64,000 nt of DNA. Source: Pseudoalteromonas undina (lineage in GTDB: Bacteria; Pseudomonadota; Gammaproteobacteria; Enterobacterales; Alteromonadaceae). Location of the stretch: the NCBI RefSeq assembly GCF_000238275.3, contig NZ_AHCF03000003.1, positions 496,001-560,000 on the forward strand, read 5' to 3'. Below, piece after piece: positions 1-64,000 of the stretch. The stretch's first letter is position 1, and the number at the start of each line of letters is the position of its first letter. The position numbers and the translations under genes were made by a program. The notes below the pieces were generated by a model. It was given only the letters and a program-made list of their open reading frames with translations. It did not search any database and was not told where the DNA came from.

Positions 1-254
1 TTAACTTATCAGCAAGGGCTGATTCAGTGTTAAGCCGCAGTACCAGTAACTTAAAGCAGCGTCAGATTATTGACTTTGTGATCACTGGTACTTTAACCCG
101 TCAAGAACATGCTTATATTGTTAATGCTCGCATGGTAAATATGCAAACTAATCAGATTGTATCTGCCGCAAGTACTGAAATTCCCATCAATGTGATGTGG
201 AGTAATGAAAAAATACAGCAGCGCGGTGACTATATTTACCGCAGTGAATATTAA
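1..254 (+). CDS. FlgO-family protein, C-terminal fragment (5' end outside window)
   Basis: The reading frame is open from the window edge (first full codon at 3) to the TAA at 252-254, so only the last 84 residues are visible. The segment FVITGTLTRQEHAYIVNARM followed by an N-Q-I-V-S-A-A-S run matches the end of the two FlgO-like proteins encoded directly downstream, which carry VLAGTL..ILVNARIV and VLSGTL..VVINARVI. FlgO-family proteins are outer-membrane-associated proteins needed for normal flagellar function in Vibrio. The next gene starts 12 bases later, so the three are probably one operon. The N-terminus and any signal peptide cannot be seen. Confidence 0.75.
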   Translation, partial: NLSARADSVLSRSTSNLKQRQIIDFVITGTLTRQEHAYIVNARMVNMQTNQIVSAASTEIPINVMWSNEKIQQRGDYIYRSEY

Positions 255-266
255 TTAGGAGCACAC

Positions 267-944
267 ATGAAACGCCTACTATTAACTTTATGTTTGCCAC
301 TGGGCTTTGGTTGTTCACAAATGACAAACCATAGTGACACGCAAATTACCGACGATGCGCCTATGTTTTTTGAGCAACGCCCTGTAGCTGCACCAACAAA
401 TACTGATTCGCTTTATCAAAATAAAGCCGCAGTGATGAATAAAAACAAACAAGTAAATACGCCAACCCGTAAAAATATTAATCATTATGTGCGTGGCATC
501 ATGCAAGACATGGCTGAAAACTTACAGTATGTAAATACTAAAACGCCATTGGCGGTATCAAGCTTTGTTTTTTTAGACCGTGACTACAACAATGCTGACT
601 TAGTGGGTAACCAAATCGCAGAGAGCTTTATGCATGAGCTGCATAATTTTGGTGTGCCGGTCATTGATTTTAAAACCACCGATTATATGCGCGTAACGCC
701 TGGCGGCGATTTTGTTTTTAGTCGCGACTACTTAGAGCTTAACCAAGAACAAAACTTTAGTTACGTATTAGCCGGCACGCTAGTAAACCACCAAGGCGGC
801 ATATTAGTAAACGCACGTATTGTTGGCTTAGCGAGTAAAGCGGTTGTAGGCTCTGCACAGGGCTTTATTCCACAATCAGTTATTGATGCGCTAAATAGCA
901 GTAACAGTGCTGATGGCGTTATGCTAAAACAAGCGAGTAAGTGA
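267..944 (+). CDS. FlgO-family envelope lipoprotein (second of three tandem copies)
   Basis: This 225-residue protein has a hydrophobic N-terminus ending in Gly-Phe-Gly-Cys16, probably a lipoprotein signal, although the -3 Gly makes the lipobox atypical. After a polar linker (about 20-65) comes one FlgO domain (about 70-205): a LAVSSFVFLD strand, a GNQIAESFMHEL helix, a DFKTTDYM segment and VLAGTLVNHQGGILVNARIV. The ATG at 267 follows an AGGAG ribosome site. It lies 12 bases after the preceding paralogue and 8 bases before the next. In Vibrio, FlgO is an outer-membrane protein encoded with FlgP and FlgT; here flgT and flgP are about 9 kb away. A role in the flagellar envelope assembly is inferred from family membership. 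Confidence 0.8.
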   Translation: MKRLLLTLCLPLGFGCSQMTNHSDTQITDDAPMFFEQRPVAAPTNTDSLYQNKAAVMNKNKQVNTPTRKNINHYVRGIMQDMAENLQYVNTKTPLAVSSFVFLDRDYNNADLVGNQIAESFMHELHNFGVPVIDFKTTDYMRVTPGGDFVFSRDYLELNQEQNFSYVLAGTLVNHQGGILVNARIVGLASKAVVGSAQGFIPQSVIDALNSSNSADGVMLKQASK

Positions 945-952
945 GGTTTATC

Positions 953-1630
953 ATGGCTAACTTAGCTAAGCGCTCAGCTTTAATTAGCATAAGTGCATTA
1001 TCACTATTACTTTCAGGCTGTAATTTACTTGGTGGATCTAACATGGCTGAACCCGCCAAATCTGAGCCAGAGCAAACAGTGGTAAGCAATCTTGATTTTA
1101 ACCAGATCATGGCGCAAATGCAGCAAAATGACGAGCAAGAACAATACGCCGATACAACGCAGTTTAACCCAAACAAGCATCATAAAAGCTTAGTTAACTA
1201 CGTAGAGCAAATGGCACTTGATTTAACCGACACCATGCAAGTAGCCCCGCAAGATGCAGCGATTGCAGTCACCTCGTTCGTTGATTTAGACGCAAGTTTA
1301 ACTACAGCAAGCCAGTTAGGTAATCAGTTATCAGAAACCTTCATACATCAGCTGCAAAAATTTGGTTATAGCGCGGTTGATTTTAAAACAGCCAATTTAA
1401 TTACCGTTAATGATCAAGGCGACTTTGCATTTACCCGCAACACTCGCAAGCTTGCAGGTACGAATATAGCCAGCCATGTTTTATCGGGTACATTAATTTA
1501 CCGTGCAGATGGGGTTGTTATTAACGCTCGCGTGATAAATATTGAAAATAAACGCCTTGCCGCCAGCAGCCGAACATTTATACCGCTTTACGTATTAAAT
1601 AAAGAAGATATATATTTATCAAGTAATTAA
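953..1630 (+). CDS. FlgO-family envelope lipoprotein (third of three tandem copies)
   Basis: I chose the ATG at 953, preceded by GTGAGG, over an in-frame GTG at 941 that would overlap the previous stop. This gives 225 residues. The N-terminus has a canonical lipobox Leu-Leu-Ser-Gly-Cys23, so the mature protein should be lipidated and, with Asn at +2, probably sorted to the outer membrane. A FlgO domain follows (about 75-215): IAVTSFVDLD, LGNQLSETFIHQL, DFKTANLI and VLSGTLIYRADGVVINARVI, aligning segment by segment with the upstream gene. Tandem FlgO-like paralogues suggest duplication followed by divergence of the linkers. It is the last gene before the tRNA. Confidence 0.8.
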   Translation: MANLAKRSALISISALSLLLSGCNLLGGSNMAEPAKSEPEQTVVSNLDFNQIMAQMQQNDEQEQYADTTQFNPNKHHKSLVNYVEQMALDLTDTMQVAPQDAAIAVTSFVDLDASLTTASQLGNQLSETFIHQLQKFGYSAVDFKTANLITVNDQGDFAFTRNTRKLAGTNIASHVLSGTLIYRADGVVINARVINIENKRLAASSRTFIPLYVLNKEDIYLSSN

Positions 1631-1643
1631 CTTAATTTGATGC

Positions 1644-1673
1644 TTGATATAAAAAACCAGATGCCGTTATAAT
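1644..1673 (+). promoter_or_regulatory. sigma-70 promoter of the tRNA-Arg gene
   Basis: A TTGATA -35 hexamer at 1644-1649 and a perfect TATAAT -10 at 1668-1673 are separated by 18 bases. They sit about 30 bases upstream of the mature tRNA 5' end, the arrangement expected of a stable-RNA promoter. Confidence 0.7.
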
Positions 1674-1704
1674 TTCCAAACACTTAGTACTTAGCACCCA
1701 ACGT

Positions 1705-1779
1705 GGCCTCTTAGTTAAATGGATATAACGGCCCCCTCCTAAGGGGCAGTTGCAGGTTCGATTCCTGCAGGGGCTACCA
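1705..1779 (+). tRNA. tRNA-Arg, anticodon CCT
   Basis: A complete cloverleaf can be folded by eye. The acceptor stem is GGCCTCT (1705-1711) against AGGGGCT (1769-1775), allowing G-T pairs. The anticodon stem GCCCC/GGGGC (1731-1735/1743-1747) holds the loop CTCCTAA with anticodon CCT at 1738-1740. The T-arm contains GGTTCGATTCC. The discriminator A and an encoded CCA end at 1779. It closely resembles the Escherichia coli argW product, which reads AGG codons. Such tRNA-Arg genes often serve as integration sites, and an accessory-looking unit lies directly downstream. I found no second copy of the tRNA 3' end before the next conserved gene. Confidence 0.95.
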
Positions 1780-1953
1780 ATTAAATCAATGAGTTATGTT
1801 TTTATTTTCACTGTTTTTAATTTCCGTGTAGCACATATGTAGCGGCCTTTCCAACTAGTCTCCCGATGGTAATTATTTTGTAATCTTTCTTAATATCGGT
1901 TAGTTTAATTGCTTATTCAGTACAAGTTCACTTTGTTAAATAATGGATTAAGA

Positions 1954-3726
1954 ATGGCGATTAAAAAGAATAAACCGGTAAACCGCTTTTATACTAATAT
2001 CAGTAATTATAAAAATTATGGAGCCGCAGGAAGCAACCTTTTTGAAATAAATAATTGGCTTGAGACTGAAGGACTAATTGAAAAGCTTCATCAAAACTTA
2101 AAAAAAGAGCAAGATGTTTATACGTTACTTTCTCCAGAGCAACCAAAGAAAGTACAAAGCTTTTTTTATCCACCGACGGTGAAGGGAAGAGGCCAAGATG
2201 ATGTTTCATTAGAGAATTTAATGAAAAAAAATGGCAAGAACGGTGTCTTGATTCAAGGAAAGTTGGGGCAAGGTAAGTCTATGTTGCTTAGATATTTGCA
2301 GTTTCTTGAGCTCAATAATGGCTTTGCAATACCGCTATTTTTAGAATTAAGGAAAATTAAATCTACTACACCTTTATTAACAGCTGCTAAATCAAAGTTG
2401 AAATCATTAGGATTAGACTGTTCGGAAAAAGTTTTCAACTTTTTGCTAGATAATGGGTTAGTTACACTGCTATATGATGGATATGATGAAGTTTCTCTAG
2501 AAAATAGGGAGCTAGTTAGTCAAGAACTTACTGAAATATGTGATCTTTACCCAAAGGCGAAGGTTGTAGTAACTAGTCGCCATCATACTGAAATCAGTAA
2601 GAATAAGTCATTTATAATTTACACAATAAATACTCTTCAACGAAGTGATTTAGCCCCGTTTATTAAAACTATATTCGGTAAATCAGATTTATATGCACCA
2701 ATTATATCTAAAATCAATGAATCGAACGAGTTTGAATATGAAGTTCTTGATACACCTCTGATGGTTACTTGGTTTATTGTAGTTTATAAAAAAAGATTTA
2801 AGATCCCACAGACTAAACTTGGATTCTATGAGGATTTATTTGGGGCGATATTATCAAGGCATGATGGATTTAAAGAAAGTTACGATAGGGAATCAAAGTC
2901 AAGACTTAATGATGACCAAATTAAGCAGGTTTTTCAGACTTTTTGTTATTTGAGTCGAAAAAGTCAAGTAAGCACTTTTAGTCAGGCAAAAATTAAAGAC
3001 TATATACAAAGAGCATTAAATATAGAGTCGTTAACGAATGTTAAACCTTTCGATTACTTATATGATCTCACTCATGTAACGTGTTTAGTTAAAATAGATG
3101 GTTTAGAGTATGAGTTTTTCCACGACAGTGTACCTCAGTACTTTAGTGCTTGCTTTATTGCTTCAAACACTGACGAAAATGTTAAAAAATTCTATAAAAA
3201 CCAGGATAATGTGGCAGTTATGGAAGATGAGCTCATGTTTTTGGAGGAGCTGGATCAGTATCGCTACCTCAAATATTTCTTAAAACCTAGAATTGAAGCC
3301 TTGTTAACTGGAGAAAGCATAAATAGTGATATATTAAAGTTAATGCTAAAAAACTCACATTTATGCTTTGACAAAAAGGATGATAATAACTTTGTTATGC
3401 TCGTTTATATTAAATCTTATGAAACGAAAAAGATATTTGAGGTTAATGGAAATGATACTTTACAACTGTCTGCATCATTTGTGCTAGATCGGATTGTAGA
3501 AGATAATAAGCATAATAGAGAGATATTCTCGTCACTATATGAAGAGTTTGATAATAATACAGGGCGCTTTATATTTGTTGATTTATCTAAGTTTTTAAAG
3601 GTTTTCAAATTTACCCATGAATTCTATGAAATAATGAAAGGGGTTCTTGTTGATTATGTGGTTAATAATTTGAATAAAGTTGCTGCTATTATTACGAAAG
3701 AAGATAAGAAAGAGGATTTATTTTAA
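1954..3726 (+). CDS. NACHT-type P-loop NTPase, possible anti-phage/stress sensor
   Basis: The ATG at 1954 gives 590 residues; a TTG at 1909 would add 15. Visible motifs: Walker A GKLGQGKS (102-109); a Walker B region TLLYDGYDE (171-179), the hhhhDG-D-E form typical of NACHT/STAND NTPases; VVVTSRH (204-210), the sensor strand; and near 405-420 FFHDSVPQYFSACFIA, like the F-H-x-S-x-Q-E-Y-F-A motif that ends NACHT winged-helix regions. The first ~95 residues match no effector domain I know, and the C-terminus shows no evident LRR, TPR or WD repeats. Its stop overlaps the start of the next gene by one base, so the two are probably co-translated. Base composition is clearly more AT-rich than the flanking genes, and it lies beside a tRNA gene; both suggest acquisition. 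Bacterial NACHT proteins (bNACHT, NLR-like) include known phage-defence proteins, but the function here is inferred. RBS support is weak (GGATTAAG). Confidence 0.75.
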   Translation: MAIKKNKPVNRFYTNISNYKNYGAAGSNLFEINNWLETEGLIEKLHQNLKKEQDVYTLLSPEQPKKVQSFFYPPTVKGRGQDDVSLENLMKKNGKNGVLIQGKLGQGKSMLLRYLQFLELNNGFAIPLFLELRKIKSTTPLLTAAKSKLKSLGLDCSEKVFNFLLDNGLVTLLYDGYDEVSLENRELVSQELTEICDLYPKAKVVVTSRHHTEISKNKSFIIYTINTLQRSDLAPFIKTIFGKSDLYAPIISKINESNEFEYEVLDTPLMVTWFIVVYKKRFKIPQTKLGFYEDLFGAILSRHDGFKESYDRESKSRLNDDQIKQVFQTFCYLSRKSQVSTFSQAKIKDYIQRALNIESLTNVKPFDYLYDLTHVTCLVKIDGLEYEFFHDSVPQYFSACFIASNTDENVKKFYKNQDNVAVMEDELMFLEELDQYRYLKYFLKPRIEALLTGESINSDILKLMLKNSHLCFDKKDDNNFVMLVYIKSYETKKIFEVNGNDTLQLSASFVLDRIVEDNKHNREIFSSLYEEFDNNTGRFIFVDLSKFLKVFKFTHEFYEIMKGVLVDYVVNNLNKVAAIITKEDKKEDLF

Positions 3727-4346
3727 TGGTTAGTTGGCTTGTTCTAAAAGATATATATGAGCTTAAGGTCATTAAGGGGACTGCTATTTGGATATTTATA
3801 GTCCCAGCTTTTGTTAAATTTTTCAGTATTTTTGACTCTTCAGAGATAATTGATGCTAGTTATGTTTTTTTTAACTCTTATGTTCTATTTGGCTTATATT
3901 TCTCAGCGCTGAGCTTTTTCTTAGGTTCTATTGTTTTTAATTTAAGGTGTCCTTCATTAAATAAAGGTTTACACGGTTATGACGCTTTTCAAGAAAAAGG
4001 GATGACAATTTACAATTTGGCTGAATATACAAATGAGTTAGCTGAAAGTGATGCACTTAAATATAAACCTATTTTAAAAAATGTAAGTAGCCAATTTGAA
4101 AGCCATTATATAGATAATGGCAAGACCTACACATTAGAAAGGACGGATCAGACTATATGTCAAAGCTTTCTAAAAGATGAATTACCTCTTATTTTTTGGT
4201 CATTATATGTGTTTACATCGAAAACTAGGTCTATATCACAGTTTTTTTGCTGGTTGTTTTTGTTTTTCGGATTTGCTGGCTTGTTATTAGTTTTACTTAG
4301 AAACCTTACAATAGTGATTGAATTTTTAATGGATGCTTTAAATTAA
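3726..4346 (+). CDS. Membrane protein paired with the NACHT NTPase, function unknown
   Basis: This 206-residue protein is not one I recognise. It has two hydrophobic segments near the N-terminus (about 18-37 and 45-72), a polar middle (about 75-170) and a strong C-terminal membrane segment (about 172-197, rich in Phe, Leu, Trp). Three membrane passes are therefore likely, with the central region on one side of the inner membrane. Its ATG shares one base with the preceding stop (TAATG), indicating translational coupling with the NTPase. The region shares the same AT-rich composition. A membrane partner encoded with a NACHT sensor could be the effector, for example one that perturbs the membrane on activation, or an anchor. 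That role is inference only. Confidence 0.65.
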   Translation: MVSWLVLKDIYELKVIKGTAIWIFIVPAFVKFFSIFDSSEIIDASYVFFNSYVLFGLYFSALSFFLGSIVFNLRCPSLNKGLHGYDAFQEKGMTIYNLAEYTNELAESDALKYKPILKNVSSQFESHYIDNGKTYTLERTDQTICQSFLKDELPLIFWSLYVFTSKTRSISQFFCWLFLFFGFAGLLLVLLRNLTIVIEFLMDALN

Positions 4347-4444
4347 GTACAGTTATTTACAGAACTCCAAGTAATATCTCTCTTGCCATTCTGACAAGTA
4401 GTTCGCTAAAGGTTATTTTTGGCTTTGTACTGGTGTTTGATATG

Positions 4445-4472
4445 AGCTAAAGCTCAGTAGGTAGCTTTAGCT
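4445..4472 (+). terminator. Hairpin downstream of the NACHT/membrane pair
   Basis: AGCTAAAGCT (4445-4454) and AGCTTTAGCT (4463-4472) form a perfect 10-bp stem with an 8-base loop, followed by ATTT but no long T run. It lies about 100 bases after the second gene's stop. Its role as terminator or mRNA-stabilising stem is uncertain. Confidence 0.4.
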
Positions 4473-4524
4473 ATTTGAAATGTTGAATTTAACTGCAATT
4501 TTATTTTAAAGAGATAGCTTTAGG

Positions 4525-4650
4525 TTATGCTTTTTCCAACTTCCATGAATAATACCTAGTGATGATGGCTTTACCAGCGAACCATAACCCTTTTACTTTG
4601 AGTATGAGTTCACTATCGTAATCGCTTTGTAAGCACTCGCCAGTTTCTTC
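4525..4650 (-). pseudogene. Possible C-terminal remnant of an unidentified protein
   Basis: On the minus strand a 41-codon frame runs from just after an in-frame TGA (4651-4653) to a TAA (4525-4527) with no usable start codon. Its translation contains LILKVKGLWFAGKAII and ends TRYYSWKLEKA, which looks protein-like with alternating hydrophobic strands. It could be the decayed end of a gene cut when the neighbouring accessory segment arrived. An open frame of this length can also arise by chance in AT-rich DNA, so confidence is low. I do not recognise the family. Confidence 0.2.
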
Positions 4651-4680
4651 TCATTTATAAAATCTTTTCTAATTACAAAT

Positions 4681-4715
4681 AATAAAGCGAGTAACATAAA
4701 TTTACTCGCTTTATT
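4681..4715 (-). terminator. Terminator after the DHH phosphoesterase gene
   Basis: Arms AATAAAGCGAGTAA (4681-4694) and TTACTCGCTTTATT (4702-4715) make a perfect 14-bp stem with a 7-base loop. Read on the minus strand it follows the gene stop by about 25 bases and runs into a T-rich tail. Being symmetrical, it could also stop plus-strand transcripts from the NACHT side. Confidence 0.75.
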
Positions 4716-4739
4716 ATTTTGATAGCTGATAGCTAGTTC

Positions 4740-5672
4740 TTAACCATCACTAGTAATTGTAGCAATCAGCTCGCTCAGTACCTGCTCAGCTTTGCCTGTT
4801 TCTACTTGGCAAGTACCGGCATTTAAATGGCCGCCGCCACCGTATTTAAGGCACAACTCGCCAACATTAGTATTGGAGCTGCGGTTGGTGATTGATTTAC
4901 CAATGGCGTACACCACGTTTTGCTTTTTAAGCCCCCACATTTTATGTATTGAGATATTACATTCGGGGAACATGGCGTAAATAACGAAGCGGTTAGTAGC
5001 GTAAATGGTTTCTTCTTCGGTTAAATTGAGTACCACTAAGTTGTCGTGTACTGATGAGCAGCGGTCTATTTGCTCTTTAGCTTGTGCGTTGTGCTCGTGG
5101 TATAACGCAACACGCTCGGCAACATCTTCCATTGCTAGTATTTGTTCTATGCTGTGATCTTTACAGGCGTCAATTAACTTCATCATTAACTGGTAATTAG
5201 AAATTTTGAATTCACGAAAACGGCCAAGTCCTGTGCGCGCATCCATAATAAAGTTCATCAGTACCCAGTCTGTTGGGTTTAAAATTTCGTCTTTTGTAAA
5301 TTGTGCCGAATCCCCTTTATCGACCGCTTCCATCATGTCAGTTGAAATATTAGGGAATTTCTCTGCACCGCCATAATAGTCGTATACAACGCGTGCTGCA
5401 GAGGGCGCATCAGGGTCAATAATGTGGTTTTTAATATCGCTTTCGTTACGAACGGTTTCACTCAAGTGGTGATCAAATGCAATATGACAACCGGCAACAT
5501 AGGGGAGGTTAGTGGTAATGTCGTTGCTGGTAATGGCTATTTTACCGTCTTGCATGTCTTTTGGATGCACAAATAAAATATCGTCGATTAAATCTAAATC
5601 TTTAAGTAATACGGCACACACTAGGCCGTCAAAATCGCTTCGAGTGACAAGTCTATATTTATTATTGCTCAT
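4740..5672 (-). CDS. DHH-family phosphoesterase (exopolyphosphatase-like)
   Basis: This 310-residue protein carries the DHH superfamily signature: DFDG (13-16), where aspartates bind catalytic metal, FDHH (66-69), and D118-K-G-D121. Near the C-terminus GGGGH (278-282) followed by LNAG is the DHHA1 substrate-binding motif. Family members are metal-dependent phosphodiesterases or exopolyphosphatases acting on short phosphate chains, nano-RNA or cyclic dinucleotide products; genome annotation often names this subgroup exopolyphosphatase. There is no signal peptide, so it should be cytosolic. It is a single gene on the minus strand with its own hairpin terminator. The exact substrate cannot be told from the sequence, and its place beside the flagellar cluster appears incidental. 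Confidence 0.8.
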   Translation of the reverse strand: MSNNKYRLVTRSDFDGLVCAVLLKDLDLIDDILFVHPKDMQDGKIAITSNDITTNLPYVAGCHIAFDHHLSETVRNESDIKNHIIDPDAPSAARVVYDYYGGAEKFPNISTDMMEAVDKGDSAQFTKDEILNPTDWVLMNFIMDARTGLGRFREFKISNYQLMMKLIDACKDHSIEQILAMEDVAERVALYHEHNAQAKEQIDRCSSVHDNLVVLNLTEEETIYATNRFVIYAMFPECNISIHKMWGLKKQNVVYAIGKSITNRSSNTNVGELCLKYGGGGHLNAGTCQVETGKAEQVLSELIATITSDG

Positions 5673-5752
5673 TTTCGGTCCATTTTTGTTTATTTATTAA
5701 TCTGAGTGTAGCAGTTTAAACTCCATTTTATATACCAGTTTTTAACATAAAA

Positions 5753-5778
5753 AAAGCCAAAACAATGGTTTTGGCTTT
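5753..5778 (-). terminator. Terminator after the disulfide reductase gene
   Basis: AAAGCCAAAAC (5753-5763) and GTTTTGGCTTT (5768-5778) form a perfect 11-bp stem with a 4-base loop. On the minus strand it is followed by a T run, an intrinsic terminator about 28 bases after the stop codon. Confidence 0.85.
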
Positions 5779-5805
5779 GAGTAGCAAGTGTGTATTAGTG
5801 ATGTG

Positions 5806-7254
5806 TTATGCGCCTGGGCCACATTCCATACAATGGTTAATAATGTCTGGGCCAAATTTTAATTTAGCGTTTAAATCACGTAGTGCAGTGCGTAGGCCTT
5901 CTTCAATAACAGGGTGATAAAAAGGCATATCAAGCATTTGTGGTACAGTCATTTTGTTTTGTACAGCCCATGCTAATAAATGAGCAATGTGCTCTGCTTG
6001 AGGGCCAATAAATTCAGCACCTAAAAATAAGCCGGTGCCGTGCTCGGCATACACACGCATGTGGCCTTTGTTTTTTAGCATAACGCGGCTACGGCCTTGG
6101 TTTTCAAAGCTGACTTCGCCTATTTCAAAGCACTCACAGCTGCCTAATCGTTGGCTAATTTCTTTAAAGCTTTCACCAACCATGGCTATTTGTGGGTCGC
6201 TAAACACAGCGGCAATTTTAGCGCGGCGTAAACCCGCACGTACATGAGGGTAGCGGCCTGCGTTTTGCCCTGCGATTGTTCCTTGATCGGATGCTTCGTG
6301 AAGCAAAGGGATCATGTTACTAGCATCGCCAGCAATAAATATGTGGGAGTTGCCACATTGCATAGTGTGGGCATCAGCGAGTGGTACGCCACGTTCATCA
6401 AGCTCTATGCCGGTGTTTTCTAACCCTAGTTTATCGGTGTTAGGTACTCGCCCGGTTGCAGCCAGAACATAGTCAAACTGCTCGGTGTGTTTAACACCTT
6501 GTTTGTCGGTATAGGTTAGCTCTGCTTTATTACCTACTTGTTTCATATCTGAAACGTTTGAGTCGGTATCAACATAAAATTCTTCTGCGAATACGGTATT
6601 AGCGTAATCTTTAACTACTGGGTCGGTTAATGGGCCTATGGCACCACCTACACCAAAGAGTTTTACCTTTACCCCTAATCTATGCAACGCTTGGCCAATT
6701 TCAAGGCCTATAACGCCTGGGCCAAATACGGCTACTGATTCTGGTAAATCATCCCAGTCGAATACATCGTCATTAATAATCAGTCGGTCGCCAAAGTTAT
6801 TAAATACGCCAGGGTAAGATGGGCGTGAACCTGTTGCTATTACAAAGCGTTTAGCAGTGATAATGGTGTGCTCATCTATTTGCACGCGGTTGGCGTCTAA
6901 AAACTGTGCATAGCCACGAATTTTATCTTCGCTAGGTATTTCATCTACGGCTTCTACTACGAATCCTGCAAAGCGATCGCGCTCACTTTTAACTCGTGCC
7001 ATAACGGCTTTACCGTCAATAACAGGTTTTGAGCTGTGAACTCCAAAGGCAGGTGCCATTTCTATTGAGTGCGCGGCTTCTGCTGCAGCAATCAATAACT
7101 TACTTGGCATGCAACCAACACGTGCGCAGGTTGTACCGTATGGGCCTGATTCAATCATAAGTACGTTTTGAGTAAATTGTTTTGCATTACGGTAGGCACT
7201 TAAACCAGCAGTACCTGCACCTATAACAACAACGTCGGTTTGCAGTTCTTTCAT
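5806..7254 (-). CDS. FAD-dependent pyridine nucleotide-disulfide oxidoreductase (dihydrolipoyl dehydrogenase-like)
   Basis: This 482-residue class I flavoprotein disulfide reductase has an FAD-binding GAGTAG (12-17), the redox-active pair C43-ARVG-C48 in a CxxxxC motif, a second Rossmann motif GPGVIG for NAD(P)H, an ATGRVPN segment and a C-terminal HPxxEE His-Glu pair (H447, E452). It resembles dihydrolipoyl dehydrogenase but is not encoded with 2-oxoacid dehydrogenase genes. It lies 54 bases downstream of a peroxiredoxin-glutaredoxin fusion on the same strand, near oxyR, so a role in thiol-based peroxide defence is more likely. An unusual feature is the tail with C475-M-E-C478 seven residues from the end, a possible extra redox pair that could pass electrons onward. 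The physiological substrate is unknown. Confidence 0.8.
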   Translation of the reverse strand: MKELQTDVVVIGAGTAGLSAYRNAKQFTQNVLMIESGPYGTTCARVGCMPSKLLIAAAEAAHSIEMAPAFGVHSSKPVIDGKAVMARVKSERDRFAGFVVEAVDEIPSEDKIRGYAQFLDANRVQIDEHTIITAKRFVIATGSRPSYPGVFNNFGDRLIINDDVFDWDDLPESVAVFGPGVIGLEIGQALHRLGVKVKLFGVGGAIGPLTDPVVKDYANTVFAEEFYVDTDSNVSDMKQVGNKAELTYTDKQGVKHTEQFDYVLAATGRVPNTDKLGLENTGIELDERGVPLADAHTMQCGNSHIFIAGDASNMIPLLHEASDQGTIAGQNAGRYPHVRAGLRRAKIAAVFSDPQIAMVGESFKEISQRLGSCECFEIGEVSFENQGRSRVMLKNKGHMRVYAEHGTGLFLGAEFIGPQAEHIAHLLAWAVQNKMTVPQMLDMPFYHPVIEEGLRTALRDLNAKLKFGPDIINHCMECGPGA

Positions 7255-7308
7255 AGTGTTTTTCCTTTAATAAACAGGGGCGTTGCAGCCCCTGTTTTAT
7301 TTACTTAA

Positions 7309-8037
7309 TTAAGCAAAGTATTTTTCTAAATCGTCTGAGCCGCCAATGTGCTTACCGCCAATAAATACTTGTGGTACGGTTTCACGGCCCGATACCGCTT
7401 TAAGGCTGGTAAGTGATGCGCCAGCACCCATTACGATTTCTTCAAAAGCAAAGCCTTTAGCTGTAAGTAGCTCTTTTGCTTTTTTACAGAAAGGGCAGCC
7501 AGGCTTAGTAAATAGAGTAACCGCCTCTGGTTTTACTTGAGTTGGGTTGATGTAATCAAGCATAGTGTCGGCGTCTGATACTTCAAACGGGTCGCCTGGT
7601 AAATCTGGTTCGATGAACATCTTCTCTACTACGCCATCTTTAACCAGCATAGAGTATCTCCAGCTGCGCTTACCAAAACCTAAATCGTTTTTATCAACTA
7701 GCATACCCATGCCGTCAGTAAATTCGCCGTTACCATCTGGTAGTAAGGTAATGTTTTGCGCTTCTTGATGTTCAGCCCATGCGTTCATTACAAAGGTATC
7801 GTTTACTGATACACAAACAATGTCGTCAACGCCATTTTGTTTAAGTACACCAGCTAACTCGTTGTAGCGTGGTAGGTGAGTTGATGAACACGTTGGTGTA
7901 AATGCACCAGGTAGTGAAAACACAACGACTGTTTTGCCTTTAAAAATGTCATCAGTAGTTACTGATTTCCATTCGTCGTTTTGACGCGTTGCAAATGTAA
8001 CGTTAGGGATTGTTTGACCTTCAATATTGTTTAACAT
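7309..8037 (-). CDS. Peroxiredoxin-glutaredoxin fusion (hybrid Prx5/Grx peroxidase)
   Basis: The start at 8037 (after GAGGA, 7 bases upstream) is preferred to an upstream in-frame start; it gives 242 residues. The N-terminal ~165 residues are a Prx5-type peroxiredoxin with the peroxidatic cysteine C50 in PGAFTPTC. The C-terminal ~75 residues are a glutaredoxin with C181-P-F-C184 in TKPGCPFC and the glutathione-binding TVPQVFIGG and GGSDDL segments. Such fusions (as in Haemophilus and Vibrio) reduce hydrogen peroxide and alkyl hydroperoxides with glutathione, the Grx domain recycling the Prx domain in the cytosol. It is divergent from oxyR, and a 37-bp OxyR-type site in the shared 113-bp spacer predicts peroxide induction. 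Confidence 0.93.
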
Positions 8038-8097
8038 GTTTTTAGTTCCTCTTGATTTGTTGATAGCCATTATGGCGAACAATTAAATATAGTTCCA

Positions 8098-8134
8098 ATC
8101 GTTTGTTTGTATTAAACTGATAGGCATAAACTAT
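8098..8134. promoter_or_regulatory. OxyR tetramer binding site between prx-grx and oxyR
   Basis: Four quarter-sites are spaced as in the OxyR consensus ATAG-N7-CTAT-N7-ATAG-N7-CTAT: ATCG (8098-8101), GTAT (8109-8112), ATAG (8120-8123) and CTAT (8131-8134). Fourteen of the sixteen core bases match, with exact 7-base spacers throughout. The site lies between the peroxidase gene start (8037, minus) and the oxyR start (8151, plus), so it could both activate prx-grx and autoregulate oxyR. Confidence 0.75.
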
Positions 8135-8150
8135 CAGGTTGAGTGTGAAT

Positions 8151-9050
8151 ATGAACTTAAAAGATTTAGAATATGTAAAAGCCGTTGCGCATTTTAAACA
8201 TTTTCGTAAAGCAGCCGACGCTTGCTTTGTAAGCCAGCCCACCTTGAGTGGGCAAATTAAAAAGCTAGAACAAGAATTAGGGGTTATCTTATTTGACCGT
8301 TCAACTAAGCACGTTACCTTAACAACCCAAGGTGAACGTTTGTTGACACAAATCACTCTTATATTAGAACAAACTCAAATATTAAAAGAACTGGCTGCTA
8401 CTTCTAACCAACCGTTACAGGGCAAGCTGAGTATTGGTATTATTCCTACTATTGCCCCGTATTTACTACCTACACTGCTTACATCAATGAAAGCGGCATT
8501 TACTCAAAGTCAGTTTTCGTTTATTGAAATGCAAACTTCTACCATTTTAGCTGCGCTAGACAGTGGCGAGGTGGATTTTGCAATTTTAGCGGATGTGCCT
8601 GAGCTAAAAAATTACCATACGATTAATGTATATAAAGAAGACTTTTTAGTTGCGGTATCTGCTGATAACGCTTTAGCTGTAAATAAAAAGGTAGCACTGC
8701 AAGATCTTCAAGGTAGTAACCTATTAATGTTAAGTGATGGCCATTGCTTTAAAGATCAAGCCCAGCAGTTTTGTTTTTCGGCAGGAGTGGATGTTTCTAG
8801 CCATTATCAAGGTAATAGCTTAGAAACCTTATTAGCGCTGGTGGCGATGGACGATGGGGTTACGTTTGTGCCAAAACTTGCTGCAATCCCCCGAGAGGGA
8901 ATTCATTATTTGCCTATTTTTCCTAATCAGCAACGTAATATTGTATTGGCCTGTCGAAAGCACTACCCGCATTTATCTGGGGTTGAGCAGTTAGCAGATT
9001 GGTTAAGCGCTCACGATAATTTAAAAGTTAAGCTAACCCAAGCACTTTAG
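8151..9050 (+). CDS. oxyR: OxyR, peroxide-sensing LysR-type regulator
   Basis: I chose the ATG at 8151 over a GTG at 8139 because MNLKDLEYV matches the OxyR N-terminus. The protein has 299 residues: a LysR winged helix-turn-helix (about 1-60, with QPTLSGQIKKLE as the recognition region) and a substrate-binding-like regulatory domain. The redox cysteines fall at C199 and C208 in GHCFKDQAQQFC, the same numbers and spacing as in Escherichia coli OxyR, where peroxide forms a disulfide between them. It should be a cytosolic tetrameric activator of peroxide-defence genes. Its stop overlaps the stop of convergent flgT by four bases, so neither gene has an intergenic terminator here. Confidence 0.95.
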   Translation: MNLKDLEYVKAVAHFKHFRKAADACFVSQPTLSGQIKKLEQELGVILFDRSTKHVTLTTQGERLLTQITLILEQTQILKELAATSNQPLQGKLSIGIIPTIAPYLLPTLLTSMKAAFTQSQFSFIEMQTSTILAALDSGEVDFAILADVPELKNYHTINVYKEDFLVAVSADNALAVNKKVALQDLQGSNLLMLSDGHCFKDQAQQFCFSAGVDVSSHYQGNSLETLLALVAMDDGVTFVPKLAAIPREGIHYLPIFPNQQRNIVLACRKHYPHLSGVEQLADWLSAHDNLKVKLTQAL

Positions 9051-10234
9051 GGCGTTGCAACTTCCACAATATCGTTAATTTGTACGCCCGGTAAAGGCTG
9101 ATCATTAATACTGACGGCAATGGCGCTATGCTGATATAGCTGCTCTACACGAATACGGTTCAAAGTGGTTATAGTATGCGGCATGGTGTTGCCTTGCGCG
9201 TCTGTTAAATAATTATGATGAGCAATACTCAGTTGTTGGCCTTTTTCTAAGCCATGTGCCTTTCCTAAGTTAATGACGAGTTTATTATTTTCCATGTGCA
9301 AAATTTTGCCTTGGGTGGGTAGGCACGCCATGGCTGCTTGCAAATCGTAACTTAGGGTTTGGTTTATCTCACTAATACTTTGACCAAAAGGTGACTGCCA
9401 AAAACGATTACTGTTTACATCAATAATAGCTGTTTTTTCAAATGGCCAGATAGCTTGGCTTTGATAGCTTTGTTGCCACAAGGGCTCATAAGTAGTGCCA
9501 TTAAATAAACTAAACTCTATTCGGTAGTGACGCTGATAGCTTTCATCTTGCCAAAATGCATAGTCGCTATTGAGTTTATCGCTGGTGGATAAACTGGTAA
9601 TTTGGCTCAGTAGCACATATTGTGCGTTACTGCGCGATGAAATTTCCTCTAACTGGCTGTTAGAGTAGTCATGTTGTTGATTAAAATAGGTATCGACTTT
9701 TATCGCTTTATTGAAATAGGCAACCGGTATAGCACTCATTTTTGATTTTTGCAGTGACGTGTAGATGTTTTTGCTTACTGCTTTATTAATGTCAAATATT
9801 TGACCCATTCTCGCTTGTTCGCGATTTGTTAATTGACTTTGCGTCACAGCTATAAATTTATTGAAGTTGCTTTGCGGGCATTGCTCGGTTTGTGCAAAAA
9901 TATCTAGGCGTAAGGTAATCGCAAATTCATCATTGCTGCGGTTTTCGCTAACGAGCTCTATTTTTTGAATTTCGCCTTGGCTACTTATTTTTAGCTGATC
10001 TTGGGTTAAAACACCATCAACAAGTGTTTGCACCGAGCTCACCCGCGCACCAGAGAATACAAGGGCTTGGGTAATCGCATCTTTTATTGCAGCGGCCTTT
10101 GCACCGGGAATGTCGCTATTTTGAATAACCGCATGGCCTGTAGACTCATACCACTGAGCGTGGGTAAAAGGTGAAAACGTTAATACAGCAGTGGTGCTTA
10201 ATCCTGCCAATACTGCTTTTAAAAACGACTTCAT
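9047..10234 (-). CDS. flgT: FlgT, flagellar H-ring assembly protein
   Basis: This 395-residue protein begins with a cleavable signal peptide (1-26, cleavage after THA) and is therefore periplasmic. The mature N-terminus WYESTGHAVIQNSDIPGAKAAA with an IKDAITQAL helix is characteristic of FlgT. A central region with LLSQITSL and a C-terminal beta-rich segment (NLGKAHGLEKGQQLSI, about 325-340) follow, matching the three-part Vibrio FlgT layout. FlgT forms the H-ring around the LP ring and supports stator and T-ring assembly in polar sodium-driven motors. A GGAGTAAGAGT ribosome site precedes ATG 10234. A sigma-54-type promoter lies at 10272-10289. It is divergent from flgP, the usual partner. Confidence 0.9.
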   Translation of the reverse strand: MKSFLKAVLAGLSTTAVLTFSPFTHAQWYESTGHAVIQNSDIPGAKAAAIKDAITQALVFSGARVSSVQTLVDGVLTQDQLKISSQGEIQKIELVSENRSNDEFAITLRLDIFAQTEQCPQSNFNKFIAVTQSQLTNREQARMGQIFDINKAVSKNIYTSLQKSKMSAIPVAYFNKAIKVDTYFNQQHDYSNSQLEEISSRSNAQYVLLSQITSLSTSDKLNSDYAFWQDESYQRHYRIEFSLFNGTTYEPLWQQSYQSQAIWPFEKTAIIDVNSNRFWQSPFGQSISEINQTLSYDLQAAMACLPTQGKILHMENNKLVINLGKAHGLEKGQQLSIAHHNYLTDAQGNTMPHTITTLNRIRVEQLYQHSAIAVSINDQPLPGVQINDIVEVATP

Positions 10235-10271
10235 ACTCTTACTCCAATTAAACGTTAGCGTTAATGAGTCT

Positions 10272-10289
10272 CAGCAAGTAATGTACCAC
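10272..10289 (-). promoter_or_regulatory. sigma-54 promoter of flgT
   Basis: On the minus strand TGGTACATTACTTGCT has GG (10287-10286) and GC (10275-10274) exactly ten bases apart, with a good -12 TTGCT. It sits about 40 bases upstream of the flgT start. Confidence 0.6.
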
Positions 10290-10320
10290 TATTATTTGTT
10301 GTTACAGAATATAGGTATCA

Positions 10321-10338
10321 CTGGCATTAAACGTGCAT
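10321..10338 (+). promoter_or_regulatory. sigma-54 promoter of flgP
   Basis: CTGGCATTAAACGTGCAT carries GG (10323-10324) and GC (10335-10336) ten bases apart. It is placed 33 bases before the flgP ATG, with the transcription start expected near 10347. It diverges from the flgT promoter 40 bases away. Confidence 0.65.
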
Positions 10339-10370
10339 AACTGAGTTTAATTAGTTTTTAAAGGCCCTGT

Positions 10371-10832
10371 ATGATGCGAGTAATGCCATTAATGATCACA
10401 TTAGGCTGCTTAACGTTAAGCGGTTGTAGCAATATATTTGATAAGCACGTTGAATATAAATATGTTGAGCCAAATAATTACCCTGTATTAAAAGCAATAG
10501 GGTACGCGCCCATTAGTTTGCAGTCGGGAAGTAATGACACTCAAAAACAGCTTATGGCAATTAAAGCCTCCAAGCTAGAAGCATACCGCGAACTAACGGA
10601 ACAAGTGTACGGGCAAAAAATTACCGCAGGCACAACCGTCGCAGGCTCTGTTGCCCAAGATGATTATTTACAGAGTAAAGTGCAAGGTATTATAAAAGGC
10701 GCGCAAATTATAAAAACCTATGCCGTTAATGATATGTATATTACTGAGCTTGAGCTTAATATGAAGCGCGTACACGACTTGTACATCGGTGAGATAAAAC
10801 CACGGGAAGTGAAAAAAGTCACTTATTACTAA
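10371..10832 (+). CDS. flgP: FlgP, flagellar outer-membrane lipoprotein
   Basis: This 153-residue protein has a lipoprotein signal with Leu16-Ser-Gly-Cys19, then an LPP20-type domain (about 35-145): LKAIGYAPI, a long helix KQLMAIKASKLEAYRELTEQ, KITAGTTVAGSV and a final MYITELELNMKRV strand. FlgP is an outer-membrane protein that forms or supports the disc/H-ring-associated structure of the polar flagellum and is required for motility in Vibrio and Campylobacter. ATG codons at 10371 and 10374 are adjacent; I used the first. A sigma-54-like promoter lies just upstream. It is convergent with flgN, separated by a 24-bp hairpin. Confidence 0.9.
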   Translation: MMRVMPLMITLGCLTLSGCSNIFDKHVEYKYVEPNNYPVLKAIGYAPISLQSGSNDTQKQLMAIKASKLEAYRELTEQVYGQKITAGTTVAGSVAQDDYLQSKVQGIIKGAQIIKTYAVNDMYITELELNMKRVHDLYIGEIKPREVKKVTYY

Positions 10833-10863
10833 GCGACAAGTTATTACCAACCGACAAATTATT

Positions 10864-10915
10864 ACTCATAAAAAAACGCCTAAACGAATAATCGTTTAGG
10901 CGTTTTTTTATGAGT
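10864..10915. terminator. Bidirectional terminator between flgP and flgN
   Basis: A perfect 24-bp inverted repeat (10864-10887 against 10892-10915, loop ATAA) has a GC core ACGCCTAAACGA flanked by A and T runs on both sides. It serves convergent flgP (plus) and the flgAMN set (minus). Confidence 0.92.
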
Positions 10916-10920
10916 ATTCT

Positions 10921-11352
10921 TTAGGCTTTTAGGTTACGCACAATGCTGTTGTCAGTATTAACTACGCTACCGGCTTGATCGTAGGTCATAGACGAAGGTG
11001 CGCCAATTAAAATACCCTTTAATTGCTTTACACTTAACTGCGCCTGGTGCGCTGCATGAGCGTTAACTTCATTTTGTTTTTGACATTGCTCAAGCTTAGT
11101 TCTGGTTAGCTTTATTAAGTCAGCGTTTTCATCTGTTTGCTGATCATTACTGGCAATCAGTTTACTGAGTTCTTTATCTAGGGTGCTTATGCTGGTTAAA
11201 AAAGACATTTTTTGTTGGGCAATTTCTTTTAAACCTTCGCCTCTTCGTGAGGCAATAGCATCAAGTTCTTGAGTAAGAAGCTCACTCAAGGTTGTTAAAC
11301 AATTTATTTGTTCGTTTAGTTTAATCGTAATTAAACTATTGTGATCAGCCAT
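10921..11352 (-). CDS. flgN: FlgN, export chaperone for hook-associated proteins
   Basis: The 143-residue protein (ATG at 11352; ATG 11358 would add two residues) is entirely helical in character, with heptad-like leucines: LNEQINCLTTLSELLTQELDAI and a RRGEGLKEIAQQK segment resembling the FlgN core. FlgN binds FlgK and FlgL in the cytosol and delivers them to the export gate. Its start overlaps the end of flgM by a few bases, so the pair is translationally coupled, the order seen in other gammaproteobacteria. Expression should come from the sigma-28 promoter before flgM. Confidence 0.85.
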   Translation of the reverse strand: MADHNSLITIKLNEQINCLTTLSELLTQELDAIASRRGEGLKEIAQQKMSFLTSISTLDKELSKLIASNDQQTDENADLIKLTRTKLEQCQKQNEVNAHAAHQAQLSVKQLKGILIGAPSSMTYDQAGSVVNTDNSIVRNLKA

Positions 11353-11665
11353 AAACATTAAACTCGAAGTCTGCTAAATTTTTGGCAAGTTTCTCACTGT
11401 CTATTTGATACTTGCCTTCGGTAATCGCTTTTTTAAGCTCAGCAACTTTGTTGCTGTCAAAACCAGAAGACTGCTCTGCTTTTTCTTGTAAAGATTTTAA
11501 TTGCTTGGCCTGCGGTGTTAAGCTCACCGAATCGCTTGCAGCTTTAGGTGAAGGCGTTTGCGCAGCTTGTGTATTTGCATTATCTCTTTTTAAATCAACT
11601 TTTTGCTGTTGAGTGTTTGTTAAAACACCAGGCTGTTGATTTGATTTGTTTACTTGACCGACCAT
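11345..11665 (-). CDS. flgM: FlgM, anti-sigma-28 factor
   Basis: With ATG 11665 (instead of an upstream TTG at 11689) the product is 106 residues. The polar, disordered N-terminal half is followed by SVSLTPQAKQLKSLQEKA and VAELKKAITEGKYQIDSEKLAKNL, the conserved FlgM C-terminal helices that bind FliA. FlgM holds FliA inactive until it is exported through the completed hook-basal body, timing late gene expression. The gene is preceded by a strong FliA-type promoter (11701-11727), giving the expected feedback, and overlaps flgN downstream. flgA lies 75 bases upstream. Confidence 0.92.
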   Translation of the reverse strand: MVGQVNKSNQQPGVLTNTQQQKVDLKRDNANTQAAQTPSPKAASDSVSLTPQAKQLKSLQEKAEQSSGFDSNKVAELKKAITEGKYQIDSEKLAKNLADFEFNVYG

Positions 11666-11700
11666 GATAAAAACCCGTTTATTACCCAACTGATGCCTTT

Positions 11701-11727
11701 ATATCGGCATTTACTAAAGATACTTTA
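11701..11727 (-). promoter_or_regulatory. sigma-28 (FliA) promoter of flgM
   Basis: On the minus strand TAAAGTAT (11727-11720), an 11-base spacer and GCCGATAT (11708-11701) match the consensus TAAAGTTT-N11-GCCGATAA, with 7 of 8 in the -10. It lies between flgA and flgM, 36 bases from the flgM start. Confidence 0.8.
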
Positions 11728-11740
11728 GCATAAATTTACA

Positions 11741-12448
11741 TTAAATATTTACCTGCACAGACTCTACACCATCTACTCGCGCATTTAAAACTTTACCTGT
11801 TTTTTTGTTTTCAACTCGTACTTGTTCACCTAAGGTTCCATCCTCTAATGCAACACCCGTGGTTTTTACTCTTAACCCTTTAATATTGGCAAAAATATTG
11901 ACAGAGTCGCCTTTGCAAACCATACAAATTTGATTGAGTAGTACAGGCATACCTTCACGAATATTACGTTTACTGCGGCTACCAATAAGTTGCGCAGGAT
12001 CATCAAGATACTGAACACGTATAAAGTGCGCAGGGCGCATATCAATACTTAAATGGGATGGAGTAATCACTTCACCTCGTGCTAAATTGGTAGTAGCAAC
12101 TACAACAGGTGCTGATTCAGTGATTCTCACATGAACGTATTGTGCCCAGTTGTCACTATCGTTACATTTTATTTGAATGGTGACCTGACGATTAAATGGG
12201 GGCTCACTTGGCGTTACTAGCTCTAGCTCAGAGTTACACTGGCGATCGGGTATGCGGGTATCTAGCGGTAACGCGCTAAACTGTATTTTGTTGTCATTTG
12301 TAGTTACTGCTTTTTGAGCAACATAAGATACAGCCATTTCCTGTAGTGATTCTTTACTAAATACTTGAGCCTTCAGTGGCAAAGTGAAGCAGAGGCTAGC
12401 AAGAAAATAAAAAACACTGTATCTTCTGGTTTTTTTTAACAAACTCAT
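11741..12448 (-). CDS. flgA: FlgA, P-ring assembly chaperone
   Basis: This 235-residue protein starts with a signal peptide (1-27, cleavage after LKA) and is periplasmic. The C-terminal part is the SAF-like FlgA domain: ATTNLARGEVITPSHL, DPAQLIGSRSKRNIREGMPVL and GVALEDGTLGEQVRVENKKTGKVL, the family's most conserved segments, ending in a VEVQVNI-like strand. FlgA promotes polymerisation of FlgI into the P ring around the rod. It is divergent from cheV and lies upstream of flgM and flgN on the same strand. A possible sigma-54 element on the minus strand at 12544-12561 could drive it. Confidence 0.9.
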   Translation of the reverse strand: MSLLKKTRRYSVFYFLASLCFTLPLKAQVFSKESLQEMAVSYVAQKAVTTNDNKIQFSALPLDTRIPDRQCNSELELVTPSEPPFNRQVTIQIKCNDSDNWAQYVHVRITESAPVVVATTNLARGEVITPSHLSIDMRPAHFIRVQYLDDPAQLIGSRSKRNIREGMPVLLNQICMVCKGDSVNIFANIKGLRVKTTGVALEDGTLGEQVRVENKKTGKVLNARVDGVESVQVNI

Positions 12449-12543
12449 AATGTTTCGACTATGCTTATGGTTGCAAACAGGGTATAAATATTTTGCGTCA
12501 GAATTTAGACGCCCCCGTTGTGTTATGACGCTTTATTAATTGA

Positions 12544-12561
12544 AAGCAATTATCGTTCCTT
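12544..12561 (-). promoter_or_regulatory. Possible sigma-54 promoter of flgA
   Basis: On the minus strand AAGGAACGATAATTGCTT has GG and GC ten bases apart (12559-12558 and 12547-12546) with a good TTGCT -12. The -24 side is weaker. It lies about 100 bases before the flgA start and within the cheV leader. Confidence 0.4.
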
Positions 12562-12586
12562 ATATTTGTTTTCTTAGGAGATTTAA

Positions 12587-13519
12587 ATGGCCGGTATTTT
12601 AGACTCAGTAAACCAACGTACTCAGTTGGTTGGGCAAAACCGCTTAGAGTTATTGTTATTTAAGCTTAACGGACGTCAGCGCTTTGGCATTAATGTGTTT
12701 AAGGTAAGAGAAGTTCTTCAATGCCCGCCATTAACCAGCATGCCAAAATCTAACGCTTACATTCGTGGTGTAGCACATATCCGTGGCCAAACAATCTCGG
12801 TAATTGACTTATCAATGGCAGTAGGTGGTCGTCCTATTAAAAGCATAGAAGATGGCTTTATTATTATTGCAGAATATAACCGTACAGTGCAGGGCTTTTT
12901 AGTTGGTGGTGTTGAGCGGATTGTTAATATGAACTGGGAAAAAATAATGCCACCGCCATCAGGAGCGGGCCGCTATTCTTATTTAACTGCCGTGACTGAA
13001 ATTGAAAATGAGCTGGTTGAAATACTCGACGTAGAAAAGATCCTAAACGAAATTTGTCCTGTCAATACTACCGTGAGTGATGATGTTGCCTCGCAAGGTA
13101 ATATACAAAAAGACTTAGGCGAAAGAATTGTATTTATTGCCGATGATTCGGCCGTGGCACGAAATCAGGTTAAACGAGCGTTAGAACCTTTAGGTGTAAC
13201 TACTGAACTTGCTAAAAATGGTAAAGAAGCTTTAATAAGACTAAAAGAAATTGCAGAGCTTGATTGTGTTAACGATATTACAGAGCGAGTAGGGTTACTT
13301 ATTTCAGATGTAGAAATGCCAGAAATGGATGGTTATACGCTCACTGCAGAAATTAAAGCAGATCCCAAACTTGCACCATTGCATGTGATTTTACACACAT
13401 CGTTAAGTGGTGTGTTCAACCAAGCAATGATTGAAAAAGTAGGGGCTGACGATTTTATTGCAAAATTTAATCCAGACGAGCTTGCTACAGCCGTTAATAA
13501 GTGGGTTCATTGTGATTAA
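12587..13519 (+). CDS. cheV: CheV, CheW-receiver hybrid coupling protein
   Basis: The 310-residue protein joins a CheW-like domain (about 15-165, with FGINVFKVREVL and IRGQTISVIDL) to a response-regulator receiver domain (about 180-305) with acidic pair D186-D187, phosphoacceptor D241 in LLISDVEMPEMDGY and a lysine near 294. CheV couples receptors to CheA and adapts signalling through phosphorylation. TAGGAG precedes ATG 12587. It is followed after 20 bases by cheR, the cheV-cheR pair seen in Vibrio and Shewanella flagellar clusters. It sits opposite flgA. Confidence 0.95.
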   Translation: MAGILDSVNQRTQLVGQNRLELLLFKLNGRQRFGINVFKVREVLQCPPLTSMPKSNAYIRGVAHIRGQTISVIDLSMAVGGRPIKSIEDGFIIIAEYNRTVQGFLVGGVERIVNMNWEKIMPPPSGAGRYSYLTAVTEIENELVEILDVEKILNEICPVNTTVSDDVASQGNIQKDLGERIVFIADDSAVARNQVKRALEPLGVTTELAKNGKEALIRLKEIAELDCVNDITERVGLLISDVEMPEMDGYTLTAEIKADPKLAPLHVILHTSLSGVFNQAMIEKVGADDFIAKFNPDELATAVNKWVHCD

Positions 13520-13539
13520 TAAACATAGGTGTTATTGAT

Positions 13540-14370
13540 TTGACTAATAAAGATTTGCAGCAAACAGAATACGATCAATTTCGCTTATTTTTAGAACAAC
13601 AGTGCGGTATTGTTTTAGGTGAAAATAAGCAGTATTTGGTTAAAAGTCGCTTGGCACCATTAATGTCTCGATTTAATGTTGAATCGTTATCTGAACTGGT
13701 TAGCAAAACACTTGGCGTGCATGAGCGTCAATTGCGCGCTACTGTTGTTGATGCCATGACAACCAACGAAACATTGTGGTTTAGAGATCAATACCCATTT
13801 GAGTTGCTCAAAACCAGATTATTCCCTGAATTTAAAGCGTTAAATAGGCCATTAAAAATATGGTCTGCTGCGAGCTCTTCAGGGCAAGAACCTTATTCAA
13901 TTGCTATGTCGGTTGCTGAGTTTCAATCAAGTAGTCCTGGTGTTTTAAAAATGGGTGCACAAATAGTGGGTACTGACATCTCAAATACCATGCTGGATAT
14001 GTGTAAACACGCCGAATATGATGCATTGGCACTGGCTCGCGGGCTATCTGCTGAGCGTCGTAAGAAGTTTTTTAAAGATAGCGGCAATGGTATGGCACAA
14101 GTGGTTGACTCATTGAAAAAGCAAGTGAGCTTTAGGCATTTAAATTTACTCGACTCGTACGCTTTGATGGGTAAGTTCGATATTATATTTTGCCGTAATG
14201 TTTTAATTTATTTTTCACCTGAGGTGAAAGCCAAAATAATTGCACAATTTTCTCAAGCACTTAACCCTAAGGGGTATTTATTTTTAGGTGCGTCGGAATC
14301 TATGTCTGGTTTGAGTACCGAATTTGATATGGTGCGTTGTAACCCCGGGATTATTTACCAAAAAAAATAA
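13540..14370 (+). CDS. cheR: CheR, chemoreceptor glutamate methyltransferase
   Basis: A TTG start at 13540 is assigned because conserved residues begin at once and the first internal ATG lies after the conserved helical domain. AGGT lies upstream. The 276-residue protein has the CheR N-terminal helices (FRLFLEQQCGIVL, YLVKSRL), the TTNETLWFRD motif (74-83), the SAM-binding WSAASSSGQEPYSIAM (108-123), and GTDIS and FDIIFCRNVLIYF. It methylates receptor glutamates using S-adenosylmethionine, opposing CheB encoded at 58618. It follows cheV closely, and a terminator-like hairpin and a C9 tract lie just after its stop. Confidence 0.93.
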   Translation: MTNKDLQQTEYDQFRLFLEQQCGIVLGENKQYLVKSRLAPLMSRFNVESLSELVSKTLGVHERQLRATVVDAMTTNETLWFRDQYPFELLKTRLFPEFKALNRPLKIWSAASSSGQEPYSIAMSVAEFQSSSPGVLKMGAQIVGTDISNTMLDMCKHAEYDALALARGLSAERRKKFFKDSGNGMAQVVDSLKKQVSFRHLNLLDSYALMGKFDIIFCRNVLIYFSPEVKAKIIAQFSQALNPKGYLFLGASESMSGLSTEFDMVRCNPGIIYQKK

Positions 14371-14394
14371 CTACCGTTTACACCCCCCCCCTCC

Positions 14395-14424
14395 TAAAAA
14401 CGGCGCTATAGCGTCGTTTTTTGT
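14395..14424 (+). terminator. Terminator after cheR
   Basis: AAAAACGGCGCT and AGCGTCGTTTTTT pair into a stem with one G-T pair and a minimal AT loop, followed by a T run. This closes the cheV-cheR unit before the flgB promoter. Confidence 0.75.
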
Positions 14425-14447
14425 TTTTATCGTCACTATTTTCATTG

Positions 14448-14465
14448 CTGGCTTACTTATTGCTT
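14448..14465 (+). promoter_or_regulatory. sigma-54 promoter of flgBCDE
   Basis: CTGGCTTACTTATTGCTT has GG (14450-14451) and GC (14462-14463) ten bases apart with a full TTGCT -12. It lies 34 bases ahead of the flgB ATG. Confidence 0.7.
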
Positions 14466-14498
14466 TATTGGTACTAAGTCAATTTTTTGGAGATAGTT

Positions 14499-14909
14499 AT
14501 GGCTATCAGTTTTGATAAAGCATTAGGCGTGCATCCGCATGCGATGTTAATCCGTTCGCAAAGAGCAGAAATGCTCGCTACTAATATCGCAAATGCTGAT
14601 ACGCCCGGCTATAAAGCAAAAGATATCGACTTTGCCTCAGCATTAAAAACGGCAAAGTCTAACCAACTAAGCGGCAATACGATGGTAAGAACCAACGAAA
14701 AACACATTGCCGGTGGTACCCGTAGTGTAGGTGGAAATGAACTATTTCGTACGCCAAATCAAACAGATACAGGTGATGGTAACTCTGTTGATATACAAGT
14801 GGAACGGAACTTGTATACACAGAATGCTATGGAGTATCAGGCCAGTGTCCAGTTTCTTAATGGTAAATTTAAAGGCCTGAAAAAAGCCCTCGGTAGTCAA
14901 GGAGCCTAA
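14499..14909 (+). CDS. flgB: FlgB, proximal rod protein
   Basis: The ATG at 14499, after GGAGATAG, gives MAISFDKALGVH as in other FlgB proteins; a TTG at 14487 was rejected. The 136-residue protein has the rod-family N-terminal motif RAEMLATNIANADTPGYKAKDIDF (about 27-50) and the matching C-terminal helix (about 100-130). FlgB is the most membrane-proximal rod subunit, exported through the type III gate into the periplasm. It begins a tight run flgB-flgC-flgD-flgE (gaps 2, 13 and 57 bases) under a predicted sigma-54 promoter. Confidence 0.93.
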   Translation: MAISFDKALGVHPHAMLIRSQRAEMLATNIANADTPGYKAKDIDFASALKTAKSNQLSGNTMVRTNEKHIAGGTRSVGGNELFRTPNQTDTGDGNSVDIQVERNLYTQNAMEYQASVQFLNGKFKGLKKALGSQGA

Positions 14910-14911
14910 TT

Positions 14912-15343
14912 ATGAGTTTATATAATGTGTTTGATATTGCAGGTTCGGGTATGAGCGCGCAAAACGTGCGATTAAATACCACCGCAAGTAATATCTCTAA
15001 TGCCAATACAATTAGCTCTTCACAAAATGAAACGTACCGAGCGCGACAACCTGTATTTGCTGCGGAGCTAACAAAAGCGTCAGCGTCAGCAAGCAACCCA
15101 CAGGGCTCTGCCGTTGGTGTGAAAGTGTTAGGAGTGGTTGAGAGTGATAAACCACTACAAATTGAATATAACCCAAACCACCCGAGTGCGGATGAAAATG
15201 GTTACATTTATAAACCCAACGTGAATGTTGTTGAGGAGATGGCAAATATGATTTCTGCATCTCGCTCTTATCAGACAAATGTTCAAGTTGCTGATGCAGC
15301 TAAGCAAATGTTAAGTAAAACACTGCTGTTAGGTCAGCGGTAA
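14912..15343 (+). CDS. flgC: FlgC, proximal rod protein
   Basis: This 143-residue protein shows the family pattern of conserved ends: FDIAGSGMSAQNVRLNTTASNISNANT at the start and PNVNVVEEMANMISASRSYQTNVQ with a final KTLLLGQ at the end. The variable centre is short, as expected for a rod subunit. It assembles distal to FlgB in the periplasmic rod. A GGAGCC ribosome site at the end of flgB precedes ATG 14912; the genes are two bases apart. Confidence 0.95.
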   Translation: MSLYNVFDIAGSGMSAQNVRLNTTASNISNANTISSSQNETYRARQPVFAAELTKASASASNPQGSAVGVKVLGVVESDKPLQIEYNPNHPSADENGYIYKPNVNVVEEMANMISASRSYQTNVQVADAAKQMLSKTLLLGQR

Positions 15344-15356
15344 CTGAGGGTAGCTC

Positions 15357-16034
15357 ATGAGTAACGATATTAGTACTTCTTCATCCTACATGGACTCTTT
15401 ACGTTGGCAAGATAAGCAAGTGCCACAAAAAGAGGATAGTGATGCGTTAACCCAAGAAGATTTCTTTTCGTTGTTAACACAGCAGTTGTCATATCAAGAT
15501 CCCAGCAAACCAGCTGATAACGATCAGATGATTGCACAAATGACAAACTTTACCATGGCTGAAGGAATATCAAATTTAAACTCTAATTTTGAGTCTTTAG
15601 CCGCGTCGATGACATCAAATTCGGCATTGCAAGCATCAACACTGGTTGGCAAACAAGCGCTGTTGGAATCGAATACACTTGAGCTTAATGAGTCGGGTGA
15701 ATCAAGAGGTTCTGTTGTAGCTGAAAAGCCAGTCGATAGTTTAATGATTCGCATTGAAGATGCATCCGGGCAGTTGGTTAAAACTATAGATTTAGGCACT
15801 CAGCCCGCAGGAGCCATTCGTTTTGCATGGGATGGTAAAAATGAAGCGGGTGAACGGCTACCACCTGGTGAATACAACATCAAAGCAGAAGGTAGCACAA
15901 ATGGGGAATTTTCAAGCCTTCCGTTAGCTACATTCAAAAATATTGAAAGTGTTAATATTAATGGCTCAAGCGGCATTATTATTAACACAAAAGAAGGTGC
16001 GGTTAGGCTGACTGATGTCGCAGAAATCGCGTAA
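15357..16034 (+). CDS. flgD: FlgD, hook-capping scaffold protein
   Basis: The 225-residue protein has the FlgD N-terminal region LTQEDFFSLLTQQLSYQDPSKPADNDQMIAQMTNFTMAEGISNL (about 31-75), where LSYQDPxxP is the typical signature. A C-terminal FlgD tudor/Ig-like region follows with GQLVKTIDLG and RFAWDGKNEAGERLPPGEYNI (about 145-180). FlgD caps the growing hook and is discarded when the hook is complete. The gene is the third of flgBCDE; the start has GAGGGTAG upstream. Confidence 0.93.
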   Translation: MSNDISTSSSYMDSLRWQDKQVPQKEDSDALTQEDFFSLLTQQLSYQDPSKPADNDQMIAQMTNFTMAEGISNLNSNFESLAASMTSNSALQASTLVGKQALLESNTLELNESGESRGSVVAEKPVDSLMIRIEDASGQLVKTIDLGTQPAGAIRFAWDGKNEAGERLPPGEYNIKAEGSTNGEFSSLPLATFKNIESVNINGSSGIIINTKEGAVRLTDVAEIA

Positions 16035-16050
16035 TAGATTTTATGTATTT

Positions 16051-16068
16051 TTTAGCCATCGGGCTAAA
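16051..16068 (+). other. Small hairpin between flgD and flgE
   Basis: TTTAGCC (16051-16057) and GGCTAAA (16062-16068) form a 7-bp stem with loop ATCG in the 57-base flgD-flgE gap, followed by TACTTTTAGG. It may be a weak attenuator or processing stem that sets hook protein levels. Confidence 0.35.
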
Positions 16069-16091
16069 TACTTTTAGGTTAGAGGTTAATT

Positions 16092-17414
16092 ATGAGCTTC
16101 AATATTGCATTAACAGGCCTTGCTGCCGCACAAAAAGATTTAGATGTTACCGCCAATAACATTGCCAACGTAAATACCACGGGCTTTAAAGAGTCTCGCG
16201 CTGAATTTGCTGATGTATACGCATCTTCGGTATTTAGCGCAGGTAAAACGAAAAATGGTGATGGTGTGCAAACCACCATGGTTGCTCAGCAGTTTCATCA
16301 AGGGTCGCTGCAGTTTACTAATAACTCACTGGATTTAGCGATCACAGGTGAGGGTTACTTTGCAACAAGTAATGACTTAGGCTCTTTAGATTTTAGTTAT
16401 ACTCGCGCAGGTGCGTTTAAGCTTAATAAAGACAACTTTGTAGTTGATGCTAAAGGAAACTTCTTACAGAGTTTTCCGGTGAATGAGGTTACAGGCAGTA
16501 CCACTTCGGTTAGTTTAAGTACATCTTCTGCATTGCAAATACCTGATTCATCAGGCTCTCCGCGCTCTACTTCAAACGTATATACGTCGTTCAATGTTGA
16601 TTCGCGTGACGATGTTATAGCTGTGCCATTTGATGCAACAGATGGCACTACTTATAACTCTTCGACTTCAACCACAGTTTACGACTCACTAGGTGAGCCG
16701 CATGTAATGCAGTTTTATTTTGTTAAAACTGCACCAAACGAATGGCAAGTGCATGGTACATTGGATCAAAAACCGTTTGATGCTACCGGTGCCGCAACGG
16801 CAACTCCAAGCCCACTTAGTACGTTTGGATTTAACGCAAGCGGTACGCCAGAAACAACCAATGGCGCACCTATTACAGGAAGTACCTTTGATGATGTAAA
16901 TTTAAATACTGCTAACTTTTCAGGATTATTAACCAACGGTGCACAGTTTAATGACATTGCAATTCAGTGGCGTGACGAGGCAGGTACTGCAGGTAAAATA
17001 CCTACTCAATATGCAAATCGATTTGAAGTAAAAGCACTAGAGCAAGATGGTGCGACAGTGGGTCGCTTAGCGGGTATTGACATTGGTACTGATGGAAAAG
17101 TCGTTGCATCGTACAGTAATGGCGACACTTCATATTTGGGTCAAGTAGCCATGGTTAGGTTTGCAAACTCACAAGGTTTACAACAGGTGGGTGATACTTC
17201 ATGGAAAAAAAGTTTAACCTCAGGTGAGCCTATAGCAGGAGAACCGGGAACAGGAACTTTAGGCAAAGTCAATTCTTCAGCGCTCGAGCAATCAAATACA
17301 AACTTAACCACAGAGCTGGTTGATTTGATTAGTGCGCAGCGTAACTTCCAAGCAAACTCTCGTGCGCTTGAAGTGAATTCAACGCTTCAACAAAATATCT
17401 TACAGATCCGATAA
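16092..17414 (+). CDS. flgE: FlgE, flagellar hook protein
   Basis: This 440-residue protein starts with the axial family motif MSFNIALTGLAAAQKDLDVTANNIANVNTTGFKESR and ends with SNTNLTTELVDLISAQRNFQANSRALEV, the two ends that form the D0 domain. The centre (about 90-380) is the variable hook domain, rich in Thr, Ser and Gly, with LDLAITGEGYFA (about 80-92) and TTVYDSLGEPHVMQFYFVKT, common in FlgE. It polymerises into the flexible hook outside the outer membrane. It is the last gene of the flgBCDE run, with a hairpin terminator 18 bases downstream. Confidence 0.95.
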   Translation: MSFNIALTGLAAAQKDLDVTANNIANVNTTGFKESRAEFADVYASSVFSAGKTKNGDGVQTTMVAQQFHQGSLQFTNNSLDLAITGEGYFATSNDLGSLDFSYTRAGAFKLNKDNFVVDAKGNFLQSFPVNEVTGSTTSVSLSTSSALQIPDSSGSPRSTSNVYTSFNVDSRDDVIAVPFDATDGTTYNSSTSTTVYDSLGEPHVMQFYFVKTAPNEWQVHGTLDQKPFDATGAATATPSPLSTFGFNASGTPETTNGAPITGSTFDDVNLNTANFSGLLTNGAQFNDIAIQWRDEAGTAGKIPTQYANRFEVKALEQDGATVGRLAGIDIGTDGKVVASYSNGDTSYLGQVAMVRFANSQGLQQVGDTSWKKSLTSGEPIAGEPGTGTLGKVNSSALEQSNTNLTTELVDLISAQRNFQANSRALEVNSTLQQNILQIR

Positions 17415-17431
17415 TCATATTTTGATTTATA

Positions 17432-17457
17432 AAGGCTGCTTAATGCAGCCTTTTTTA
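17432..17457 (+). terminator. Terminator after flgE
   Basis: AAAGGCTGC (17432-17440) and GCAGCCTTT (17446-17454) form a 9-bp stem with loop TTAAT, followed by TTT, a standard intrinsic terminator. Confidence 0.85.
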
Positions 17458-17493
17458 TTCCTCCTTAAAATCTTATTCATACTTAAATTTAAT

Positions 17494-17511
17494 CTGGCAC
17501 TTATATTGCAT
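17494..17511 (+). promoter_or_regulatory. sigma-54 promoter of flgFGHI
   Basis: CTGGCACTTATATTGCAT matches the consensus very well (TGGCAC at -24, TTGCA at -12; GG-N10-GC). It lies 36 bases before the flgF ATG and follows the flgE terminator. Confidence 0.8.
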
Positions 17512-17546
17512 TTACCCATATATAGATTTCTTAATGAGTCGATGTT

Positions 17547-18290
17547 ATGGATAAAATGGTCTACATAGCGGCATCTGGCGCTAAACAAAGCATGCAAGGG
17601 CTTGCTCTTAAAGCCAATAATTTGGCAAATGCGAATACCACTGGGTTTAAATCTGATTTTGCGCAAGCGCGATCAATGCAGGCTTTCGGTGAAGGTTTGC
17701 CGACTCGTGTTTTTGCTATGCAAGAGCGCCCAGGATCTAACATGACATCGGGCGGTATTGTGGAAACAGGTCGCAGCCTTGATATCGCTATGAGCGATAA
17801 CGCCTGGCTGAGTGTTCAGGATGCCTCTGGTAATGAAGCCTATACAAAAGTGGGCTCGTTAAATATCACTGCTGAAGGTATGTTGACTACCAGCGACGGT
17901 CGTCAAGTTATTGGCGAAGGTGGGCCTGTCATATTACCTGTACCGATTGAAAAAATTGAATTTAGCAAAGATGGCACTATTCAAGTACGCCCTCAAGGTG
18001 CACCGGCTAACTTTTTAGAAGAAGTTGATCGGCTAAAAGTGGTTGATGCAAACAACGCCACGCTCGAGAAGGGTAACGATGGCTTATTCAGAGCTAAACC
18101 AGGCCAAATAGTTGAAACATCAGCCAATGTACAAGTATTAGGTGGCACATTAGAAAAATCGAATGTAAATCCTGTGCATGAAATGGTCGATATGATCAGT
18201 CACCAACGCCAATTTGAATTACAAGTAAAACTGATGAAAACAGCTGAAGAGATTGACGAACGTCAAGAACAGCTGATGCGCATCGTTTAA
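17547..18290 (+). CDS. flgF: FlgF, rod protein
   Basis: The 247-residue protein opens with MDKMVYIAASGAKQSMQGLALKANNLANANTTGFKSDF, the axial-protein motif in the FlgF form, and ends with NVNPVHEMVDMISHQRQFELQVKLMKTAEE. It belongs to the proximal rod, between FlgC and FlgG. The gene begins a second rod and ring unit, flgF-flgG-flgH-flgI, with gaps of 21, 14 and 12 bases. The ATG follows GAGTCGATGTT; a very good sigma-54 promoter is just upstream. Confidence 0.93.
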   Translation: MDKMVYIAASGAKQSMQGLALKANNLANANTTGFKSDFAQARSMQAFGEGLPTRVFAMQERPGSNMTSGGIVETGRSLDIAMSDNAWLSVQDASGNEAYTKVGSLNITAEGMLTTSDGRQVIGEGGPVILPVPIEKIEFSKDGTIQVRPQGAPANFLEEVDRLKVVDANNATLEKGNDGLFRAKPGQIVETSANVQVLGGTLEKSNVNPVHEMVDMISHQRQFELQVKLMKTAEEIDERQEQLMRIV

Positions 18291-18311
18291 CTTTAACGTG
18301 AGGATATTATT

Positions 18312-19100
18312 ATGAATCCAGCATTATGGATAAGTAAAACAGGGCTTGACGCTCAACAAACTGATATATCGGTTATATCAAATAACTTAGCGAACGCCAG
18401 TACAGTGGGTTACAAAAAAAGCCGCGCTATTTTCGAAGACTTACTCTACCAAAATATTAATCAACCAGGCGGTCGCTCATCGCAAGACACCGAAATGCCG
18501 TCAGGCTTAATGCTTGGTGCGGGTACTAAGGTAGTGGCTAACCAAAAAAACTTTTCGCAAGGTAATATGCTCACTACTGAAAATTCATTAGATTGGATGA
18601 TTTCTGGTCCTGGCTTTTTTGAAGTATTGCAACCAGATGGCAATATTGCTTATTCGCGTAACGGCCAGTTTACTACCGACGGCGACGGGCGTGTTGTAAC
18701 CTCGGGCGCTGGTTATGTTGTTCAGCCTGAAATGAATGTACCTGACGATGCACAGTCGATCACCGTATCTCAAGATGGTGAAGTGTCAGTTCGCGTAAAA
18801 GGTCAGGCCGAAAACGTGGTTATTGGTCAAATCACGATTAGTGATTTTATTAATCCGTCGGGCCTTGAGCCTATAGGGCAAAACTTATATACCGAAACCG
18901 CGGTAAGCGGTGCGCCTGTTCAAGGTAACCCGGGTGTTGAAGGTTTAGGTACGATTATTCAAGGTTCACTTGAAACATCAAATGTAAATGTGACCGAAGA
19001 GTTAGTTAATTTGATTGAAACGCAGCGCGTTTATGAGATGAACTCAAAAGTTATCTCAGCCGTTGATGAAATGATGAGTTATATCAATCAACAGTTATAG
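18312..19100 (+). CDS. flgG: FlgG, distal rod protein
   Basis: This 262-residue protein has the usual FlgG length and landmarks: MNPALWISKTGLDAQQTDISVISNNLANASTVGYKKSRAIFEDLLYQ at the start, DWMISGPGFFEVLQPDG (about 95-111), and SNVNVTEELVNLIETQRVYEMNSKVISAVDEMMSYINQ at the end. FlgG forms the distal rod across the periplasm within the P and L rings. The start has GAGGATATTATT upstream. The order flgF-flgG-flgH-flgI is conserved. Confidence 0.96.
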   Translation: MNPALWISKTGLDAQQTDISVISNNLANASTVGYKKSRAIFEDLLYQNINQPGGRSSQDTEMPSGLMLGAGTKVVANQKNFSQGNMLTTENSLDWMISGPGFFEVLQPDGNIAYSRNGQFTTDGDGRVVTSGAGYVVQPEMNVPDDAQSITVSQDGEVSVRVKGQAENVVIGQITISDFINPSGLEPIGQNLYTETAVSGAPVQGNPGVEGLGTIIQGSLETSNVNVTEELVNLIETQRVYEMNSKVISAVDEMMSYINQQL

Positions 19101-19114
19101 TTTTGGGGGATTGT

Positions 19115-19798
19115 ATGCGTAATATTATGTTATTTACAGTAGGAACTTTACTATTAAGTGGTTGTGTAGCTACACAAAATAATGAGGTAGTACAAGACGA
19201 TCCCTATTATGCACCTATGTATCCAGAGCCTAATATGGAGCCAGTAGTCGCAACCGGCTCTTTGTTCAGTACTCAATTATCGAATGATCTATATGCCGAT
19301 AAAAAAGCACTGCGAACAGGCGATATCATTACTGTTAAATTACAAGAGTCGACCCAAGCGACTAAAGCAGCTAAAACAGAAACGGATAAAGAAACCGATG
19401 CCAGCCTCGACCCTGTAATTGGTTTAGGTGGTTTACCGGTAAATATTGGCGGCGATAGCATTCAATTTGGTATTGGCAGTGACTCCTCATTTAAAGGTGA
19501 CTCAAAATCAAATCAATCAAATAGCTTAGTTGGCGATATTTCGGTTAACGTGATGCGAGTACTACCAAATGGTAATTTAGTAATTCGCGGTGAAAAATGG
19601 CTAACGTTAAATACCGGTGAAGAATTTATTCGCCTAGAAGGGTTAGTGCGTCCGCAAGATGTCAATGCCGATAATACTGTTGAGTCTAATCGAATTGCGA
19701 ATGCACGTATTCAGTATTCAGGTAAGGGTCAAACTCAAGAGGCACAAAGCCCGGGTTGGTTAACGCGTTTCTTTAGTAGCTCATTGTTTCCCTTTTAG
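19115..19798 (+). CDS. flgH: FlgH, L-ring lipoprotein
   Basis: The ATG at 19115 after GGGGGATTGT is used; an upstream TTG (19103) was rejected. The 227-residue protein has a lipoprotein signal with Leu-Leu-Ser-Gly-Cys (Cys17), then SLFSTQLSNDLYADKKALRTGDIITVKLQESTQATKAAKT and NVMRVLPNGNLVIRGEKWLTLNTGEEFIRLEGLVRP, which are FlgH signatures. It forms the outer-membrane L ring around the distal rod. It ends 12 bases before flgI. Confidence 0.95.
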   Translation: MRNIMLFTVGTLLLSGCVATQNNEVVQDDPYYAPMYPEPNMEPVVATGSLFSTQLSNDLYADKKALRTGDIITVKLQESTQATKAAKTETDKETDASLDPVIGLGGLPVNIGGDSIQFGIGSDSSFKGDSKSNQSNSLVGDISVNVMRVLPNGNLVIRGEKWLTLNTGEEFIRLEGLVRPQDVNADNTVESNRIANARIQYSGKGQTQEAQSPGWLTRFFSSSLFPF

Positions 19799-19810
19799 AG
19801 GACATTCGAC

Positions 19811-20905
19811 ATGAATGGTTTTAAAGTTTTTTGTTTTATGGTGCTACTAGGCTGGCAATTTACTGCCAGTGCTGAGCGAATTAAAGATGTATCTATGGTC
19901 GAAGGGGTGCGGTCAAACCAATTAGTCGGGTATGGATTGGTAGTGGGTTTACCGGGAACTGGTGAGCAAAGCCGTTTTACCGAGCAAAGCTTTAAAGGCA
20001 TGCTCAATAGTTTTGGTATTACGTTACCAGCTAGTTTAAAGCCAAAAATTAAAAATGTTGCAGCGGTTGCTGTTCATGCTGAACTCCCGCCATTTAGAAA
20101 GCCAGGGCAGACTATTGATATAACCGTATCATCGATTGGCAGTGCAGGCAGCTTGCGCGGTGGCACATTATTACAAACATTCTTAAAAGGGGTTGATGGT
20201 AATGTTTACGCCATCGCTCAAGGCAGTTTAATTGTAGGTGGCCTAGGTGCTGAGGGGCTTGATGGTAGTCGCGTTGTGATTAATACGCCAACGGTAGGGC
20301 GTGTGCCAAATGGTGCAACCGTTGAGCGTGCTGTTAAAAGCCCATTTATGCAAAACGACTATATTACTTTTAATTTAAACCGCCCTGATTTTACTACTGC
20401 GAAACGTTTAGAGAAAACCATTAATGATTTAATTGGTCCAAATAGCGCTCAAGCACTCGATGCAGCCTCTATTCGCGTTATTGCCCCACGTGATGCCTCG
20501 CAGCGCGTATCGTACTTATCAACTCTTGAAAACTTAGAGTTTAAACCGGCAGATACTTCGGCAAAAATAATTGTTAATTCGCGTACTGGCACCATTGTTA
20601 TTGGCAAAAATGTAAAATTACAACCTGCGGCAATTACCCACGGTGGTTTAACAGTAACGATTGCGGAACAACAAAATGTAGCGCAGCCAAATCCTTTAGC
20701 AGAGGGTGAAACCGTGGTTACTCAGCAAAGTATTATTGATGTTAATCAAGATGATTCACGCGCTTTTGTATTTGACCCTGGTGTAAGTCTTGATGACTTA
20801 GTACGTGCAATTAATGAAGTTGGCGCTGCCCCGGGTGATTTAATGGCTATTCTTGAAGCACTAAAAGAAGCCGGTGCAATTAATGGTCAACTTGTTGTAA
20901 TTTAA
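19811..20905 (+). CDS. flgI: FlgI, P-ring protein
   Basis: This 364-residue protein has a cleavable signal peptide (about 1-21, after ASA) and the FlgI hallmark [31 protein letters not shown] (about 23-53), then [38 protein letters not shown] and a C-terminal [34 protein letters not shown]. It forms the periplasmic P ring and depends on FlgA, encoded at 11741. GAGGACATTCGAC precedes the ATG. A hairpin with T run follows the stop, so flgJ is likely started separately. Confidence 0.96.
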
Positions 20906-20911
20906 TCTTTT

Positions 20912-20948
20912 AAAAAACACCGTTTAAAATTTTATTGCGGTGTTTTTT
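20912..20948 (+). terminator. Terminator after flgI
   Basis: AAAAAACACCG (20912-20922) and CGGTGTTTTTT (20938-20948) form an 11-bp stem with a 15-base loop and a T run. It separates flgFGHI from flgJKL. Confidence 0.75.
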
Positions 20949-20987
20949 ACTTTTTATTCCTGCTTACTCCTACCCTTGAAAGTCTCG

Positions 20988-21005
20988 CTGGCTCAATTAT
21001 TGCAT
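20988..21005 (+). promoter_or_regulatory. sigma-54 promoter of flgJKL
   Basis: CTGGCTCAATTATTGCAT has GG (20990-20991) and GC (21002-21003) ten bases apart and a full TTGCA -12. It lies 38 bases before flgJ and just after the flgI terminator. Confidence 0.7.
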
Positions 21006-21042
21006 TGCTTTAGATATTATTAATTATTGTGTCAAAAAGCCG

Positions 21043-22038
21043 ATGGAAACAAATCATCTAGATAAGCAAAACTTTTTTGATTTAGGCAACTTAGACTCTT
21101 TGCGTCGAGATGCTTTAAACAGCGGTGATGCATCAACCGATGCATCTAAAGCGGCGTTAAAAAAAGCGGCGGCACAATTTGAAGCTATATTCACCCAAAT
21201 GCTGCTTAAAAGTATGCGTAAAGCCAATGAGGCTTTTGAAGATAAAGAAAGCCCGTTTAATGCTAGTGGCGTTAAGTTTTTTGAAGAAATGCACGACCAA
21301 CAGATGGCTTCAGAGCTTTCATCAAATGGCTCTTTGGGTCTTGCAGATTTAATTGTGCAGCAATTATCGCCAGATGGAAAAAACTTTATGCCAGGCTCTG
21401 TTCTTCGCACAACGTCAGATTTCTTTAGTGACCAACGTGCGGGTAGCACCTTACCTCATCAAGAAAACCAAAAGGTCACTGAAAAAGTACCGCTCGTTGA
21501 TTCAACTGAAAAAAGCGAACAAAACATAGCGTCTGGCACATTTGAAAATGCTGAGGAATTTGTAAGCACCGTGTGGGAACACGCAAAAACAGCGGCTAAA
21601 AAAATTGGTTTAAATCCGGCGGTTATGGTCGCACAAGCAGCATTAGAAACTGGCTGGGGTAAACATATTATTAGTAAAGGTGATGGTAATAGCTCAAACA
21701 ATTTATTCAATATTAAGTCAGATAAAAGTTGGCAGGGTGAAAAGGCCAGTAAAGTCACTTTAGAGTTTGAGCAAGGTGCTGCAGTTAAAAAGCAAGCAAG
21801 CTTTAGAGCGTATGATTCGATAAAAGATAGCGTGAATGATTTTGTGGATTTTTTAACACAGAACCCGCGCTATCAAGATGCATTAAACAATACGGCAAAG
21901 CCGCATAAATTTTTAGACTCTTTACAGCAAGCTGGTTATGCAACCGATCCTAACTATGCAGACAAAATAAAAAGAGTGCTGAACAGTAACGAATTGAAGA
22001 ATATCGCCACAAGCGTGATCCGCCAGGGAGTAGAGTAA
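21043..22038 (+). CDS. flgJ: FlgJ, rod cap and peptidoglycan hydrolase
   Basis: The 331-residue protein has two domains. Residues about 35-105 form the rod-scaffold part (KKAAAQFEAIFTQMLLKSMRKAN, FFEEMHDQQMASELS). Residues about 170-325 form a glucosaminidase-type hydrolase with VMVAQAALETGWGKHI, where E202 is the likely catalytic acid, and SNNLFNIK. This two-domain form is typical of gammaproteobacterial FlgJ, which caps the growing rod and opens the cell wall locally. No strong ribosome site is visible before ATG 21043. flgK starts two bases after its stop. Confidence 0.94.
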   Translation: METNHLDKQNFFDLGNLDSLRRDALNSGDASTDASKAALKKAAAQFEAIFTQMLLKSMRKANEAFEDKESPFNASGVKFFEEMHDQQMASELSSNGSLGLADLIVQQLSPDGKNFMPGSVLRTTSDFFSDQRAGSTLPHQENQKVTEKVPLVDSTEKSEQNIASGTFENAEEFVSTVWEHAKTAAKKIGLNPAVMVAQAALETGWGKHIISKGDGNSSNNLFNIKSDKSWQGEKASKVTLEFEQGAAVKKQASFRAYDSIKDSVNDFVDFLTQNPRYQDALNNTAKPHKFLDSLQQAGYATDPNYADKIKRVLNSNELKNIATSVIRQGVE

Positions 22039-22039
22039 C

Positions 22040-24046
22040 ATGTCGTTTAATTTATTAAATATTGCTAATTCAGGAATAAGAGCAAACTCTGAGTTATTGC
22101 AAACGACAAGTAAAAACATTGCAAACGTTAATACCGAAGGGTATGTACGTGAGCGCACCGAATTTACCACCATGATTGATAATCAGGTAGGCCGTGGTCA
22201 AACGTATCGTTTATTGAATGAGTTTGCGCAAAAGCAATTAAACCGAGATACTTCAAATAAAAGTTTTTTTGATCAATTTGTTAGTGAAGCGAGTCGGGTT
22301 GATCAAATTTTTTCAGAAAAATCAAACAGCTTATCAACTAGTATCAACTCAATGTTTAATAACGTGCAAGAAGCTCTTAATCAACCTTCATCAACAGTTG
22401 CTCGTTCGTTGGTGATGAGTGATGCGCAAAACCTGATTGATCAAATGGATCGGCTTGCAGGTATCGTTTCAGAGCAAAAAGCGGTGGTTAATGAGCAATT
22501 AGAGATTTTTTCAGAAGAGGCGAATACGTTAATCGAAAGTATTAGTTCGTTAAATCAAGAAATTGCGGGTGTTCATGGTACTAAAAACGAAGCCGATGCG
22601 AGCTCAGCTTACAATGAGCGTGATAAAGCAATACGTGATTTATCTGAGCTGATTGATATAGAAACACTTGATGGCCCTAATGGTGAAAAACAAGTGTTTA
22701 TGGGTACAGGTGAAGCGGTTGTTATGCAAAATGGGTCATTTAACTTATTTTCGATCAGTGGCGATCCTGATGCTAACTTTAAAGAGCTACGTTTAGATGT
22801 AAATGGCGGTAAGGCTGTGCCATTAGATATAGACCCTACTAAACTCAAAGGTAAAATTGGCGGTTTATTGGCATTTAGAGACGATATTTTGGTGCCTGCA
22901 CAAAATCAAATAGGCCAGATGGGTATTGCGCTTGCTGATTCGTTTAATCAGCAAAACCGTCTAGGTATGGATGCAAACGGTGAGCTCGGAGGGGATATTT
23001 TTGATATCCCAACGGTCAGTGCTTTTGTTTATCAAGCAAACACCGGAACAGCTAATATGTCAGCAACCGTTGAGGCAGGTAAAGGCAGTGAACTGCCAGC
23101 CAGTGACTTTGTGATTACATATACAGGTAATCCTAACGAAGTAAGTATTCAGCCAATTGATAATAAAGGTGAACCTTTAGGCACAGCCTCTTTAGCAACT
23201 ATCCCACCCAGTGGCATTATCGATTCAGCAGCTATCACCAGCGGGGAGTCGTTTGGTTTAAAGCTAAACGTAACCGGAGCCGGTAATGCCGGTGACCAAT
23301 TTCAGGTAAAACTTAATAGTGGCGCGGCTGGCAATATATCGCTGACAACAGGTCGAGGTGAGGACATTGCATTGGCCTCCCCAATTAGAACATCAGACGG
23401 CCTTGATAATACAGGTACAGGGACTATTTCACCGGGTAATGTTACCGATGTAACCACTGGCAGCTTTAGTAATCCTTTGGGTTTAGCAAATGGCCCTATT
23501 AGCATTGTTAAAACAGCTAATGCTAACGAATATCAACTTACTGATGGTAATGGCACAACTACGTTTACAGTTACACCGCCTGCTAACAATATACTCGCTC
23601 AAGCCGGGGCACCATACGATGGTTATGGTTTTGACTTTAATATTGAAGGCGTACCAGCAATGGGCGATACCTTTAATTTAGAATTTAATGAAGGCGGTTT
23701 TGATGATAACCGCAACGGCCAAAAACTTGCTGACTTACAAAATACTGATTTAGTACGTCAAAATGTAGTAGCGAGCGCATCAGCTGATAATCATAAAACA
23801 TTGAATCAGGCCTATGCTGGATTAGTCACCGATGTTGGTGTGGTAACCAGTCAAGCAAAAACCAATGGTGCTGCATTTGATGCTTTAGCACAACAATCAG
23901 AAGCCTGGTACGAATCGTTGTCGGGCGTAAACTTAGATGAAGAGGCGGCTAATTTGCTGCGCTTCCAGCAATCTTATGCTGCTTCTGCACAAGTATTAAC
24001 TGCAGCGAGAGCTATTTTTGACACCTTATTGAGTGCGGCGAGGTAA
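22040..24046 (+). CDS. flgK: FlgK, hook-associated protein 1
   Basis: This 668-residue protein begins SFNLLNIANSGIRANSELLQTTSKNIANVNTEGYVRERTEF, the axial N-terminal motif, and ends SGVNLDEEAANLLRFQQSYAASAQVLTAARAIFDTLLSAAR, the FlgK C-terminal signature. A coiled-coil region (about 60-190) follows the N-terminus. The middle (about 340-560) is a long, Gly/Asn/Thr-rich variable insertion, making it longer than the roughly 550-residue enteric FlgK. It joins hook to filament and is exported with FlgN help. It lies between flgJ and flgL with 1-2-base gaps, clearly one operon. Confidence 0.94.
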   Translation: MSFNLLNIANSGIRANSELLQTTSKNIANVNTEGYVRERTEFTTMIDNQVGRGQTYRLLNEFAQKQLNRDTSNKSFFDQFVSEASRVDQIFSEKSNSLSTSINSMFNNVQEALNQPSSTVARSLVMSDAQNLIDQMDRLAGIVSEQKAVVNEQLEIFSEEANTLIESISSLNQEIAGVHGTKNEADASSAYNERDKAIRDLSELIDIETLDGPNGEKQVFMGTGEAVVMQNGSFNLFSISGDPDANFKELRLDVNGGKAVPLDIDPTKLKGKIGGLLAFRDDILVPAQNQIGQMGIALADSFNQQNRLGMDANGELGGDIFDIPTVSAFVYQANTGTANMSATVEAGKGSELPASDFVITYTGNPNEVSIQPIDNKGEPLGTASLATIPPSGIIDSAAITSGESFGLKLNVTGAGNAGDQFQVKLNSGAAGNISLTTGRGEDIALASPIRTSDGLDNTGTGTISPGNVTDVTTGSFSNPLGLANGPISIVKTANANEYQLTDGNGTTTFTVTPPANNILAQAGAPYDGYGFDFNIEGVPAMGDTFNLEFNEGGFDDNRNGQKLADLQNTDLVRQNVVASASADNHKTLNQAYAGLVTDVGVVTSQAKTNGAAFDALAQQSEAWYESLSGVNLDEEAANLLRFQQSYAASAQVLTAARAIFDTLLSAAR

Positions 24047-24048
24047 TT

Positions 24049-25308
24049 ATGCGTTTATCAAATAATTTAATGTATCAAAGTCAAATTAATAAAATTTTAG
24101 ATAATCAACAGGGCGTTGCAGGCGCTTTAGAGCGAGCAAACACAGGTCAAAAGTATTTGAGTACCTCTGAAAACCCAGCTGCTATATCGCAAGGGATGTT
24201 GTACACCAATAAAATAGAAACCAATGAGCAGTTAACTAAAAATATAAAGCAGCTAAATGGTCGCTTATCAACCGAAGAAAGCATACTTAAAGGTATGAAC
24301 GACACTATTTTAGAGGCGCAAATGCTAACCATACGAGCGGGCAATGGTTCGTTAGGTCAAAGTGATTTGGCTTCAGTTGCCAGTGAACTAAAAGAATTGC
24401 AAAAATCGCTGCTTAACTTAATGAATAGTCAATCAGAAGGGGGGAAATACCTATTCTCTGGTTATCAAGACGATATTCAAGCCTATACATTTAATAGCAC
24501 TAATGGCAAATACGAATACCAAGGCGATCAAGGCCAGCATGAAGTGACGATCGCAAAAGGGGTTGAGATCAAATCAAGTGATAATGGTTTTAATGTATTT
24601 GAACGAGTTGATGCACGTCTTGATGTGGTGTCGAATGATGGAGCGCCATCAGGCGGCATTACCGCAGGGACTGTTTATGTTGAAAACCAAGGCGAGTTTG
24701 ATCGCTTTCATAAAGATAATTATAACTCAGACCCAGATCCGCTTATTTCTCCAACGATCAATACCTATAACGTTAATGTTATCCCTGGTGCAACGCCTTC
24801 AGCGCCTGATCAGTATGAAATATTACGTGATGGTAATTCTCTTGTACCACCTGTTACTGGTGAAGTAACCGATGAGCCGATTGAGTTTGCAGGCATGGAA
24901 ATTCAACTTGAAGGTGTAGCACCCGGCCAACTTGATTTCACCCTTGAAAAGCCAGGTAAAGAAAATGTGCTTAATACGCTTGAAGATCTGATCACTAGTC
25001 TAAATGACGAACAACTTGATGGAGCGCAAATTAACCAAGCGTTATCGGATGGGTTAATTCAGCTTAAAAATGCCAGTGAGCAAATTGTGTTTACTCAGGC
25101 TGGCCTAGGTGGGCGTATGAACGTGGTGGAGCGTGTGACCGATTCAAACAGTGCTCTAGATATTAATAATCAAGACAACAGAGCGAGCTTAATTGAAATT
25201 GATCCTGCTGCAGCCATTAGTGAACTCGCTAAACAGGAGGCAGGTTTAGACAGATCGATGGCGACTTTTGGTCGCTTGGCTAAACTTTCATTATTCGATT
25301 ATTTATAA
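24049..25308 (+). CDS. flgL: FlgL, hook-associated protein 3
   Basis: The 419-residue flagellin-like protein starts MRLSNNLMYQSQINKILDNQQGVAGALERANTGQKYLSTSENPAA, typical of FlgL, with an ERANTGQK turn in place of the flagellin RLSSG. It contains SEGGKYLFSGYQDD (about 125-140) and ends with GGRMNVVERVTDSN and a final helical segment. It forms the second junction layer between hook and filament. It lies two bases after flgK. The 270 bases behind it hold a hairpin and then the flagellin promoter. Confidence 0.94.
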   Translation: MRLSNNLMYQSQINKILDNQQGVAGALERANTGQKYLSTSENPAAISQGMLYTNKIETNEQLTKNIKQLNGRLSTEESILKGMNDTILEAQMLTIRAGNGSLGQSDLASVASELKELQKSLLNLMNSQSEGGKYLFSGYQDDIQAYTFNSTNGKYEYQGDQGQHEVTIAKGVEIKSSDNGFNVFERVDARLDVVSNDGAPSGGITAGTVYVENQGEFDRFHKDNYNSDPDPLISPTINTYNVNVIPGATPSAPDQYEILRDGNSLVPPVTGEVTDEPIEFAGMEIQLEGVAPGQLDFTLEKPGKENVLNTLEDLITSLNDEQLDGAQINQALSDGLIQLKNASEQIVFTQAGLGGRMNVVERVTDSNSALDINNQDNRASLIEIDPAAAISELAKQEAGLDRSMATFGRLAKLSLFDYL

Positions 25309-25317
25309 ATACCATCC

Positions 25318-25361
25318 AAGGCAGGTTATTACTTAAAGAAAAATAGGTAATAACTTGCCTT
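25318..25361 (+). terminator. Hairpin after flgL
   Basis: A 15-base arm (25318-25332) pairs with 25347-25361 with one G-T pair. There is no clear T run behind it, so it may act with Rho or stabilise the flgJKL transcript end. Confidence 0.5.
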
Positions 25362-25486
25362 AACAAGGCGGCAAAAAACTGTCACCCCTTTTTCTCTTCT
25401 GTCAAAAAAACGCTAGCCCTCAATTTAAAGCCGCAATAAACCCAATTTAGTTGTTATAAAACAGTATTTTAACTTTTTTTTGTTAA

Positions 25487-25504
25487 TTGGCACAACTAAT
25501 GCAT
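25487..25504 (+). promoter_or_regulatory. sigma-54 promoter of flagellin 1
   Basis: TTGGCACAACTAATGCAT has TGGCAC at -24 and TGCAT at -12 with GG (25489-25490) and GC (25501-25502) ten bases apart. The predicted start near 25513 leaves a leader of roughly 67 bases before ATG 25581. No sigma-28 element is visible in the gap. Confidence 0.75.
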
Positions 25505-25580
25505 TTAGCTAGTCATAGAAAGTGTGGTTTTTGCTTAAATATTTTGAACCACATTCTGATTGAAACTAGGAGATGGTAAA

Positions 25581-26981
25581 ATGGCTTTAAGCGTAAATAC
25601 AAATGTTGCATCACTTAATGGGCAACGCAATCTATCTAAATCTAGCATGGCACTTGAAACCTCAATGCAGAGACTATCATCTGGTTTGCGTATTAATAGC
25701 GCAAAAGACGATGCTGCAGGTTTACAAATTGCCAACCGACTAACGTCTCAGGTAAATGGCCTAACGGTTGCTCAGCGTAATGCCAACGATGGTATTTCAA
25801 TGGCGCAAACTGCTGAAGGTGCGATGCAAGAGTCAGCAAACATTCTGCAACGTATGCGTGACTTATCACTGCAATCAGCGAATGGGTCGAACAGTGCAGT
25901 TGACCGTGCATCCCTGCAAAAAGAAGTGGCAGCCCTGCAACAAGAGCTCACTCGAATTGCAGATACTACTAAATTTGGTGGCACCAGCTTACTTGATGGT
26001 ACCTTTGGTACAAAACAATTCCAAGTGGGCGCAAACGCGAATGAAACCATTAATGTAAGCTTACGTAATGTAGCTGCCGATGCCATTGGTTCTAATGAAA
26101 TTGATGGGCCAGGCACTGTATTTGGTGTAGTTGCCGCAGGCAGTATGGCCGCTAACGAAGTTGTCGCTGCTGGTTCACTAAATATTAATGGTACTGATGT
26201 GGCTTTCGGGGCCAATGATGGCGCCGATGGGGTTGCTAATAAGATTAATTCAGCCGCGTCAGGCGTTACAGCCGAGGCTCGCTTAGAGGTAGTTATTGGT
26301 GGAATAACAAACCTTGATAATGCAACAATTAATATTGGTGATGATAACTATGATTTAGGCACATATGGTGGCGAAATGGCTCGTTTAGCTGAAGATATGG
26401 TTGCTGATGGTTATGATGCAGTTTATGACTCTGATGCTGGAACGATTACGCTAAAAGCAACGGGTGTTGATGGTATCGAATCTGTTATGGATGCAGGTAC
26501 TCCAGCTGGTGGATTAACGTTTGACGGAACTGCTGCAGCTACAGCGGCGGCTTCAAAAACGTCAGAAATTAATTTGTCATCACCGAATAAAATTGGTATT
26601 TCAAATGATGGTTCAGCGAATGAGCTAGAGATGTTTAATGGTGCATTGAGTGAGTTATCATCGGTTGAAGCGATAGATATTAGTGGTACAACTAGTGAGG
26701 GGGCTCAATCGGCAATTCAAACAATTGATGCTGCATTGGCACAAATAGATACTCAGCGTGCCGATTTAGGTGCGGTGCAAAACCGTTTTGGCTTTACCAT
26801 TGCCAACCTTGCTAACGTATCTGAAAACGTGTCAGCTTCGCGTAGCCGTATTCAAGATACCGATTACGCGCTTGAAACCGCAACGTTAACTAAAAACCAA
26901 ATCATGCAACAAGCCGGTACTACTATTTTGTCTCAGGCAAACCAGTTACCACAGGCCGCATTAAGTCTTTTAGGTGGCTAA
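25581..26981 (+). CDS. Flagellin 1 (sigma-54-type promoter)
   Basis: ATG 25581 after AGGAGATGGTAA gives [22 protein letters not shown]; an upstream in-frame ATG at 25560 would add an unlikely leader. The 466-residue protein has the flagellin N-terminal D0/D1 segment (1-~165: [38 protein letters not shown]) and C-terminal D1/D0 (~375-466: [46 protein letters not shown]). The centre (~170-370) forms the exposed domains and is nearly the same as in the second flagellin 1.6 kb downstream. Its promoter type matches Vibrio flaA, the flagellin that is FlrC/sigma-54 dependent. Exported by the flagellar gate, with FliS as chaperone. Confidence 0.95.
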
Positions 26982-26996
26982 TACCCGCTAACTATA

Positions 26997-27027
26997 AAAG
27001 AGCCAAGCGATATTGCTTGGCTTTTTT
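26997..27027 (+). terminator. Terminator after flagellin 1
   Basis: AGCCAAGC (27001-27008) and GCTTGGCT (27015-27022) form a stem with loop GATATT, preceded by A and followed by six T. Confidence 0.88.
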
Positions 27028-27078
27028 GTTTGTATTTCAATCAACTAAAAGTTTTTATTATTTTTTTTAAAAAAAAGC

Positions 27079-27105
27079 TAAAGGTAATTTTATAACGGCC
27101 GTTAA
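27079..27105 (+). promoter_or_regulatory. sigma-28 (FliA) promoter of flagellin 2
   Basis: TAAAGGTA (27079-27086), an 11-base spacer and GCCGTTAA (27098-27105) match TAAAGTTT-N11-GCCGATAA with only one mismatch in the -10. It lies about 94 bases before the gene start. Confidence 0.78.
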
Positions 27106-27198
27106 CTTAATTAGAACGGAGCTTGAACAGATTTTTATTGTGATGGCTCTTGGTTAAAATCAATTAGTTACATTACGAAAGTAATCAGGAGTTATAAC

Positions 27199-28599
27199 AT
27201 GGCTTTATCAGTAAATACTAACGTTGCATCACTAAATGCACAAAGAAACTTATCAAAATCAAGCGATGCGTTAGGTACATCAATGCAACGCCTTTCATCT
27301 GGTATGAAAATCAATAGCGCGAAAGATGATGCGGCAGGTCTACAAATTGCTAACCGTCTTTCTTCACAAATTAATGGTTTAGGTGTTGCACAGCGTAACG
27401 CTAACGATGGTATCTCAATGTCGCAAACTGCTGAGGGTGCGATGCAAGAGTCGTCAAACATCTTACAACGTATGCGTGATCTATCTCTACAATCAGCAAA
27501 TGGTTCAAACGATGCTAACGCTCGTGCGGCACTACAAAAAGAAGTTGGCGCATTACAGCAAGAGCTTACTCGTATCGCCGAAACAACTAAATTTGGTGGT
27601 ACAAGCTTACTAGATGGTTCGTTCGGTACTAAACAATTCCAAGTAGGTTCAAACGCTAACGAAACAATTAACGTAACTTTGCGTGATGTATCAGCAGATG
27701 CGCTTGGTGCAAATGAAATTGATGGTGCTGGTTCTGTATTTGGCGCAGTAGCTGCAGCTGGTGACATGGCTACAAATGAAGCTATAACAGCAGGCACACT
27801 AAATATTAATGGTGTCGATGTTACTCTTGGGGCTAATGATGGTGCTGATGGTGCTGCAGCAAAAATAAATGCTGCTGCTACAGGCGTAGTTGCTGAAGCT
27901 CGCTTAGAAGTAACTATTGCTGGTATCACTAATACAGATAACGCAACAATCAATGTTGGCGATGACAACTATGATTTAGGTACCTACGGTGGTGATATGG
28001 CTCGCTTAGCTGAGGATATGGTTGCCGATGGGTATGATGCAGTTTACGATTCTGATGCTGGTGAAATTACACTTAAAGCAACAGGTGTGGATGGTATTGA
28101 ATCTGTTATGGATGCAGGTACTCCAGCTGGTGGTTTAACATTTGATGGAGTAACTGCATCTACAGCAACGGCTTCAAAAACATCAGAAATAAACTTATCA
28201 TCACCGAACAAAATTGGTATTTCTAATGATGGAACTGCCGATGAAACTGAATTATTTAGTGCTTCTACAAGCTCTTTGACATCAGTTGAAACTATTGATA
28301 TTTCTGGGGCAACAAGTCAAGGTGCACAAGATGCAATTCAAACAATTGATGCGGCGCTTGCGCAAATTGATGCACAACGAGCAGACTTAGGTGCGGTTCA
28401 AAACCGTTTTGGCTTCACTATTGCTAACCTTTCAAACGTATCAGAAAACGTGTCGGCTTCTAAAAGTCGTATCGAAGATACAGATTATGCTGCAGAAACA
28501 GCTAAACTAACTAAGAACCAGATTATGCAACAGGCTGGTACAACAATCTTAGCTCAGTCTAACCAGTTACCACAGGCAGCACTTAGCTTATTAGGTTAA
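27199..28599 (+). CDS. Flagellin 2 (sigma-28-type promoter)
   Basis: The 466-residue protein is the same length as flagellin 1 and aligns without visible gaps. Its ends are the conserved D0/D1 parts ([49 protein letters not shown]). The exposed middle contains [27 protein letters not shown] and [20 protein letters not shown], almost identical to flagellin 1, which is unusual because this region normally diverges fastest. A CAGGAGTTATAAC ribosome site precedes ATG 27199. The FliA-type promoter suggests expression after FlgM export, hence distal in the filament if the two are ordered. A hairpin terminator follows. Confidence 0.95.
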
Positions 28600-28628
28600 T
28601 TTAACAATAAGCTCTATACTTAACTACT

Positions 28629-28655
28629 AAGGAAGGGGCAACCCTTCCTTTCTTG
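28629..28655 (+). terminator. Terminator after flagellin 2
   Basis: AAGGAAGGG (28629-28637) and CCCTTCCTT (28642-28650) form a perfect 9-bp stem with loop GCAA, followed by TCTTG. Some read-through into flaG is likely, since I see no clear promoter for flaG. Confidence 0.7.
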
Positions 28656-28698
28656 TATAGGTATAAAGCTTTATATCGCTTTATAGTAGGAGCGAATT

Positions 28699-29085
28699 AT
28701 GGAAACGCAAAGTTTAAATCTAAATATCAGCTCAGCGCAAAAAGGTGAGGTTACCTCAAGTTACCAAACCCCATCACAAGTTAAGCAAAATGCTGATGAA
28801 CAAAATAATACACCCATCACCACCACTGCAAGTAATAGTGAAGTTTCTGAAACAGAGTTATCACCTGAAAAACTAGAGAAGGTGGTACAGCAATTGCAGG
28901 ACTTTATGGGCGAAATGAACCGTAGTCTACAGTTTAAAGTGGATGAGGATTCTGGCCGTAATGTTATTAAGGTGATTGATAAAGAAAGTGGTGATTTAGT
29001 TAAGCAGTATCCTTCTGAAGAAGTGTTAGGAATTGTTGCTAAATTAGCGGAAGCCACTGGCGTGTTAGTTGATTTTAAAGTTTAG
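28699..29085 (+). CDS. flaG: FlaG family protein
   Basis: The 128-residue protein has a polar, low-complexity N-terminal half (about 1-55) and the FlaG domain at the C-terminus (about 60-128): LEKVVQQLQDFMGEMNRSLQFKVDEDSGRNVIKVIDKESGDLVKQYPSEEVLGIVAKL, the family core. FlaG influences filament length in polar flagella and is encoded between flagellin and fliD in Vibrio, Pseudomonas and Shewanella, the order seen here. GTAGGAGCG precedes ATG 28699; fliD follows after 27 bases. Confidence 0.92.
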   Translation: METQSLNLNISSAQKGEVTSSYQTPSQVKQNADEQNNTPITTTASNSEVSETELSPEKLEKVVQQLQDFMGEMNRSLQFKVDEDSGRNVIKVIDKESGDLVKQYPSEEVLGIVAKLAEATGVLVDFKV

Positions 29086-29112
29086 TTTGAGCAATTTAAG
29101 AGGGTAAGTATT

Positions 29113-30537
29113 ATGGCTATTTCATTTACAGGTATAGGTTCAGGGCTTCAAGTTAATGAAATTGTAACTGCTTTAGTGAATGCTGAAAAAAGCCCTTACC
29201 AAGCTCGAGTAACTAAACAGCAAGCAAACTTTACTACCGATATATCTGCAGTAGGTACCCTAAAAGCCTCTTTGGAAGAGCTTAATGGTTCACTAGAATC
29301 ATTGGGTGACATCGAAAACTTTCAAAAGCGCACTATCAGTGGCAGTGACGACTTTGTTTCTTTAAGCTCTGAAAAAAACGCGCAAACCAATAATTACTCG
29401 ATTAAAGTTAATAGTTTGGCTGAGAACCATAAGCTAACATCAAATGCTATAGCTGGCGATGAAGCGGTGGGAGAGGGTAAGCTCACGATTAGTTCTGGCT
29501 CTAACAGTTTTGACATAAATGTGTCAGACACAGCAAAGCTGGCTGATATACGTGACGCGATTAATGACTCTGCTGACAATGATTCAGTTAATGCTACTAT
29601 TATTACCGATGATACGGGGCAGCGATTAGTGTTATCAAGTAAAGAAACCGGCGCAGAAAACGCAATAAAAATTGTAGTTGATGATGTCGGTGATGGTGGT
29701 AATACAGACTTGTCTGGCTTGTCTCGTCTTGCGTATGATAGTGATACAACATCAACAACGTATGCTGAAAACTTAAACGAAGTAACAGCAGCGACGGATG
29801 CTTCAATTACGATTGACGGAACGCTTGTGGCCTCAAGCAGTACCAATGAGTTTAAAGATGTTATTGAAGGCGTTACCATTAATGCTAAAAAAACTCACAA
29901 TGCAGACGATGATTTAAGTAAAGCAACTATCACTGAAAATAATAATAATGTTGCTGCTGGATTAAAGTCGTTTGTAGAGAAGTTTAATGCATTTATTGAT
30001 TTATCAAATCAGCTCGGTCGCTCTAGCGCTGAAGAGGGCGTTGGTGCACTTGCGGGTGATTCATTACTTAGAGGCTCTGTAAACCAAGTACGCTCGATGT
30101 TAACATCTGAATTTAGCACGGGTAATGGTAATACCGACTTTTTAGCTAACTTTGGTATTAGAACTGAGCGCTCAGGTAAGTTAAGTATTGATTCTGACGC
30201 TCTTAAAGCTGCCGTAGAAAGTGATCCACAAGCTATCCAAACGTTTTTTGTTGGCGAAAATGACGGTGATGGTTTTGTTGGCCAGTTAGATACTGTTATT
30301 AAAGGTTATACGGCCTCTGATGGTATTATTAGTTCACGTATTGAAGGGCGTGAAACACAACTCGATAAGCTACAAGATGAAGTTGATGCATTTAATAGCC
30401 GAATGAAAAAGTATGAAGAGCGACTATATAGCCAATACAATGCCATGGATATATTAGTTGCTAACCTAAACTCGACAGGAAGTTACTTGCAGCAACAATT
30501 AGCTAACCTACCGGGTGTGGCTAAAAAGTCTAGCTAA
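29113..30537 (+). CDS. fliD: FliD, filament cap protein
   Basis: This 474-residue protein has the FliD N-terminal domain (AISFTGIGSGLQVNEIVTALVNAEKSPYQARVTKQQANFTTDISAVGTLKASLEEL, about 2-57) and C-terminal domain with FGIRTERSGKLSIDSDALKAAVESDPQAIQTFFVG and a terminal MKKYEERLYSQYNAMDILVANLNSTGSYLQQQLANLP coiled coil. It forms the cap under which flagellin folds and adds. It follows flaG; a terminator follows its stop, and the genes beyond are on the opposite strand. Confidence 0.94.
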   Translation: MAISFTGIGSGLQVNEIVTALVNAEKSPYQARVTKQQANFTTDISAVGTLKASLEELNGSLESLGDIENFQKRTISGSDDFVSLSSEKNAQTNNYSIKVNSLAENHKLTSNAIAGDEAVGEGKLTISSGSNSFDINVSDTAKLADIRDAINDSADNDSVNATIITDDTGQRLVLSSKETGAENAIKIVVDDVGDGGNTDLSGLSRLAYDSDTTSTTYAENLNEVTAATDASITIDGTLVASSSTNEFKDVIEGVTINAKKTHNADDDLSKATITENNNNVAAGLKSFVEKFNAFIDLSNQLGRSSAEEGVGALAGDSLLRGSVNQVRSMLTSEFSTGNGNTDFLANFGIRTERSGKLSIDSDALKAAVESDPQAIQTFFVGENDGDGFVGQLDTVIKGYTASDGIISSRIEGRETQLDKLQDEVDAFNSRMKKYEERLYSQYNAMDILVANLNSTGSYLQQQLANLPGVAKKSS

Positions 30538-30556
30538 ATAGCATTGTTTAGTAAAT

Positions 30557-30587
30557 AAAGCCTGGCTTGTTAGTCAGGTTTTTTTAT
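30557..30587 (+). terminator. Terminator after fliD
   Basis: AAAGCCTGGCT (30557-30567) pairs with AGTCAGGTTTT (30572-30582) through two G-T pairs around loop TGTT, followed by a T run. Confidence 0.75.
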
Positions 30588-30650
30588 ACCTGTTCGCTTA
30601 TTGGTAATTAACAACGCTTGGTTTATAGTGAACTTTTAGGCTATAAAAAT

Positions 30651-30680
30651 ACAGAGTGATAAATCAATTAATCACTCTGT
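30651..30680 (-). terminator. Terminator after the FliT-like gene
   Basis: ACAGAGTGAT (30651-30660) and ATCACTCTGT (30671-30680) form a 10-bp stem with a 10-base loop. Read on the minus strand it runs into ATTTTTATAG, and it lies 43 bases after the gene's stop. Confidence 0.65.
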
Positions 30681-30723
30681 AAAGGGGAATAAAATAGGGG
30701 GTTAGCTAGGGCAAGAAGTGTTT

Positions 30724-31047
30724 TTAAATATTAGATTTATACTTATTTACAGCTTTTTTATTTTTTTGATTACCAACTATTTTAACCGCTAATAGTTGCT
30801 TTTGATTATCTATTTTAACAGATAGCTGTTCTATTAGGTTGATTAAAAACTCAAGTTCAGTAGCTGAATAATGAGTTTTTTCTCTAGAAAGTGAGCTACT
30901 TATGTGAATATCAAGCTTATTATGAATATTCAGCGCTTGCTCAATATCCCAATCCTCTGAGTCATTAACCAAATTCACTAGCTCATTGCAATATGCTCGA
31001 GTCTCACTATCTTTAACTTGTGAGCTTGTAACCCGATTTAAAGACAT
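30724..31047 (-). CDS. FliT-like (FlaI-position) flagellar chaperone candidate
   Basis: The 107-residue protein is helical and polar with no strong motif: CNELVNLVNDSEDWDIEQALNIHNKLDIHISSS and TELEFLINLIEQLSVKIDNQKQLLAVKI, ending in a Lys-rich tail. Its start overlaps the fliS stop by one base (TAATG), so it is coupled to fliS. In Vibrio a small protein (FlaI) and in enterics FliT are encoded beside fliS/fliD and act as export chaperones. The size, helical content and position fit, but sequence alone does not prove it. It is transcribed opposite to fliD and terminated by its own hairpin. Confidence 0.6.
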   Translation of the reverse strand: MSLNRVTSSQVKDSETRAYCNELVNLVNDSEDWDIEQALNIHNKLDIHISSSLSREKTHYSATELEFLINLIEQLSVKIDNQKQLLAVKIVGNQKNKKAVNKYKSNI

Positions 31048-31442
31048 TATAGTTGTGGTTCTCTTTGTTCAAATGGAATTGCTTCCCAACCTGATTTTAT
31101 TTCCTTGATCAAGGTAATTACTTCATCAATTTTTTCTATATCGTTCTCAAGGTTCGCGGTTAATAAGCTGCGCTGACAGTAATCGTATAAAGAGTCTAAG
31201 TTAGTTGATACTTCATTATTATGTTCAAAATTTAACACTTGCTGCAACGCACCAAGTAGCACAATACAATCAGAGATTGCGTTGCCTTTTTTTTCTAACT
31301 CTTTACGTTCAATAAATCCTTTTGCAGCAGAGAGCTTGCCAACAATATTTACAAACACGAGTTTAACTTGGTCGTAGGGAGTCATCTCTTTAACGCTGCT
31401 AACTGTTATTTGACGGTATTTATTGATTGATGCATGAGCCAT
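31047..31442 (-). CDS. fliS: FliS, flagellin export chaperone
   Basis: The 131-residue protein matches FliS in length and pattern: INKYRQITVSSVKEMTPYDQVKLVFVNIVGKLSAAKGFIERK, SDCIVLLGALQQVLNFEHNNEVSTNLDSLYDYCQRSLLTANLENDIEKIDEVITLIKEIKSGWEAI. It binds flagellin C-termini in the cytosol. GAGGAATTACCC precedes ATG 31442. A near-perfect FliA promoter on the same strand lies at 31517-31543. Orientation is opposite to flaG-fliD, unlike the usual flaG-fliD-fliS direction. Confidence 0.93.
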   Translation of the reverse strand: MAHASINKYRQITVSSVKEMTPYDQVKLVFVNIVGKLSAAKGFIERKELEKKGNAISDCIVLLGALQQVLNFEHNNEVSTNLDSLYDYCQRSLLTANLENDIEKIDEVITLIKEIKSGWEAIPFEQREPQL

Positions 31443-31516
31443 GGGTAATTCCTCAAATTTTAATTACTGTGTAGAACTTTAAGCAAGTTTAGTTCCAACA
31501 TAAGTTTGACTATTAC

Positions 31517-31543
31517 TTATCGGCAAAAACAGTCACACCTTTA
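31517..31543 (-). promoter_or_regulatory. sigma-28 (FliA) promoter of fliS
   Basis: On the minus strand TAAAGGTG (31543-31536), 11 bases and a perfect GCCGATAA (31524-31517) fit the FliA consensus. It gives fliS and the FliT-like gene a late-class promoter of their own, with a leader of about 70 bases. Confidence 0.85.
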
Positions 31544-31736
31544 AGTAATAATAGCACTTTTTATGAGTTTCTTCTGTGTAGAGTCGCATCATCATCAGTG
31601 GCAAAACGTGTTAGATAATTCATCCTAAGTAGGTATGCTGTTATAAATAGTTAAAGAGTTATTAGTTATAAAGTATTGGCTTTTTAGGCTGGGTGTCTGT
31701 TTTTTGGCGTTAATGTCAAAAAATCGCCGCTATTAC

Positions 31737-31764
31737 TTGCATCCAAATCCAACTGGCTTACAAT
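31737..31764 (+). promoter_or_regulatory. Possible sigma-70 promoter of flrA
   Basis: TTGCAT (31737-31742) and TACAAT (31759-31764) are 16 bases apart, with 4 and 5 of 6 consensus bases, about 40 bases before the flrA start. A housekeeping promoter is expected for the top regulator; no sigma-54 element is visible here. Confidence 0.4.
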
Positions 31765-31807
31765 TTGATTAATAAAACAAATTAGTGAAATAAATGGCTC
31801 GCTAAAA

Positions 31808-33244
31808 ATGATCTTAATTTTAGATAATAATAATAATCGCTCTATTGGATTATATGCATCGCTTACTTTTATTGGTGAGGCGGTACAGTTGCAAACAGAA
31901 GCTGACTTTGAGCAGGCATGTAGTCACTATCAAAATAAAGAATGTATTGTGGTGCTAGGGGCGCTGCAATCTTTAGATCATGAAAGCTTAATTAAACGCT
32001 ATCCAACATTTCCTTTTTTACTGATTGGTGAAACACTCAAACCGCTACTGAGTCTTGCCAATGTTGTTGGACTAATTTGTGAGCCATTTACTCATGAAGT
32101 TACCACTCAGTTACTACATGATTGTCAGCAATATCAGCGTATGCTGCCTCATGAGCATCAACACAATAAAGAAAAAAGCACCTTTGATGGCCTTGTAGGT
32201 GAAACCAAAGCCGTAAAAGATTTACGCTTTTTAATTACTCAAGTTGCTAAAACTGATGCCAACGTGCTTATTTTAGGTGAGTCGGGCACGGGTAAAGAAG
32301 TGGTTGCTCGTAATGTGCATCTGCTCTCTAAGCGTAACAAAGGTCCATTTGTACCAGTAAACTGTGGGGCAATTCCTGCAGAGTTACTAGAAAGTGAACT
32401 ATTTGGCCATGAAAAAGGTGCATTTACCGGGGCTATTTCAGCACGTAAAGGCCGGTTTGAATTGGCGCAAGGTGGCACGCTATTTTTAGATGAAATAGGG
32501 GATATGCCGCTGCAAATGCAGGTTAAGTTACTGCGAGTACTACAAGAGCGTAGCTATGAGCGCGTTGGCGGTACTAAAGCGATTCAAGCCGATGTACGTG
32601 TTATTGCTGCAACCCACCGCGACCTTGAAAGCATGATTGAAAAAGGCTCATTCCGAGAAGATTTATATTATCGCTTAAATGTTTTTCCTATTGAGAGTCC
32701 ATCACTTGCTCAACGTGCAGAAGACATCCCTTTGCTACTTAAAGAGCTAATGCGCCGTGTAAATGAACAAAGCGGTACTACGGCTAAGTTTACAGAGCGT
32801 GCTATTGATAGTTTAAAAGAGCATTCTTGGCCGGGTAATATTCGTGAGCTTGCGAACCTAGTTGAGCGTATGGTTATTATGTTCCCTGACAAGGTGGTGG
32901 ATGTTCCTGACTTACCTAACAAATACCGCTACATTGAAGTTGAAGCCTATGAGCCACAGTATCCAGAAGAACTGATGGAGCGTGATGCGTTTAATGATAT
33001 TTTTAGCGGCGGATTTAGTGAAGACGAAATAGACCTTGAAGATGATTTTGCTCAAGCGGCACCGGGTTTATTGCCCGATGAAGGTATTGAGCTTAAGGAG
33101 TACTTAGCTGAGCTTGAAATTAACTTAATCACCCAGGCATTAGAGCGCTTTGATTACGTTGTTGCCCGTGCTGCTGAAGTGCTAGGCGTAAGGCGAACCA
33201 CACTGGTCGAAAAAATGAAAAAATATAACTTGTCTAGGGATTAA
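31808..33244 (+). CDS. flrA: FlrA (FleQ-type), master sigma-54 activator of flagellar genes
   Basis: This 478-residue enhancer-binding protein has an N-terminal receiver-like domain (1-~115) in which the usual phosphoacceptor and acidic residues are not evident, a sigma-54 AAA+ domain (~127-365) with Walker A GESGTGKE (157-164), GAFTGA (204-209, contact to sigma-54), Walker B TLFLDEI (224-230) and the SWPGNIREL motif, and a Fis-type helix-turn-helix at the C-terminus (~445-475, [19 protein letters not shown]). FlrA/FleQ stands at the top of the polar flagellar cascade and responds to cyclic di-GMP and FlhG. flrB and flrC follow, with tag intervening on the other strand. Confidence 0.95.
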
Positions 33245-33330
33245 GAGCAAAGTGCAGGTGTTATATTTTAGGTTTTAGGTTAGAAAAGCTAAACACTACG
33301 CTTAATGCAAACTCGGCGCTATAATTGTCA

Positions 33331-33366
33331 GCGGGTTTACCTCGCGTCTCGTAACCCGAAACCCGC
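33331..33366. repeat. Inverted repeat between flrA and tag (terminator or intergenic repeat)
   Basis: GCGGGTTT (33331-33338) and AAACCCGC (33359-33366) enclose CGCGTCTCG and a second CGGGTTA-like element, ending two bases from the tag stop. It could terminate tag on the minus strand, but the G/C-rich style unlike its surroundings suggests a dispersed intergenic repeat. No second copy occurs in the window. Confidence 0.4.
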
Positions 33367-33368
33367 CC

Positions 33369-33956
33369 TTAGCCTAACTTTTTAACTTCTTCCTTCCTAA
33401 AACAATCATTACTATGATCGTTAACCATTCCACAGGCCTGCATGTAGGCATACACTGTGGTTGGGCCTAAAAATTTAAAGCCACGCTTTTTTAAATCCTT
33501 CGCAAATAACGTCGATGCCTCAGTAACTGCAGGGTAGTCGGCCAGTGTTTCTAGATCGTTTACCTGAGGTTTATTACTCACAAACTGCCACTGATAATCA
33601 CTAAAACTGCCAAACTCTTCTTGAATAGTAATAAAGCATTTTGCGTTATTAATTGTTGCGACAATTTTTAAGCGGTTGCGAACTATGCCCGCATTTTGCA
33701 TTAATTTTTCTATATCGTGTTCAGTAAAGGCCGCTACTTTGTGTACATCAAAGTTAGCGAAGGCATTTTTATAATTCTCACGCTTTTTTAATATGGTATA
33801 CCAGCTGAGTCCTGCTTGTGCCGATTCTAATGTTAAAAACTCAAAAAGTAGTTGATCGTCATACACAGGGACGCCCCATTCATGATCATGATATTCCACA
33901 TAGTCAGGTTTTGTTGTATCTAACCATGGGCAGCGGCACTGAGTCTCTTTATTCAT
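33369..33956 (-). CDS. tag: DNA-3-methyladenine glycosylase I
   Basis: ATG 33956 after AAAGGAAAATGT is chosen; an upstream ATG would add seven residues. The 195-residue protein shows the Tag signature: CPWLDTTKPDYVEYHDHEWGVPVYDDQLLFEFLTLESAQAGLSWYTILKKRENY, with a zinc-binding set that includes the N-terminal Cys, the HDHEWG His and a C-terminal HSNDCFR. It excises 3-methyladenine from alkylated DNA in the cytosol. It is the one clearly non-flagellar gene inside the flagellar run, placed on the opposite strand between flrA and flrB, probably a later insertion. Confidence 0.95.
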   Translation of the reverse strand: MNKETQCRCPWLDTTKPDYVEYHDHEWGVPVYDDQLLFEFLTLESAQAGLSWYTILKKRENYKNAFANFDVHKVAAFTEHDIEKLMQNAGIVRNRLKIVATINNAKCFITIQEEFGSFSDYQWQFVSNKPQVNDLETLADYPAVTEASTLFAKDLKKRGFKFLGPTTVYAYMQACGMVNDHSNDCFRKEEVKKLG

Positions 33957-34031
33957 ACATTTTCCTTTGCGCGTCATTTTTACGGCACGTGTTTTTACGG
34001 TTTAATCTATTGAATTTAATGTGAAATAATT

Positions 34032-34049
34032 TTGGTACACATTGTGCAT
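34032..34049 (+). promoter_or_regulatory. sigma-54 promoter of flrBC
   Basis: TTGGTACACATTGTGCAT has GG (34034-34035) and GC (34046-34047) ten bases apart. It fits the known dependence of Vibrio flrBC on FlrA and sigma-54. It lies 37 bases before ATG 34086. Confidence 0.65.
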
Positions 34050-34085
34050 TAGCTACTGTATCTACATTATTTTAGAGAGTTGATT

Positions 34086-35201
34086 ATGGCCCTTGCAAGT
34101 GTGCTAAAACCCCAGTTTATTTCTGCTAACCAGTATAACCCATGTTTACTGCAAGAGGAGTATGTTGGTGAGTTGAGTGATTTGCGTCAACAGGCAAGTT
34201 GGCTTTCTCATTTAGTTGATACTATGCCAGCGGGCGTAATTGTACTCGATGGTAAAGGAATGATCGCGAAGGCGAATCAAATTGCTATCGATATGCTCGG
34301 TGAACCATTAGAGGGTGAGAAGTGGTTTAGTGTTATTCAGCGCTCATTTCGTCCTCATCAAGATGATGGTCATGAAGTGTCTTTAAAAGATGGACGCTTA
34401 ATAAAACTCGATATTACCGCACTTGCGCCAGAGCCTGGGCAACTTATATTAATGACCGATTTGACTGAAACCCGACGCTTACAAAAACGAGTCGCGCACA
34501 TGCAGCGTTTAAGTGCGTTAGGTAAAATGGTGGCATCTTTGGCCCATCAAGTACGCACACCGTTATCAGCAGCTATGTTGTATGCTGCCAACTTAGGCTC
34601 AAAGCGCTTACCGGAAGCATCACGCGGCAGTTTTCACACAAAATTAATGTCTCGCTTGAAAGATTTAGAAACCCAAGTAAACGACATGCTGCTATTTGCT
34701 AAAAGTGGTGATCAACAGATAGTTGAGCAAGTGTCGATGCAACAGTTACTCAGTGAAGTAAAAGCCGGTGCTGATGCCATGGTAGCGCTCAATGATAGCG
34801 AATTAAATGTGAGCTTACCTGAACCCGATATAGAAATCATGGGTAATAAAACCGCATTAGCAAGCGCTATTCAAAACCTAATTCACAACAGTATTCAAGT
34901 TATTGGCAGTGGCGCGCAGGTTTACCTTAGCGCCCAGCGTGACAAACAAGACTCTGACTTTGTGCGCATTAGCGTTAGTGACAATGGTCCAGGCATTGAC
35001 TTAGTTCAGAGCGAGAAAATATTTGAACCTTTTTATACCACTAAAAGCCAAGGTACAGGCTTAGGGCTTGCCGTTGTTAGTTCGGTAGCCAGTGCGCATC
35101 AGGGAAGGGTTGAGGCAAACAACAACCCACACGGGGGAGCAATTTTTAGTATGTTGCTGCCTATTAGTGTCACATCTAAATTAGGGGAGTCACATGAGTA
35201 A
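34086..35201 (+). CDS. flrB: FlrB, flagellar sensor histidine kinase
   Basis: ATG 34086 after AGAGAG is used instead of the TTG at 34080. The 371-residue protein has no membrane segment, so it is cytosolic. It contains a PAS-like domain (~38-130, LVDTMPAGVIVLDGKGMIAKANQIAIDMLG), a HisKA domain with H154 in SLAHQVRTPLSAAML, and a HATPase domain (~255-365) with NLIHNSIQV, DNGPGID and GTGLGLAVV. It phosphorylates FlrC in the mid-level flagellar circuit. Its end overlaps the flrC start by eight bases. Confidence 0.94.
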   Translation: MALASVLKPQFISANQYNPCLLQEEYVGELSDLRQQASWLSHLVDTMPAGVIVLDGKGMIAKANQIAIDMLGEPLEGEKWFSVIQRSFRPHQDDGHEVSLKDGRLIKLDITALAPEPGQLILMTDLTETRRLQKRVAHMQRLSALGKMVASLAHQVRTPLSAAMLYAANLGSKRLPEASRGSFHTKLMSRLKDLETQVNDMLLFAKSGDQQIVEQVSMQQLLSEVKAGADAMVALNDSELNVSLPEPDIEIMGNKTALASAIQNLIHNSIQVIGSGAQVYLSAQRDKQDSDFVRISVSDNGPGIDLVQSEKIFEPFYTTKSQGTGLGLAVVSSVASAHQGRVEANNNPHGGAIFSMLLPISVTSKLGESHE

Positions 35202-36618
35202 CACTATTTTAGTTGTAGAAGACGACGCCGGACTTCGTGAAGCATTAATTGATACTCTAGAAATGTCGGGCATCGCTTGCACGGCAGCCAGTAGTGCAGA
35301 GCAAGCCATGTTGTTATTAAAAAAAGATGTATTTTCACTGGTGGTCAGTGATGTACAAATGGGCGAAATGAGTGGCTTGGATTTATTACGCAGTATTAAA
35401 TTAAATCACCCTGATTTACCCGTACTTATGATGACGGCCTATGCCACAATTGATGATGCAGTTGAAGCCATGCGCCTAGGCGCGATTGATTATATGGCTA
35501 AGCCATTTGCCCCAGAAGTGCTATTGAACATGGTGAGCCGTTACTTACCTGAAAAGGAAAAAGAAACAGACGGTCCTATTGTTGCCGACCCTAGTAGTAT
35601 TCAACTACTTGAACTTGCAGGTAAAGTTGCTCGTTCAGATGCCAGCGTAATGGTACTTGGGCCAAGTGGCTCAGGTAAAGAAGTGCTGGCACGGTATATT
35701 CATGACAAGTCAAAACGCTGCAATGAACCATTTGTAGCAATTAACTGTGCTGCTATTCCTGAAAACATGCTTGAAGCTACTTTGTTTGGCTACGAAAAAG
35801 GTGCGTTTACTGGTGCGATTCAGGCCTGCCCGGGTAAGTTTGAACAAGCACAGGGTGGGACTATCTTACTTGATGAAATCACCGAAATGGATTTAGGTTT
35901 ACAAGCCAAACTATTGCGGGTATTACAAGAACGCGAAGTTGAGCGTTTAGGCGGTCGGAAAACTATTTCGCTAGATGTACGTGTGCTTGCAACCAGTAAC
36001 CGCGAATTAAAAGAGGCCGTTGCTGCAAATCAGTTCCGCGAAGATTTATATTATCGACTCAATGTGTTCCCTTTACTGTGGCGACCTCTGTGTGAGCGTC
36101 CTGGCGACATTATTGTACTGGCTAAGCATTTAATTGAACGTCACTTAAGTAAAAGCAAAGAGCCAATGGCGTATCTAGATACAAGCGCCGAACAAAAGCT
36201 ACTTAGCCATAGCTGGCCGGGTAACGTTCGAGAGCTGGATAACGTTATTCAACGTGCTTTAATTTTACGCAGTGGCAGTACTATTGATGAGCATGCAATT
36301 TTTATCGAAAATTTAACCCCAACCCAGTTTGTGGTTGAACCAACTACAGTGCCGGAGCCTATAAAAAGTAATCTCAGTAACGCTTATTATGATGAAAAAA
36401 CAATGCCCGAAGATGAGCAAAAAAATGATTTGCTCGCCTTAGACACGGGGAGTTATAAAGATGAACTTAAAGATAAAGAACATCGCATAATTTTAGAAAC
36501 CTTGGCGCGTTGCCAAGGGAAGCGTAAAGAAGTAGCCGAAACCTTAGGTATAAGTCCACGTACTTTGCGTTACAAATTAGCGCAAATGCGCGATTTAGGT
36601 ATTTCCCTCCCTGCATAA
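35194..36618 (+). CDS. flrC: FlrC, sigma-54-dependent flagellar response regulator
   Basis: The 474-residue protein has a receiver domain (1-~120) with D10/D11, phosphoacceptor D53 in VVSDVQMGEMSG and K103 in MAKPF; an AAA+ sigma-54 activation domain (~130-370) with GPSGSGKE, GAFTGA and ILLDEITEMD; and a C-terminal Fis-type helix-turn-helix (~435-470, AETLGISPRTLRYKLAQM). Phosphorylated by FlrB, it activates later hook, basal-body and flagellin genes. Translational coupling to flrB is shown by ATGA-type overlap. A hairpin follows the stop, then the fliE promoter. Confidence 0.95.
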   Translation: MSNTILVVEDDAGLREALIDTLEMSGIACTAASSAEQAMLLLKKDVFSLVVSDVQMGEMSGLDLLRSIKLNHPDLPVLMMTAYATIDDAVEAMRLGAIDYMAKPFAPEVLLNMVSRYLPEKEKETDGPIVADPSSIQLLELAGKVARSDASVMVLGPSGSGKEVLARYIHDKSKRCNEPFVAINCAAIPENMLEATLFGYEKGAFTGAIQACPGKFEQAQGGTILLDEITEMDLGLQAKLLRVLQEREVERLGGRKTISLDVRVLATSNRELKEAVAANQFREDLYYRLNVFPLLWRPLCERPGDIIVLAKHLIERHLSKSKEPMAYLDTSAEQKLLSHSWPGNVRELDNVIQRALILRSGSTIDEHAIFIENLTPTQFVVEPTTVPEPIKSNLSNAYYDEKTMPEDEQKNDLLALDTGSYKDELKDKEHRIILETLARCQGKRKEVAETLGISPRTLRYKLAQMRDLGISLPA

Positions 36619-36623
36619 CCTCA

Positions 36624-36659
36624 ACAGCCCTAAAACTAAGTAACACATTTTAGGGCTGT
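36624..36659 (+). terminator. Hairpin after flrC
   Basis: ACAGCCCTAAAA (36624-36635) and TTTTAGGGCTGT (36648-36659) form a perfect 12-bp stem with a 12-base loop. There is no long T run after it, so termination may be partial. Confidence 0.6.
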
Positions 36660-36717
36660 CAAAACTCTGACTACGCAAGTTTACACATCAACCTTTTGTT
36701 TTAATTGAGTTTTATTT

Positions 36718-36735
36718 TTGGCATGTTTTGTGCTT
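36718..36735 (+). promoter_or_regulatory. sigma-54 promoter of fliEFGHIJ
   Basis: TTGGCATGTTTTGTGCTT has GG (36720-36721) and GC (36732-36733) ten bases apart. It lies 40 bases before fliE. Confidence 0.7.
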
Positions 36736-36774
36736 TATTCTATTTAAGAGTTTACTGCATTATCAGAGACAATT

Positions 36775-37107
36775 ATGAAAATTCAAAACAGTGCTTTATT
36801 TCAAGAAATGCAATCTATGGCTTCAGAAGCCACGCGTAGTAACCAAGTTAATAACTTGCCAACGCAAGTGCAATCAACGTCTACAGCACAATTTGGTGAT
36901 ATGTTGAGTAATGCACTTAATACAGTGCATGAGCTTCAGCAAGACACAGGACAAAAAAGAAAAGCAGTTGAGATGGGCGACAGAAGCGTATCGCTTGCTG
37001 AGGCGATGATTGCCTCGCAAAAGTCTTCTGTGGCATTTGAAGCTACGGTACAGGTTCGTAATAAGCTTGTTGAATCTTACAAAGAAATTATGAACATGCC
37101 TGTTTAA
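36775..37107 (+). CDS. fliE: FliE, MS-ring to rod junction protein
   Basis: The 110-residue protein carries the FliE C-terminal core: FGDMLSNALNTVHELQQDTGQKRKAVEMGDRSVSLAEAMIASQKSSVAFEATVQVRNKLVESYKEIMNMPV, which is nearly diagnostic. FliE links the FliF ring to the rod and is the first substrate through the export gate. It starts the fliEFGHIJ unit under a predicted sigma-54 promoter; fliF follows after 20 bases. Confidence 0.95.
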   Translation: MKIQNSALFQEMQSMASEATRSNQVNNLPTQVQSTSTAQFGDMLSNALNTVHELQQDTGQKRKAVEMGDRSVSLAEAMIASQKSSVAFEATVQVRNKLVESYKEIMNMPV

Positions 37108-37127
37108 CTAGGTAGTGGAGAATTATT

Positions 37128-38843
37128 GTGGCGCAATCTAATCAATCTACAGATCTGGCACTTGCTGATGGCATGATGGAGCAAAGTGAAACTGAAGATC
37201 AACAAGAGCAAAAATCAGGCTATTTCAGCGCCCTAGGTGGTGTTGATGTTTTACGTCAAATTACCCTGATTGTTGCATTGGCCATTTGTTTGGCTATTGC
37301 TATCTTCGTGATTATTTGGGCTCGTCAGCCAGATATGCGCCCATTAGGTAAAATGCAAACTCAAGAGTTAATTGAAACACTCGACTTTTTAGATGCGCAA
37401 AAAATTGACTATGAACTTGATGGTAATGTGGTGTCGGTTGATGAAACTGAGTATCAAAATATTAAGTTACTGATGACCCGTGAAGGCTTAGATCAAGGGC
37501 CGACATCAGGTAGCGATATTATTATGCAAGACATGGGGTTTGGGGTAAGCCAACGTTTAGAGCGTGAGCGCCTTAAACATGGTCGCGAGCAACAGCTTGC
37601 CCGTACTATTGAAGAGCTAAACAACGTTACTCGCGCCAAAGTACTATTAGCTATTCCAAAAGAAAATGTATTTGCTCGTCGAGAGAAAAAACCCTCAGCA
37701 ACTGTTGTACTAACGCTTAAGCGTGGTCGCTCACTAGATAGCGAAGAAGTTGACTCAGTAGTTGATATGATTGCTTCAGCGGTGCAAGGGCTAGAGCCTT
37801 CTCGCGTAACGGTGACCGATCAAAACGGTCGCTTATTAAATTCAGGTTCGCAAACCTCTTTGGCTGCACGCTCTCGTAAAGAATACGACCTAGAGCGTAA
37901 ACGTGAGCAAGAATACCTAGAAAAAATTGACAGCATTTTAATTCCCGTCGTTGGCTTAGGTAATTACACCGCCCAAGTAGATTTAAGCATGGACTTTAGT
38001 GCAGTAGAAGAAACACAAAAACGTTACAACCCAGATTTACCGGCAGTAAGAAGTGAAACCACTTTCGAAGAAAATAATATCGGTGGTTTAGCGGTAGGTA
38101 TTCCTGGTGCACTTACTAATCAGCCTCCGGTTAACTCAACGATACCTGAAGATGCAATGGCTGGCGGTGCAGGCACTGCAACCTCACCAAGTCGTACTCA
38201 CAAAGAAGCTACCCGTAACTATGAACTTGATACCACTATTTCTCATAAACGTCAGCAAACGGGTGTGATCCGCAGAATAAGTGTGTCTGTAGCGGTCGAT
38301 TACTTACCCACGGTTGGTGAAAATGGTGAAACAACCATGACACCACGCTCGGTAGAAGTTTTGTCAAATATTCGTCGCTTGTTACAAGGTGGCGTAGGCT
38401 TTGATATGCAACGTGGCGATGCACTTGAAGTAGTGACCGTGCCATTTGTTCGTGAAGACTCAGCGCTTGATTTCGAATTGCCTTTATGGGAACAAGACTG
38501 GTTTATGAAAATGATGCGCTTAGTATTAGGTGCGCTGGTTATTATTGTACTGATTTTAGCTGTAGTTAAGCCTATGCTTAAGCGATTAATTTACCCAGAT
38601 AATACACTTGAAGAATATGATGAAGACTCTCTTAGTTCAGGTGTTGACCTTGGTGACAGCACATTAGATATGCTAAATAATGACTTTGATTCTGCTTCAG
38701 TTGGCTTCTCAAGCGATGGTACACTACAGTTACCAGACCTACATGGCGACGAAGACTTATTGAAAGCGGTTCGTGCCCTTGTAGCCAATGAACCAGAACT
38801 ATCATCACAAGTAGTGAAAGCGTGGTTAACAGAAGATGACTGA
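37128..38843 (+). CDS. fliF: FliF, MS-ring protein
   Basis: A GTG start at 37128 preceded by GTGGAGAATTATT gives a 571-residue protein. It has a first membrane segment (~45-64), the ring-building YscJ-like motifs (LLMTREGLDQGP, LARTIEELNNVTRAKVLLAIPKENVFARREKKPSATVVLTL), an extended beta-collar segment (~300-350) and a second membrane segment (~462-485). The C-terminal tail (DLHGDEDLLKAVRALVANEPELSSQVVKAWL) is the FliG-binding site. It builds the MS ring in the inner membrane. fliG overlaps its end by eight bases. Confidence 0.95.
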   Translation: MAQSNQSTDLALADGMMEQSETEDQQEQKSGYFSALGGVDVLRQITLIVALAICLAIAIFVIIWARQPDMRPLGKMQTQELIETLDFLDAQKIDYELDGNVVSVDETEYQNIKLLMTREGLDQGPTSGSDIIMQDMGFGVSQRLERERLKHGREQQLARTIEELNNVTRAKVLLAIPKENVFARREKKPSATVVLTLKRGRSLDSEEVDSVVDMIASAVQGLEPSRVTVTDQNGRLLNSGSQTSLAARSRKEYDLERKREQEYLEKIDSILIPVVGLGNYTAQVDLSMDFSAVEETQKRYNPDLPAVRSETTFEENNIGGLAVGIPGALTNQPPVNSTIPEDAMAGGAGTATSPSRTHKEATRNYELDTTISHKRQQTGVIRRISVSVAVDYLPTVGENGETTMTPRSVEVLSNIRRLLQGGVGFDMQRGDALEVVTVPFVREDSALDFELPLWEQDWFMKMMRLVLGALVIIVLILAVVKPMLKRLIYPDNTLEEYDEDSLSSGVDLGDSTLDMLNNDFDSASVGFSSDGTLQLPDLHGDEDLLKAVRALVANEPELSSQVVKAWLTEDD

Positions 38844-39876
38844 TCAAGAACAAAAACAACTACCACCGGCGTTTGATGTTGATAAGCTCGATGGTGTAGA
38901 TAAAGCGGCGATATTATTGCTAAGTTTATCTGAAGAAGATGCAGCGCAAATCCTAAAGCACTTAGAGCCAAAGCAAGTGCAAAAGGTAGGTATGGCCATG
39001 GCGGCAATCGATGATTTGTCGCAAGCTAAAATCAGCGCAGTGCACAACTTGTTTATCGAACAAATTCAAAGCTTTAGTACGATAGGTTTTCAGTCTGAAG
39101 ATTTTATCAAAAAAGCACTTACGGCCGCATTAGGTGAAGATAAAGCTGCCAGCTTAATAGATCAAATTGTTATGGGATCAGGCGCCAAAGGGCTTGATTC
39201 ATTAAAATGGATGGACTCAAAGCAGGTAGCGAATATTATTCGTAATGAGCATCCGCAAATTCAAACAATTGTGCTTTCTTATTTAGAGCCGGAACAATCT
39301 GCTGAGATTTTAGCGCAATTTCCTGAAAAAGTGCGCTTAGATTTAACCATGCGTATTGCCAATTTAGAAGAAGTTCAACCAGCGGCTTTACAAGAATTAA
39401 ACGAAATTATGGAAAAACAATTCGCTGGTCAAGCGGGCGCACAAGCTGCGAAGATGGGTGGCTTAAAAGCGGCTGCAGATATTATGAACTACCTCGATAC
39501 CAATGTTGAAGGGCAGTTAATGGATTCTATCCGTGAGCATGACGAAGAAATGTCGCAACAAATTCAAGACTTAATGTTTGTCTTCGAAAACTTAATGGAT
39601 GTAGAGGATCGAGGTATTCAAGCAATTTTACGTGAAGTGCCTCAAGATGTACTGATGAAAGCCATTAAAGGCACTGACGAAGCGCTTAAAGAGAAGATTT
39701 TGGGTAACATGTCAAAACGTGCAGCAGAAATGCTTGCTGATGACTTAGAAGCTATGGCACCAGTGCGCATTAGTGAAGTAGAAGCAGCACAAAAAGAAAT
39801 ACTGTCAACAGCTCGTCGTCTATCAGATTCAGGTGAAATTATGCTTGGTGGTGGCGGTGGTGAGGAGTTCTTATAA
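38836..39876 (+). CDS. fliG: FliG, rotor switch protein
   Basis: This 346-residue protein has the FliG N-terminal FliF-binding domain (DKAAILLLSLSEEDAAQILKHLEPKQVQKVG), a middle domain with EHPQIQTIVLSYLEP (EHPQ motif) and a C-terminal torque domain with FVFENLMDVEDRGIQAILREVPQDVLMKAIKG, carrying the charged residues that meet the stator. It sits on the MS ring, transmits torque and reverses on CheY-P binding to FliM. fliH follows three bases after the stop. Confidence 0.96.
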   Translation: MTDQEQKQLPPAFDVDKLDGVDKAAILLLSLSEEDAAQILKHLEPKQVQKVGMAMAAIDDLSQAKISAVHNLFIEQIQSFSTIGFQSEDFIKKALTAALGEDKAASLIDQIVMGSGAKGLDSLKWMDSKQVANIIRNEHPQIQTIVLSYLEPEQSAEILAQFPEKVRLDLTMRIANLEEVQPAALQELNEIMEKQFAGQAGAQAAKMGGLKAAADIMNYLDTNVEGQLMDSIREHDEEMSQQIQDLMFVFENLMDVEDRGIQAILREVPQDVLMKAIKGTDEALKEKILGNMSKRAAEMLADDLEAMAPVRISEVEAAQKEILSTARRLSDSGEIMLGGGGGEEFL

Positions 39877-39879
39877 TTT

Positions 39880-40683
39880 ATGAGTAACTCAAAAGGTCGC
39901 CCGTTACACGCTGATGAAGCTGATGAGCTATTAAAAAATTGGCCAATTCCAGATGTTGCGCCAGATGAGCGAAGTTTTGGCAATCGTTCGACCGCTTTTG
40001 GTACGCCATTGGCAGAGCTATACCATAAAAAAATGGCCAAAGAGCAAGATGAAGAGCCCGAAGAACAAGAATTACCTTCTCTTACTATGGTGGAGCTTGA
40101 GCGCATTCGCCAAGATGCGTATGAGGAAGGCCTTAAGCAAGGACACGAGCAAGGCTATATAGATGGTTTTGATAAAGGCGTAACTGAGGGAAAAGAAGCT
40201 GGTTACAAAGAAGGTGTTGAGCTGGGTAAAACCCAAGGTCAAGAAGAGGTTAAACCTTTGATGGATGAGCAGTTAACTCACTTACGCAGCTTGTTAGATA
40301 GTTTATCTGATCCACTTAAAAAAGTGGATGAGCAAGCAGAAAAGCAGTTAGTGCTGTTAGCGACTATGCTCAGTGAAGCAATCATTTATCAAGAGATAAA
40401 AACTTCGCCTGATATTATCTTACATACCTTGAAAAAAAGCATTGATGCATTGAATGCAGAGCAACAGAAAGTTAAAATTCATCTTCACCCAGAAGACCTA
40501 ACACTTATAAAAACCAGTTATGGCGAGCAAGCTATTGAAGATAATCATTGGCAGTTAATTCCAGAGCCTACATTGGAGCGCGGCGGTTGTGAAGTTAAGA
40601 CAACACTATCGTCTTTAGATATGACCTTGAAAACTCGTGTCAAAGAAACATTGGATAGTTTTTTGCATAATAGTGGTATCTAA
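39880..40683 (+). CDS. fliH: FliH, export ATPase regulator
   Basis: The 267-residue protein has an N-terminal segment with the short [10 protein letters not shown] motif (~16-25, tryptophan contact to the FliN/FlhA region), a long helical stretch with glycine-spaced repeats ([38 protein letters not shown], ~88-125), the GxxxG series typical of FliH, and a C-terminal domain resembling the V-type stator subunit. It tethers FliI to the C ring. The gene lies between fliG and fliI in a contiguous operon. Confidence 0.93.
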
Positions 40684-40700
40684 CTTTTTATTGGCGTGCA

Positions 40701-42035
40701 ATGTCTGTGAGCGATACTTCATTAAGCGAACGCTTATCTCAATACCAACAACATATTAAAACCCCTGCCCCTGCGGTTGCGGGTGTTTTAACCCGTGTGG
40801 TTGGTTTAACACTTGAAGCAAAAGGCCTGCGAGCTCCAGTAGGCAGCCAATGTAAAATTGAAACCATGAGCGGCTTTGTTGATGCCGAGATTGTTGGTTT
40901 TAATGATCAAACCTTATATTTAATGCCCAATGATCATATCTCAGGTGTACTTCCTGGTGCCCGAGTTATTCCTCAAGTTAACGACACTGGTTTACCTGTT
41001 GGTATGAGTTTACTTGGCCGAGTTGTCGACGGTTTAGGGCGACCTTTAGATGGGCTGGGTAAAATAAACGCAGAACACACTCTTAAATTCGCTCAAAACG
41101 CAATAAATCCACTGGCAAGACGCCCCATTAGTAAACCTATGGATGTGGGAGTACGCGCTATTAACTCAGTAATTACCGTAGGCCAAGGTCAGCGTATGGG
41201 CTTATTTGCAGGCTCCGGTGTGGGTAAATCAGTACTATTGGGCATGATGACTCGAGGCAGTGAAGCCGATATAATTGTAGTGGGTTTAGTTGGTGAGCGT
41301 GGCCGAGAAGTAAAAGAATTTATTGAAGAAATACTGGGTGTTGAAGGACGTAAACGCTCAGTTGTTGTGGCAGCGCCTGCTGATGCTTCACCATTAATGC
41401 GATTAAAAGGCTGTGAGAGTGCAGTCACCATTGCAGAATACTTTCGAGATCAAGGGCTAAACGTATTGTTACTGCTTGACTCGGTAACGCGTTATGCCAT
41501 GGCACAGCGTGAAATAGCACTTGCTGTGGGTGAGCCTCCTGCTACCAAAGGTTATCCGCCTTCAGTATTTGCTAAATTACCCGCATTAGTGGAACGTGCT
41601 GGTAATGGCGGAGAAGGGCAAGGCTCTATTACTGCCTTTTTTACTGTACTGAGTGAAGGTGATGACATGCAAGACCCGATAGCCGATGCCGCACGTGCCA
41701 TACTTGATGGGCATATTGTTTTATCGCGTGATTTAGCCGACAGCGGTCATTACCCTGCTATTGATATAGAAAAGTCTATTTCTCGAGTGATGCCACAAGT
41801 GGTTTCAGAGCCACATATGCAGCAAGCTCGGGTACTTAAACAAGTATATTCTATGTATCAACAGAATAAAGATATGATCACCTTGGGTGCTTATCAAAAA
41901 GGCAGTGACCAAATGCTTGATCAGGCAATAAACATGATGCCAAGAGTGAACGCATTTTTACAGCAAGGCATGCGTGACGTGATTAGTTATGATGATGGCC
42001 TACAAGGGCTCGCACAATTATTAGGACAAGCATAA
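40701..42035 (+). CDS. fliI: FliI, flagellar export ATPase
   Basis: This 444-residue F1-beta-like ATPase has Walker [12 protein letters not shown] (~170-180), [50 protein letters not shown] and [22 protein letters not shown], the FliI/YscN-type signature. It hydrolyses ATP to help unfold and load export substrates at the type III gate. It ends with TAATG overlapping fliJ. Confidence 0.96.
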
Positions 42036-42481
42036 TGGCAAAAAATAAACTACATTTGCTGCTTAAGCTTGAAAATGAAAAAGAAGAAACATTACGCATG
42101 AGCTACTTGCAAGCAAATCAAAACTTGCAGCTAAATCAGCAAAAGCTTCAAGGCTTAAATGACTTTCGACTTGAATATACGCAGCAACTTCATATTAAAG
42201 GGCAATCGGGCTTATCAAGTGCCGGGTTTAGCCAGTATCACGCATTCATAGCTAAGATTGAAGAGGCGACTCGCCAACAAGCGAGTACCGTTAATACTGC
42301 AAAACAAGTCGTGAGCCAGCGTAAAACGTTATGGTTAAAACAACAAGTTAAAGCGAAAGCGGTTGCTAAGCTAATTGAAAAGCAACAGTTAAAAGCGGAT
42401 ATGCTGGTGGCTAAGAATGAACAAAAAATGTTAGATGAGTTTTCCTCTAATCAATTTTATCAAAGGAATAAAGCACTATAA
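42035..42481 (+). CDS. fliJ: FliJ, export apparatus coiled-coil protein
   Basis: The 148-residue protein is a long two-helix coiled coil with high Gln, Lys and Leu content, as in FliJ: LLLKLENEKEETLRMSYLQANQNLQLNQQKLQGLNDFRLEYTQQL with the conserved phenylalanine-containing FSQYHAFIAKIEEA. FliJ stands in the FliI ring and links it to FlhA. The start shares one base with the fliI stop. fliK follows after 87 bases containing a sigma-54-like element. Confidence 0.88.
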   Translation: MAKNKLHLLLKLENEKEETLRMSYLQANQNLQLNQQKLQGLNDFRLEYTQQLHIKGQSGLSSAGFSQYHAFIAKIEEATRQQASTVNTAKQVVSQRKTLWLKQQVKAKAVAKLIEKQQLKADMLVAKNEQKMLDEFSSNQFYQRNKAL

Positions 42482-42483
42482 GG

Positions 42484-42501
42484 TAGGCATACTAATTGCT
42501 T
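42484..42501 (+). promoter_or_regulatory. sigma-54 promoter of fliK-fliL-fliM...
   Basis: GTAGGCATACTAATTGCTTA has GG (42486-42487) and GC (42498-42499) ten bases apart and TTGCT at -12; the -24 is AGGCAT, slightly weak. It lies three bases after the fliJ stop and about 70 before fliK. Confidence 0.55.
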
Positions 42502-42568
42502 ATGTTCTATTAGAGCAATGTTTTTTAGGATTGTGCGGTGGGCTGTTGCCGCTTTTATTAGGTGATTT

Positions 42569-44380
42569 ATGGCGATGAATGATATTTCAATGTTGGCGGT
42601 ATCTGAGCAAGACTCATACTTAGTTAAAAAAGACAGTGATAAAGCAAAACTAGATAGTAGTAATGATGCTGGTTTTTTCGACCAACTAGCTCTTGCGAAC
42701 CAAGCTTCTGAAACACAAGATTCAGAGGTCAAGGCGCCACACAAACAGCCTTCAGATGAACAACCCGACCTAAAAGAGCAAGATAGCGAAGAAAAGCCTT
42801 TGAGCGGTGAAGACATGTTGGCGCAAATTAATGCGGCACAAGTAATCGACACCTCAGTAAAAAATAATTCTCATAGCGGCGCAGAGTTAATAGATAAAGA
42901 CGGTGTCAAAATAAACATCAAGCCTGAAGATAAGCTTGCACCTATTGTTATTAATTTGCCAAGTGATGAAATTGTTGATGATGCAGCTATTTTACAAGCA
43001 CAAAATGCTGTAGGTGCTGAGTCAGCGAGCAAAACTGCAGCTGAGTCTTCACAGCTTGGAGCTAAATCGATAGCGACAGCTGCCACAGCCGGAGAATCTG
43101 AGACTGTTAAAAATGAGCAAGCGGTTGCTAAACCATCAGACAAGCCGACTGTTCCTACGAGTACTAAAGCATCGATAGACTCCTCTGTTTTAGCGCTGTT
43201 ATCAAAAGATGATAATGCAATTAAAGCAGATAAACTCTTAGCAAATTTAACGCCTTCACAACAAGATGAACTTGCTACTGAGCTTGATGCGATGAGCAAA
43301 CCTATTGATAAAGACAATGTAGCGGATTTAAAGCAATTACTCAGTAAGTATGTTAGCGAAAGCGAGAAACCGCAAACTCCTCAACAAGCCATTAATACAC
43401 AAATAAGTACGTTAACTACCCCAGAAAAACAGGCATTGCTTAATCAGATGCAGGCATACATTAAAAGTGAGCCTCTATCTACTAAAGAACTTACTTTATT
43501 AAAAGGGGTTATCAGTGATTTAGAAACAGCTATCAACGCAGACACTTTGTCTAGTGCCAAAGATAAACCGCTGTTTGCTAATAATACGTTGATAGCAGGT
43601 GTTACACCTAAAACACGCCAAGGTACAGAGTCGGCTAATGTAAAACCTGAGCTAAAATCAGAAAGCTCTAAATCGATAGCCGAAACGCCTGAGGAGCTTG
43701 CTAAACAGCTTGATGTACTACAAAAAGAGAGTATGCGCGCCACTAACGCAGAGCAAATGCCACCGCGTGCTGCACAGATTTTTTCTCAAATCATTAATAT
43801 ATTCGATAAATCGTCGCTTAATACTATCGCTAAATACGATACTTTAGGCTACGAGCAAGCTATTATTGAAGCGCAAAGTTTACAGGCTGGGCAGTTACAA
43901 AGCACTGCGCAAGCTAAACAGGTGAGCATTGATCCTGCCACCTTACAGGCATTAAATATTATTAAAAGTGATGCCGCAAAAATGCTACAAGAGCGCGTTA
44001 CTTCAATGTTAAGCATTAATAACAAAGAAGCTGAAATTCGTTTAGATCCACCTGAAATGGGCAGTATGCAAATTCGTATTCGAAGTGATGCGGAGCAAGC
44101 ACAAATAAACTTTGTAGTGCAAAATCAGCAAGCCAAAGAAGCGCTAGAGCAATCATTACCTAGGCTTAGAGAATTATTAATGCAACAGGGTTTAGAACTA
44201 GGTGAAAGCAGCATTTCTTATGGTGGTTCATCTCCAGAACAAAACGAGCAACAAGAAGGTCAGCCACAAGGTCAAATGGCTAATAATAGCTCTTCAGATG
44301 AGACAAATAGTGAGCAACCAGATAAGCAAACACATAGTTCTGGACAACAAACGTCATCATCAATAGATTACTATGCCTAA
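42569..44380 (+). CDS. fliK: FliK, hook-length control protein
   Basis: The 603-residue protein has a long acidic/polar ruler-like N-terminal region (1-~480, rich in Lys, Asp, Ala, Ser, with little conservation) and the FliK C-terminal domain (~480-570): NKEAEIRLDPPEMGSMQIRIRSDAEQAQINFVVQNQQAKEALEQSLPRLRELLMQQGLELGESSISYG. A Gln-rich tail follows. FliK measures hook length and switches FlhB to late export. It is longer than enteric FliK (~400 residues). It is separated from fliJ by a probable sigma-54 promoter. Confidence 0.92.
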   Translation: MAMNDISMLAVSEQDSYLVKKDSDKAKLDSSNDAGFFDQLALANQASETQDSEVKAPHKQPSDEQPDLKEQDSEEKPLSGEDMLAQINAAQVIDTSVKNNSHSGAELIDKDGVKINIKPEDKLAPIVINLPSDEIVDDAAILQAQNAVGAESASKTAAESSQLGAKSIATAATAGESETVKNEQAVAKPSDKPTVPTSTKASIDSSVLALLSKDDNAIKADKLLANLTPSQQDELATELDAMSKPIDKDNVADLKQLLSKYVSESEKPQTPQQAINTQISTLTTPEKQALLNQMQAYIKSEPLSTKELTLLKGVISDLETAINADTLSSAKDKPLFANNTLIAGVTPKTRQGTESANVKPELKSESSKSIAETPEELAKQLDVLQKESMRATNAEQMPPRAAQIFSQIINIFDKSSLNTIAKYDTLGYEQAIIEAQSLQAGQLQSTAQAKQVSIDPATLQALNIIKSDAAKMLQERVTSMLSINNKEAEIRLDPPEMGSMQIRIRSDAEQAQINFVVQNQQAKEALEQSLPRLRELLMQQGLELGESSISYGGSSPEQNEQQEGQPQGQMANNSSSDETNSEQPDKQTHSSGQQTSSSIDYYA

Positions 44381-44437
44381 GTCCTGCTATTATAATAGTT
44401 AAAACAAGCAAATACCTTTGCGAATAAAGGAAATACA

Positions 44438-44965
44438 ATGGCTGAAGATACTAATTTAGAAATAGAAGAAGTCAGTAAAAATAAAAGCAAACTCATTATA
44501 ATTATAGCCGCTGTATTAGTTATTGTTGGCGGTGTAGCTGGTTACTTTTTACTATCGGGTGATGATGAGCCCGTAGAAACTTTAACAGATGATGCCGCCA
44601 GTGGTGAAGTAGCCGCAGAATCATCAAGCTCCTCGGCAACGGTCGGCAGTGCGCTATATGTTGCTATGCCAAGACCTTTTATATTTAATGTTCCAGGGGC
44701 GAGTCGTGATAGAATTGTACAAATTAAAGTGCAATTGCTGGTGCGCGGAGATGGCAATGAAGAAACTGCTAAAAAGCATATTCCACTGATTGAAGGTACG
44801 CTATTGAGTGTATTTTCAATGACTACCGCAGATGAACTAAGCACCAGTGTAGGCAAAGAAACACTGCGCTTTACTGCGCTAGATAAAGTACAAGCTGCAA
44901 TGATGGATGTGGAAGGAAGTAAAGTAATTGAGCGGGTACTGTTTACCGGCTTTGTGATGCAATAA
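44438..44965 (+). CDS. fliL: FliL, stator-associated membrane protein
   Basis: This 175-residue protein has a cytoplasmic N-terminus (1-16), one membrane segment (~17-38, LIIIIAAVLVIVGGVAGYFLL), an acidic linker and a periplasmic FliL domain (~75-175) with MPRPFIFNVPG, KVQLLVRGDGNEETAKKHIPLIEGTLLSVFS and the final RVLFTGFVMQ. FliL rings around stator units and supports torque. It starts after AAAGGAAATACA and precedes fliM by nine bases. Confidence 0.94.
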   Translation: MAEDTNLEIEEVSKNKSKLIIIIAAVLVIVGGVAGYFLLSGDDEPVETLTDDAASGEVAAESSSSSATVGSALYVAMPRPFIFNVPGASRDRIVQIKVQLLVRGDGNEETAKKHIPLIEGTLLSVFSMTTADELSTSVGKETLRFTALDKVQAAMMDVEGSKVIERVLFTGFVMQ

Positions 44966-44974
44966 GGGGTCAGT

Positions 44975-46066
44975 GTGAGCGATTTATTATCCCAAGACGA
45001 AATTGATGCGCTATTACACGGTGTTGATGAGGTCGAAGAGGAAGATATACACGACGGTGAAGACGGTGAGGGAAGTACGCTACAGTATGACTTCTCTTCG
45101 CAAGATCGCATCGTGCGTGGTCGCATGCCGACACTTGAAATTGTTAATGAGCGATTTGCGCGTCATATGCGAATTAGCCTTTTTAACATGATGCGCCGCA
45201 CCGCTGAGGTGTCAATTAACGGCGTGCAAATGATCAAATTTGGTGAGTATATTCACACCTTATTTGTACCAACCAGTTTGAATATGGTGCGTTTTCGCCC
45301 ACTAAAAGGCACTGGCCTAATTACCATGGAGGCGCGATTAGTCTTTATACTGGTAGATAATTTCTTTGGTGGCGATGGTCGTTATCATGCCAAAATTGAA
45401 GGGCGTGAATTTACCCCAACAGAGCGCCGTATCGTGCAAATGCTGCTAAAAATAATCTTTGAAGATTACAAAGAAGCATGGGCGCCGGTTATGGATGTGT
45501 CGTTTGAGTATCTCGATTCTGAGGTGAATCCCGCCATGGCTAACATTGTTAGCCCAACCGAAGTGGTGGTTATTAGCTCTTTTCATATTGAGCTTGATGG
45601 CGGCGGTGGTGACTTTCATATTGCGCTGCCTTACTCAATGCTCGAACCTATACGAGAGCTACTGGATGCAGGTGTTCAGTCTGATACTGAAGATACCGAT
45701 TTACGTTGGAGCAAGGCACTTCGCGACGAAATAATGGATGTAGAAGTCGATTTGTCGACTCAACTACTTGAAGTTGATTTAAGCTTAAAACAAATTATGG
45801 AGCTTAAGGCGGGGGATATCATTCCTGTTGAAATGCCAGAGCATATTACTGTGTTTGTTGAAGAGTTACCAACATTTAGAGCTAAAATGGGTCGCTCACG
45901 CGATAATGTTGCGCTACAAATTAGTGAAAAAATTAAACGCCCTGATTCAGTTAAATCTGAGCTGCATGTCTTTACTAAAGGCGGCAAAAAAATTGATTCA
46001 GATGCAGAATTAGCAGAACTAGAAGATGATTTACACCTTTCAAACGGTGTAGACTTAGACTGGTAA
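44975..46066 (+). CDS. fliM: FliM, switch protein with CheY-binding N-terminus
   Basis: A GTG start at 44975 follows AAGGGG. The 363-residue protein begins MSDLLSQDEIDALLHGV, the conserved CheY-P docking peptide, followed by an acidic linker. The middle CheC-like domain (~40-230) includes DRIVRGRMPTLEIVNERFARHMRISLFNMMRRTAEVSINGVQM and the C-terminal SpoA-like domain (~255-335). It is the main C-ring switch subunit, binding FliG and FliN. It shares its docking pattern with repeats in CheA here (56912, 57017, 57170). Confidence 0.96.
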   Translation: MSDLLSQDEIDALLHGVDEVEEEDIHDGEDGEGSTLQYDFSSQDRIVRGRMPTLEIVNERFARHMRISLFNMMRRTAEVSINGVQMIKFGEYIHTLFVPTSLNMVRFRPLKGTGLITMEARLVFILVDNFFGGDGRYHAKIEGREFTPTERRIVQMLLKIIFEDYKEAWAPVMDVSFEYLDSEVNPAMANIVSPTEVVVISSFHIELDGGGGDFHIALPYSMLEPIRELLDAGVQSDTEDTDLRWSKALRDEIMDVEVDLSTQLLEVDLSLKQIMELKAGDIIPVEMPEHITVFVEELPTFRAKMGRSRDNVALQISEKIKRPDSVKSELHVFTKGGKKIDSDAELAELEDDLHLSNGVDLDW

Positions 46067-46086
46067 TTGATTAAAAGGTTAAAAGT

Positions 46087-46488
46087 ATGAGCGATGATCA
46101 AGATACGATGGACGAATGGGCAGCAGCACTTGCTGAGGCTGAGGGAACTGACGATGATAGTGCAGAGGTTAAAGTAACCGAGCTTGATGAGCTGGATGAT
46201 TCAAAGCATGAGCTCAGCGGTGAAGAAAAACGTAAACTCGACACTATTTTAGATATTCCCGTTACTATTTCGATGGAAGTAGGGCGTTCTAAAATTAATA
46301 TTCGTAACTTATTACAACTTAACCAAGGTTCAGTTGTTGAACTTGATAGGGTTGCTGGTGAGCCGCTAGATGTATTAGTTAACGGTACATTGATAGCACA
46401 TGGTGAAGTGGTTGTGGTGAACGATAAGTTTGGTATTCGCTTAACGGATGTAATTAGTCAGGTTGAACGGATCAAAAAATTACGATGA
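46087..46488 (+). CDS. fliN: FliN, C-ring switch protein
   Basis: The 133-residue protein has an acidic N-terminus (DDQDTMDEWAAALAEAEGTDDD) and the C-terminal SpoA domain (~58-130): LDTILDIPVTISMEVGRSKINIRNLLQLNQGSVVELDRVAGEPLDVLVNGTLIAHGEVVVVNDKFGIRLTDVISQVERIKKL, a full-length match to FliN. It forms the base of the C ring and the docking site for FliH. Its stop overlaps fliO by four bases. Confidence 0.97.
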   Translation: MSDDQDTMDEWAAALAEAEGTDDDSAEVKVTELDELDDSKHELSGEEKRKLDTILDIPVTISMEVGRSKINIRNLLQLNQGSVVELDRVAGEPLDVLVNGTLIAHGEVVVVNDKFGIRLTDVISQVERIKKLR

Positions 46489-46868
46489 TAGCATTACTTG
46501 GTTTAAGCAATTCAGTGTTTGCAGCTACCGATGCTGCAACACCCACCACAGACATTATTTCAATGGTTATGTCGTTAGGTGTGGTGGTAGTGTTAATTTT
46601 AGTGTTGGCTTTTTTTGTTAAAAAGCTTAATCCAAATTTAACCAATAACGATGAATTCAAAGTGATCCGCAGTCTTCCTTTAGGCTCACGCGAGCGATTA
46701 ATGGTAGTCGAGATAGATAATGCACAGCACCTATTAGGTGTAACTCCACATAGCATTAATTATTTACACAAGCTAGAAACTCCCCTGACAGAAAAAGAGT
46801 TACCAGAATTAGCTAAGCGTTTTGGCAAAATGTTGAATCCGCAACTTAATCAAAATAAAAAGAACTAA
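46485..46868 (+). CDS. fliO: FliO, export gate assembly protein
   Basis: The 127-residue protein has a hydrophobic N-terminus (1-13, possibly a short signal ending VFA), one membrane segment (~24-46, [25 protein letters not shown]) and a cytosolic part with [40 protein letters not shown], the FliO/FliZ pattern. FliO helps assemble the FliP ring. The ATG at 46485 overlaps the fliN stop (ATGA). It precedes fliP by four bases. Confidence 0.9.
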
Positions 46869-46872
46869 TATC

Positions 46873-47613
46873 ATGACTAAATGGCTGCTTTTCATATTTG
46901 CTATGGTATTCGTACCAGGAGTCAGTGCTGAAGGAATAGACGCGCTTACGATCACAAGTAATGCAGATGGCACGCAAGACTATTCAGTGACGCTACAAGT
47001 GTTAGCGATCATGACGGCTATGAGCTTTATTCCAGCAGCCATTATCATGATGACCTCGTTCACTCGAATTATTGTTGTTTTAGCTATTTTGCGCCAAGCG
47101 ATTGGTTTACAACAAACGCCTTCTAATCAAGTATTACTAGGTATGTCGCTGTTTTTAAGTATTTTTATTATGGCGCCTATTTATGAGCAAATAAACGAAC
47201 GCGCAATCGAACCGTACTTAAGTGAACAGGTAACATCACTAGAAGCACTCGATTTAGCTAAAGAGCCAATGAAAGCTTTTATGCTTTCTCAAGTACGATT
47301 AAAAGACTTAGAAACCTTTGCAAAAATAGCTGGGTACGATCAGCTTGATTCACCCGAAGCAACGCCATTGATCGTGCTTATTCCGGCGTTTGTGACCAGT
47401 GAGCTACAAACAGCCTTTATTATCGGTTTTATGTTCTTCATCCCCTTTTTGATTGTCGATTTGGTGGTTGCATCGGTGTTGATGGCCATGGGTATGATGA
47501 TGCTATCCCCCATGATTGTATCGCTACCGTTTAAGATTATGTTGTTTGTATTGGTTGATGGTTGGAGCTTGGTGATGGGTACGCTCGCTAAAAGCTTTGG
47601 GTTGGGCACATAG
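46873..47613 (+). CDS. fliP: FliP, export gate subunit
   Basis: The 246-residue protein has a signal peptide (~1-19) and the conserved FliP membrane segments, with [58 protein letters not shown] (~40-97) and [48 protein letters not shown] (~188-235). FliP forms the core of the inner-membrane type III gate with FliQ and FliR. The 41-base gap to fliQ contains no promoter that I can identify. Confidence 0.96.
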
Positions 47614-47654
47614 TGGTGCTTTCTACTTTGAACCAATCACTCTAGGAGTCGCCC

Positions 47655-47924
47655 ATGGAACCTGAAGTATTTGTTGATATTTTAAGTGGAGCCCTGTTTT
47701 TAGTGATTAAGCTGGTGTCTGCTATTGTGGTACCTGGTTTAATTATTGGTTTAGTAGTGGCAGTATTTCAGGCGGCAACCTCAATTAATGAACAAACACT
47801 GAGCTTTTTACCGCGTCTATTAATTACTATTAGTGCGTTAATAGTGGGTGGACATTGGTTTACTCAAGAGCTGATGGATTTTTTTAATCGCTTAGTGCTT
47901 CTTATACCCGAAATAGCAGGTTAA
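47655..47924 (+). CDS. fliQ: FliQ, export gate subunit
   Basis: The 89-residue protein has two membrane segments (~16-39 and ~51-74) with VVPGLIIGLVVAVFQAATSINEQTLSFLPRLLITI, the family signature. It is part of the FliPQR gate. TAGGAGTCGCCC precedes ATG 47655; fliR begins two bases after its stop. Confidence 0.96.
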   Translation: MEPEVFVDILSGALFLVIKLVSAIVVPGLIIGLVVAVFQAATSINEQTLSFLPRLLITISALIVGGHWFTQELMDFFNRLVLLIPEIAG

Positions 47925-47926
47925 CG

Positions 47927-48706
47927 ATGGAGTTCCCATTTTCCGTTGTTATTCAATGGTTAAGTGATTTTTTACTGCCCTTGGTGCGTATTAGCTCAAT
48001 GATCATGATAATGGCGGGTATTGGCGCCAAAAACGTCCCTTCTCGAATTAAAATGGGCTTGGCTGTTGTAGTCACATTTTTAGTTGTGCCTGTTCTACCT
48101 CCAGCTACATTTACTAATTTATTTTCTTTTGAAATGGTTTTAGTGGTGCTACAACAAATGCTGATTGGCGTTGCGATTGGTTTTGCATCCACACTACTAC
48201 TCAATACATTTGTGTTAGCCGGGCAAATCCTTGCTATGCAAACTGGTTTAGGTTTTGCGTCTGTTGTTGACCCCTCAAATGGAATGAGTGTACCTGCTGT
48301 AGGGCAGTTCTACCTCATTTTAGCTACCTTGTTATTTTTTGTATTTAATGGCCATTTAATGATGATTCAAATGGTGGTACATAGTTTTCAGGTATTGCCA
48401 ATTGATGGTAATTGGTGGGCGGTTGATCATTATTGGGACATAGTGACATGGGGTGGTTGGATGTTTACCACTGCACTAGTGCTTTCGTTAGCGCCATTAA
48501 CGGCCATGCTTGTAATTAATATGTCATTTGGCATCATGACCCGTGCTGCCCCACAGTTAAATATCTTCTCTATAGGCTTTCCGTTTACCTTAGTGGCAGG
48601 GCTCGTTATTATTTGGGCTACCCTCGGTAACTTTATCACTCAGTTTGAGTTCCAATGGCTAAAAATGGTTGAGCTAATGTGTACTCTAGTTGGTTGTTCC
48701 CCTTAG
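47927..48706 (+). CDS. fliR: FliR, export gate subunit
   Basis: This 259-residue membrane protein has about six hydrophobic segments and the FliR motifs FLLPLVRISSMIMIMAGIGAKNVPSRIKMGLAVVVTFLVVPVLP and VGIALGFASTLLLNTF-like VAIGFASTLLLNTFVLAGQILAMQTGLGFASVVDPSNG. It completes the FliPQR gate. The end is nine bases before flhB, in the usual order fliPQR-flhB. Confidence 0.95.
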   Translation: MEFPFSVVIQWLSDFLLPLVRISSMIMIMAGIGAKNVPSRIKMGLAVVVTFLVVPVLPPATFTNLFSFEMVLVVLQQMLIGVAIGFASTLLLNTFVLAGQILAMQTGLGFASVVDPSNGMSVPAVGQFYLILATLLFFVFNGHLMMIQMVVHSFQVLPIDGNWWAVDHYWDIVTWGGWMFTTALVLSLAPLTAMLVINMSFGIMTRAAPQLNIFSIGFPFTLVAGLVIIWATLGNFITQFEFQWLKMVELMCTLVGCSP

Positions 48707-48715
48707 GAGAGCGTA

Positions 48716-49846
48716 ATGGCTGAAGATTCAGGACAAGAAAAAACCGAAGAACCCACGCCCAAAAAAGTTGATGATGCCAAAAAGAAAGGCCAAATAGCGC
48801 GCTCTAAAGAGCTAGGTACTATGTTTGTACTCATTTTTTCTGCTATTTCTTTATTAATGTACGGCCCTGAAATTGGTAAAGGCTTGTATCGAATTATGGG
48901 CAGAATGCTTAGTCTTAATCGCAATGAAACTTACGACACCACAAAAATGTTTGCGGTGTGGGGGGAGGTTGCTGACGTACTGTTATTTCCTATGTCGATG
49001 TTTGTACTTATTATTGTACTGGCTGCGTTTATTGGTAACACCATGCTTGGCGGCTTTAATTTTAGCTGGCAGGCAGCAGCGCCCAAAGCCAGTAAAATGT
49101 CGCCAATGAAAGGTTTTACTCGGATGTTTGGCCCGCAAGCGGCTATTGAGCTACTTAAGTCATTATTAAAGTTTGGCCTAGTGGCAACCTTCGCTATCTT
49201 TTTAATTAATGTTTATTTTGATGAAATATTACATTTGAGTATAGAAAGTGCGCCGGGCAATATCGTGCATGCTTTGGAAATATTAGCCTGGATGTTTTTA
49301 GGGTTATCTTGCACCTTAATTATTATTGCAGCTATTGATGCGCCATTTCAAAGTTATAGCCATAACAAACAGCTTAAAATGACGATGCAAGAAGTAAAAG
49401 ATGAATATAAAAACTCTGAGGGTGATCCGCAAATCAAAGCGCGTATCAGGCAAACCCAACGTCAAATGTCGCAAAAGAGAATGATGCAGGATGTTCCTGA
49501 TGCCGATGTTATTGTTACCAACCCTACTCATTACTCAGTGGCTTTAAAATACGACACAGAGCGAGCTGGAGCGCCTATTGTACTAGCAAAAGGCGTTGAC
49601 GAACTCGCTATGCAAATTCGTAAAATTGCTTTGGGTAATGAAGTGCCCATTGTTGAGTCGCCTACCTTAACGCGAGCGCTTTATCATACTGCTGAAGTAG
49701 GGGATCAAATTCCCGATCAGCTCTTTACTGCAGTTGCTCAAGTGCTTGCCTATGTATTTCAGCTTAAACGGTTTAAAAAAGGCCGTGGAAAACGCCCTGT
49801 CGCGCTTAATAAAAAGCTGCCAATCCCTGATGAATTTAAGTATTAA
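48716..49846 (+). CDS. flhB: FlhB, export substrate-specificity switch
   Basis: The 376-residue protein has an N-terminal GQEKTEEPTPKKVDDAKKKGQIARSKEL motif, four membrane segments (~30-210) and a cytosolic domain with the autocleavage site N-P-T-H (~268-271, VIVTNPTHYSVALKY), after which FlhB switches from hook to filament export. Further conserved parts are PIVLAKGVDELAMQIRKIA and PIVESPTLTRALYHTAEVGDQIP. AGGAGAGCGTA precedes the ATG. flhA follows after 71 bases with a possible promoter. Confidence 0.96.
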   Translation: MAEDSGQEKTEEPTPKKVDDAKKKGQIARSKELGTMFVLIFSAISLLMYGPEIGKGLYRIMGRMLSLNRNETYDTTKMFAVWGEVADVLLFPMSMFVLIIVLAAFIGNTMLGGFNFSWQAAAPKASKMSPMKGFTRMFGPQAAIELLKSLLKFGLVATFAIFLINVYFDEILHLSIESAPGNIVHALEILAWMFLGLSCTLIIIAAIDAPFQSYSHNKQLKMTMQEVKDEYKNSEGDPQIKARIRQTQRQMSQKRMMQDVPDADVIVTNPTHYSVALKYDTERAGAPIVLAKGVDELAMQIRKIALGNEVPIVESPTLTRALYHTAEVGDQIPDQLFTAVAQVLAYVFQLKRFKKGRGKRPVALNKKLPIPDEFKY

Positions 49847-49862
49847 CCGCTAACCAACTAAC

Positions 49863-49880
49863 TTGGAATAGTTATTGCAA
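49863..49880 (+). promoter_or_regulatory. Possible sigma-54 promoter of flhA-flhF-flhG-fliA
   Basis: TTGGAATAGTTATTGCAA has GG (49865-49866) and GC (49877-49878) ten bases apart and a full TTGCA -12, but the -24 reads TGGAAT. It lies 38 bases before flhA, the known site of a class-switch promoter in Vibrio. Confidence 0.5.
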
Positions 49881-49917
49881 TTTCAGCGTAGTGTCAATTT
49901 TTTGAAATTGTAGAGTT

Positions 49918-52026
49918 ATGGAATTTAAAGCGGTATTACAACAACTTAATAAAGATAAAAAAGAATATGCAAAAGGCGTTGGTACACCGCTTTTAGTCTT
50001 AGCTGCGCTTGGCATGGTTATATTACCACTGCCCCCATTTCTGCTTGATATATTATTTTCGTTTAATATCGCGCTCGCATTAGTTGTATTACTGGTCACC
50101 GTATATACCATGAAGCCGCTTGAGTTTGGCATGTTTCCAGCGGTGTTGTTAATCGCTACGATCATGCGTTTAGCACTTAACGTAGCCAGTACTCGGGTGG
50201 TACTTCTTGAGGGTCATAATGGTGGTGATGCCGCTGGTAAGGTAATTGAAGCATTTGGCTCGGTGGTGATTGGTGGTAACTACGCCGTGGGTTTAGTGGT
50301 GTTTCTGATTCTAATTATCATAAACTTTGTGGTAATTACCAAAGGTGCAGGGCGTATTTCTGAAGTGTCAGCACGCTTTACCCTTGATGCCATGCCGGGT
50401 AAGCAAATGGCGATTGATGCAGATATGAATGCTGGCTTTATTAGTGCAGAGCAAGCCAGAGAGCGTCGTGATGAAGTAACCCGTGAAGCCGACTTTTATG
50501 GTTCTATGGATGGTGCCAGTAAATTTGTAAAAGGCGATGCTATCGCGGGTATCGTCATTTTAGTGATCAATATTGTAGGTGGTTTATTTGTTGGCATGAT
50601 CCAGCATGACTTGAGCTTTTCACGCGCTATGGAAGTGTACACACTATTGACCATTGGTGATGGCTTAGTCGCGCAATTACCTTCATTACTACTTTCAATT
50701 GGTACTGCGATTGTTGTAACGCGTCAAAATGAGTCGCACAATATGGGCGATCAGTTTAAGCAGCAGCTAGGAAACGAAAAATCATTATTTATTGCCTCTG
50801 GTATCCTCATTACTATGGGTTTAGTCCCAGGTATGCCGCATATTGCATTTTTAAGCTTAGGGGCGCTTTTAGGTTACCTTGCATACTACACCCAGCAAAA
50901 CAAACTTAAATTGGCGGCTGCTGAGGCCGAAGAAGCTGAAAATGCAGCCTCAGGTACCGGGATTGCGGCTAAACAAGAACAAAAAGAACTGGGTTGGGAT
51001 GATGTACAGCAAGTTGATGTTATTGGCTTAGAAGTAGGTTATCGATTAATTCCTTTGGTTGACCAATCACAAGGTGGTGAGCTGTTAAACCGCATTAAAG
51101 GGGTGCGTAAAAAACTATCTCAAGAGCTGGGCTTTTTAGTACCGCCTGTACATATTCGCGACAACCTTGAACTTGATCCAAATGCGTATCGCATCACTAT
51201 GATGGGTGTATCAAGTGGTGAGGGAGAGCTTAAACACGGCGATGAATTAGCAATTAACCCAGGCCAAGTGTTTGGCCCGCTAAAAGGCATTGAAACTACA
51301 GACCCTGCATTTGGTTTAGATGCGGTATGGATAAAACCCGATCAAAAAGATGAAGCGCAATCTTTAGGTTATACCGTAGTTGATTCAGCAACCGTTGTGG
51401 CCACTCATATTAGCCAGTTACTCACCAATAGCGCCGCATTATTGCTTGGCCACGAAGAAGTACAAAACTTATTAGACATGTTAGGTAAAAGTCACCCTCG
51501 CTTAGTTGAAGGGCTAGTACCTGAGGTATTACCGCTGACCACCATCGTTAAAGTACTACAAAACTTATTAAATGAAGGGGTAGCAATACGAGATATGCGC
51601 TCAATTGTTCAAACCCTTGTTGAGTATGGCCCTCGTAGCCAAGACCCTGATGTATTAACGGCTGCAGTGAGAATATCGTTGCGTAGATTAATCGTTCAAG
51701 ATGCTGTTGGTATGTCTTCTGAAATCCCTGTCATAACCTTGGCGCCTGAGTTGGAACAGATGTTGCATCAGTCACTTCAAAATGCAGGTGATGAAGGTGC
51801 CGGAATAGAACCAGGACTTGCTGATAGACTTCAAACATCATTGAATGAAGCGCATCAAAATCAAGAAATGGCCGGTGAACCTTCAATATTGCTAACGTCA
51901 GGAATGTTACGCACTGTGCTATCTCGATTTGTTAAATACACCATTCCAGGATTGCGAGTGATGTCTTATCAAGAGATACCAGATGAAAGACAGATCAAGA
52001 TTGTCAGCTCTGTAGGCCAACAATAA
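49918..52026 (+). CDS. flhA: FlhA, export gate protein
   Basis: The 702-residue protein has about eight membrane segments in the first 330 residues and the FHIPEP signature ARFTLDAMPGKQMAIDADMNAGFISAEQARERRDEVTREADFYGSMDGASKFVKGDAIAG (~158-215). The cytosolic domain (~360-700) carries DVIGLEVGYRLIPLVDQSQGGELLNRIKGVRKKLSQELGFLVPPVHIRDNLEL. It is the proton-driven export engine and substrate platform. Its operon continues with flhF (21-base gap). Confidence 0.97.
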   Translation: MEFKAVLQQLNKDKKEYAKGVGTPLLVLAALGMVILPLPPFLLDILFSFNIALALVVLLVTVYTMKPLEFGMFPAVLLIATIMRLALNVASTRVVLLEGHNGGDAAGKVIEAFGSVVIGGNYAVGLVVFLILIIINFVVITKGAGRISEVSARFTLDAMPGKQMAIDADMNAGFISAEQARERRDEVTREADFYGSMDGASKFVKGDAIAGIVILVINIVGGLFVGMIQHDLSFSRAMEVYTLLTIGDGLVAQLPSLLLSIGTAIVVTRQNESHNMGDQFKQQLGNEKSLFIASGILITMGLVPGMPHIAFLSLGALLGYLAYYTQQNKLKLAAAEAEEAENAASGTGIAAKQEQKELGWDDVQQVDVIGLEVGYRLIPLVDQSQGGELLNRIKGVRKKLSQELGFLVPPVHIRDNLELDPNAYRITMMGVSSGEGELKHGDELAINPGQVFGPLKGIETTDPAFGLDAVWIKPDQKDEAQSLGYTVVDSATVVATHISQLLTNSAALLLGHEEVQNLLDMLGKSHPRLVEGLVPEVLPLTTIVKVLQNLLNEGVAIRDMRSIVQTLVEYGPRSQDPDVLTAAVRISLRRLIVQDAVGMSSEIPVITLAPELEQMLHQSLQNAGDEGAGIEPGLADRLQTSLNEAHQNQEMAGEPSILLTSGMLRTVLSRFVKYTIPGLRVMSYQEIPDERQIKIVSSVGQQ

Positions 52027-52047
52027 GATTTTAAAGGGGTTTGAATT

Positions 52048-53535
52048 ATGAAAATTAAACGTTTTTTTGCTAAAGACATGCGCACCGCACTAAAAGAAGT
52101 AAAAGAAGAGCTCGGTGTTGATGCGGTTATTATGTCAAATAAGAAACTAGCTAATGGCGTTGAAATTGTTGCTGCTGTTGATTACGACAAAGCCGCAGCA
52201 AAAGCGCCAGAGCAGCCTCAAAGCCAGCCAGCTGAAAGCGCTTCATTTGCACATACCCAGAGCTCACATAATTTTGTAAAACCAGAGCCACAACGTGCTC
52301 AACCTAAGCCACAAGCAAAGGTAGCTGATAGTTTACAAGCTTTATTAGAACGTCAATCTCCCCGTCCTCGTTCAGCAGAGCTTGCGTCAATGTTTTCACA
52401 ATCAGGCATTGATACCTCTGGTCATTATCAAGAACAAGAATCTGTGCAATCTCGACCTAAAAATATGTTTGAGCGTGAATCAAGCGCATCTGCACGTCCT
52501 CGTACTCAAGCTGATAGCTTGGGTTTTGATGATTTAGACAGTGGTTTTGACGATTTAGACTCACCGAGTGCACCTCGTCAGCAAACGATGCAAAACGAGT
52601 CGAGTGATATAAGTACTATGCGCGAAGAAATGAACGCAATTCGTCAATTACTAGAACATCAAGTGTCAGGTTTAATGCAACAAGATATGGCACGTCGCGA
52701 TCCAACCCGTGCATGCATGATTGACCGTTTAGTGGGTATGGGGATAGATAAAGAGGTTGCTGAGCAAATGGCATGCTTTGTACCCGACGATGTATCTCGC
52801 CAACAAGGTTGGAAAGCCTTATTGAATATGGTTGAAGATCAAATGCAAACCACTAACAACGAAATTCTTCGCCAAGGTGGTGTTTATGCACTAGTAGGCC
52901 CAACAGGGGTAGGTAAAACCACCACAGTTGCAAAATTAGCTGCATTAGGTGCGCAAAAATATGGTGCTGATAAAGTTGCACTTATTACTACTGATACCTA
53001 CCGTATTGGTGCGTATGAGCAGCTAGCAACCTATGGTCGAATTATTGGCTGTGGCGTTAAACAAGTCAAAGATGCAAATGAATTAGCAGAAGTTTTATAC
53101 CATTTACGAAATAAACGTCTAGTCTTAATTGATACAGCAGGAATGAGTCAACGTGATTTACGCTTAACCGAGCAGTTAAACACCTTGATGCGTAATCAGC
53201 GTGTTGATATACGTAGTTATTTAGTATTAAGTGCGACGGCGCAAATTAATGTATTACAAGAAACAGTAAGGCACTTTAAAAAAGTACAGCTAAGCGGATG
53301 TATTTTTACTAAACTTGATGAGTCATTGAGTTTAGGTGAGATTATTAGTATTGCGATTCAAAATCGTCTCCCAATAGGGTATCTTACTAACGGTCAGCGA
53401 GTACCAGAAGATATTAGAGTGGCAAATGCCGAAAAACTAGTAAAAAAAGCTGAGCAATTGTATTTAAAAAGAATAAAAGCACAACAATCACGACACCAAT
53501 CAGTGGCGTCGAGCACAGTAGAGATGTATGATTAA
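52048..53535 (+). CDS. flhF: FlhF, SRP-type GTPase for polar flagellum placement
   Basis: This 495-residue protein has the FlhF N-terminus MKIKRFFAKDMRTALKEVKEELGVDAVIMSNKKLANGVEIVAA, a long disordered basic/Gln/Ser/Pro region (~55-200, with a doubled FDDLDSGFDDLDS acidic repeat), an N domain and the SRP-family G domain (~280-475): GPTGVGKTTTVAKLAAL, TTDTYRIGAYEQL, LIDTAGM and TKLDESLSLGEI. It recruits the first flagellar parts to the pole. flhG overlaps its end by eight bases. Confidence 0.96.
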   Translation: MKIKRFFAKDMRTALKEVKEELGVDAVIMSNKKLANGVEIVAAVDYDKAAAKAPEQPQSQPAESASFAHTQSSHNFVKPEPQRAQPKPQAKVADSLQALLERQSPRPRSAELASMFSQSGIDTSGHYQEQESVQSRPKNMFERESSASARPRTQADSLGFDDLDSGFDDLDSPSAPRQQTMQNESSDISTMREEMNAIRQLLEHQVSGLMQQDMARRDPTRACMIDRLVGMGIDKEVAEQMACFVPDDVSRQQGWKALLNMVEDQMQTTNNEILRQGGVYALVGPTGVGKTTTVAKLAALGAQKYGADKVALITTDTYRIGAYEQLATYGRIIGCGVKQVKDANELAEVLYHLRNKRLVLIDTAGMSQRDLRLTEQLNTLMRNQRVDIRSYLVLSATAQINVLQETVRHFKKVQLSGCIFTKLDESLSLGEIISIAIQNRLPIGYLTNGQRVPEDIRVANAEKLVKKAEQLYLKRIKAQQSRHQSVASSTVEMYD

Positions 53536-54388
53536 CACAGTTTTAGATCAAGCAAGCGGCCTTCGCAAAATGAGCAAGAATAATAATAACGGCGTAAAAG
53601 TTATCGCTGTCACCGGCGGCAAAGGTGGAGTGGGTAAAACGAACGTATCCCTTAACACGGCAATCGCGTTAGGCCAACAAGGCAAACGTGTGCTTGTACT
53701 AGATGCTGATTTAGGATTAGCGAATTGTGATGTGATGCTTGGACTGCGCGTTGAGCGTAATTTATCTCATGTTTTATCGGGCGAATGTGAACTTGATGAT
53801 ATTTTAGTCGAAGGTCCCGCAGGCATAAAAATAGTGCCTGCAACATCGGGTTCGCAAAGTATGGTTGAGTTATCACCCTCAGAGCACGCTGGACTTATTC
53901 GTGCATTTAGTGAACTTAACACCGACTTTGATATTTTAATTGTTGATACCGCTGCGGGTATTTCCGATATGGTGCTGAGTTTTTCTCGCGCAGCGCAAGA
54001 TGTGGTTGTGGTGGTATGTGATGAGCCTACATCAATTACCGATGCTTATGCTTTAATTAAAGTACTTAGCCGTGAGCACGGCGTTTATAAATTTAAAATT
54101 GTTGCCAATATGGTGCGTAGTTTACGCGAAGGGCAGGAATTGTTTGCAAAACTTTCAAAGGTTACCGACCGATTTTTAGATATATCAATGGAGTTGGTTG
54201 CAACGGTTCCATATGATGAAAATATGCGCAAATCAACGCGCCGCCAAAAAGTAATTGTTGAGGTTTTTCCTGGGTCGCCTGCTGCAATTGCTTTTAAAAC
54301 ACTGGCTACAAAAATTGCTAAGTGGCCAACACCTAGTCAAGCCTCGGGTCATTTAGAGTTTTTCATTGAGAAACTAGTTAGTAACTAA
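53528..54388 (+). CDS. flhG: FlhG (FleN), flagellar number regulator
   Basis: The 286-residue MinD-type ATPase begins with a DQASGLRKM motif (~7-15), the helix that stimulates FlhF GTPase activity. It then has deviant Walker A GGKGGVGKTN (~30-39), VLDADLGLANCDVMLG and DTAAGISDMVLSF, and a basic C-terminal membrane helix region. It limits flagellar number by antagonising FlhF and FlrA. It overlaps flhF by eight bases; fliA follows after two bases. Confidence 0.96.
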   Translation: MINTVLDQASGLRKMSKNNNNGVKVIAVTGGKGGVGKTNVSLNTAIALGQQGKRVLVLDADLGLANCDVMLGLRVERNLSHVLSGECELDDILVEGPAGIKIVPATSGSQSMVELSPSEHAGLIRAFSELNTDFDILIVDTAAGISDMVLSFSRAAQDVVVVVCDEPTSITDAYALIKVLSREHGVYKFKIVANMVRSLREGQELFAKLSKVTDRFLDISMELVATVPYDENMRKSTRRQKVIVEVFPGSPAAIAFKTLATKIAKWPTPSQASGHLEFFIEKLVSN

Positions 54389-54390
54389 CA

Positions 54391-55125
54391 ATGACAATAC
54401 CGGTGAATAGAGCTATGGGATATCAGTCAACACAAAATTTAAATATGATTGTTGAAAAGCATGCCTCATTAGTCAAAAAAGTGGCGTGCCATTTAATTGC
54501 TCGTTTACCGGCCAGTGTGCAGCTAGATGATTTAATTCAATCGGGTATGATTGGTTTAATTGAAGCTTCAAAAAACTTTGATGCAAGCAAAGGCGCAAGC
54601 TTTGAAACCTTTGCCGGTATTCGTATTCGTGGTGCGATGATAGACGAAATGCGCCGAGGCGATTGGGTTCCACGTTCAGTTCACAGAAAAAGCCGTTTGG
54701 TTGCAGAAACTATTGTTGCGCTTGAGAACAGTTTAAACCGTGAACCTAAAGATAGTGAAGTTGCTGAAAAACTTGAAATTTCGCTAAATGAGTACCATCA
54801 TATTTTAAACGATGTAAATGTAAGCAAAGTGTTAGGTATTGAAGACCTTGGTATAGATGACGATGTGATTACACCTCATGGCCAAGATTTAGCACTAGAC
54901 AAACCGTTCAATAATGTTAAAAATGAACGGTTTAATGAGTCTTTACTCAGTGCAATAAAGTCGTTACCGGAAAAAGATGCAATGGTGCTTTCTTTGTACT
55001 ATAACGATGAGATGAATTTAAAAGAAATTGGGCATATACTCGATGTAAGTGAATCGCGTGTAAGTCAGATACATGGTCAGGCGATGATTAAGCTTAAAGC
55101 AAAAATCAATGACTGGATAAACTAG
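54391..55125 (+). CDS. fliA: FliA, sigma-28 flagellar sigma factor
   Basis: The 244-residue protein has sigma regions 2 (VKKVACHLIARLPASVQLDDLIQSGMIGLIEASKNFDASKGASFETFAGIRIRGAMIDEMRRGDWVPRSVHRKSR, ~29-105), 3 and 4 (LPEKDAMVLSLYYNDEMNLKEIGHILDVSESRVSQIHGQAMIKLKAKI, ~193-240). It directs RNA polymerase to TAAA...GCCGATAA promoters, of which three are seen here (flgM, flagellin 2, fliS), and is held by FlgM. cheY begins 40 bases later. Confidence 0.97.
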   Translation: MTIPVNRAMGYQSTQNLNMIVEKHASLVKKVACHLIARLPASVQLDDLIQSGMIGLIEASKNFDASKGASFETFAGIRIRGAMIDEMRRGDWVPRSVHRKSRLVAETIVALENSLNREPKDSEVAEKLEISLNEYHHILNDVNVSKVLGIEDLGIDDDVITPHGQDLALDKPFNNVKNERFNESLLSAIKSLPEKDAMVLSLYYNDEMNLKEIGHILDVSESRVSQIHGQAMIKLKAKINDWIN

Positions 55126-55165
55126 AAGTAAGTAAATAAAGGTTCAGGCCTCACTGGAGGATGTT

Positions 55166-55549
55166 TTGGATAAAAACATTAAAATTCTTGTTGTTGATGA
55201 TTTCTCAACAATGAGACGTATTATTAAAAACCTGTTGCGCGATTTAGGTTTTACCAATGTTCAAGAAGCAGATGACGGGTCAACTGCTTTGCCTATGTTG
55301 CAAAATCAAGCGTTTGATTTTGTTGTAACAGATTGGAATATGCCAGGCATGCAAGGTATTGATCTTTTAAGGGCAATTCGAGCTGATGAAAAATTAAAGC
55401 ATATTCCTGTTTTAATGGTTACAGCAGAAGCTAAAAAAGAACAAATAATTGCTGCGGCCCAAGCAGGTGTTAATGGTTATATTGTTAAACCATTCACTGC
55501 AGGTACATTGAAAACTAAATTAGAAAAAGTGTTCGAACGCTTAGGTTAA
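55166..55549 (+). CDS. cheY: CheY, chemotaxis response regulator
   Basis: A TTG start at 55166 is well supported: GGAGG lies five bases upstream, and the first residues [24 protein letters not shown] match CheY. The 127-residue single receiver has acidic D11/D12, phosphoacceptor D56 in [13 protein letters not shown]86 in [10 protein letters not shown] and K108 in [10 protein letters not shown]. Phosphorylated by CheA, it binds FliM to switch rotation and is reset by CheZ (next gene). A TTG codon may keep its level moderate. Confidence 0.96.
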
Positions 55550-55565
55550 TGAGAGGGAGAGGCTT

Positions 55566-56333
55566 ATGTCAGCACCTGCTGCGCCTCAGATTACTTTAGA
55601 ACAAGCTCGCCAGTTAGTTGTTTTTTTAGAAAATGGTGAGCAAGATAAAGCGAATCAGTTAATTTTAGAAACAGCTTCACAAGAGCAATCACAGTTATTT
55701 GCTGAGGTGGGTAAGTTGACGCGTCAACTGCACGAAGCTTTAAAAAGTTTCGAGTTAGACACGCGTTTAACAGACATTACCACTGATGCCATCCCTGACG
55801 CAAAAAAACGCCTTAACTATGTCATGGAAATGACAGAAAACGCAGCCAATAAGACAATGGATGCGGTTGAAGCAAGCTTACCATTAGCACAAGAAATCGC
55901 TGACGAAATAGCTGATATCAAGCCAACGTGGGATCGTTTAATGAACCGCGAAATAGAGCTTGGTGAGTTTAAATCACTTTGCCATAGTATTGATAAGTTT
56001 ATGAGCAGTTCTCATCACAAAACCGATGAGTTACAAATGCTGATGACTAATGTGCTGATGGCTCAAGACTATCAAGATTTAACCGGTCAGGTTATTCGCC
56101 GTGTTATTGAACTTGTCCGTGAAGTTGAAGAAAGTTTAATTCACCTGTTAACTGCATTTGCAGCGCAAGGTGGTGAGGTTGAACCAACTGAACAACCAGA
56201 AAAAATAGAAGATCCCATTGTTGCACAAACACTAGCAGGTCCCGAAGGGCCTATTATTGATAAAGAAACGCGTAATGATGTTGTATCTGATCAAGATGAA
56301 GTTGATGATCTATTATCAAGTTTGGGCTTCTAA
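55566..56333 (+). CDS. cheZ: CheZ, CheY-P phosphatase
   Basis: This 255-residue protein is mostly a long helical hairpin (~25-200). It contains MLMTNVLMAQDYQDLTGQVIRRVIELV, where D171 and Q175 correspond to the catalytic pair of Escherichia coli CheZ, and it ends SDQDEVDDLLSSLGF, the CheY-binding tail helix. It dephosphorylates CheY-P in the cytosol. It lies between cheY and cheA with gaps of 16 and 14 bases. Confidence 0.96.
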   Translation: MSAPAAPQITLEQARQLVVFLENGEQDKANQLILETASQEQSQLFAEVGKLTRQLHEALKSFELDTRLTDITTDAIPDAKKRLNYVMEMTENAANKTMDAVEASLPLAQEIADEIADIKPTWDRLMNREIELGEFKSLCHSIDKFMSSSHHKTDELQMLMTNVLMAQDYQDLTGQVIRRVIELVREVEESLIHLLTAFAAQGGEVEPTEQPEKIEDPIVAQTLAGPEGPIIDKETRNDVVSDQDEVDDLLSSLGF

Positions 56334-56347
56334 TAGGAGAGTACTGC

Positions 56348-58564
56348 ATGAGCTTTGAAGTCGATGAAGATATTTTACAAGACTTTTTAGTAGAGGCCGG
56401 AGAAATCCTTGAGCTTTTATCTGAACAGTTAGTAGAACTGGAAAACAACCCAGATGATACTGAGCTACTAAACGCAATATTTCGCGGTTTCCACACTGTA
56501 AAGGGTGGCGCTGGCTTTTTGGCTATGACAGAGCTTGTTGATGCATGTCATGGTGCTGAAAATGTGTTTGATTTACTGCGCCAAGGTGTAAGAACAGTTA
56601 ACTCTGAATTAATGGATGTGATTTTACAAGCACTGGACACCATTAATGAAATGTTTGCCACGATTAAAAATCGTGACCAGCCAGAGCCTGCTGATCCAGA
56701 ATTACTTGCAGTACTTCACAAACTTGGGCAGCCACCGACAGCAGAAGAGCTTGCCGGCGATTCTGTGGTTGAAGATATAGCTCCTGTGGAAACTCCATCG
56801 GTAGAGCCTGAACCAGTTGCAGAGCAACCGAGCAACGATGCTGAAGAAGACCCGTTTGCTTTTGATGAATTATTTAGCGGCCCAGATAGCAGTAGCTCAG
56901 ACTCTCAGATTGATGAAATAACCGAAGACGAATTCGAAAGCCTACTTGATGAACTTCATGGAAAAGGGCAAGCCCCACAAGAAAAACAATCATCATCAAG
57001 TGGCAATGATGTCAGTGGTGATATAACTGACGATGAATTTGACAGCTTATTGGATGAACTTCATGGTGTAGGCAGCTTTGGCGAAGTGAGCCAAGCAACC
57101 GCAAGTACACCACAACAAACACCATCAGCTCCTGTGGCTCCACCAAGTAACGAGCAAAGCTCGGGCGATGATGAAATAAGTGACGACGAGTTTGAAGCCT
57201 TACTTGATGAACTTCATGGTAAAGGTGCACCTAAGTCGATAGAAACACCGGCTCCTGTAAGTAAACCTGAACCAGTGGCAGCTAAAAAGCCAGAACCAGT
57301 TGCTGCAGCTAAGCCACAGCCTAAACCAGAGCCAGCTAAGCCGGCTCCTGCGGCACAAGCAGCTAAAGCTGCGCCGCCCAAAAAAGCAGCGCCTCCACCG
57401 GCAGAAACAACTGTACGTGTTGATACCAAACGCCTAGACCAAATAATGAACATGGTGGGCGAGTTAGTACTTGTGCGAAATCGCTTAGTAAGTTTGGCGA
57501 CTAACTCTGATAGCGAGGCTATGGGTAAAGCTATTTCCAACTTAGATGTTGTGACTGCTGATATCCAAGGTGCAGTAATGCAAACACGAATGCAGCCGAT
57601 TAAAAAAGTATTTGGCCGTTTTCCTCGTGTTGTACGTGACTTAGCACGAACACTTAAAAAAGATATTAATTTATTACTTGTCGGTGAAGACACCGATTTA
57701 GATAAAAATTTAGTGGAAGCATTGGCCGATCCATTGGTGCATTTGGTTCGCAACTCGGTCGACCATGGTATTGAAATGCCCGATATTCGTGAAGCAGCGG
57801 GTAAACCTAGAACAGGTACGGTGACTTTATCAGCTTCGCAACAGGGTGATCATATTCTACTTACCATCCAAGATGATGGTGCCGGTATGGATGCTGAAAA
57901 GCTTAAAAAGATTGCGATTAGTAAAGGGGTGCTTGATCACGACCAAGCGAGTCGTCTTTCTGATACTGAAGCTTATAACCTTATTTTTGCACCTGGGTTT
58001 TCAACCAAAGAAGAAATCTCAGATATTTCTGGCCGTGGTGTTGGTATGGATGTGGTTAAAACAAAAATCACTCAGCTCAATGGCTCGGTTAACATAAAAT
58101 CAGAAATGGGCGTAGGGACTACTTTAGAAATCAAAGTTCCACTAACACTTGCGATATTGCCTACCTTAATGGTGGTGGTGGGAGAGCAAACCTTTGCCTT
58201 GCCGCTAGCGGGTGTAAGTGAAATATTCCACTTAGATTTAACAAAAACTAATGTGGTTGATGGCCAGCTAACGATTATTGTTCGTAAAAAGTCGATTCCA
58301 TTATTCTACCTTGAACATTGGCTTATAAAAGGCGCTGATAGAGGTCAGCGAAAAGCACAAGGGCATGTCGTTATTGTGCAAATAGGGACTCAAAAAGTAG
58401 GGTTCGTTGTTGATTCACTAATAGGTCAAGAAGAAGTGGTGATCAAGCCTCTAGATGCATTATTGCAAGGTACGCCGGGTATGGCGGGTGCGACTATTAC
58501 CTCTGATGGTGGAATTGCACTGATATTAGATGTACCGAGTATGCTAAAGCATTACGCTGGATAA
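56348..58564 (+). CDS. cheA: CheA, chemotaxis histidine kinase with three linker motifs
   Basis: The 738-residue kinase has a P1 domain (1-~130) with phosphorylatable H49 in FRGFHTVKGGAG, a long linker (~135-355), dimerisation P3, ATP-binding P4 (VRNSVDHGIEMPDIREAAGK, DDGAGMD, GRGVGMDVV) and a CheW-like P5 (~600-735). The linker lacks a recognisable compact P2 domain. Instead it has three copies of an acidic -DEF-x-x-LLDELHG-x-G motif: 189-207, 224-242 and 275-293, plus Pro/Ala/Lys-rich spacers (~300-350). The motif resembles the FliM N-terminus and the CheZ C-terminus, so it may dock CheY and/or CheB in place of P2. It is 14 bases after cheZ. Confidence 0.95.
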   Translation: MSFEVDEDILQDFLVEAGEILELLSEQLVELENNPDDTELLNAIFRGFHTVKGGAGFLAMTELVDACHGAENVFDLLRQGVRTVNSELMDVILQALDTINEMFATIKNRDQPEPADPELLAVLHKLGQPPTAEELAGDSVVEDIAPVETPSVEPEPVAEQPSNDAEEDPFAFDELFSGPDSSSSDSQIDEITEDEFESLLDELHGKGQAPQEKQSSSSGNDVSGDITDDEFDSLLDELHGVGSFGEVSQATASTPQQTPSAPVAPPSNEQSSGDDEISDDEFEALLDELHGKGAPKSIETPAPVSKPEPVAAKKPEPVAAAKPQPKPEPAKPAPAAQAAKAAPPKKAAPPPAETTVRVDTKRLDQIMNMVGELVLVRNRLVSLATNSDSEAMGKAISNLDVVTADIQGAVMQTRMQPIKKVFGRFPRVVRDLARTLKKDINLLLVGEDTDLDKNLVEALADPLVHLVRNSVDHGIEMPDIREAAGKPRTGTVTLSASQQGDHILLTIQDDGAGMDAEKLKKIAISKGVLDHDQASRLSDTEAYNLIFAPGFSTKEEISDISGRGVGMDVVKTKITQLNGSVNIKSEMGVGTTLEIKVPLTLAILPTLMVVVGEQTFALPLAGVSEIFHLDLTKTNVVDGQLTIIVRKKSIPLFYLEHWLIKGADRGQRKAQGHVVIVQIGTQKVGFVVDSLIGQEEVVIKPLDALLQGTPGMAGATITSDGGIALILDVPSMLKHYAG
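56912..57226 (+). repeat. Three copies of an acidic DEF-LLDELHG motif in CheA
   Basis: Copies begin at 56912 (DEITEDEFESLLDELHGKG), 57017 (GDITDDEFDSLLDELHGVG) and 57170 (DEISDDEFEALLDELHGKG), each 19 codons. The DNA differs at many third positions, so these are old or selected copies and not a recent duplication. Confidence 0.9.
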
Positions 58565-58617
58565 TAAAAAGTAGGTATAAACTTTATGCCTACCCATTCA
58601 TTGAATAAGAGAGCGAA

Positions 58618-59769
58618 ATGGCTGTTAAAGTTTTAGTAGTTGATGATTCAAGCTTTTTTCGCCGCAGAGTGAGTGAAATTCTTGAACAAGACAGCGGCAT
58701 TGAGGTAATAGGCTTTGCTGTAAATGGCCGAGAGGCCGTCGAAAAAACAGCTCAGTTACGTCCTGATGTTATCACCATGGATGTTGAAATGCCGGTGCTG
58801 GATGGTATTAGTGCTGTGAAAGAGATCATGGCGAGTAATCCAACACCTATTTTAATGTTTTCATCGTTAACACGAGCAGGGGCATCTGCCACTTTGGATG
58901 CGCTTGATGCTGGGGCGATGGACTTTTTACCTAAAAAGTTTGAAGATATTGCTCGCAATAACGATGATGCAATTAAGTTATTGCAAAATAAGGTTAAGGA
59001 AATAGGCCGCCAGCGTATTGGAAGAATTACGAGAACGGCCCCATCTCCAAGTATTAGTAAACCAGCGTCAAACAGCTCTGAGCGCTTTTCTAACCTTGCT
59101 AAAAAGCCGATAGTTCAACCTGATCGTAGCTTTAATAATGCGAGTCCTGCATCTACTAGCAGCAGTGCCTCAGCGCGTGCCAGTGGTAAGCAGTATCAGT
59201 TAGTTGCTATTGGTACATCCACAGGTGGGCCGGTTGCACTGCAAACTATTTTGACGCAATTACCTGCTAATTTTCCACACCCTATTTTACTCATACAGCA
59301 TATGCCTGCTGCATTTACCCCGGCTTTTGCTACTCGCTTAGATGGCTTGTGTAAGATTAAGGTAAAAGAAGCGCAGCAAGGCGATAGATTACAACCTGGG
59401 TGCGCTTATTTAGCGCCAGGTGGCCAGCAAATGATGGTAGAAGGACGTGGCTCTAATAGAACCCTTCGTGTGTTTGAAGATAAAAATGAACGAGTAAACT
59501 ATAAACCAAGTGTTGATATTACCTTTGCCAGTGCGGCCAAAGCGTATCAAGGTGATGTGCTTGCCATTATTTTGACAGGCATGGGTGCAGATGGTCGTGA
59601 TGGTGCTCGCATGCTTAAGCAAACTGGCGCTACAATTTGGGCTCAGGATGAAAAAAGCTGTGTTGTCTATGGTATGCCTCAGGCGATAGCCAGTGCAGGT
59701 TTAGCGAGCGAAAGCATTAGCCTTCATGATGTGGCTGCACGTTTAAAAAGAGAGGCTGGCTGTGGATAA
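58618..59769 (+). CDS. cheB: CheB, receptor methylesterase
   Basis: The 383-residue protein joins a receiver domain (1-~125; acidic D9/D10, phosphoacceptor D55 in [12 protein letters not shown]) through a Ser/Ala-rich linker (~140-190) to a CheB methylesterase domain (~195-380). The latter has a catalytic Ser in GTSTGGP, His in [18 protein letters not shown] and Asp in [11 protein letters not shown]. It removes methyl groups from receptors, opposing CheR (13540). Its last bases overlap motC by eight. Confidence 0.96.
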
Positions 59770-60526
59770 GCTTTCTGTTTTAGGATTACTGGTTGCATTA
59801 GGTGCTATTGCAATCGGTTATTCTTTAGAGGGAGGTGTGGTATCTGCGCTGTTTAATGGGCCTGCACTAATTATTGTATTAGGCGGTACATTAGGTGCGG
59901 TGATGCTACAAACATCAGCCAATACATTTAAAAAAATGCTTGGTATTACTCATTGGGTTTTTGTTACCGACGACCATGATATTGAAGATGCTATTGAGCA
60001 AGTAAAACGCTGGTCGCATAAAGCCCGTCAAGAAGGGTATTTAGCATTAGAAAACGAAGCACTTGCGCATTCAGATCCCTATGCCGCCAAAGGACTGAGT
60101 TTATTAGTTGATGGCTGTTCAGAGCAAAAACTACGCGATACCCTCGAGATTGACTTATTACTTGAGCGAGAACGATTACTTGAGGCTAGCCGGGTATATG
60201 AAGCAATGGGTGGGTATAGCCCAACTATTGGTATTTTAGGTGCGGTACTTGGGCTTATTCAAGCCATGTCATTTATTAACGATCCTGAGCAGTTAGGAGC
60301 GGGTATTGCCACCGCGTTCATTGCAACTATATATGGTGTTGGTTTGGCTAATTTATTATTTTTACCTATGGCCAATAAGCTAAAGCAACGGGTTGAACAA
60401 AAGATGCTTTATCACGAAATGTTAGCGGAAGGTGTAATTGCTATTAGCCAAGGTGAGAGCCCTATTAATATTGAACTAAAGCTTGAAGCCTACCGCGTTG
60501 AACGTCCAATTTTACAGGCCCATTAG
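59762..60526 (+). CDS. motC: MotC-type stator protein (MotA family)
   Basis: A GTG start at 59762, eight bases inside the end of cheB, gives 254 residues. Four membrane segments (~1-20, ~30-50, ~150-170, ~183-205) and a cytosolic loop (~70-145) fit the MotA/PomA family: [28 protein letters not shown] and [66 protein letters not shown] MotA-type gene after cheB is the location of Pseudomonas motC. A separate pomAB set, not in this window, would be expected. motD follows six bases later. Confidence 0.88.
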
Positions 60527-60531
60527 CGCCT

Positions 60532-61494
60532 ATGTTACGCCGTCGCTTACGTCATCACCAATTAAAGAGCCAACATACTGAGCGTTGGTTAGTTTCTTAT
60601 GCGGATTATATGACCATAATGTTTGCATTTTTTGTTGTATTGTATGCAATTGCGATAAACAAAGAAGACAACATCAAGGTTTTATCTGATTCTCTTGAGC
60701 ATGTTTTTGATAAGTCTGCAAAACAATATTCTAAGCAGGGTAACGGGGTAAATGGTGATGCTTTATTGCTTGAAAGGGTTACCCCTGAGGCTGAAATTCT
60801 CTATGGCGAAAGTATTCAAGAGCTAGAGCAAGGCCCAATGTTACTCGATGGTCAAAGTGACAATAGCAATATTAGTCAACGCCACTTAGGTAAGCCGCTG
60901 GATAGTTTATTGGCTAAATTACAATCGTCGCTAATTGATGAGATACGCAGTGGCGAGGCTAGCTTAGAACTAAGCCAAGACTGGTTGGTTATTGAGCTCA
61001 ATTCCGGATTGTTGTTTGCCAGTGGTAGTGCTGTTGCACATAACAAGGCCAAAGAGATTGTAAAAAAAATTGAAGCAATCATTGCATCAGTCGATAACTA
61101 TATAAGAGTACGCGGGTATACAGATAACGAAACCATACGAAATGAAATATTTCGTTCTAATTGGGAGTTATCAGTGGCGCGTGCAACCTCAATATTAGTT
61201 GAGCTAGAGCGTTTGGGCATTGAATCCGCGCGTATGGCCATTGAGGGGTATGGTCAATACTCGCCCTTTGCCGATAATGATACCGAAGCTGGGCGTGCTG
61301 AAAACCGTAAAGTCGTGATTGCACTTTCTAAATATGGTTTAGCACCCGAGCCCTCTGATGAACAAACGAAATCATCAATTTCAGTATCAGAGCAAAGTCA
61401 GCCAGAAATTGAGCTACCTGCCCAAGACGATACAATAAAAATAATCCGTTTACCGCATGGTGGCATCCGTGTTACAACGCGCAACGAACAGTAA
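60532..61494 (+). CDS. motD: MotD-type stator protein (MotB family)
   Basis: This 320-residue protein has one membrane segment near the N-terminus (~22-42) with D25 in SYADYMTIMFAFFVVLYA, the place of the ion-carrying Asp in MotB/PomB. A periplasmic linker (~50-140) and an OmpA-like peptidoglycan-binding domain (~145-265) follow, with RVRGYTDNETIRNEIFRSNWELSVARATSILVELERLGI and YGQYSPFADNDTEAGRAENRKVVIALSK. It pairs with MotC. A His/Arg-rich N-terminus (RRRLRHHQLK) precedes the membrane segment. Confidence 0.9.
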   Translation: MLRRRLRHHQLKSQHTERWLVSYADYMTIMFAFFVVLYAIAINKEDNIKVLSDSLEHVFDKSAKQYSKQGNGVNGDALLLERVTPEAEILYGESIQELEQGPMLLDGQSDNSNISQRHLGKPLDSLLAKLQSSLIDEIRSGEASLELSQDWLVIELNSGLLFASGSAVAHNKAKEIVKKIEAIIASVDNYIRVRGYTDNETIRNEIFRSNWELSVARATSILVELERLGIESARMAIEGYGQYSPFADNDTEAGRAENRKVVIALSKYGLAPEPSDEQTKSSISVSEQSQPEIELPAQDDTIKIIRLPHGGIRVTTRNEQ

Positions 61495-61506
61495 TTAGGA
61501 TGTAAT

Positions 61507-62277
61507 GTGAAAGTTTGGACAGTAGCCAATCAAAAAGGGGGAGTAGGCAAAACCACTACAGCGGTTAGCCTTGCAGGGATCCTTGCGCTTCAAGGCAAGC
61601 GCGTGTTATTGATTGATACAGATCCTCATGCTTCACTAACCTATTACTTTGGTATTGATTCAGAAGATTTAGAGGTCAGTGTTTACGATATTTTTACTCG
61701 AGGCTCGAGTATGAAAAGCGAAGAAATATTGCAAGCATTATGCCCCTCAACAATTGAAAACCTTGATATTTTACCTGCAACTATGGCGATCGCGACACTT
61801 GACCGTAGCATGGGTAATAAAACGGGAATGGGCCTGATTTTAAAAAAAACACTGGCTAAAATTAGCGAGTATTACGATTACGCAATTTTAGATTGCCCAC
61901 CTGTTTTAGGTGTGCTGATGGTCAATGCGCTTGCCGCCTGTGAAAGAGTGTTAGTGCCGGTGCAAACTGAGTTCTTGGCGCTTAAAGGGCTCGATAGAAT
62001 GATGCGTACTATGGAGTTAATGCAAACCTCTCAAGCGAAAAGCTATGAATATACTATAATTCCAACTATGTATGATAAACGAACCAAAGCATCGCTTGAG
62101 GCCTATAAAACATTACAAGAAACGTATAAAGAAAAAGTATGGCCAGGCGTTATTCCTGTTGATACTAAATTTAGAGATGCAAGTTTAGCGCAAAAAGTAC
62201 CGGTAGATTTTTGCCCAAATGCGCGTGGAGTCTATGCTTATAAAGCATTACTTAAATATTTAATAAAACAAGGTTAA
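61507..62277 (+). CDS. parC: ParC-type ATPase (chemotaxis array positioning)
   Basis: A GTG start at 61507 gives a 256-residue ParA-family ATPase: deviant Walker A KGGVGKTTT (~10-18), LLIDTDPHASLTYYFG, YAILDCPPVLGVLMVNAL and FLALKGLDRMMRTM. In Vibrio the ParA-like protein of this operon (ParC) positions chemotaxis arrays at the pole with ParP. Its place between motD and parP supports this and not plasmid or chromosome partition. The chromosome ParA would sit with parB. Gap to the next gene is three bases. Confidence 0.85.
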   Translation: MKVWTVANQKGGVGKTTTAVSLAGILALQGKRVLLIDTDPHASLTYYFGIDSEDLEVSVYDIFTRGSSMKSEEILQALCPSTIENLDILPATMAIATLDRSMGNKTGMGLILKKTLAKISEYYDYAILDCPPVLGVLMVNALAACERVLVPVQTEFLALKGLDRMMRTMELMQTSQAKSYEYTIIPTMYDKRTKASLEAYKTLQETYKEKVWPGVIPVDTKFRDASLAQKVPVDFCPNARGVYAYKALLKYLIKQG

Positions 62278-62280
62278 TAA

Positions 62281-63003
62281 ATGAGTAAGCAATTATTTGC
62301 TAATGAAAAAGTAGTCACTCAGTACTTAGGGGCGTTATTATCTGATGACGAACCAACAAAAGACCTTGAGCCTGTTGCTAAACTGCTTGAGCAGGTAACG
62401 TATGAAGAGCAAAAAGAACAACCAGTAATAGTTGAGCCTGTTGTTGAAGTTGAAAAGCTTAATAAGCAAGTATCGAATGTAGAAATTGACACCCACCAAG
62501 AGCAACACGTCGTGCCTGAGCAAGAGGTGGTTGTAGGTGGTGAAGCTGACTACTTTGATGGTGAGTTTCAAGCGCTGTTTTTTGAAGTGGCAGGGCTTAC
62601 TTTAGCGGTGCCGCTAAAAGCCTTAGGTGGCATTCATGAGCTTGGAGAAGTAAATCATTTATTTGGCAAGCCTAAGTGGTTTAAAGGGGTTATGATAAAC
62701 CGAGAAGAAAAGCTCAATGTTGTTGATACCGCTCGCTGGGTTATGCCTGAAAAGTACGATGAGCAGTTAGAGGCATCTTTAAATTATCAATATCTCATCA
62801 CTTTAGGTGATAGCCAATGGGGTTTATTAGCAGAAAAACTAATAAATAACATTACATTGAGTAAAGAAGATGTAAAATGGCGTACAAATAACAGTAAGCG
62901 CCCATGGCTTGCTGGAGTAATTAAAGAAAAAATGTGTGCTTTAATAGATGTTAATAATTTAAACGCACTATTAGAGAAAGGCTTAGATAGCCGTCACAAG
63001 TAA
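62281..63003 (+). CDS. parP: ParP-like CheW-domain protein
   Basis: The 240-residue protein has a variable acidic/Val-Glu-Gln-rich N-terminal region (~1-95, coiled and low-complexity) and a CheW-like array-integration domain (~97-235): FQALFFEVAGLTLAVPLKALGGIHEL, PKWFKGVMINREEKLNVVDTARWVMP, YLITLGDSQWGLLAEKLINNITLSKEDVKWR. It sits after the ParA-like gene and before cheW, the operon position of ParP, which joins ParC to CheA and the receptors. Confidence 0.85.
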   Translation: MSKQLFANEKVVTQYLGALLSDDEPTKDLEPVAKLLEQVTYEEQKEQPVIVEPVVEVEKLNKQVSNVEIDTHQEQHVVPEQEVVVGGEADYFDGEFQALFFEVAGLTLAVPLKALGGIHELGEVNHLFGKPKWFKGVMINREEKLNVVDTARWVMPEKYDEQLEASLNYQYLITLGDSQWGLLAEKLINNITLSKEDVKWRTNNSKRPWLAGVIKEKMCALIDVNNLNALLEKGLDSRHK

Positions 63004-63024
63004 TGACCATTACGAGGTAAGAGC

Positions 63025-63522
63025 ATGAGTGAAGATAAATTACTGTCAGCTAAGAAAAATGCAGATAATAATGATGAGATTTTGCAGTGGGTTACGTTCA
63101 AGCTAGAAGATGAAACTTATGGCGTAAATGTAATGCAAGTGCAAGAAATACTGCGTTACACCGAGATTGCTCCTGTACCAGGTGCACCTTCGTATGTGAT
63201 TGGTATTATTAACTTACGTGGTAATGTTGTTACCGTTATTGATACTCGCTCTCGTTTTGGTTTACCTGATATTGAAGCGACGGATAATTCACGTATTTTA
63301 ATTATTGAAGCAGAAGAGCAAGTGATTGGCATTCTAGCCGATAGCGTTTCTGAGGTTGTTTACCTACGTAGCTCTGAAATTGACAGTGCGCCAAATGTAG
63401 GTACAGAGGAAAGTGCTAAATTTATTCAAGGTGTATGTAACCGCGACAATGAGTTACTTATTCTGGTTGATTTAAATAAACTACTTAGTGATGACGAATG
63501 GGATGAGTTAAGCGATATATAA
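63025..63522 (+). CDS. cheW: CheW, receptor-kinase coupling protein
   Basis: The 165-residue protein is a single CheW domain (~20-160): LQWVTFKLEDETYGVNVMQVQEILRYTEIAPVPGAPSYVIGIINLRGNVVTVIDTRSRFGLP and GILADSVSEVVYLRSSEIDSAPN, ending NRDNELLILVDLNKLLSDDE. It links CheA to chemoreceptors. AGGTAAGAGC precedes ATG 63025; the gene is 21 bases after parP and 18 before the next gene. Confidence 0.96.
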   Translation: MSEDKLLSAKKNADNNDEILQWVTFKLEDETYGVNVMQVQEILRYTEIAPVPGAPSYVIGIINLRGNVVTVIDTRSRFGLPDIEATDNSRILIIEAEEQVIGILADSVSEVVYLRSSEIDSAPNVGTEESAKFIQGVCNRDNELLILVDLNKLLSDDEWDELSDI

Positions 63523-63540
63523 GCTTCTCTACATAAAACT

Positions 63541-63942
63541 ATGTTATTACTTGGTATTGCTATTGCGGGTTTAGTTTTTGGACTATTCTCGCTGCTTTTA
63601 ATTGTGATGTTTAAAAAGCGCTATGCGAGTGAGCTTGGCGCGCAATTACAACAGTTTAAAGATTCATCAGAGCAGATTAATATTTTACGTAGCGAAGTGT
63701 CAGAGTTGCGAACCGGTTTACTGAGTATTGGTAAGCGTGTGCTTGAGGTAGAACAACAAAACCAAGAGCTGATACAGCAACAAGCAGCTCAAAAATACGA
63801 TGACCCCGATGCTAAAATATACTCTCGTGCAGTAAAAATGGTTGAGTTAGGTGCTGATTTAGATGAGGTTATTCGCGAATGTGAATTACCCCGCGCCGAG
63901 GCTGAACTGTTGTTTTCATTACACAAACAAAAAGGCGCTTAG
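63541..63942 (+). CDS. DUF2802 membrane-anchored coiled-coil protein
   Basis: The 133-residue protein has an N-terminal membrane segment (~1-24), a coiled coil (~33-80, FKDSSEQINILRSEVSELRTGLLSIGKRVLEVEQQNQELIQQQ) and a C-terminal motif KIYSRAVKMVELGADLDEVIRECELPRAEAELLFSLHKQK, the DUF2802 signature with a helix-turn-helix-like shape. The same gene follows cheW in Vibrio and Shewanella operons; its function is unknown to me. A terminator overlaps its stop codon, marking the end of the operon. Confidence 0.85.
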   Translation: MLLLGIAIAGLVFGLFSLLLIVMFKKRYASELGAQLQQFKDSSEQINILRSEVSELRTGLLSIGKRVLEVEQQNQELIQQQAAQKYDDPDAKIYSRAVKMVELGADLDEVIRECELPRAEAELLFSLHKQKGA

Positions 63943-63953
63943 CGCCTTTTTTG
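63929..63953 (+). terminator. Terminator of the che/mot operon
   Basis: AAAAAGGCGC (63929-63938) and GCGCCTTTTT (63942-63951) form a 10-bp stem with loop TTA and T tail. The stop codon of the last gene (63940-63942) lies in the hairpin. The next bases to 64000 show no gene. Confidence 0.88.
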
Positions 63954-64000
63954 CTTTTATAACACTGCGTTATGCTTTTATATTTAGCTTTCCCTGAAAG

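Follow-up and report, generated by a model that had tools for sequence, protein, structure and literature searches.

A NACHT NTPase gene overlapping a small membrane-protein gene recurs in gammaproteobacteria and may form a mobile two-gene defence unit

The original paper on bacterial NACHT (bNACHT) proteins is said to be that of Kibby in 2023. As characterised in excerpts of another source, the clade-14 bNACHTs carry short C-terminal SNaCT domains and have no readily discernible effector, and two of these proteins, bNACHT02 and bNACHT12, protect against phage (PMC12169576). In a further source, transmembrane proteins that belong to known antiphage systems are said to be regarded as suicide effectors (PMC9122126).

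Here, we describe a NACHT gene that overlaps a gene for a three-pass membrane protein in Pseudoalteromonas undina, a two-gene form for which no description was found in the open-licence literature searched. What is new is the recurrence of this overlapping pair in other genomes. We propose that the pair serves defence as a mobile unit, much like a bacterial NLR divided over two genes, with the NACHT protein as sensor and switch and the membrane protein as effector, a proposal that we regard as about evenly balanced. The defence role is suggested by context, and we infer the effector role of the membrane protein.

The window, meaning the whole stretch of 64,000 nucleotides that was analysed, lies within contig 3 of the 4.0-Mb genome. 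In it, two plus-strand genes fill the interval between a tRNA-Arg(CCT) gene and a gene that we take, from its sequence, to be DHH-type phosphoesterase-like. The features of the locus are as follows.

1705..1779, plus strand: tRNA-Arg (CCT), found by ARAGORN and Rfam
1844..4342, plus strand: low-GC insert holding two genes only, bounded by homology breaks at both edges
1954..3726, plus strand: NACHT/NLR-like NTPase of 590 aa, likely start ATG 1954, from Pfam NACHT, profile and fold
2257..2280, plus strand: Walker A motif GKLGQGKS, residues 102-109, from an alignment of 36 sequences
2467..2490, plus strand: Walker B motif LLYDGYDE, residues 172-179, from the same alignment
3109..3159, plus strand: winged-helix motif YEFFHDSVPQYFSACFI, residues 386-402, with H390 invariant in the 36 aligned sequences
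3711..3716, plus strand: Shine-Dalgarno-like AGAGGA for the membrane gene, within the C-terminal codons of the NACHT gene
3726..4346, plus strand: three-pass membrane protein of 206 aa overlapping the NACHT stop, from hydrophobic segments and AlphaFold2
4344..4735, no strand: flanking block with no listed ORF of its own, common to relatives (83% identity to relative G096)
4740..5672, minus strand: presumed DHH-type phosphoesterase-like gene, the conserved right-hand neighbour, with orthologues in genus genomes

The insert has a GC content of 31.2% vs 41% for the window, in keeping with the first-pass annotation, which had described an AT-rich pair directly behind a tRNA gene. Both edges are approximate: on the left, homology to relatives ends at 1842-1843, and on the right, homology to a relative resumes at 4337-4346. 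There is no integrase within 1844..4342, and no attC sites were seen by eye in the flanking sequence inspected on either side of the pair. An inverted repeat at 4677-4719, inside the flanking block, resembles a terminator for the DHH gene. The NACHT stop and the ATG of the membrane gene overlap as TAATG (3724-3728).

The first-pass annotation had also called a NACHT-type NTPase, and this is borne out: the 590-aa protein matches Pfam NACHT above the cutoff, and across 36 aligned sequences (the window's included) G102, G105, G107, K108 and S109 of Walker A and D175, D178 and E179 of Walker B are invariant. The NLRC4 profile matches the protein at E 8.9e-11, the AlphaFold2 model has a pLDDT of 85.3, and profile and fold comparison find an NLR-type fold with a winged helix. 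As modelled, the protein groups by fold and profile with NLRC4, NOD2 and NLRP3, and the structural match is strong; the NLRP3 profile weakly matches residues 386-408 (E 0.03 at best). As for an effector domain, only NACHT reaches the Pfam cutoff and neither NCBIfam nor PADLOC gives a match. Ahead of the NACHT module, the Pfam, NCBIfam and PADLOC scans and the AlphaFold2 model reveal no enzyme domain, and Pfam reports no CARD/PYD or leucine-rich-repeat domain in the protein. Its C-terminal part spans about 140 aa in the model (about residues 450-590), and no SNaCT-named model matched the protein in the Pfam, PADLOC or NCBIfam scans. As a separate observation, two Vibrio phage records of about 14.8 kb each, PQ189336 and PQ189349, which are small phage or satellite genomes, carry a distant NACHT relative near one end (28% over residues 55-414).

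A short C-terminal tail recurs among related NACHT proteins. In 30 of the 33 NACHT rows of the protein search (P0001-P0033) it consists of [LM][FY] plus at most one residue, and the three rows that lack this tail (P0026, P0028 and P0032) are short, likely truncated records. Since the codons of the tail coincide with the Shine-Dalgarno-like sequence and the overlap both in the window (3703-3726) and in the Vibrionaceae genome G498, NACHT proteins of the Vibrio vulnificus type may, at a guess, also have a coupled downstream gene. The proteins of that type, P0003-P0010 (V. vulnificus, V. fluvialis and kin), have NACHTs that are about 48% identical, and they show no membrane homologue in the 30-row protein search, a result with which loss, divergence and a search miss all fit.

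The 206-aa protein has three hydrophobic segments, and in the AlphaFold2 model (pLDDT 87.9) the segment that joins passes 2 and 3 contains helices and two strands. Outside the passes, lysine and arginine occur in the N-terminal and middle segments only, with none in loop 1 or at the C-terminus, a distribution that suggests an N-in protein whose middle domain (about residues 73-171) is cytosolic. The protein was earlier described as unrecognised, and so it stays: no family in the libraries searched rises above cutoff, and there is no clear fold match, with zero matches of the model to solved or viral structures at E<=0.001 and no resemblance to a known channel or toxin in the structure searches. 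A citrate symporter row (E 0.066) was rejected. Searching with the single sequence returned one relative besides itself (61%), whereas a profile of four membrane proteins returned 30 rows at E<=1. Our family alignment holds 26 members, namely 25 of these rows (all save P0062, P0068, P0078, P0085 and P0086) and one locus translation, and its constant or near-constant residues include W4, V26-P27, K31, P76, F88, G92, F157 and N193. In Pfam, PHROGs and PADLOC no family is common to more than two members. The best Pfam row, EI24/CysZ, falls on P0077 alone, one of 26 relatives, and is sub-threshold (E 2.3e-4, 21.8 bits vs a cutoff of 32). No transporter family reaches cutoff for the membrane protein or its scanned relatives, which goes against the known transporter subunit that the first-pass annotation had allowed for.

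The membrane family also occurs by itself. In whole genomes its profile finds matches in 5 of 394 from the order and 2 of 108 from the genus, the own genome counted in both; a match in G002, with three stops inside, was rejected. Membrane genes with no NACHT match in the stretch examined were found in five genomes, namely G070, which belongs to the same genus, and G200, G210, G416 and G418, and the solitary relatives include L172:7719-8345, L169:7500-8126, L170:4239-4832 and L171:7637-8410. Read by eye, attC-like sequence lies on both sides of the gene in G416 (L172) and downstream of it in G210 and G200 (L169, L171), with none seen near the solitary genes of G418 and G070. Given the attC-like sequence beside solitary members, the family may be a recurrent integron cassette.

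How often, then, does the membrane gene accompany a NACHT gene? NACHT loci were drawn from GTDB contigs (36), viral contigs (82 rows, 81 distinct) and whole genomes, the latter with matches in 5 of 108 genomes of the genus at E<=1e-3, in 13 of 394 of the order and 14 of 329 of the Vibrionaceae at E<=1e-20, and in 3 of 369 of the class at E<=1e-30; every count save that of the Vibrionaceae includes the own genome. All loci were scanned with the profiles of both families and counted if the NACHT match had at least 40 bits and at least 650 nt lay downstream, which left 127 distinct loci (71 viral, 29 GTDB and 27 whole-genome). The membrane gene stands directly behind the NACHT gene in four of them, the window (G000), G498, G513 and G876, the hosts other than that of the window being two Vibrionaceae and one other gammaproteobacterium. 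The NACHT proteins of these loci are 46-47% (G498), 32% (G513) and, over residues 5-354, 45% (G876) identical to that of the window. At all four junctions the genes overlap and a Shine-Dalgarno-like sequence precedes the overlap, which reads TAATG in the window and G876 and ATGA in G498 and G513. The coupling of NACHT and membrane gene is thus recurrent, and the TAATG overlap reported for the window alone is confirmed. In G876 the NACHT gene (L223:8502-10333) consists of two overlapping ORFs split at the winged-helix motif, be it by frameshift, sequencing error or decay, and the membrane gene downstream of it is open. Two further pairs are likely from database rows: P0022/P0060, which agree in their sources and in a longest contig of 26,829 bases, and P0002/P0058, the nearest relatives of the respective genes. 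Four further plasmid loci each have a NACHT match and no membrane match. We rejected a two-gene layout as the rule for related NACHT loci at large, as 123 of the 127 distinct loci are without a membrane-family match.

All four paired loci sit in mobile or variable contexts. In G498 a VCR-like repeat of 136 nt occurs in 11 copies across 19 kb. Copies immediately precede the NACHT gene and immediately follow the membrane gene, and none separates the two; judging from this arrangement, the G498 pair is a single integron cassette of two genes. A tyrosine integrase gene ends about 110 bp upstream of the pair in G513, and in G876 the pair has tRNA-Leu on one side and a phage GPA-type replication gene on the other.

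In a quick NACHT tree of 100 rows, five paired NACHTs (the window, P0002, P0022, G498 and G513, with P0002 and P0022 counted as paired from their database rows) fall in one clade of 35 rows (SH-aLRT 95), with that of G513 on a long branch at its base. The tree of 35 membrane proteins unites five pair members and P0061 in a clade (100/99), from which P0065, P0068 and the solitary gene of G200 separate the G513 partner. The six pairs are united in only 2% of 200 bootstrap trees of the membrane proteins, the forks concerned being weak, and the order of the remaining pairs is not identical in the two trees. From this partial agreement, the close pairs may plausibly have been inherited jointly, and the membrane gene may have been recruited once or twice.

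The tRNA-Arg site varies among relatives. At E<=1e-60, 23 of the 107 genomes of the genus, counting the own one, have an orthologue of the DHH neighbour; flanks were compared in 19 of them, leaving out the own genome, G008, G064 and G017. The tRNA-Arg gene is present in 14 of the 19 flanks, at 0.3 to 5.1 kb from the DHH gene, and was not seen in the examined stretch of the other five; no flank has a membrane-family match. The pair itself is found in one of 108 genus genomes, the own one, and is therefore not a fixture of this place in all relatives, a possibility that the first-pass annotation had raised. In the closest relative, G096, whose DHH region is 98% identical in DNA, a solitary gene for a 342-aa SIR2-like protein (L202:1759-2787; Pfam SIR2 below cutoff, no PADLOC match) takes the place of the pair, and at the same site in G001 a small protein (L211:5151-5702) matches Pfam ADPrib_exo_Tox at E 1.8e-8. 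Two of the five genomes with no tRNA in the stretch have islands. That of G068 (L203) carries a type I restriction enzyme, an integrase and an NsnB/AriA-like ATPase, and that of G015 (L210) a PDC-M26B match and ORFs that look to begin like those of the G068 island. At the edge of each island stands a stretch of 43 or 31 bp that matches the 3' end of the tRNA, and on this evidence that end of tRNA-Arg is probably an integration site in relatives. Among eight small-cargo proteins Pfam finds families in five (SIR2, below cutoff; PIN_8 with GntR; SocA/Panacea; ADP-ribosyltransferase; DUF4303) and none in three, and PADLOC gives a single weak match, NsnC (E 5e-4), on seven. A DUF4303-type gene recurs by look in several intervals, one copy of which was scanned; one interval holds apparently ordinary transporter genes, and some hold short ORFs only. 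The site is thus often, not always, occupied by defence- or toxin-like genes, and since its content differs among relatives, the pair counts as accessory cargo there.

These results support the earlier reading of the locus as a bacterial NACHT with a separate membrane protein as possible effector, and the evidence exceeds that of the first-pass annotation, since overlapping pairs of this kind are found in further genomes. How might such a unit work? We infer the sensing part of the NACHT protein, the membrane topology, the contact between the two proteins, the membrane damage and the antiphage role, together with every step after the switch. The cytosolic NACHT protein would detect a sign of infection with the variable part at its C-terminus (about residues 450-590), and its NACHT and winged-helix module would exchange nucleotide and oligomerise. 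The oligomer would then act on the co-translated membrane protein, for which the middle domain (about residues 73-171) would be the natural contact. Once activated, the membrane protein would permeabilise or depolarise the inner membrane, and the damage would abort the infection and stop the phage crop. As to origin, it is possible, at a little short of an even chance, that the killing part of this NLR is the separate coupled membrane protein, recruited from a free-standing family and then spread as a unit; the same tentative reading has the source family partly integron-borne and the unit spread once as a single integron cassette. Against a split unit stand the five genomes with the membrane family and no NACHT nearby and the many related NACHTs, the majority, that have no membrane gene. 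Further points against it are the lack of a membrane homologue in the protein search for the Vibrio vulnificus-type NACHTs, which belong to the same NACHT clade, the failure of the membrane-protein tree to unite all pairs, and a membrane model that matches no known channel or toxin.

An unlikely alternative, and the one that survives best, is a defence unit in which the membrane protein senses adsorption or DNA entry, or serves as an anchor for the NACHT protein, whose oligomer is then what halts the infection. In the excerpts of the source on clade 14, protective bNACHTs lack readily discernible effector domains (PMC12169576), so a visible effector is dispensable for a NACHT of this size. The membrane protein also diverges faster than the NACHT protein, with 32% vs 46% identity between the window and G498, a point in favour of this alternative; the solitary members of its family, partly in integron-like arrays, speak more for an activity of their own than for mere anchoring. 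Defence by the NACHT protein on its own, with the membrane protein as a separate defence gene that is carried along, for instance one for superinfection exclusion, is rather improbable. Each family is indeed found elsewhere without the other, and the membrane-protein tree permits more than one recruitment, but the single NACHT clade and the overlap at four of four junctions point to a functional link.

We consider it quite improbable that the pair has no part in defence and serves transport, signalling or a stress response, its mobility being incidental. Not all bacterial NACHT-like NTPases are immune proteins, and there is the sub-threshold EI24/CysZ match of P0077; against this, the pair is rare and patchy in the genus, its contexts are mobile at every paired locus, and relatives carry restriction islands and toxin-like genes at the same site. 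Least probable is a membrane protein that restrains a toxic NACHT protein as an antitoxin would, since, for all that overlapping two-gene layouts are common in toxin-antitoxin pairs and one relative has a SocA/Panacea antitoxin-family gene at this site, membrane antitoxins are unusual and Pfam, PADLOC and NCBIfam recognise no catalytic toxin domain in the NACHT protein.

If the split-NLR reading is true, it would offer a route to the missing effector of those NACHT proteins that have none of their own. A dedicated membrane partner in a related clade makes the NACHT mode of action testable with two genes, and a function would be suggested for a small membrane family found partly in integron-like arrays.

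Among known systems, the animal NLRs (NLRC4, NOD2 and NLRP3) have the same NACHT and winged-helix fold, whereas by Pfam the window protein has no CARD/PYD or leucine-rich repeats, and its second gene is separate. The Avs (AVAST) proteins are likewise STAND NTPases of antiphage systems, and are larger, with repeat sensors and fused effectors; the window NACHT has only 590 aa and matches no PADLOC family at E<=1, though some Avs models may be missing from that library. RexAB of phage lambda, and systems of its type, combine a cytosolic sensor with a small membrane protein that harms the membrane. This is the two-gene logic proposed here, although the Pfam and PADLOC scans find no family in common. 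Integron-borne antiphage cassettes, reportedly described in 2025 by Darracq and by Kieffer, resemble the G498 pair in its form as an integron cassette. Closer to the NACHT protein is WP_015632533.1 (609 aa), which we take to be bNACHT01, a presumed member of clade 14. It is 26% identical over 437 residues and, as the single presumed clade-14 reference in the quick tree, falls in another clade than the window NACHT; the stretch examined of its plasmid has no membrane-family match. As the excerpted source describes them, the clade-14 bNACHTs of the SNaCT type (bNACHT02, 11 and 12) share with the window protein a NACHT module, a short C-terminal part and the lack of a discernible effector (PMC12169576). 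In the same excerpts a partner gene goes unmentioned for clade 14 (PMC12169576), whereas the window NACHT is encoded together with a membrane partner.
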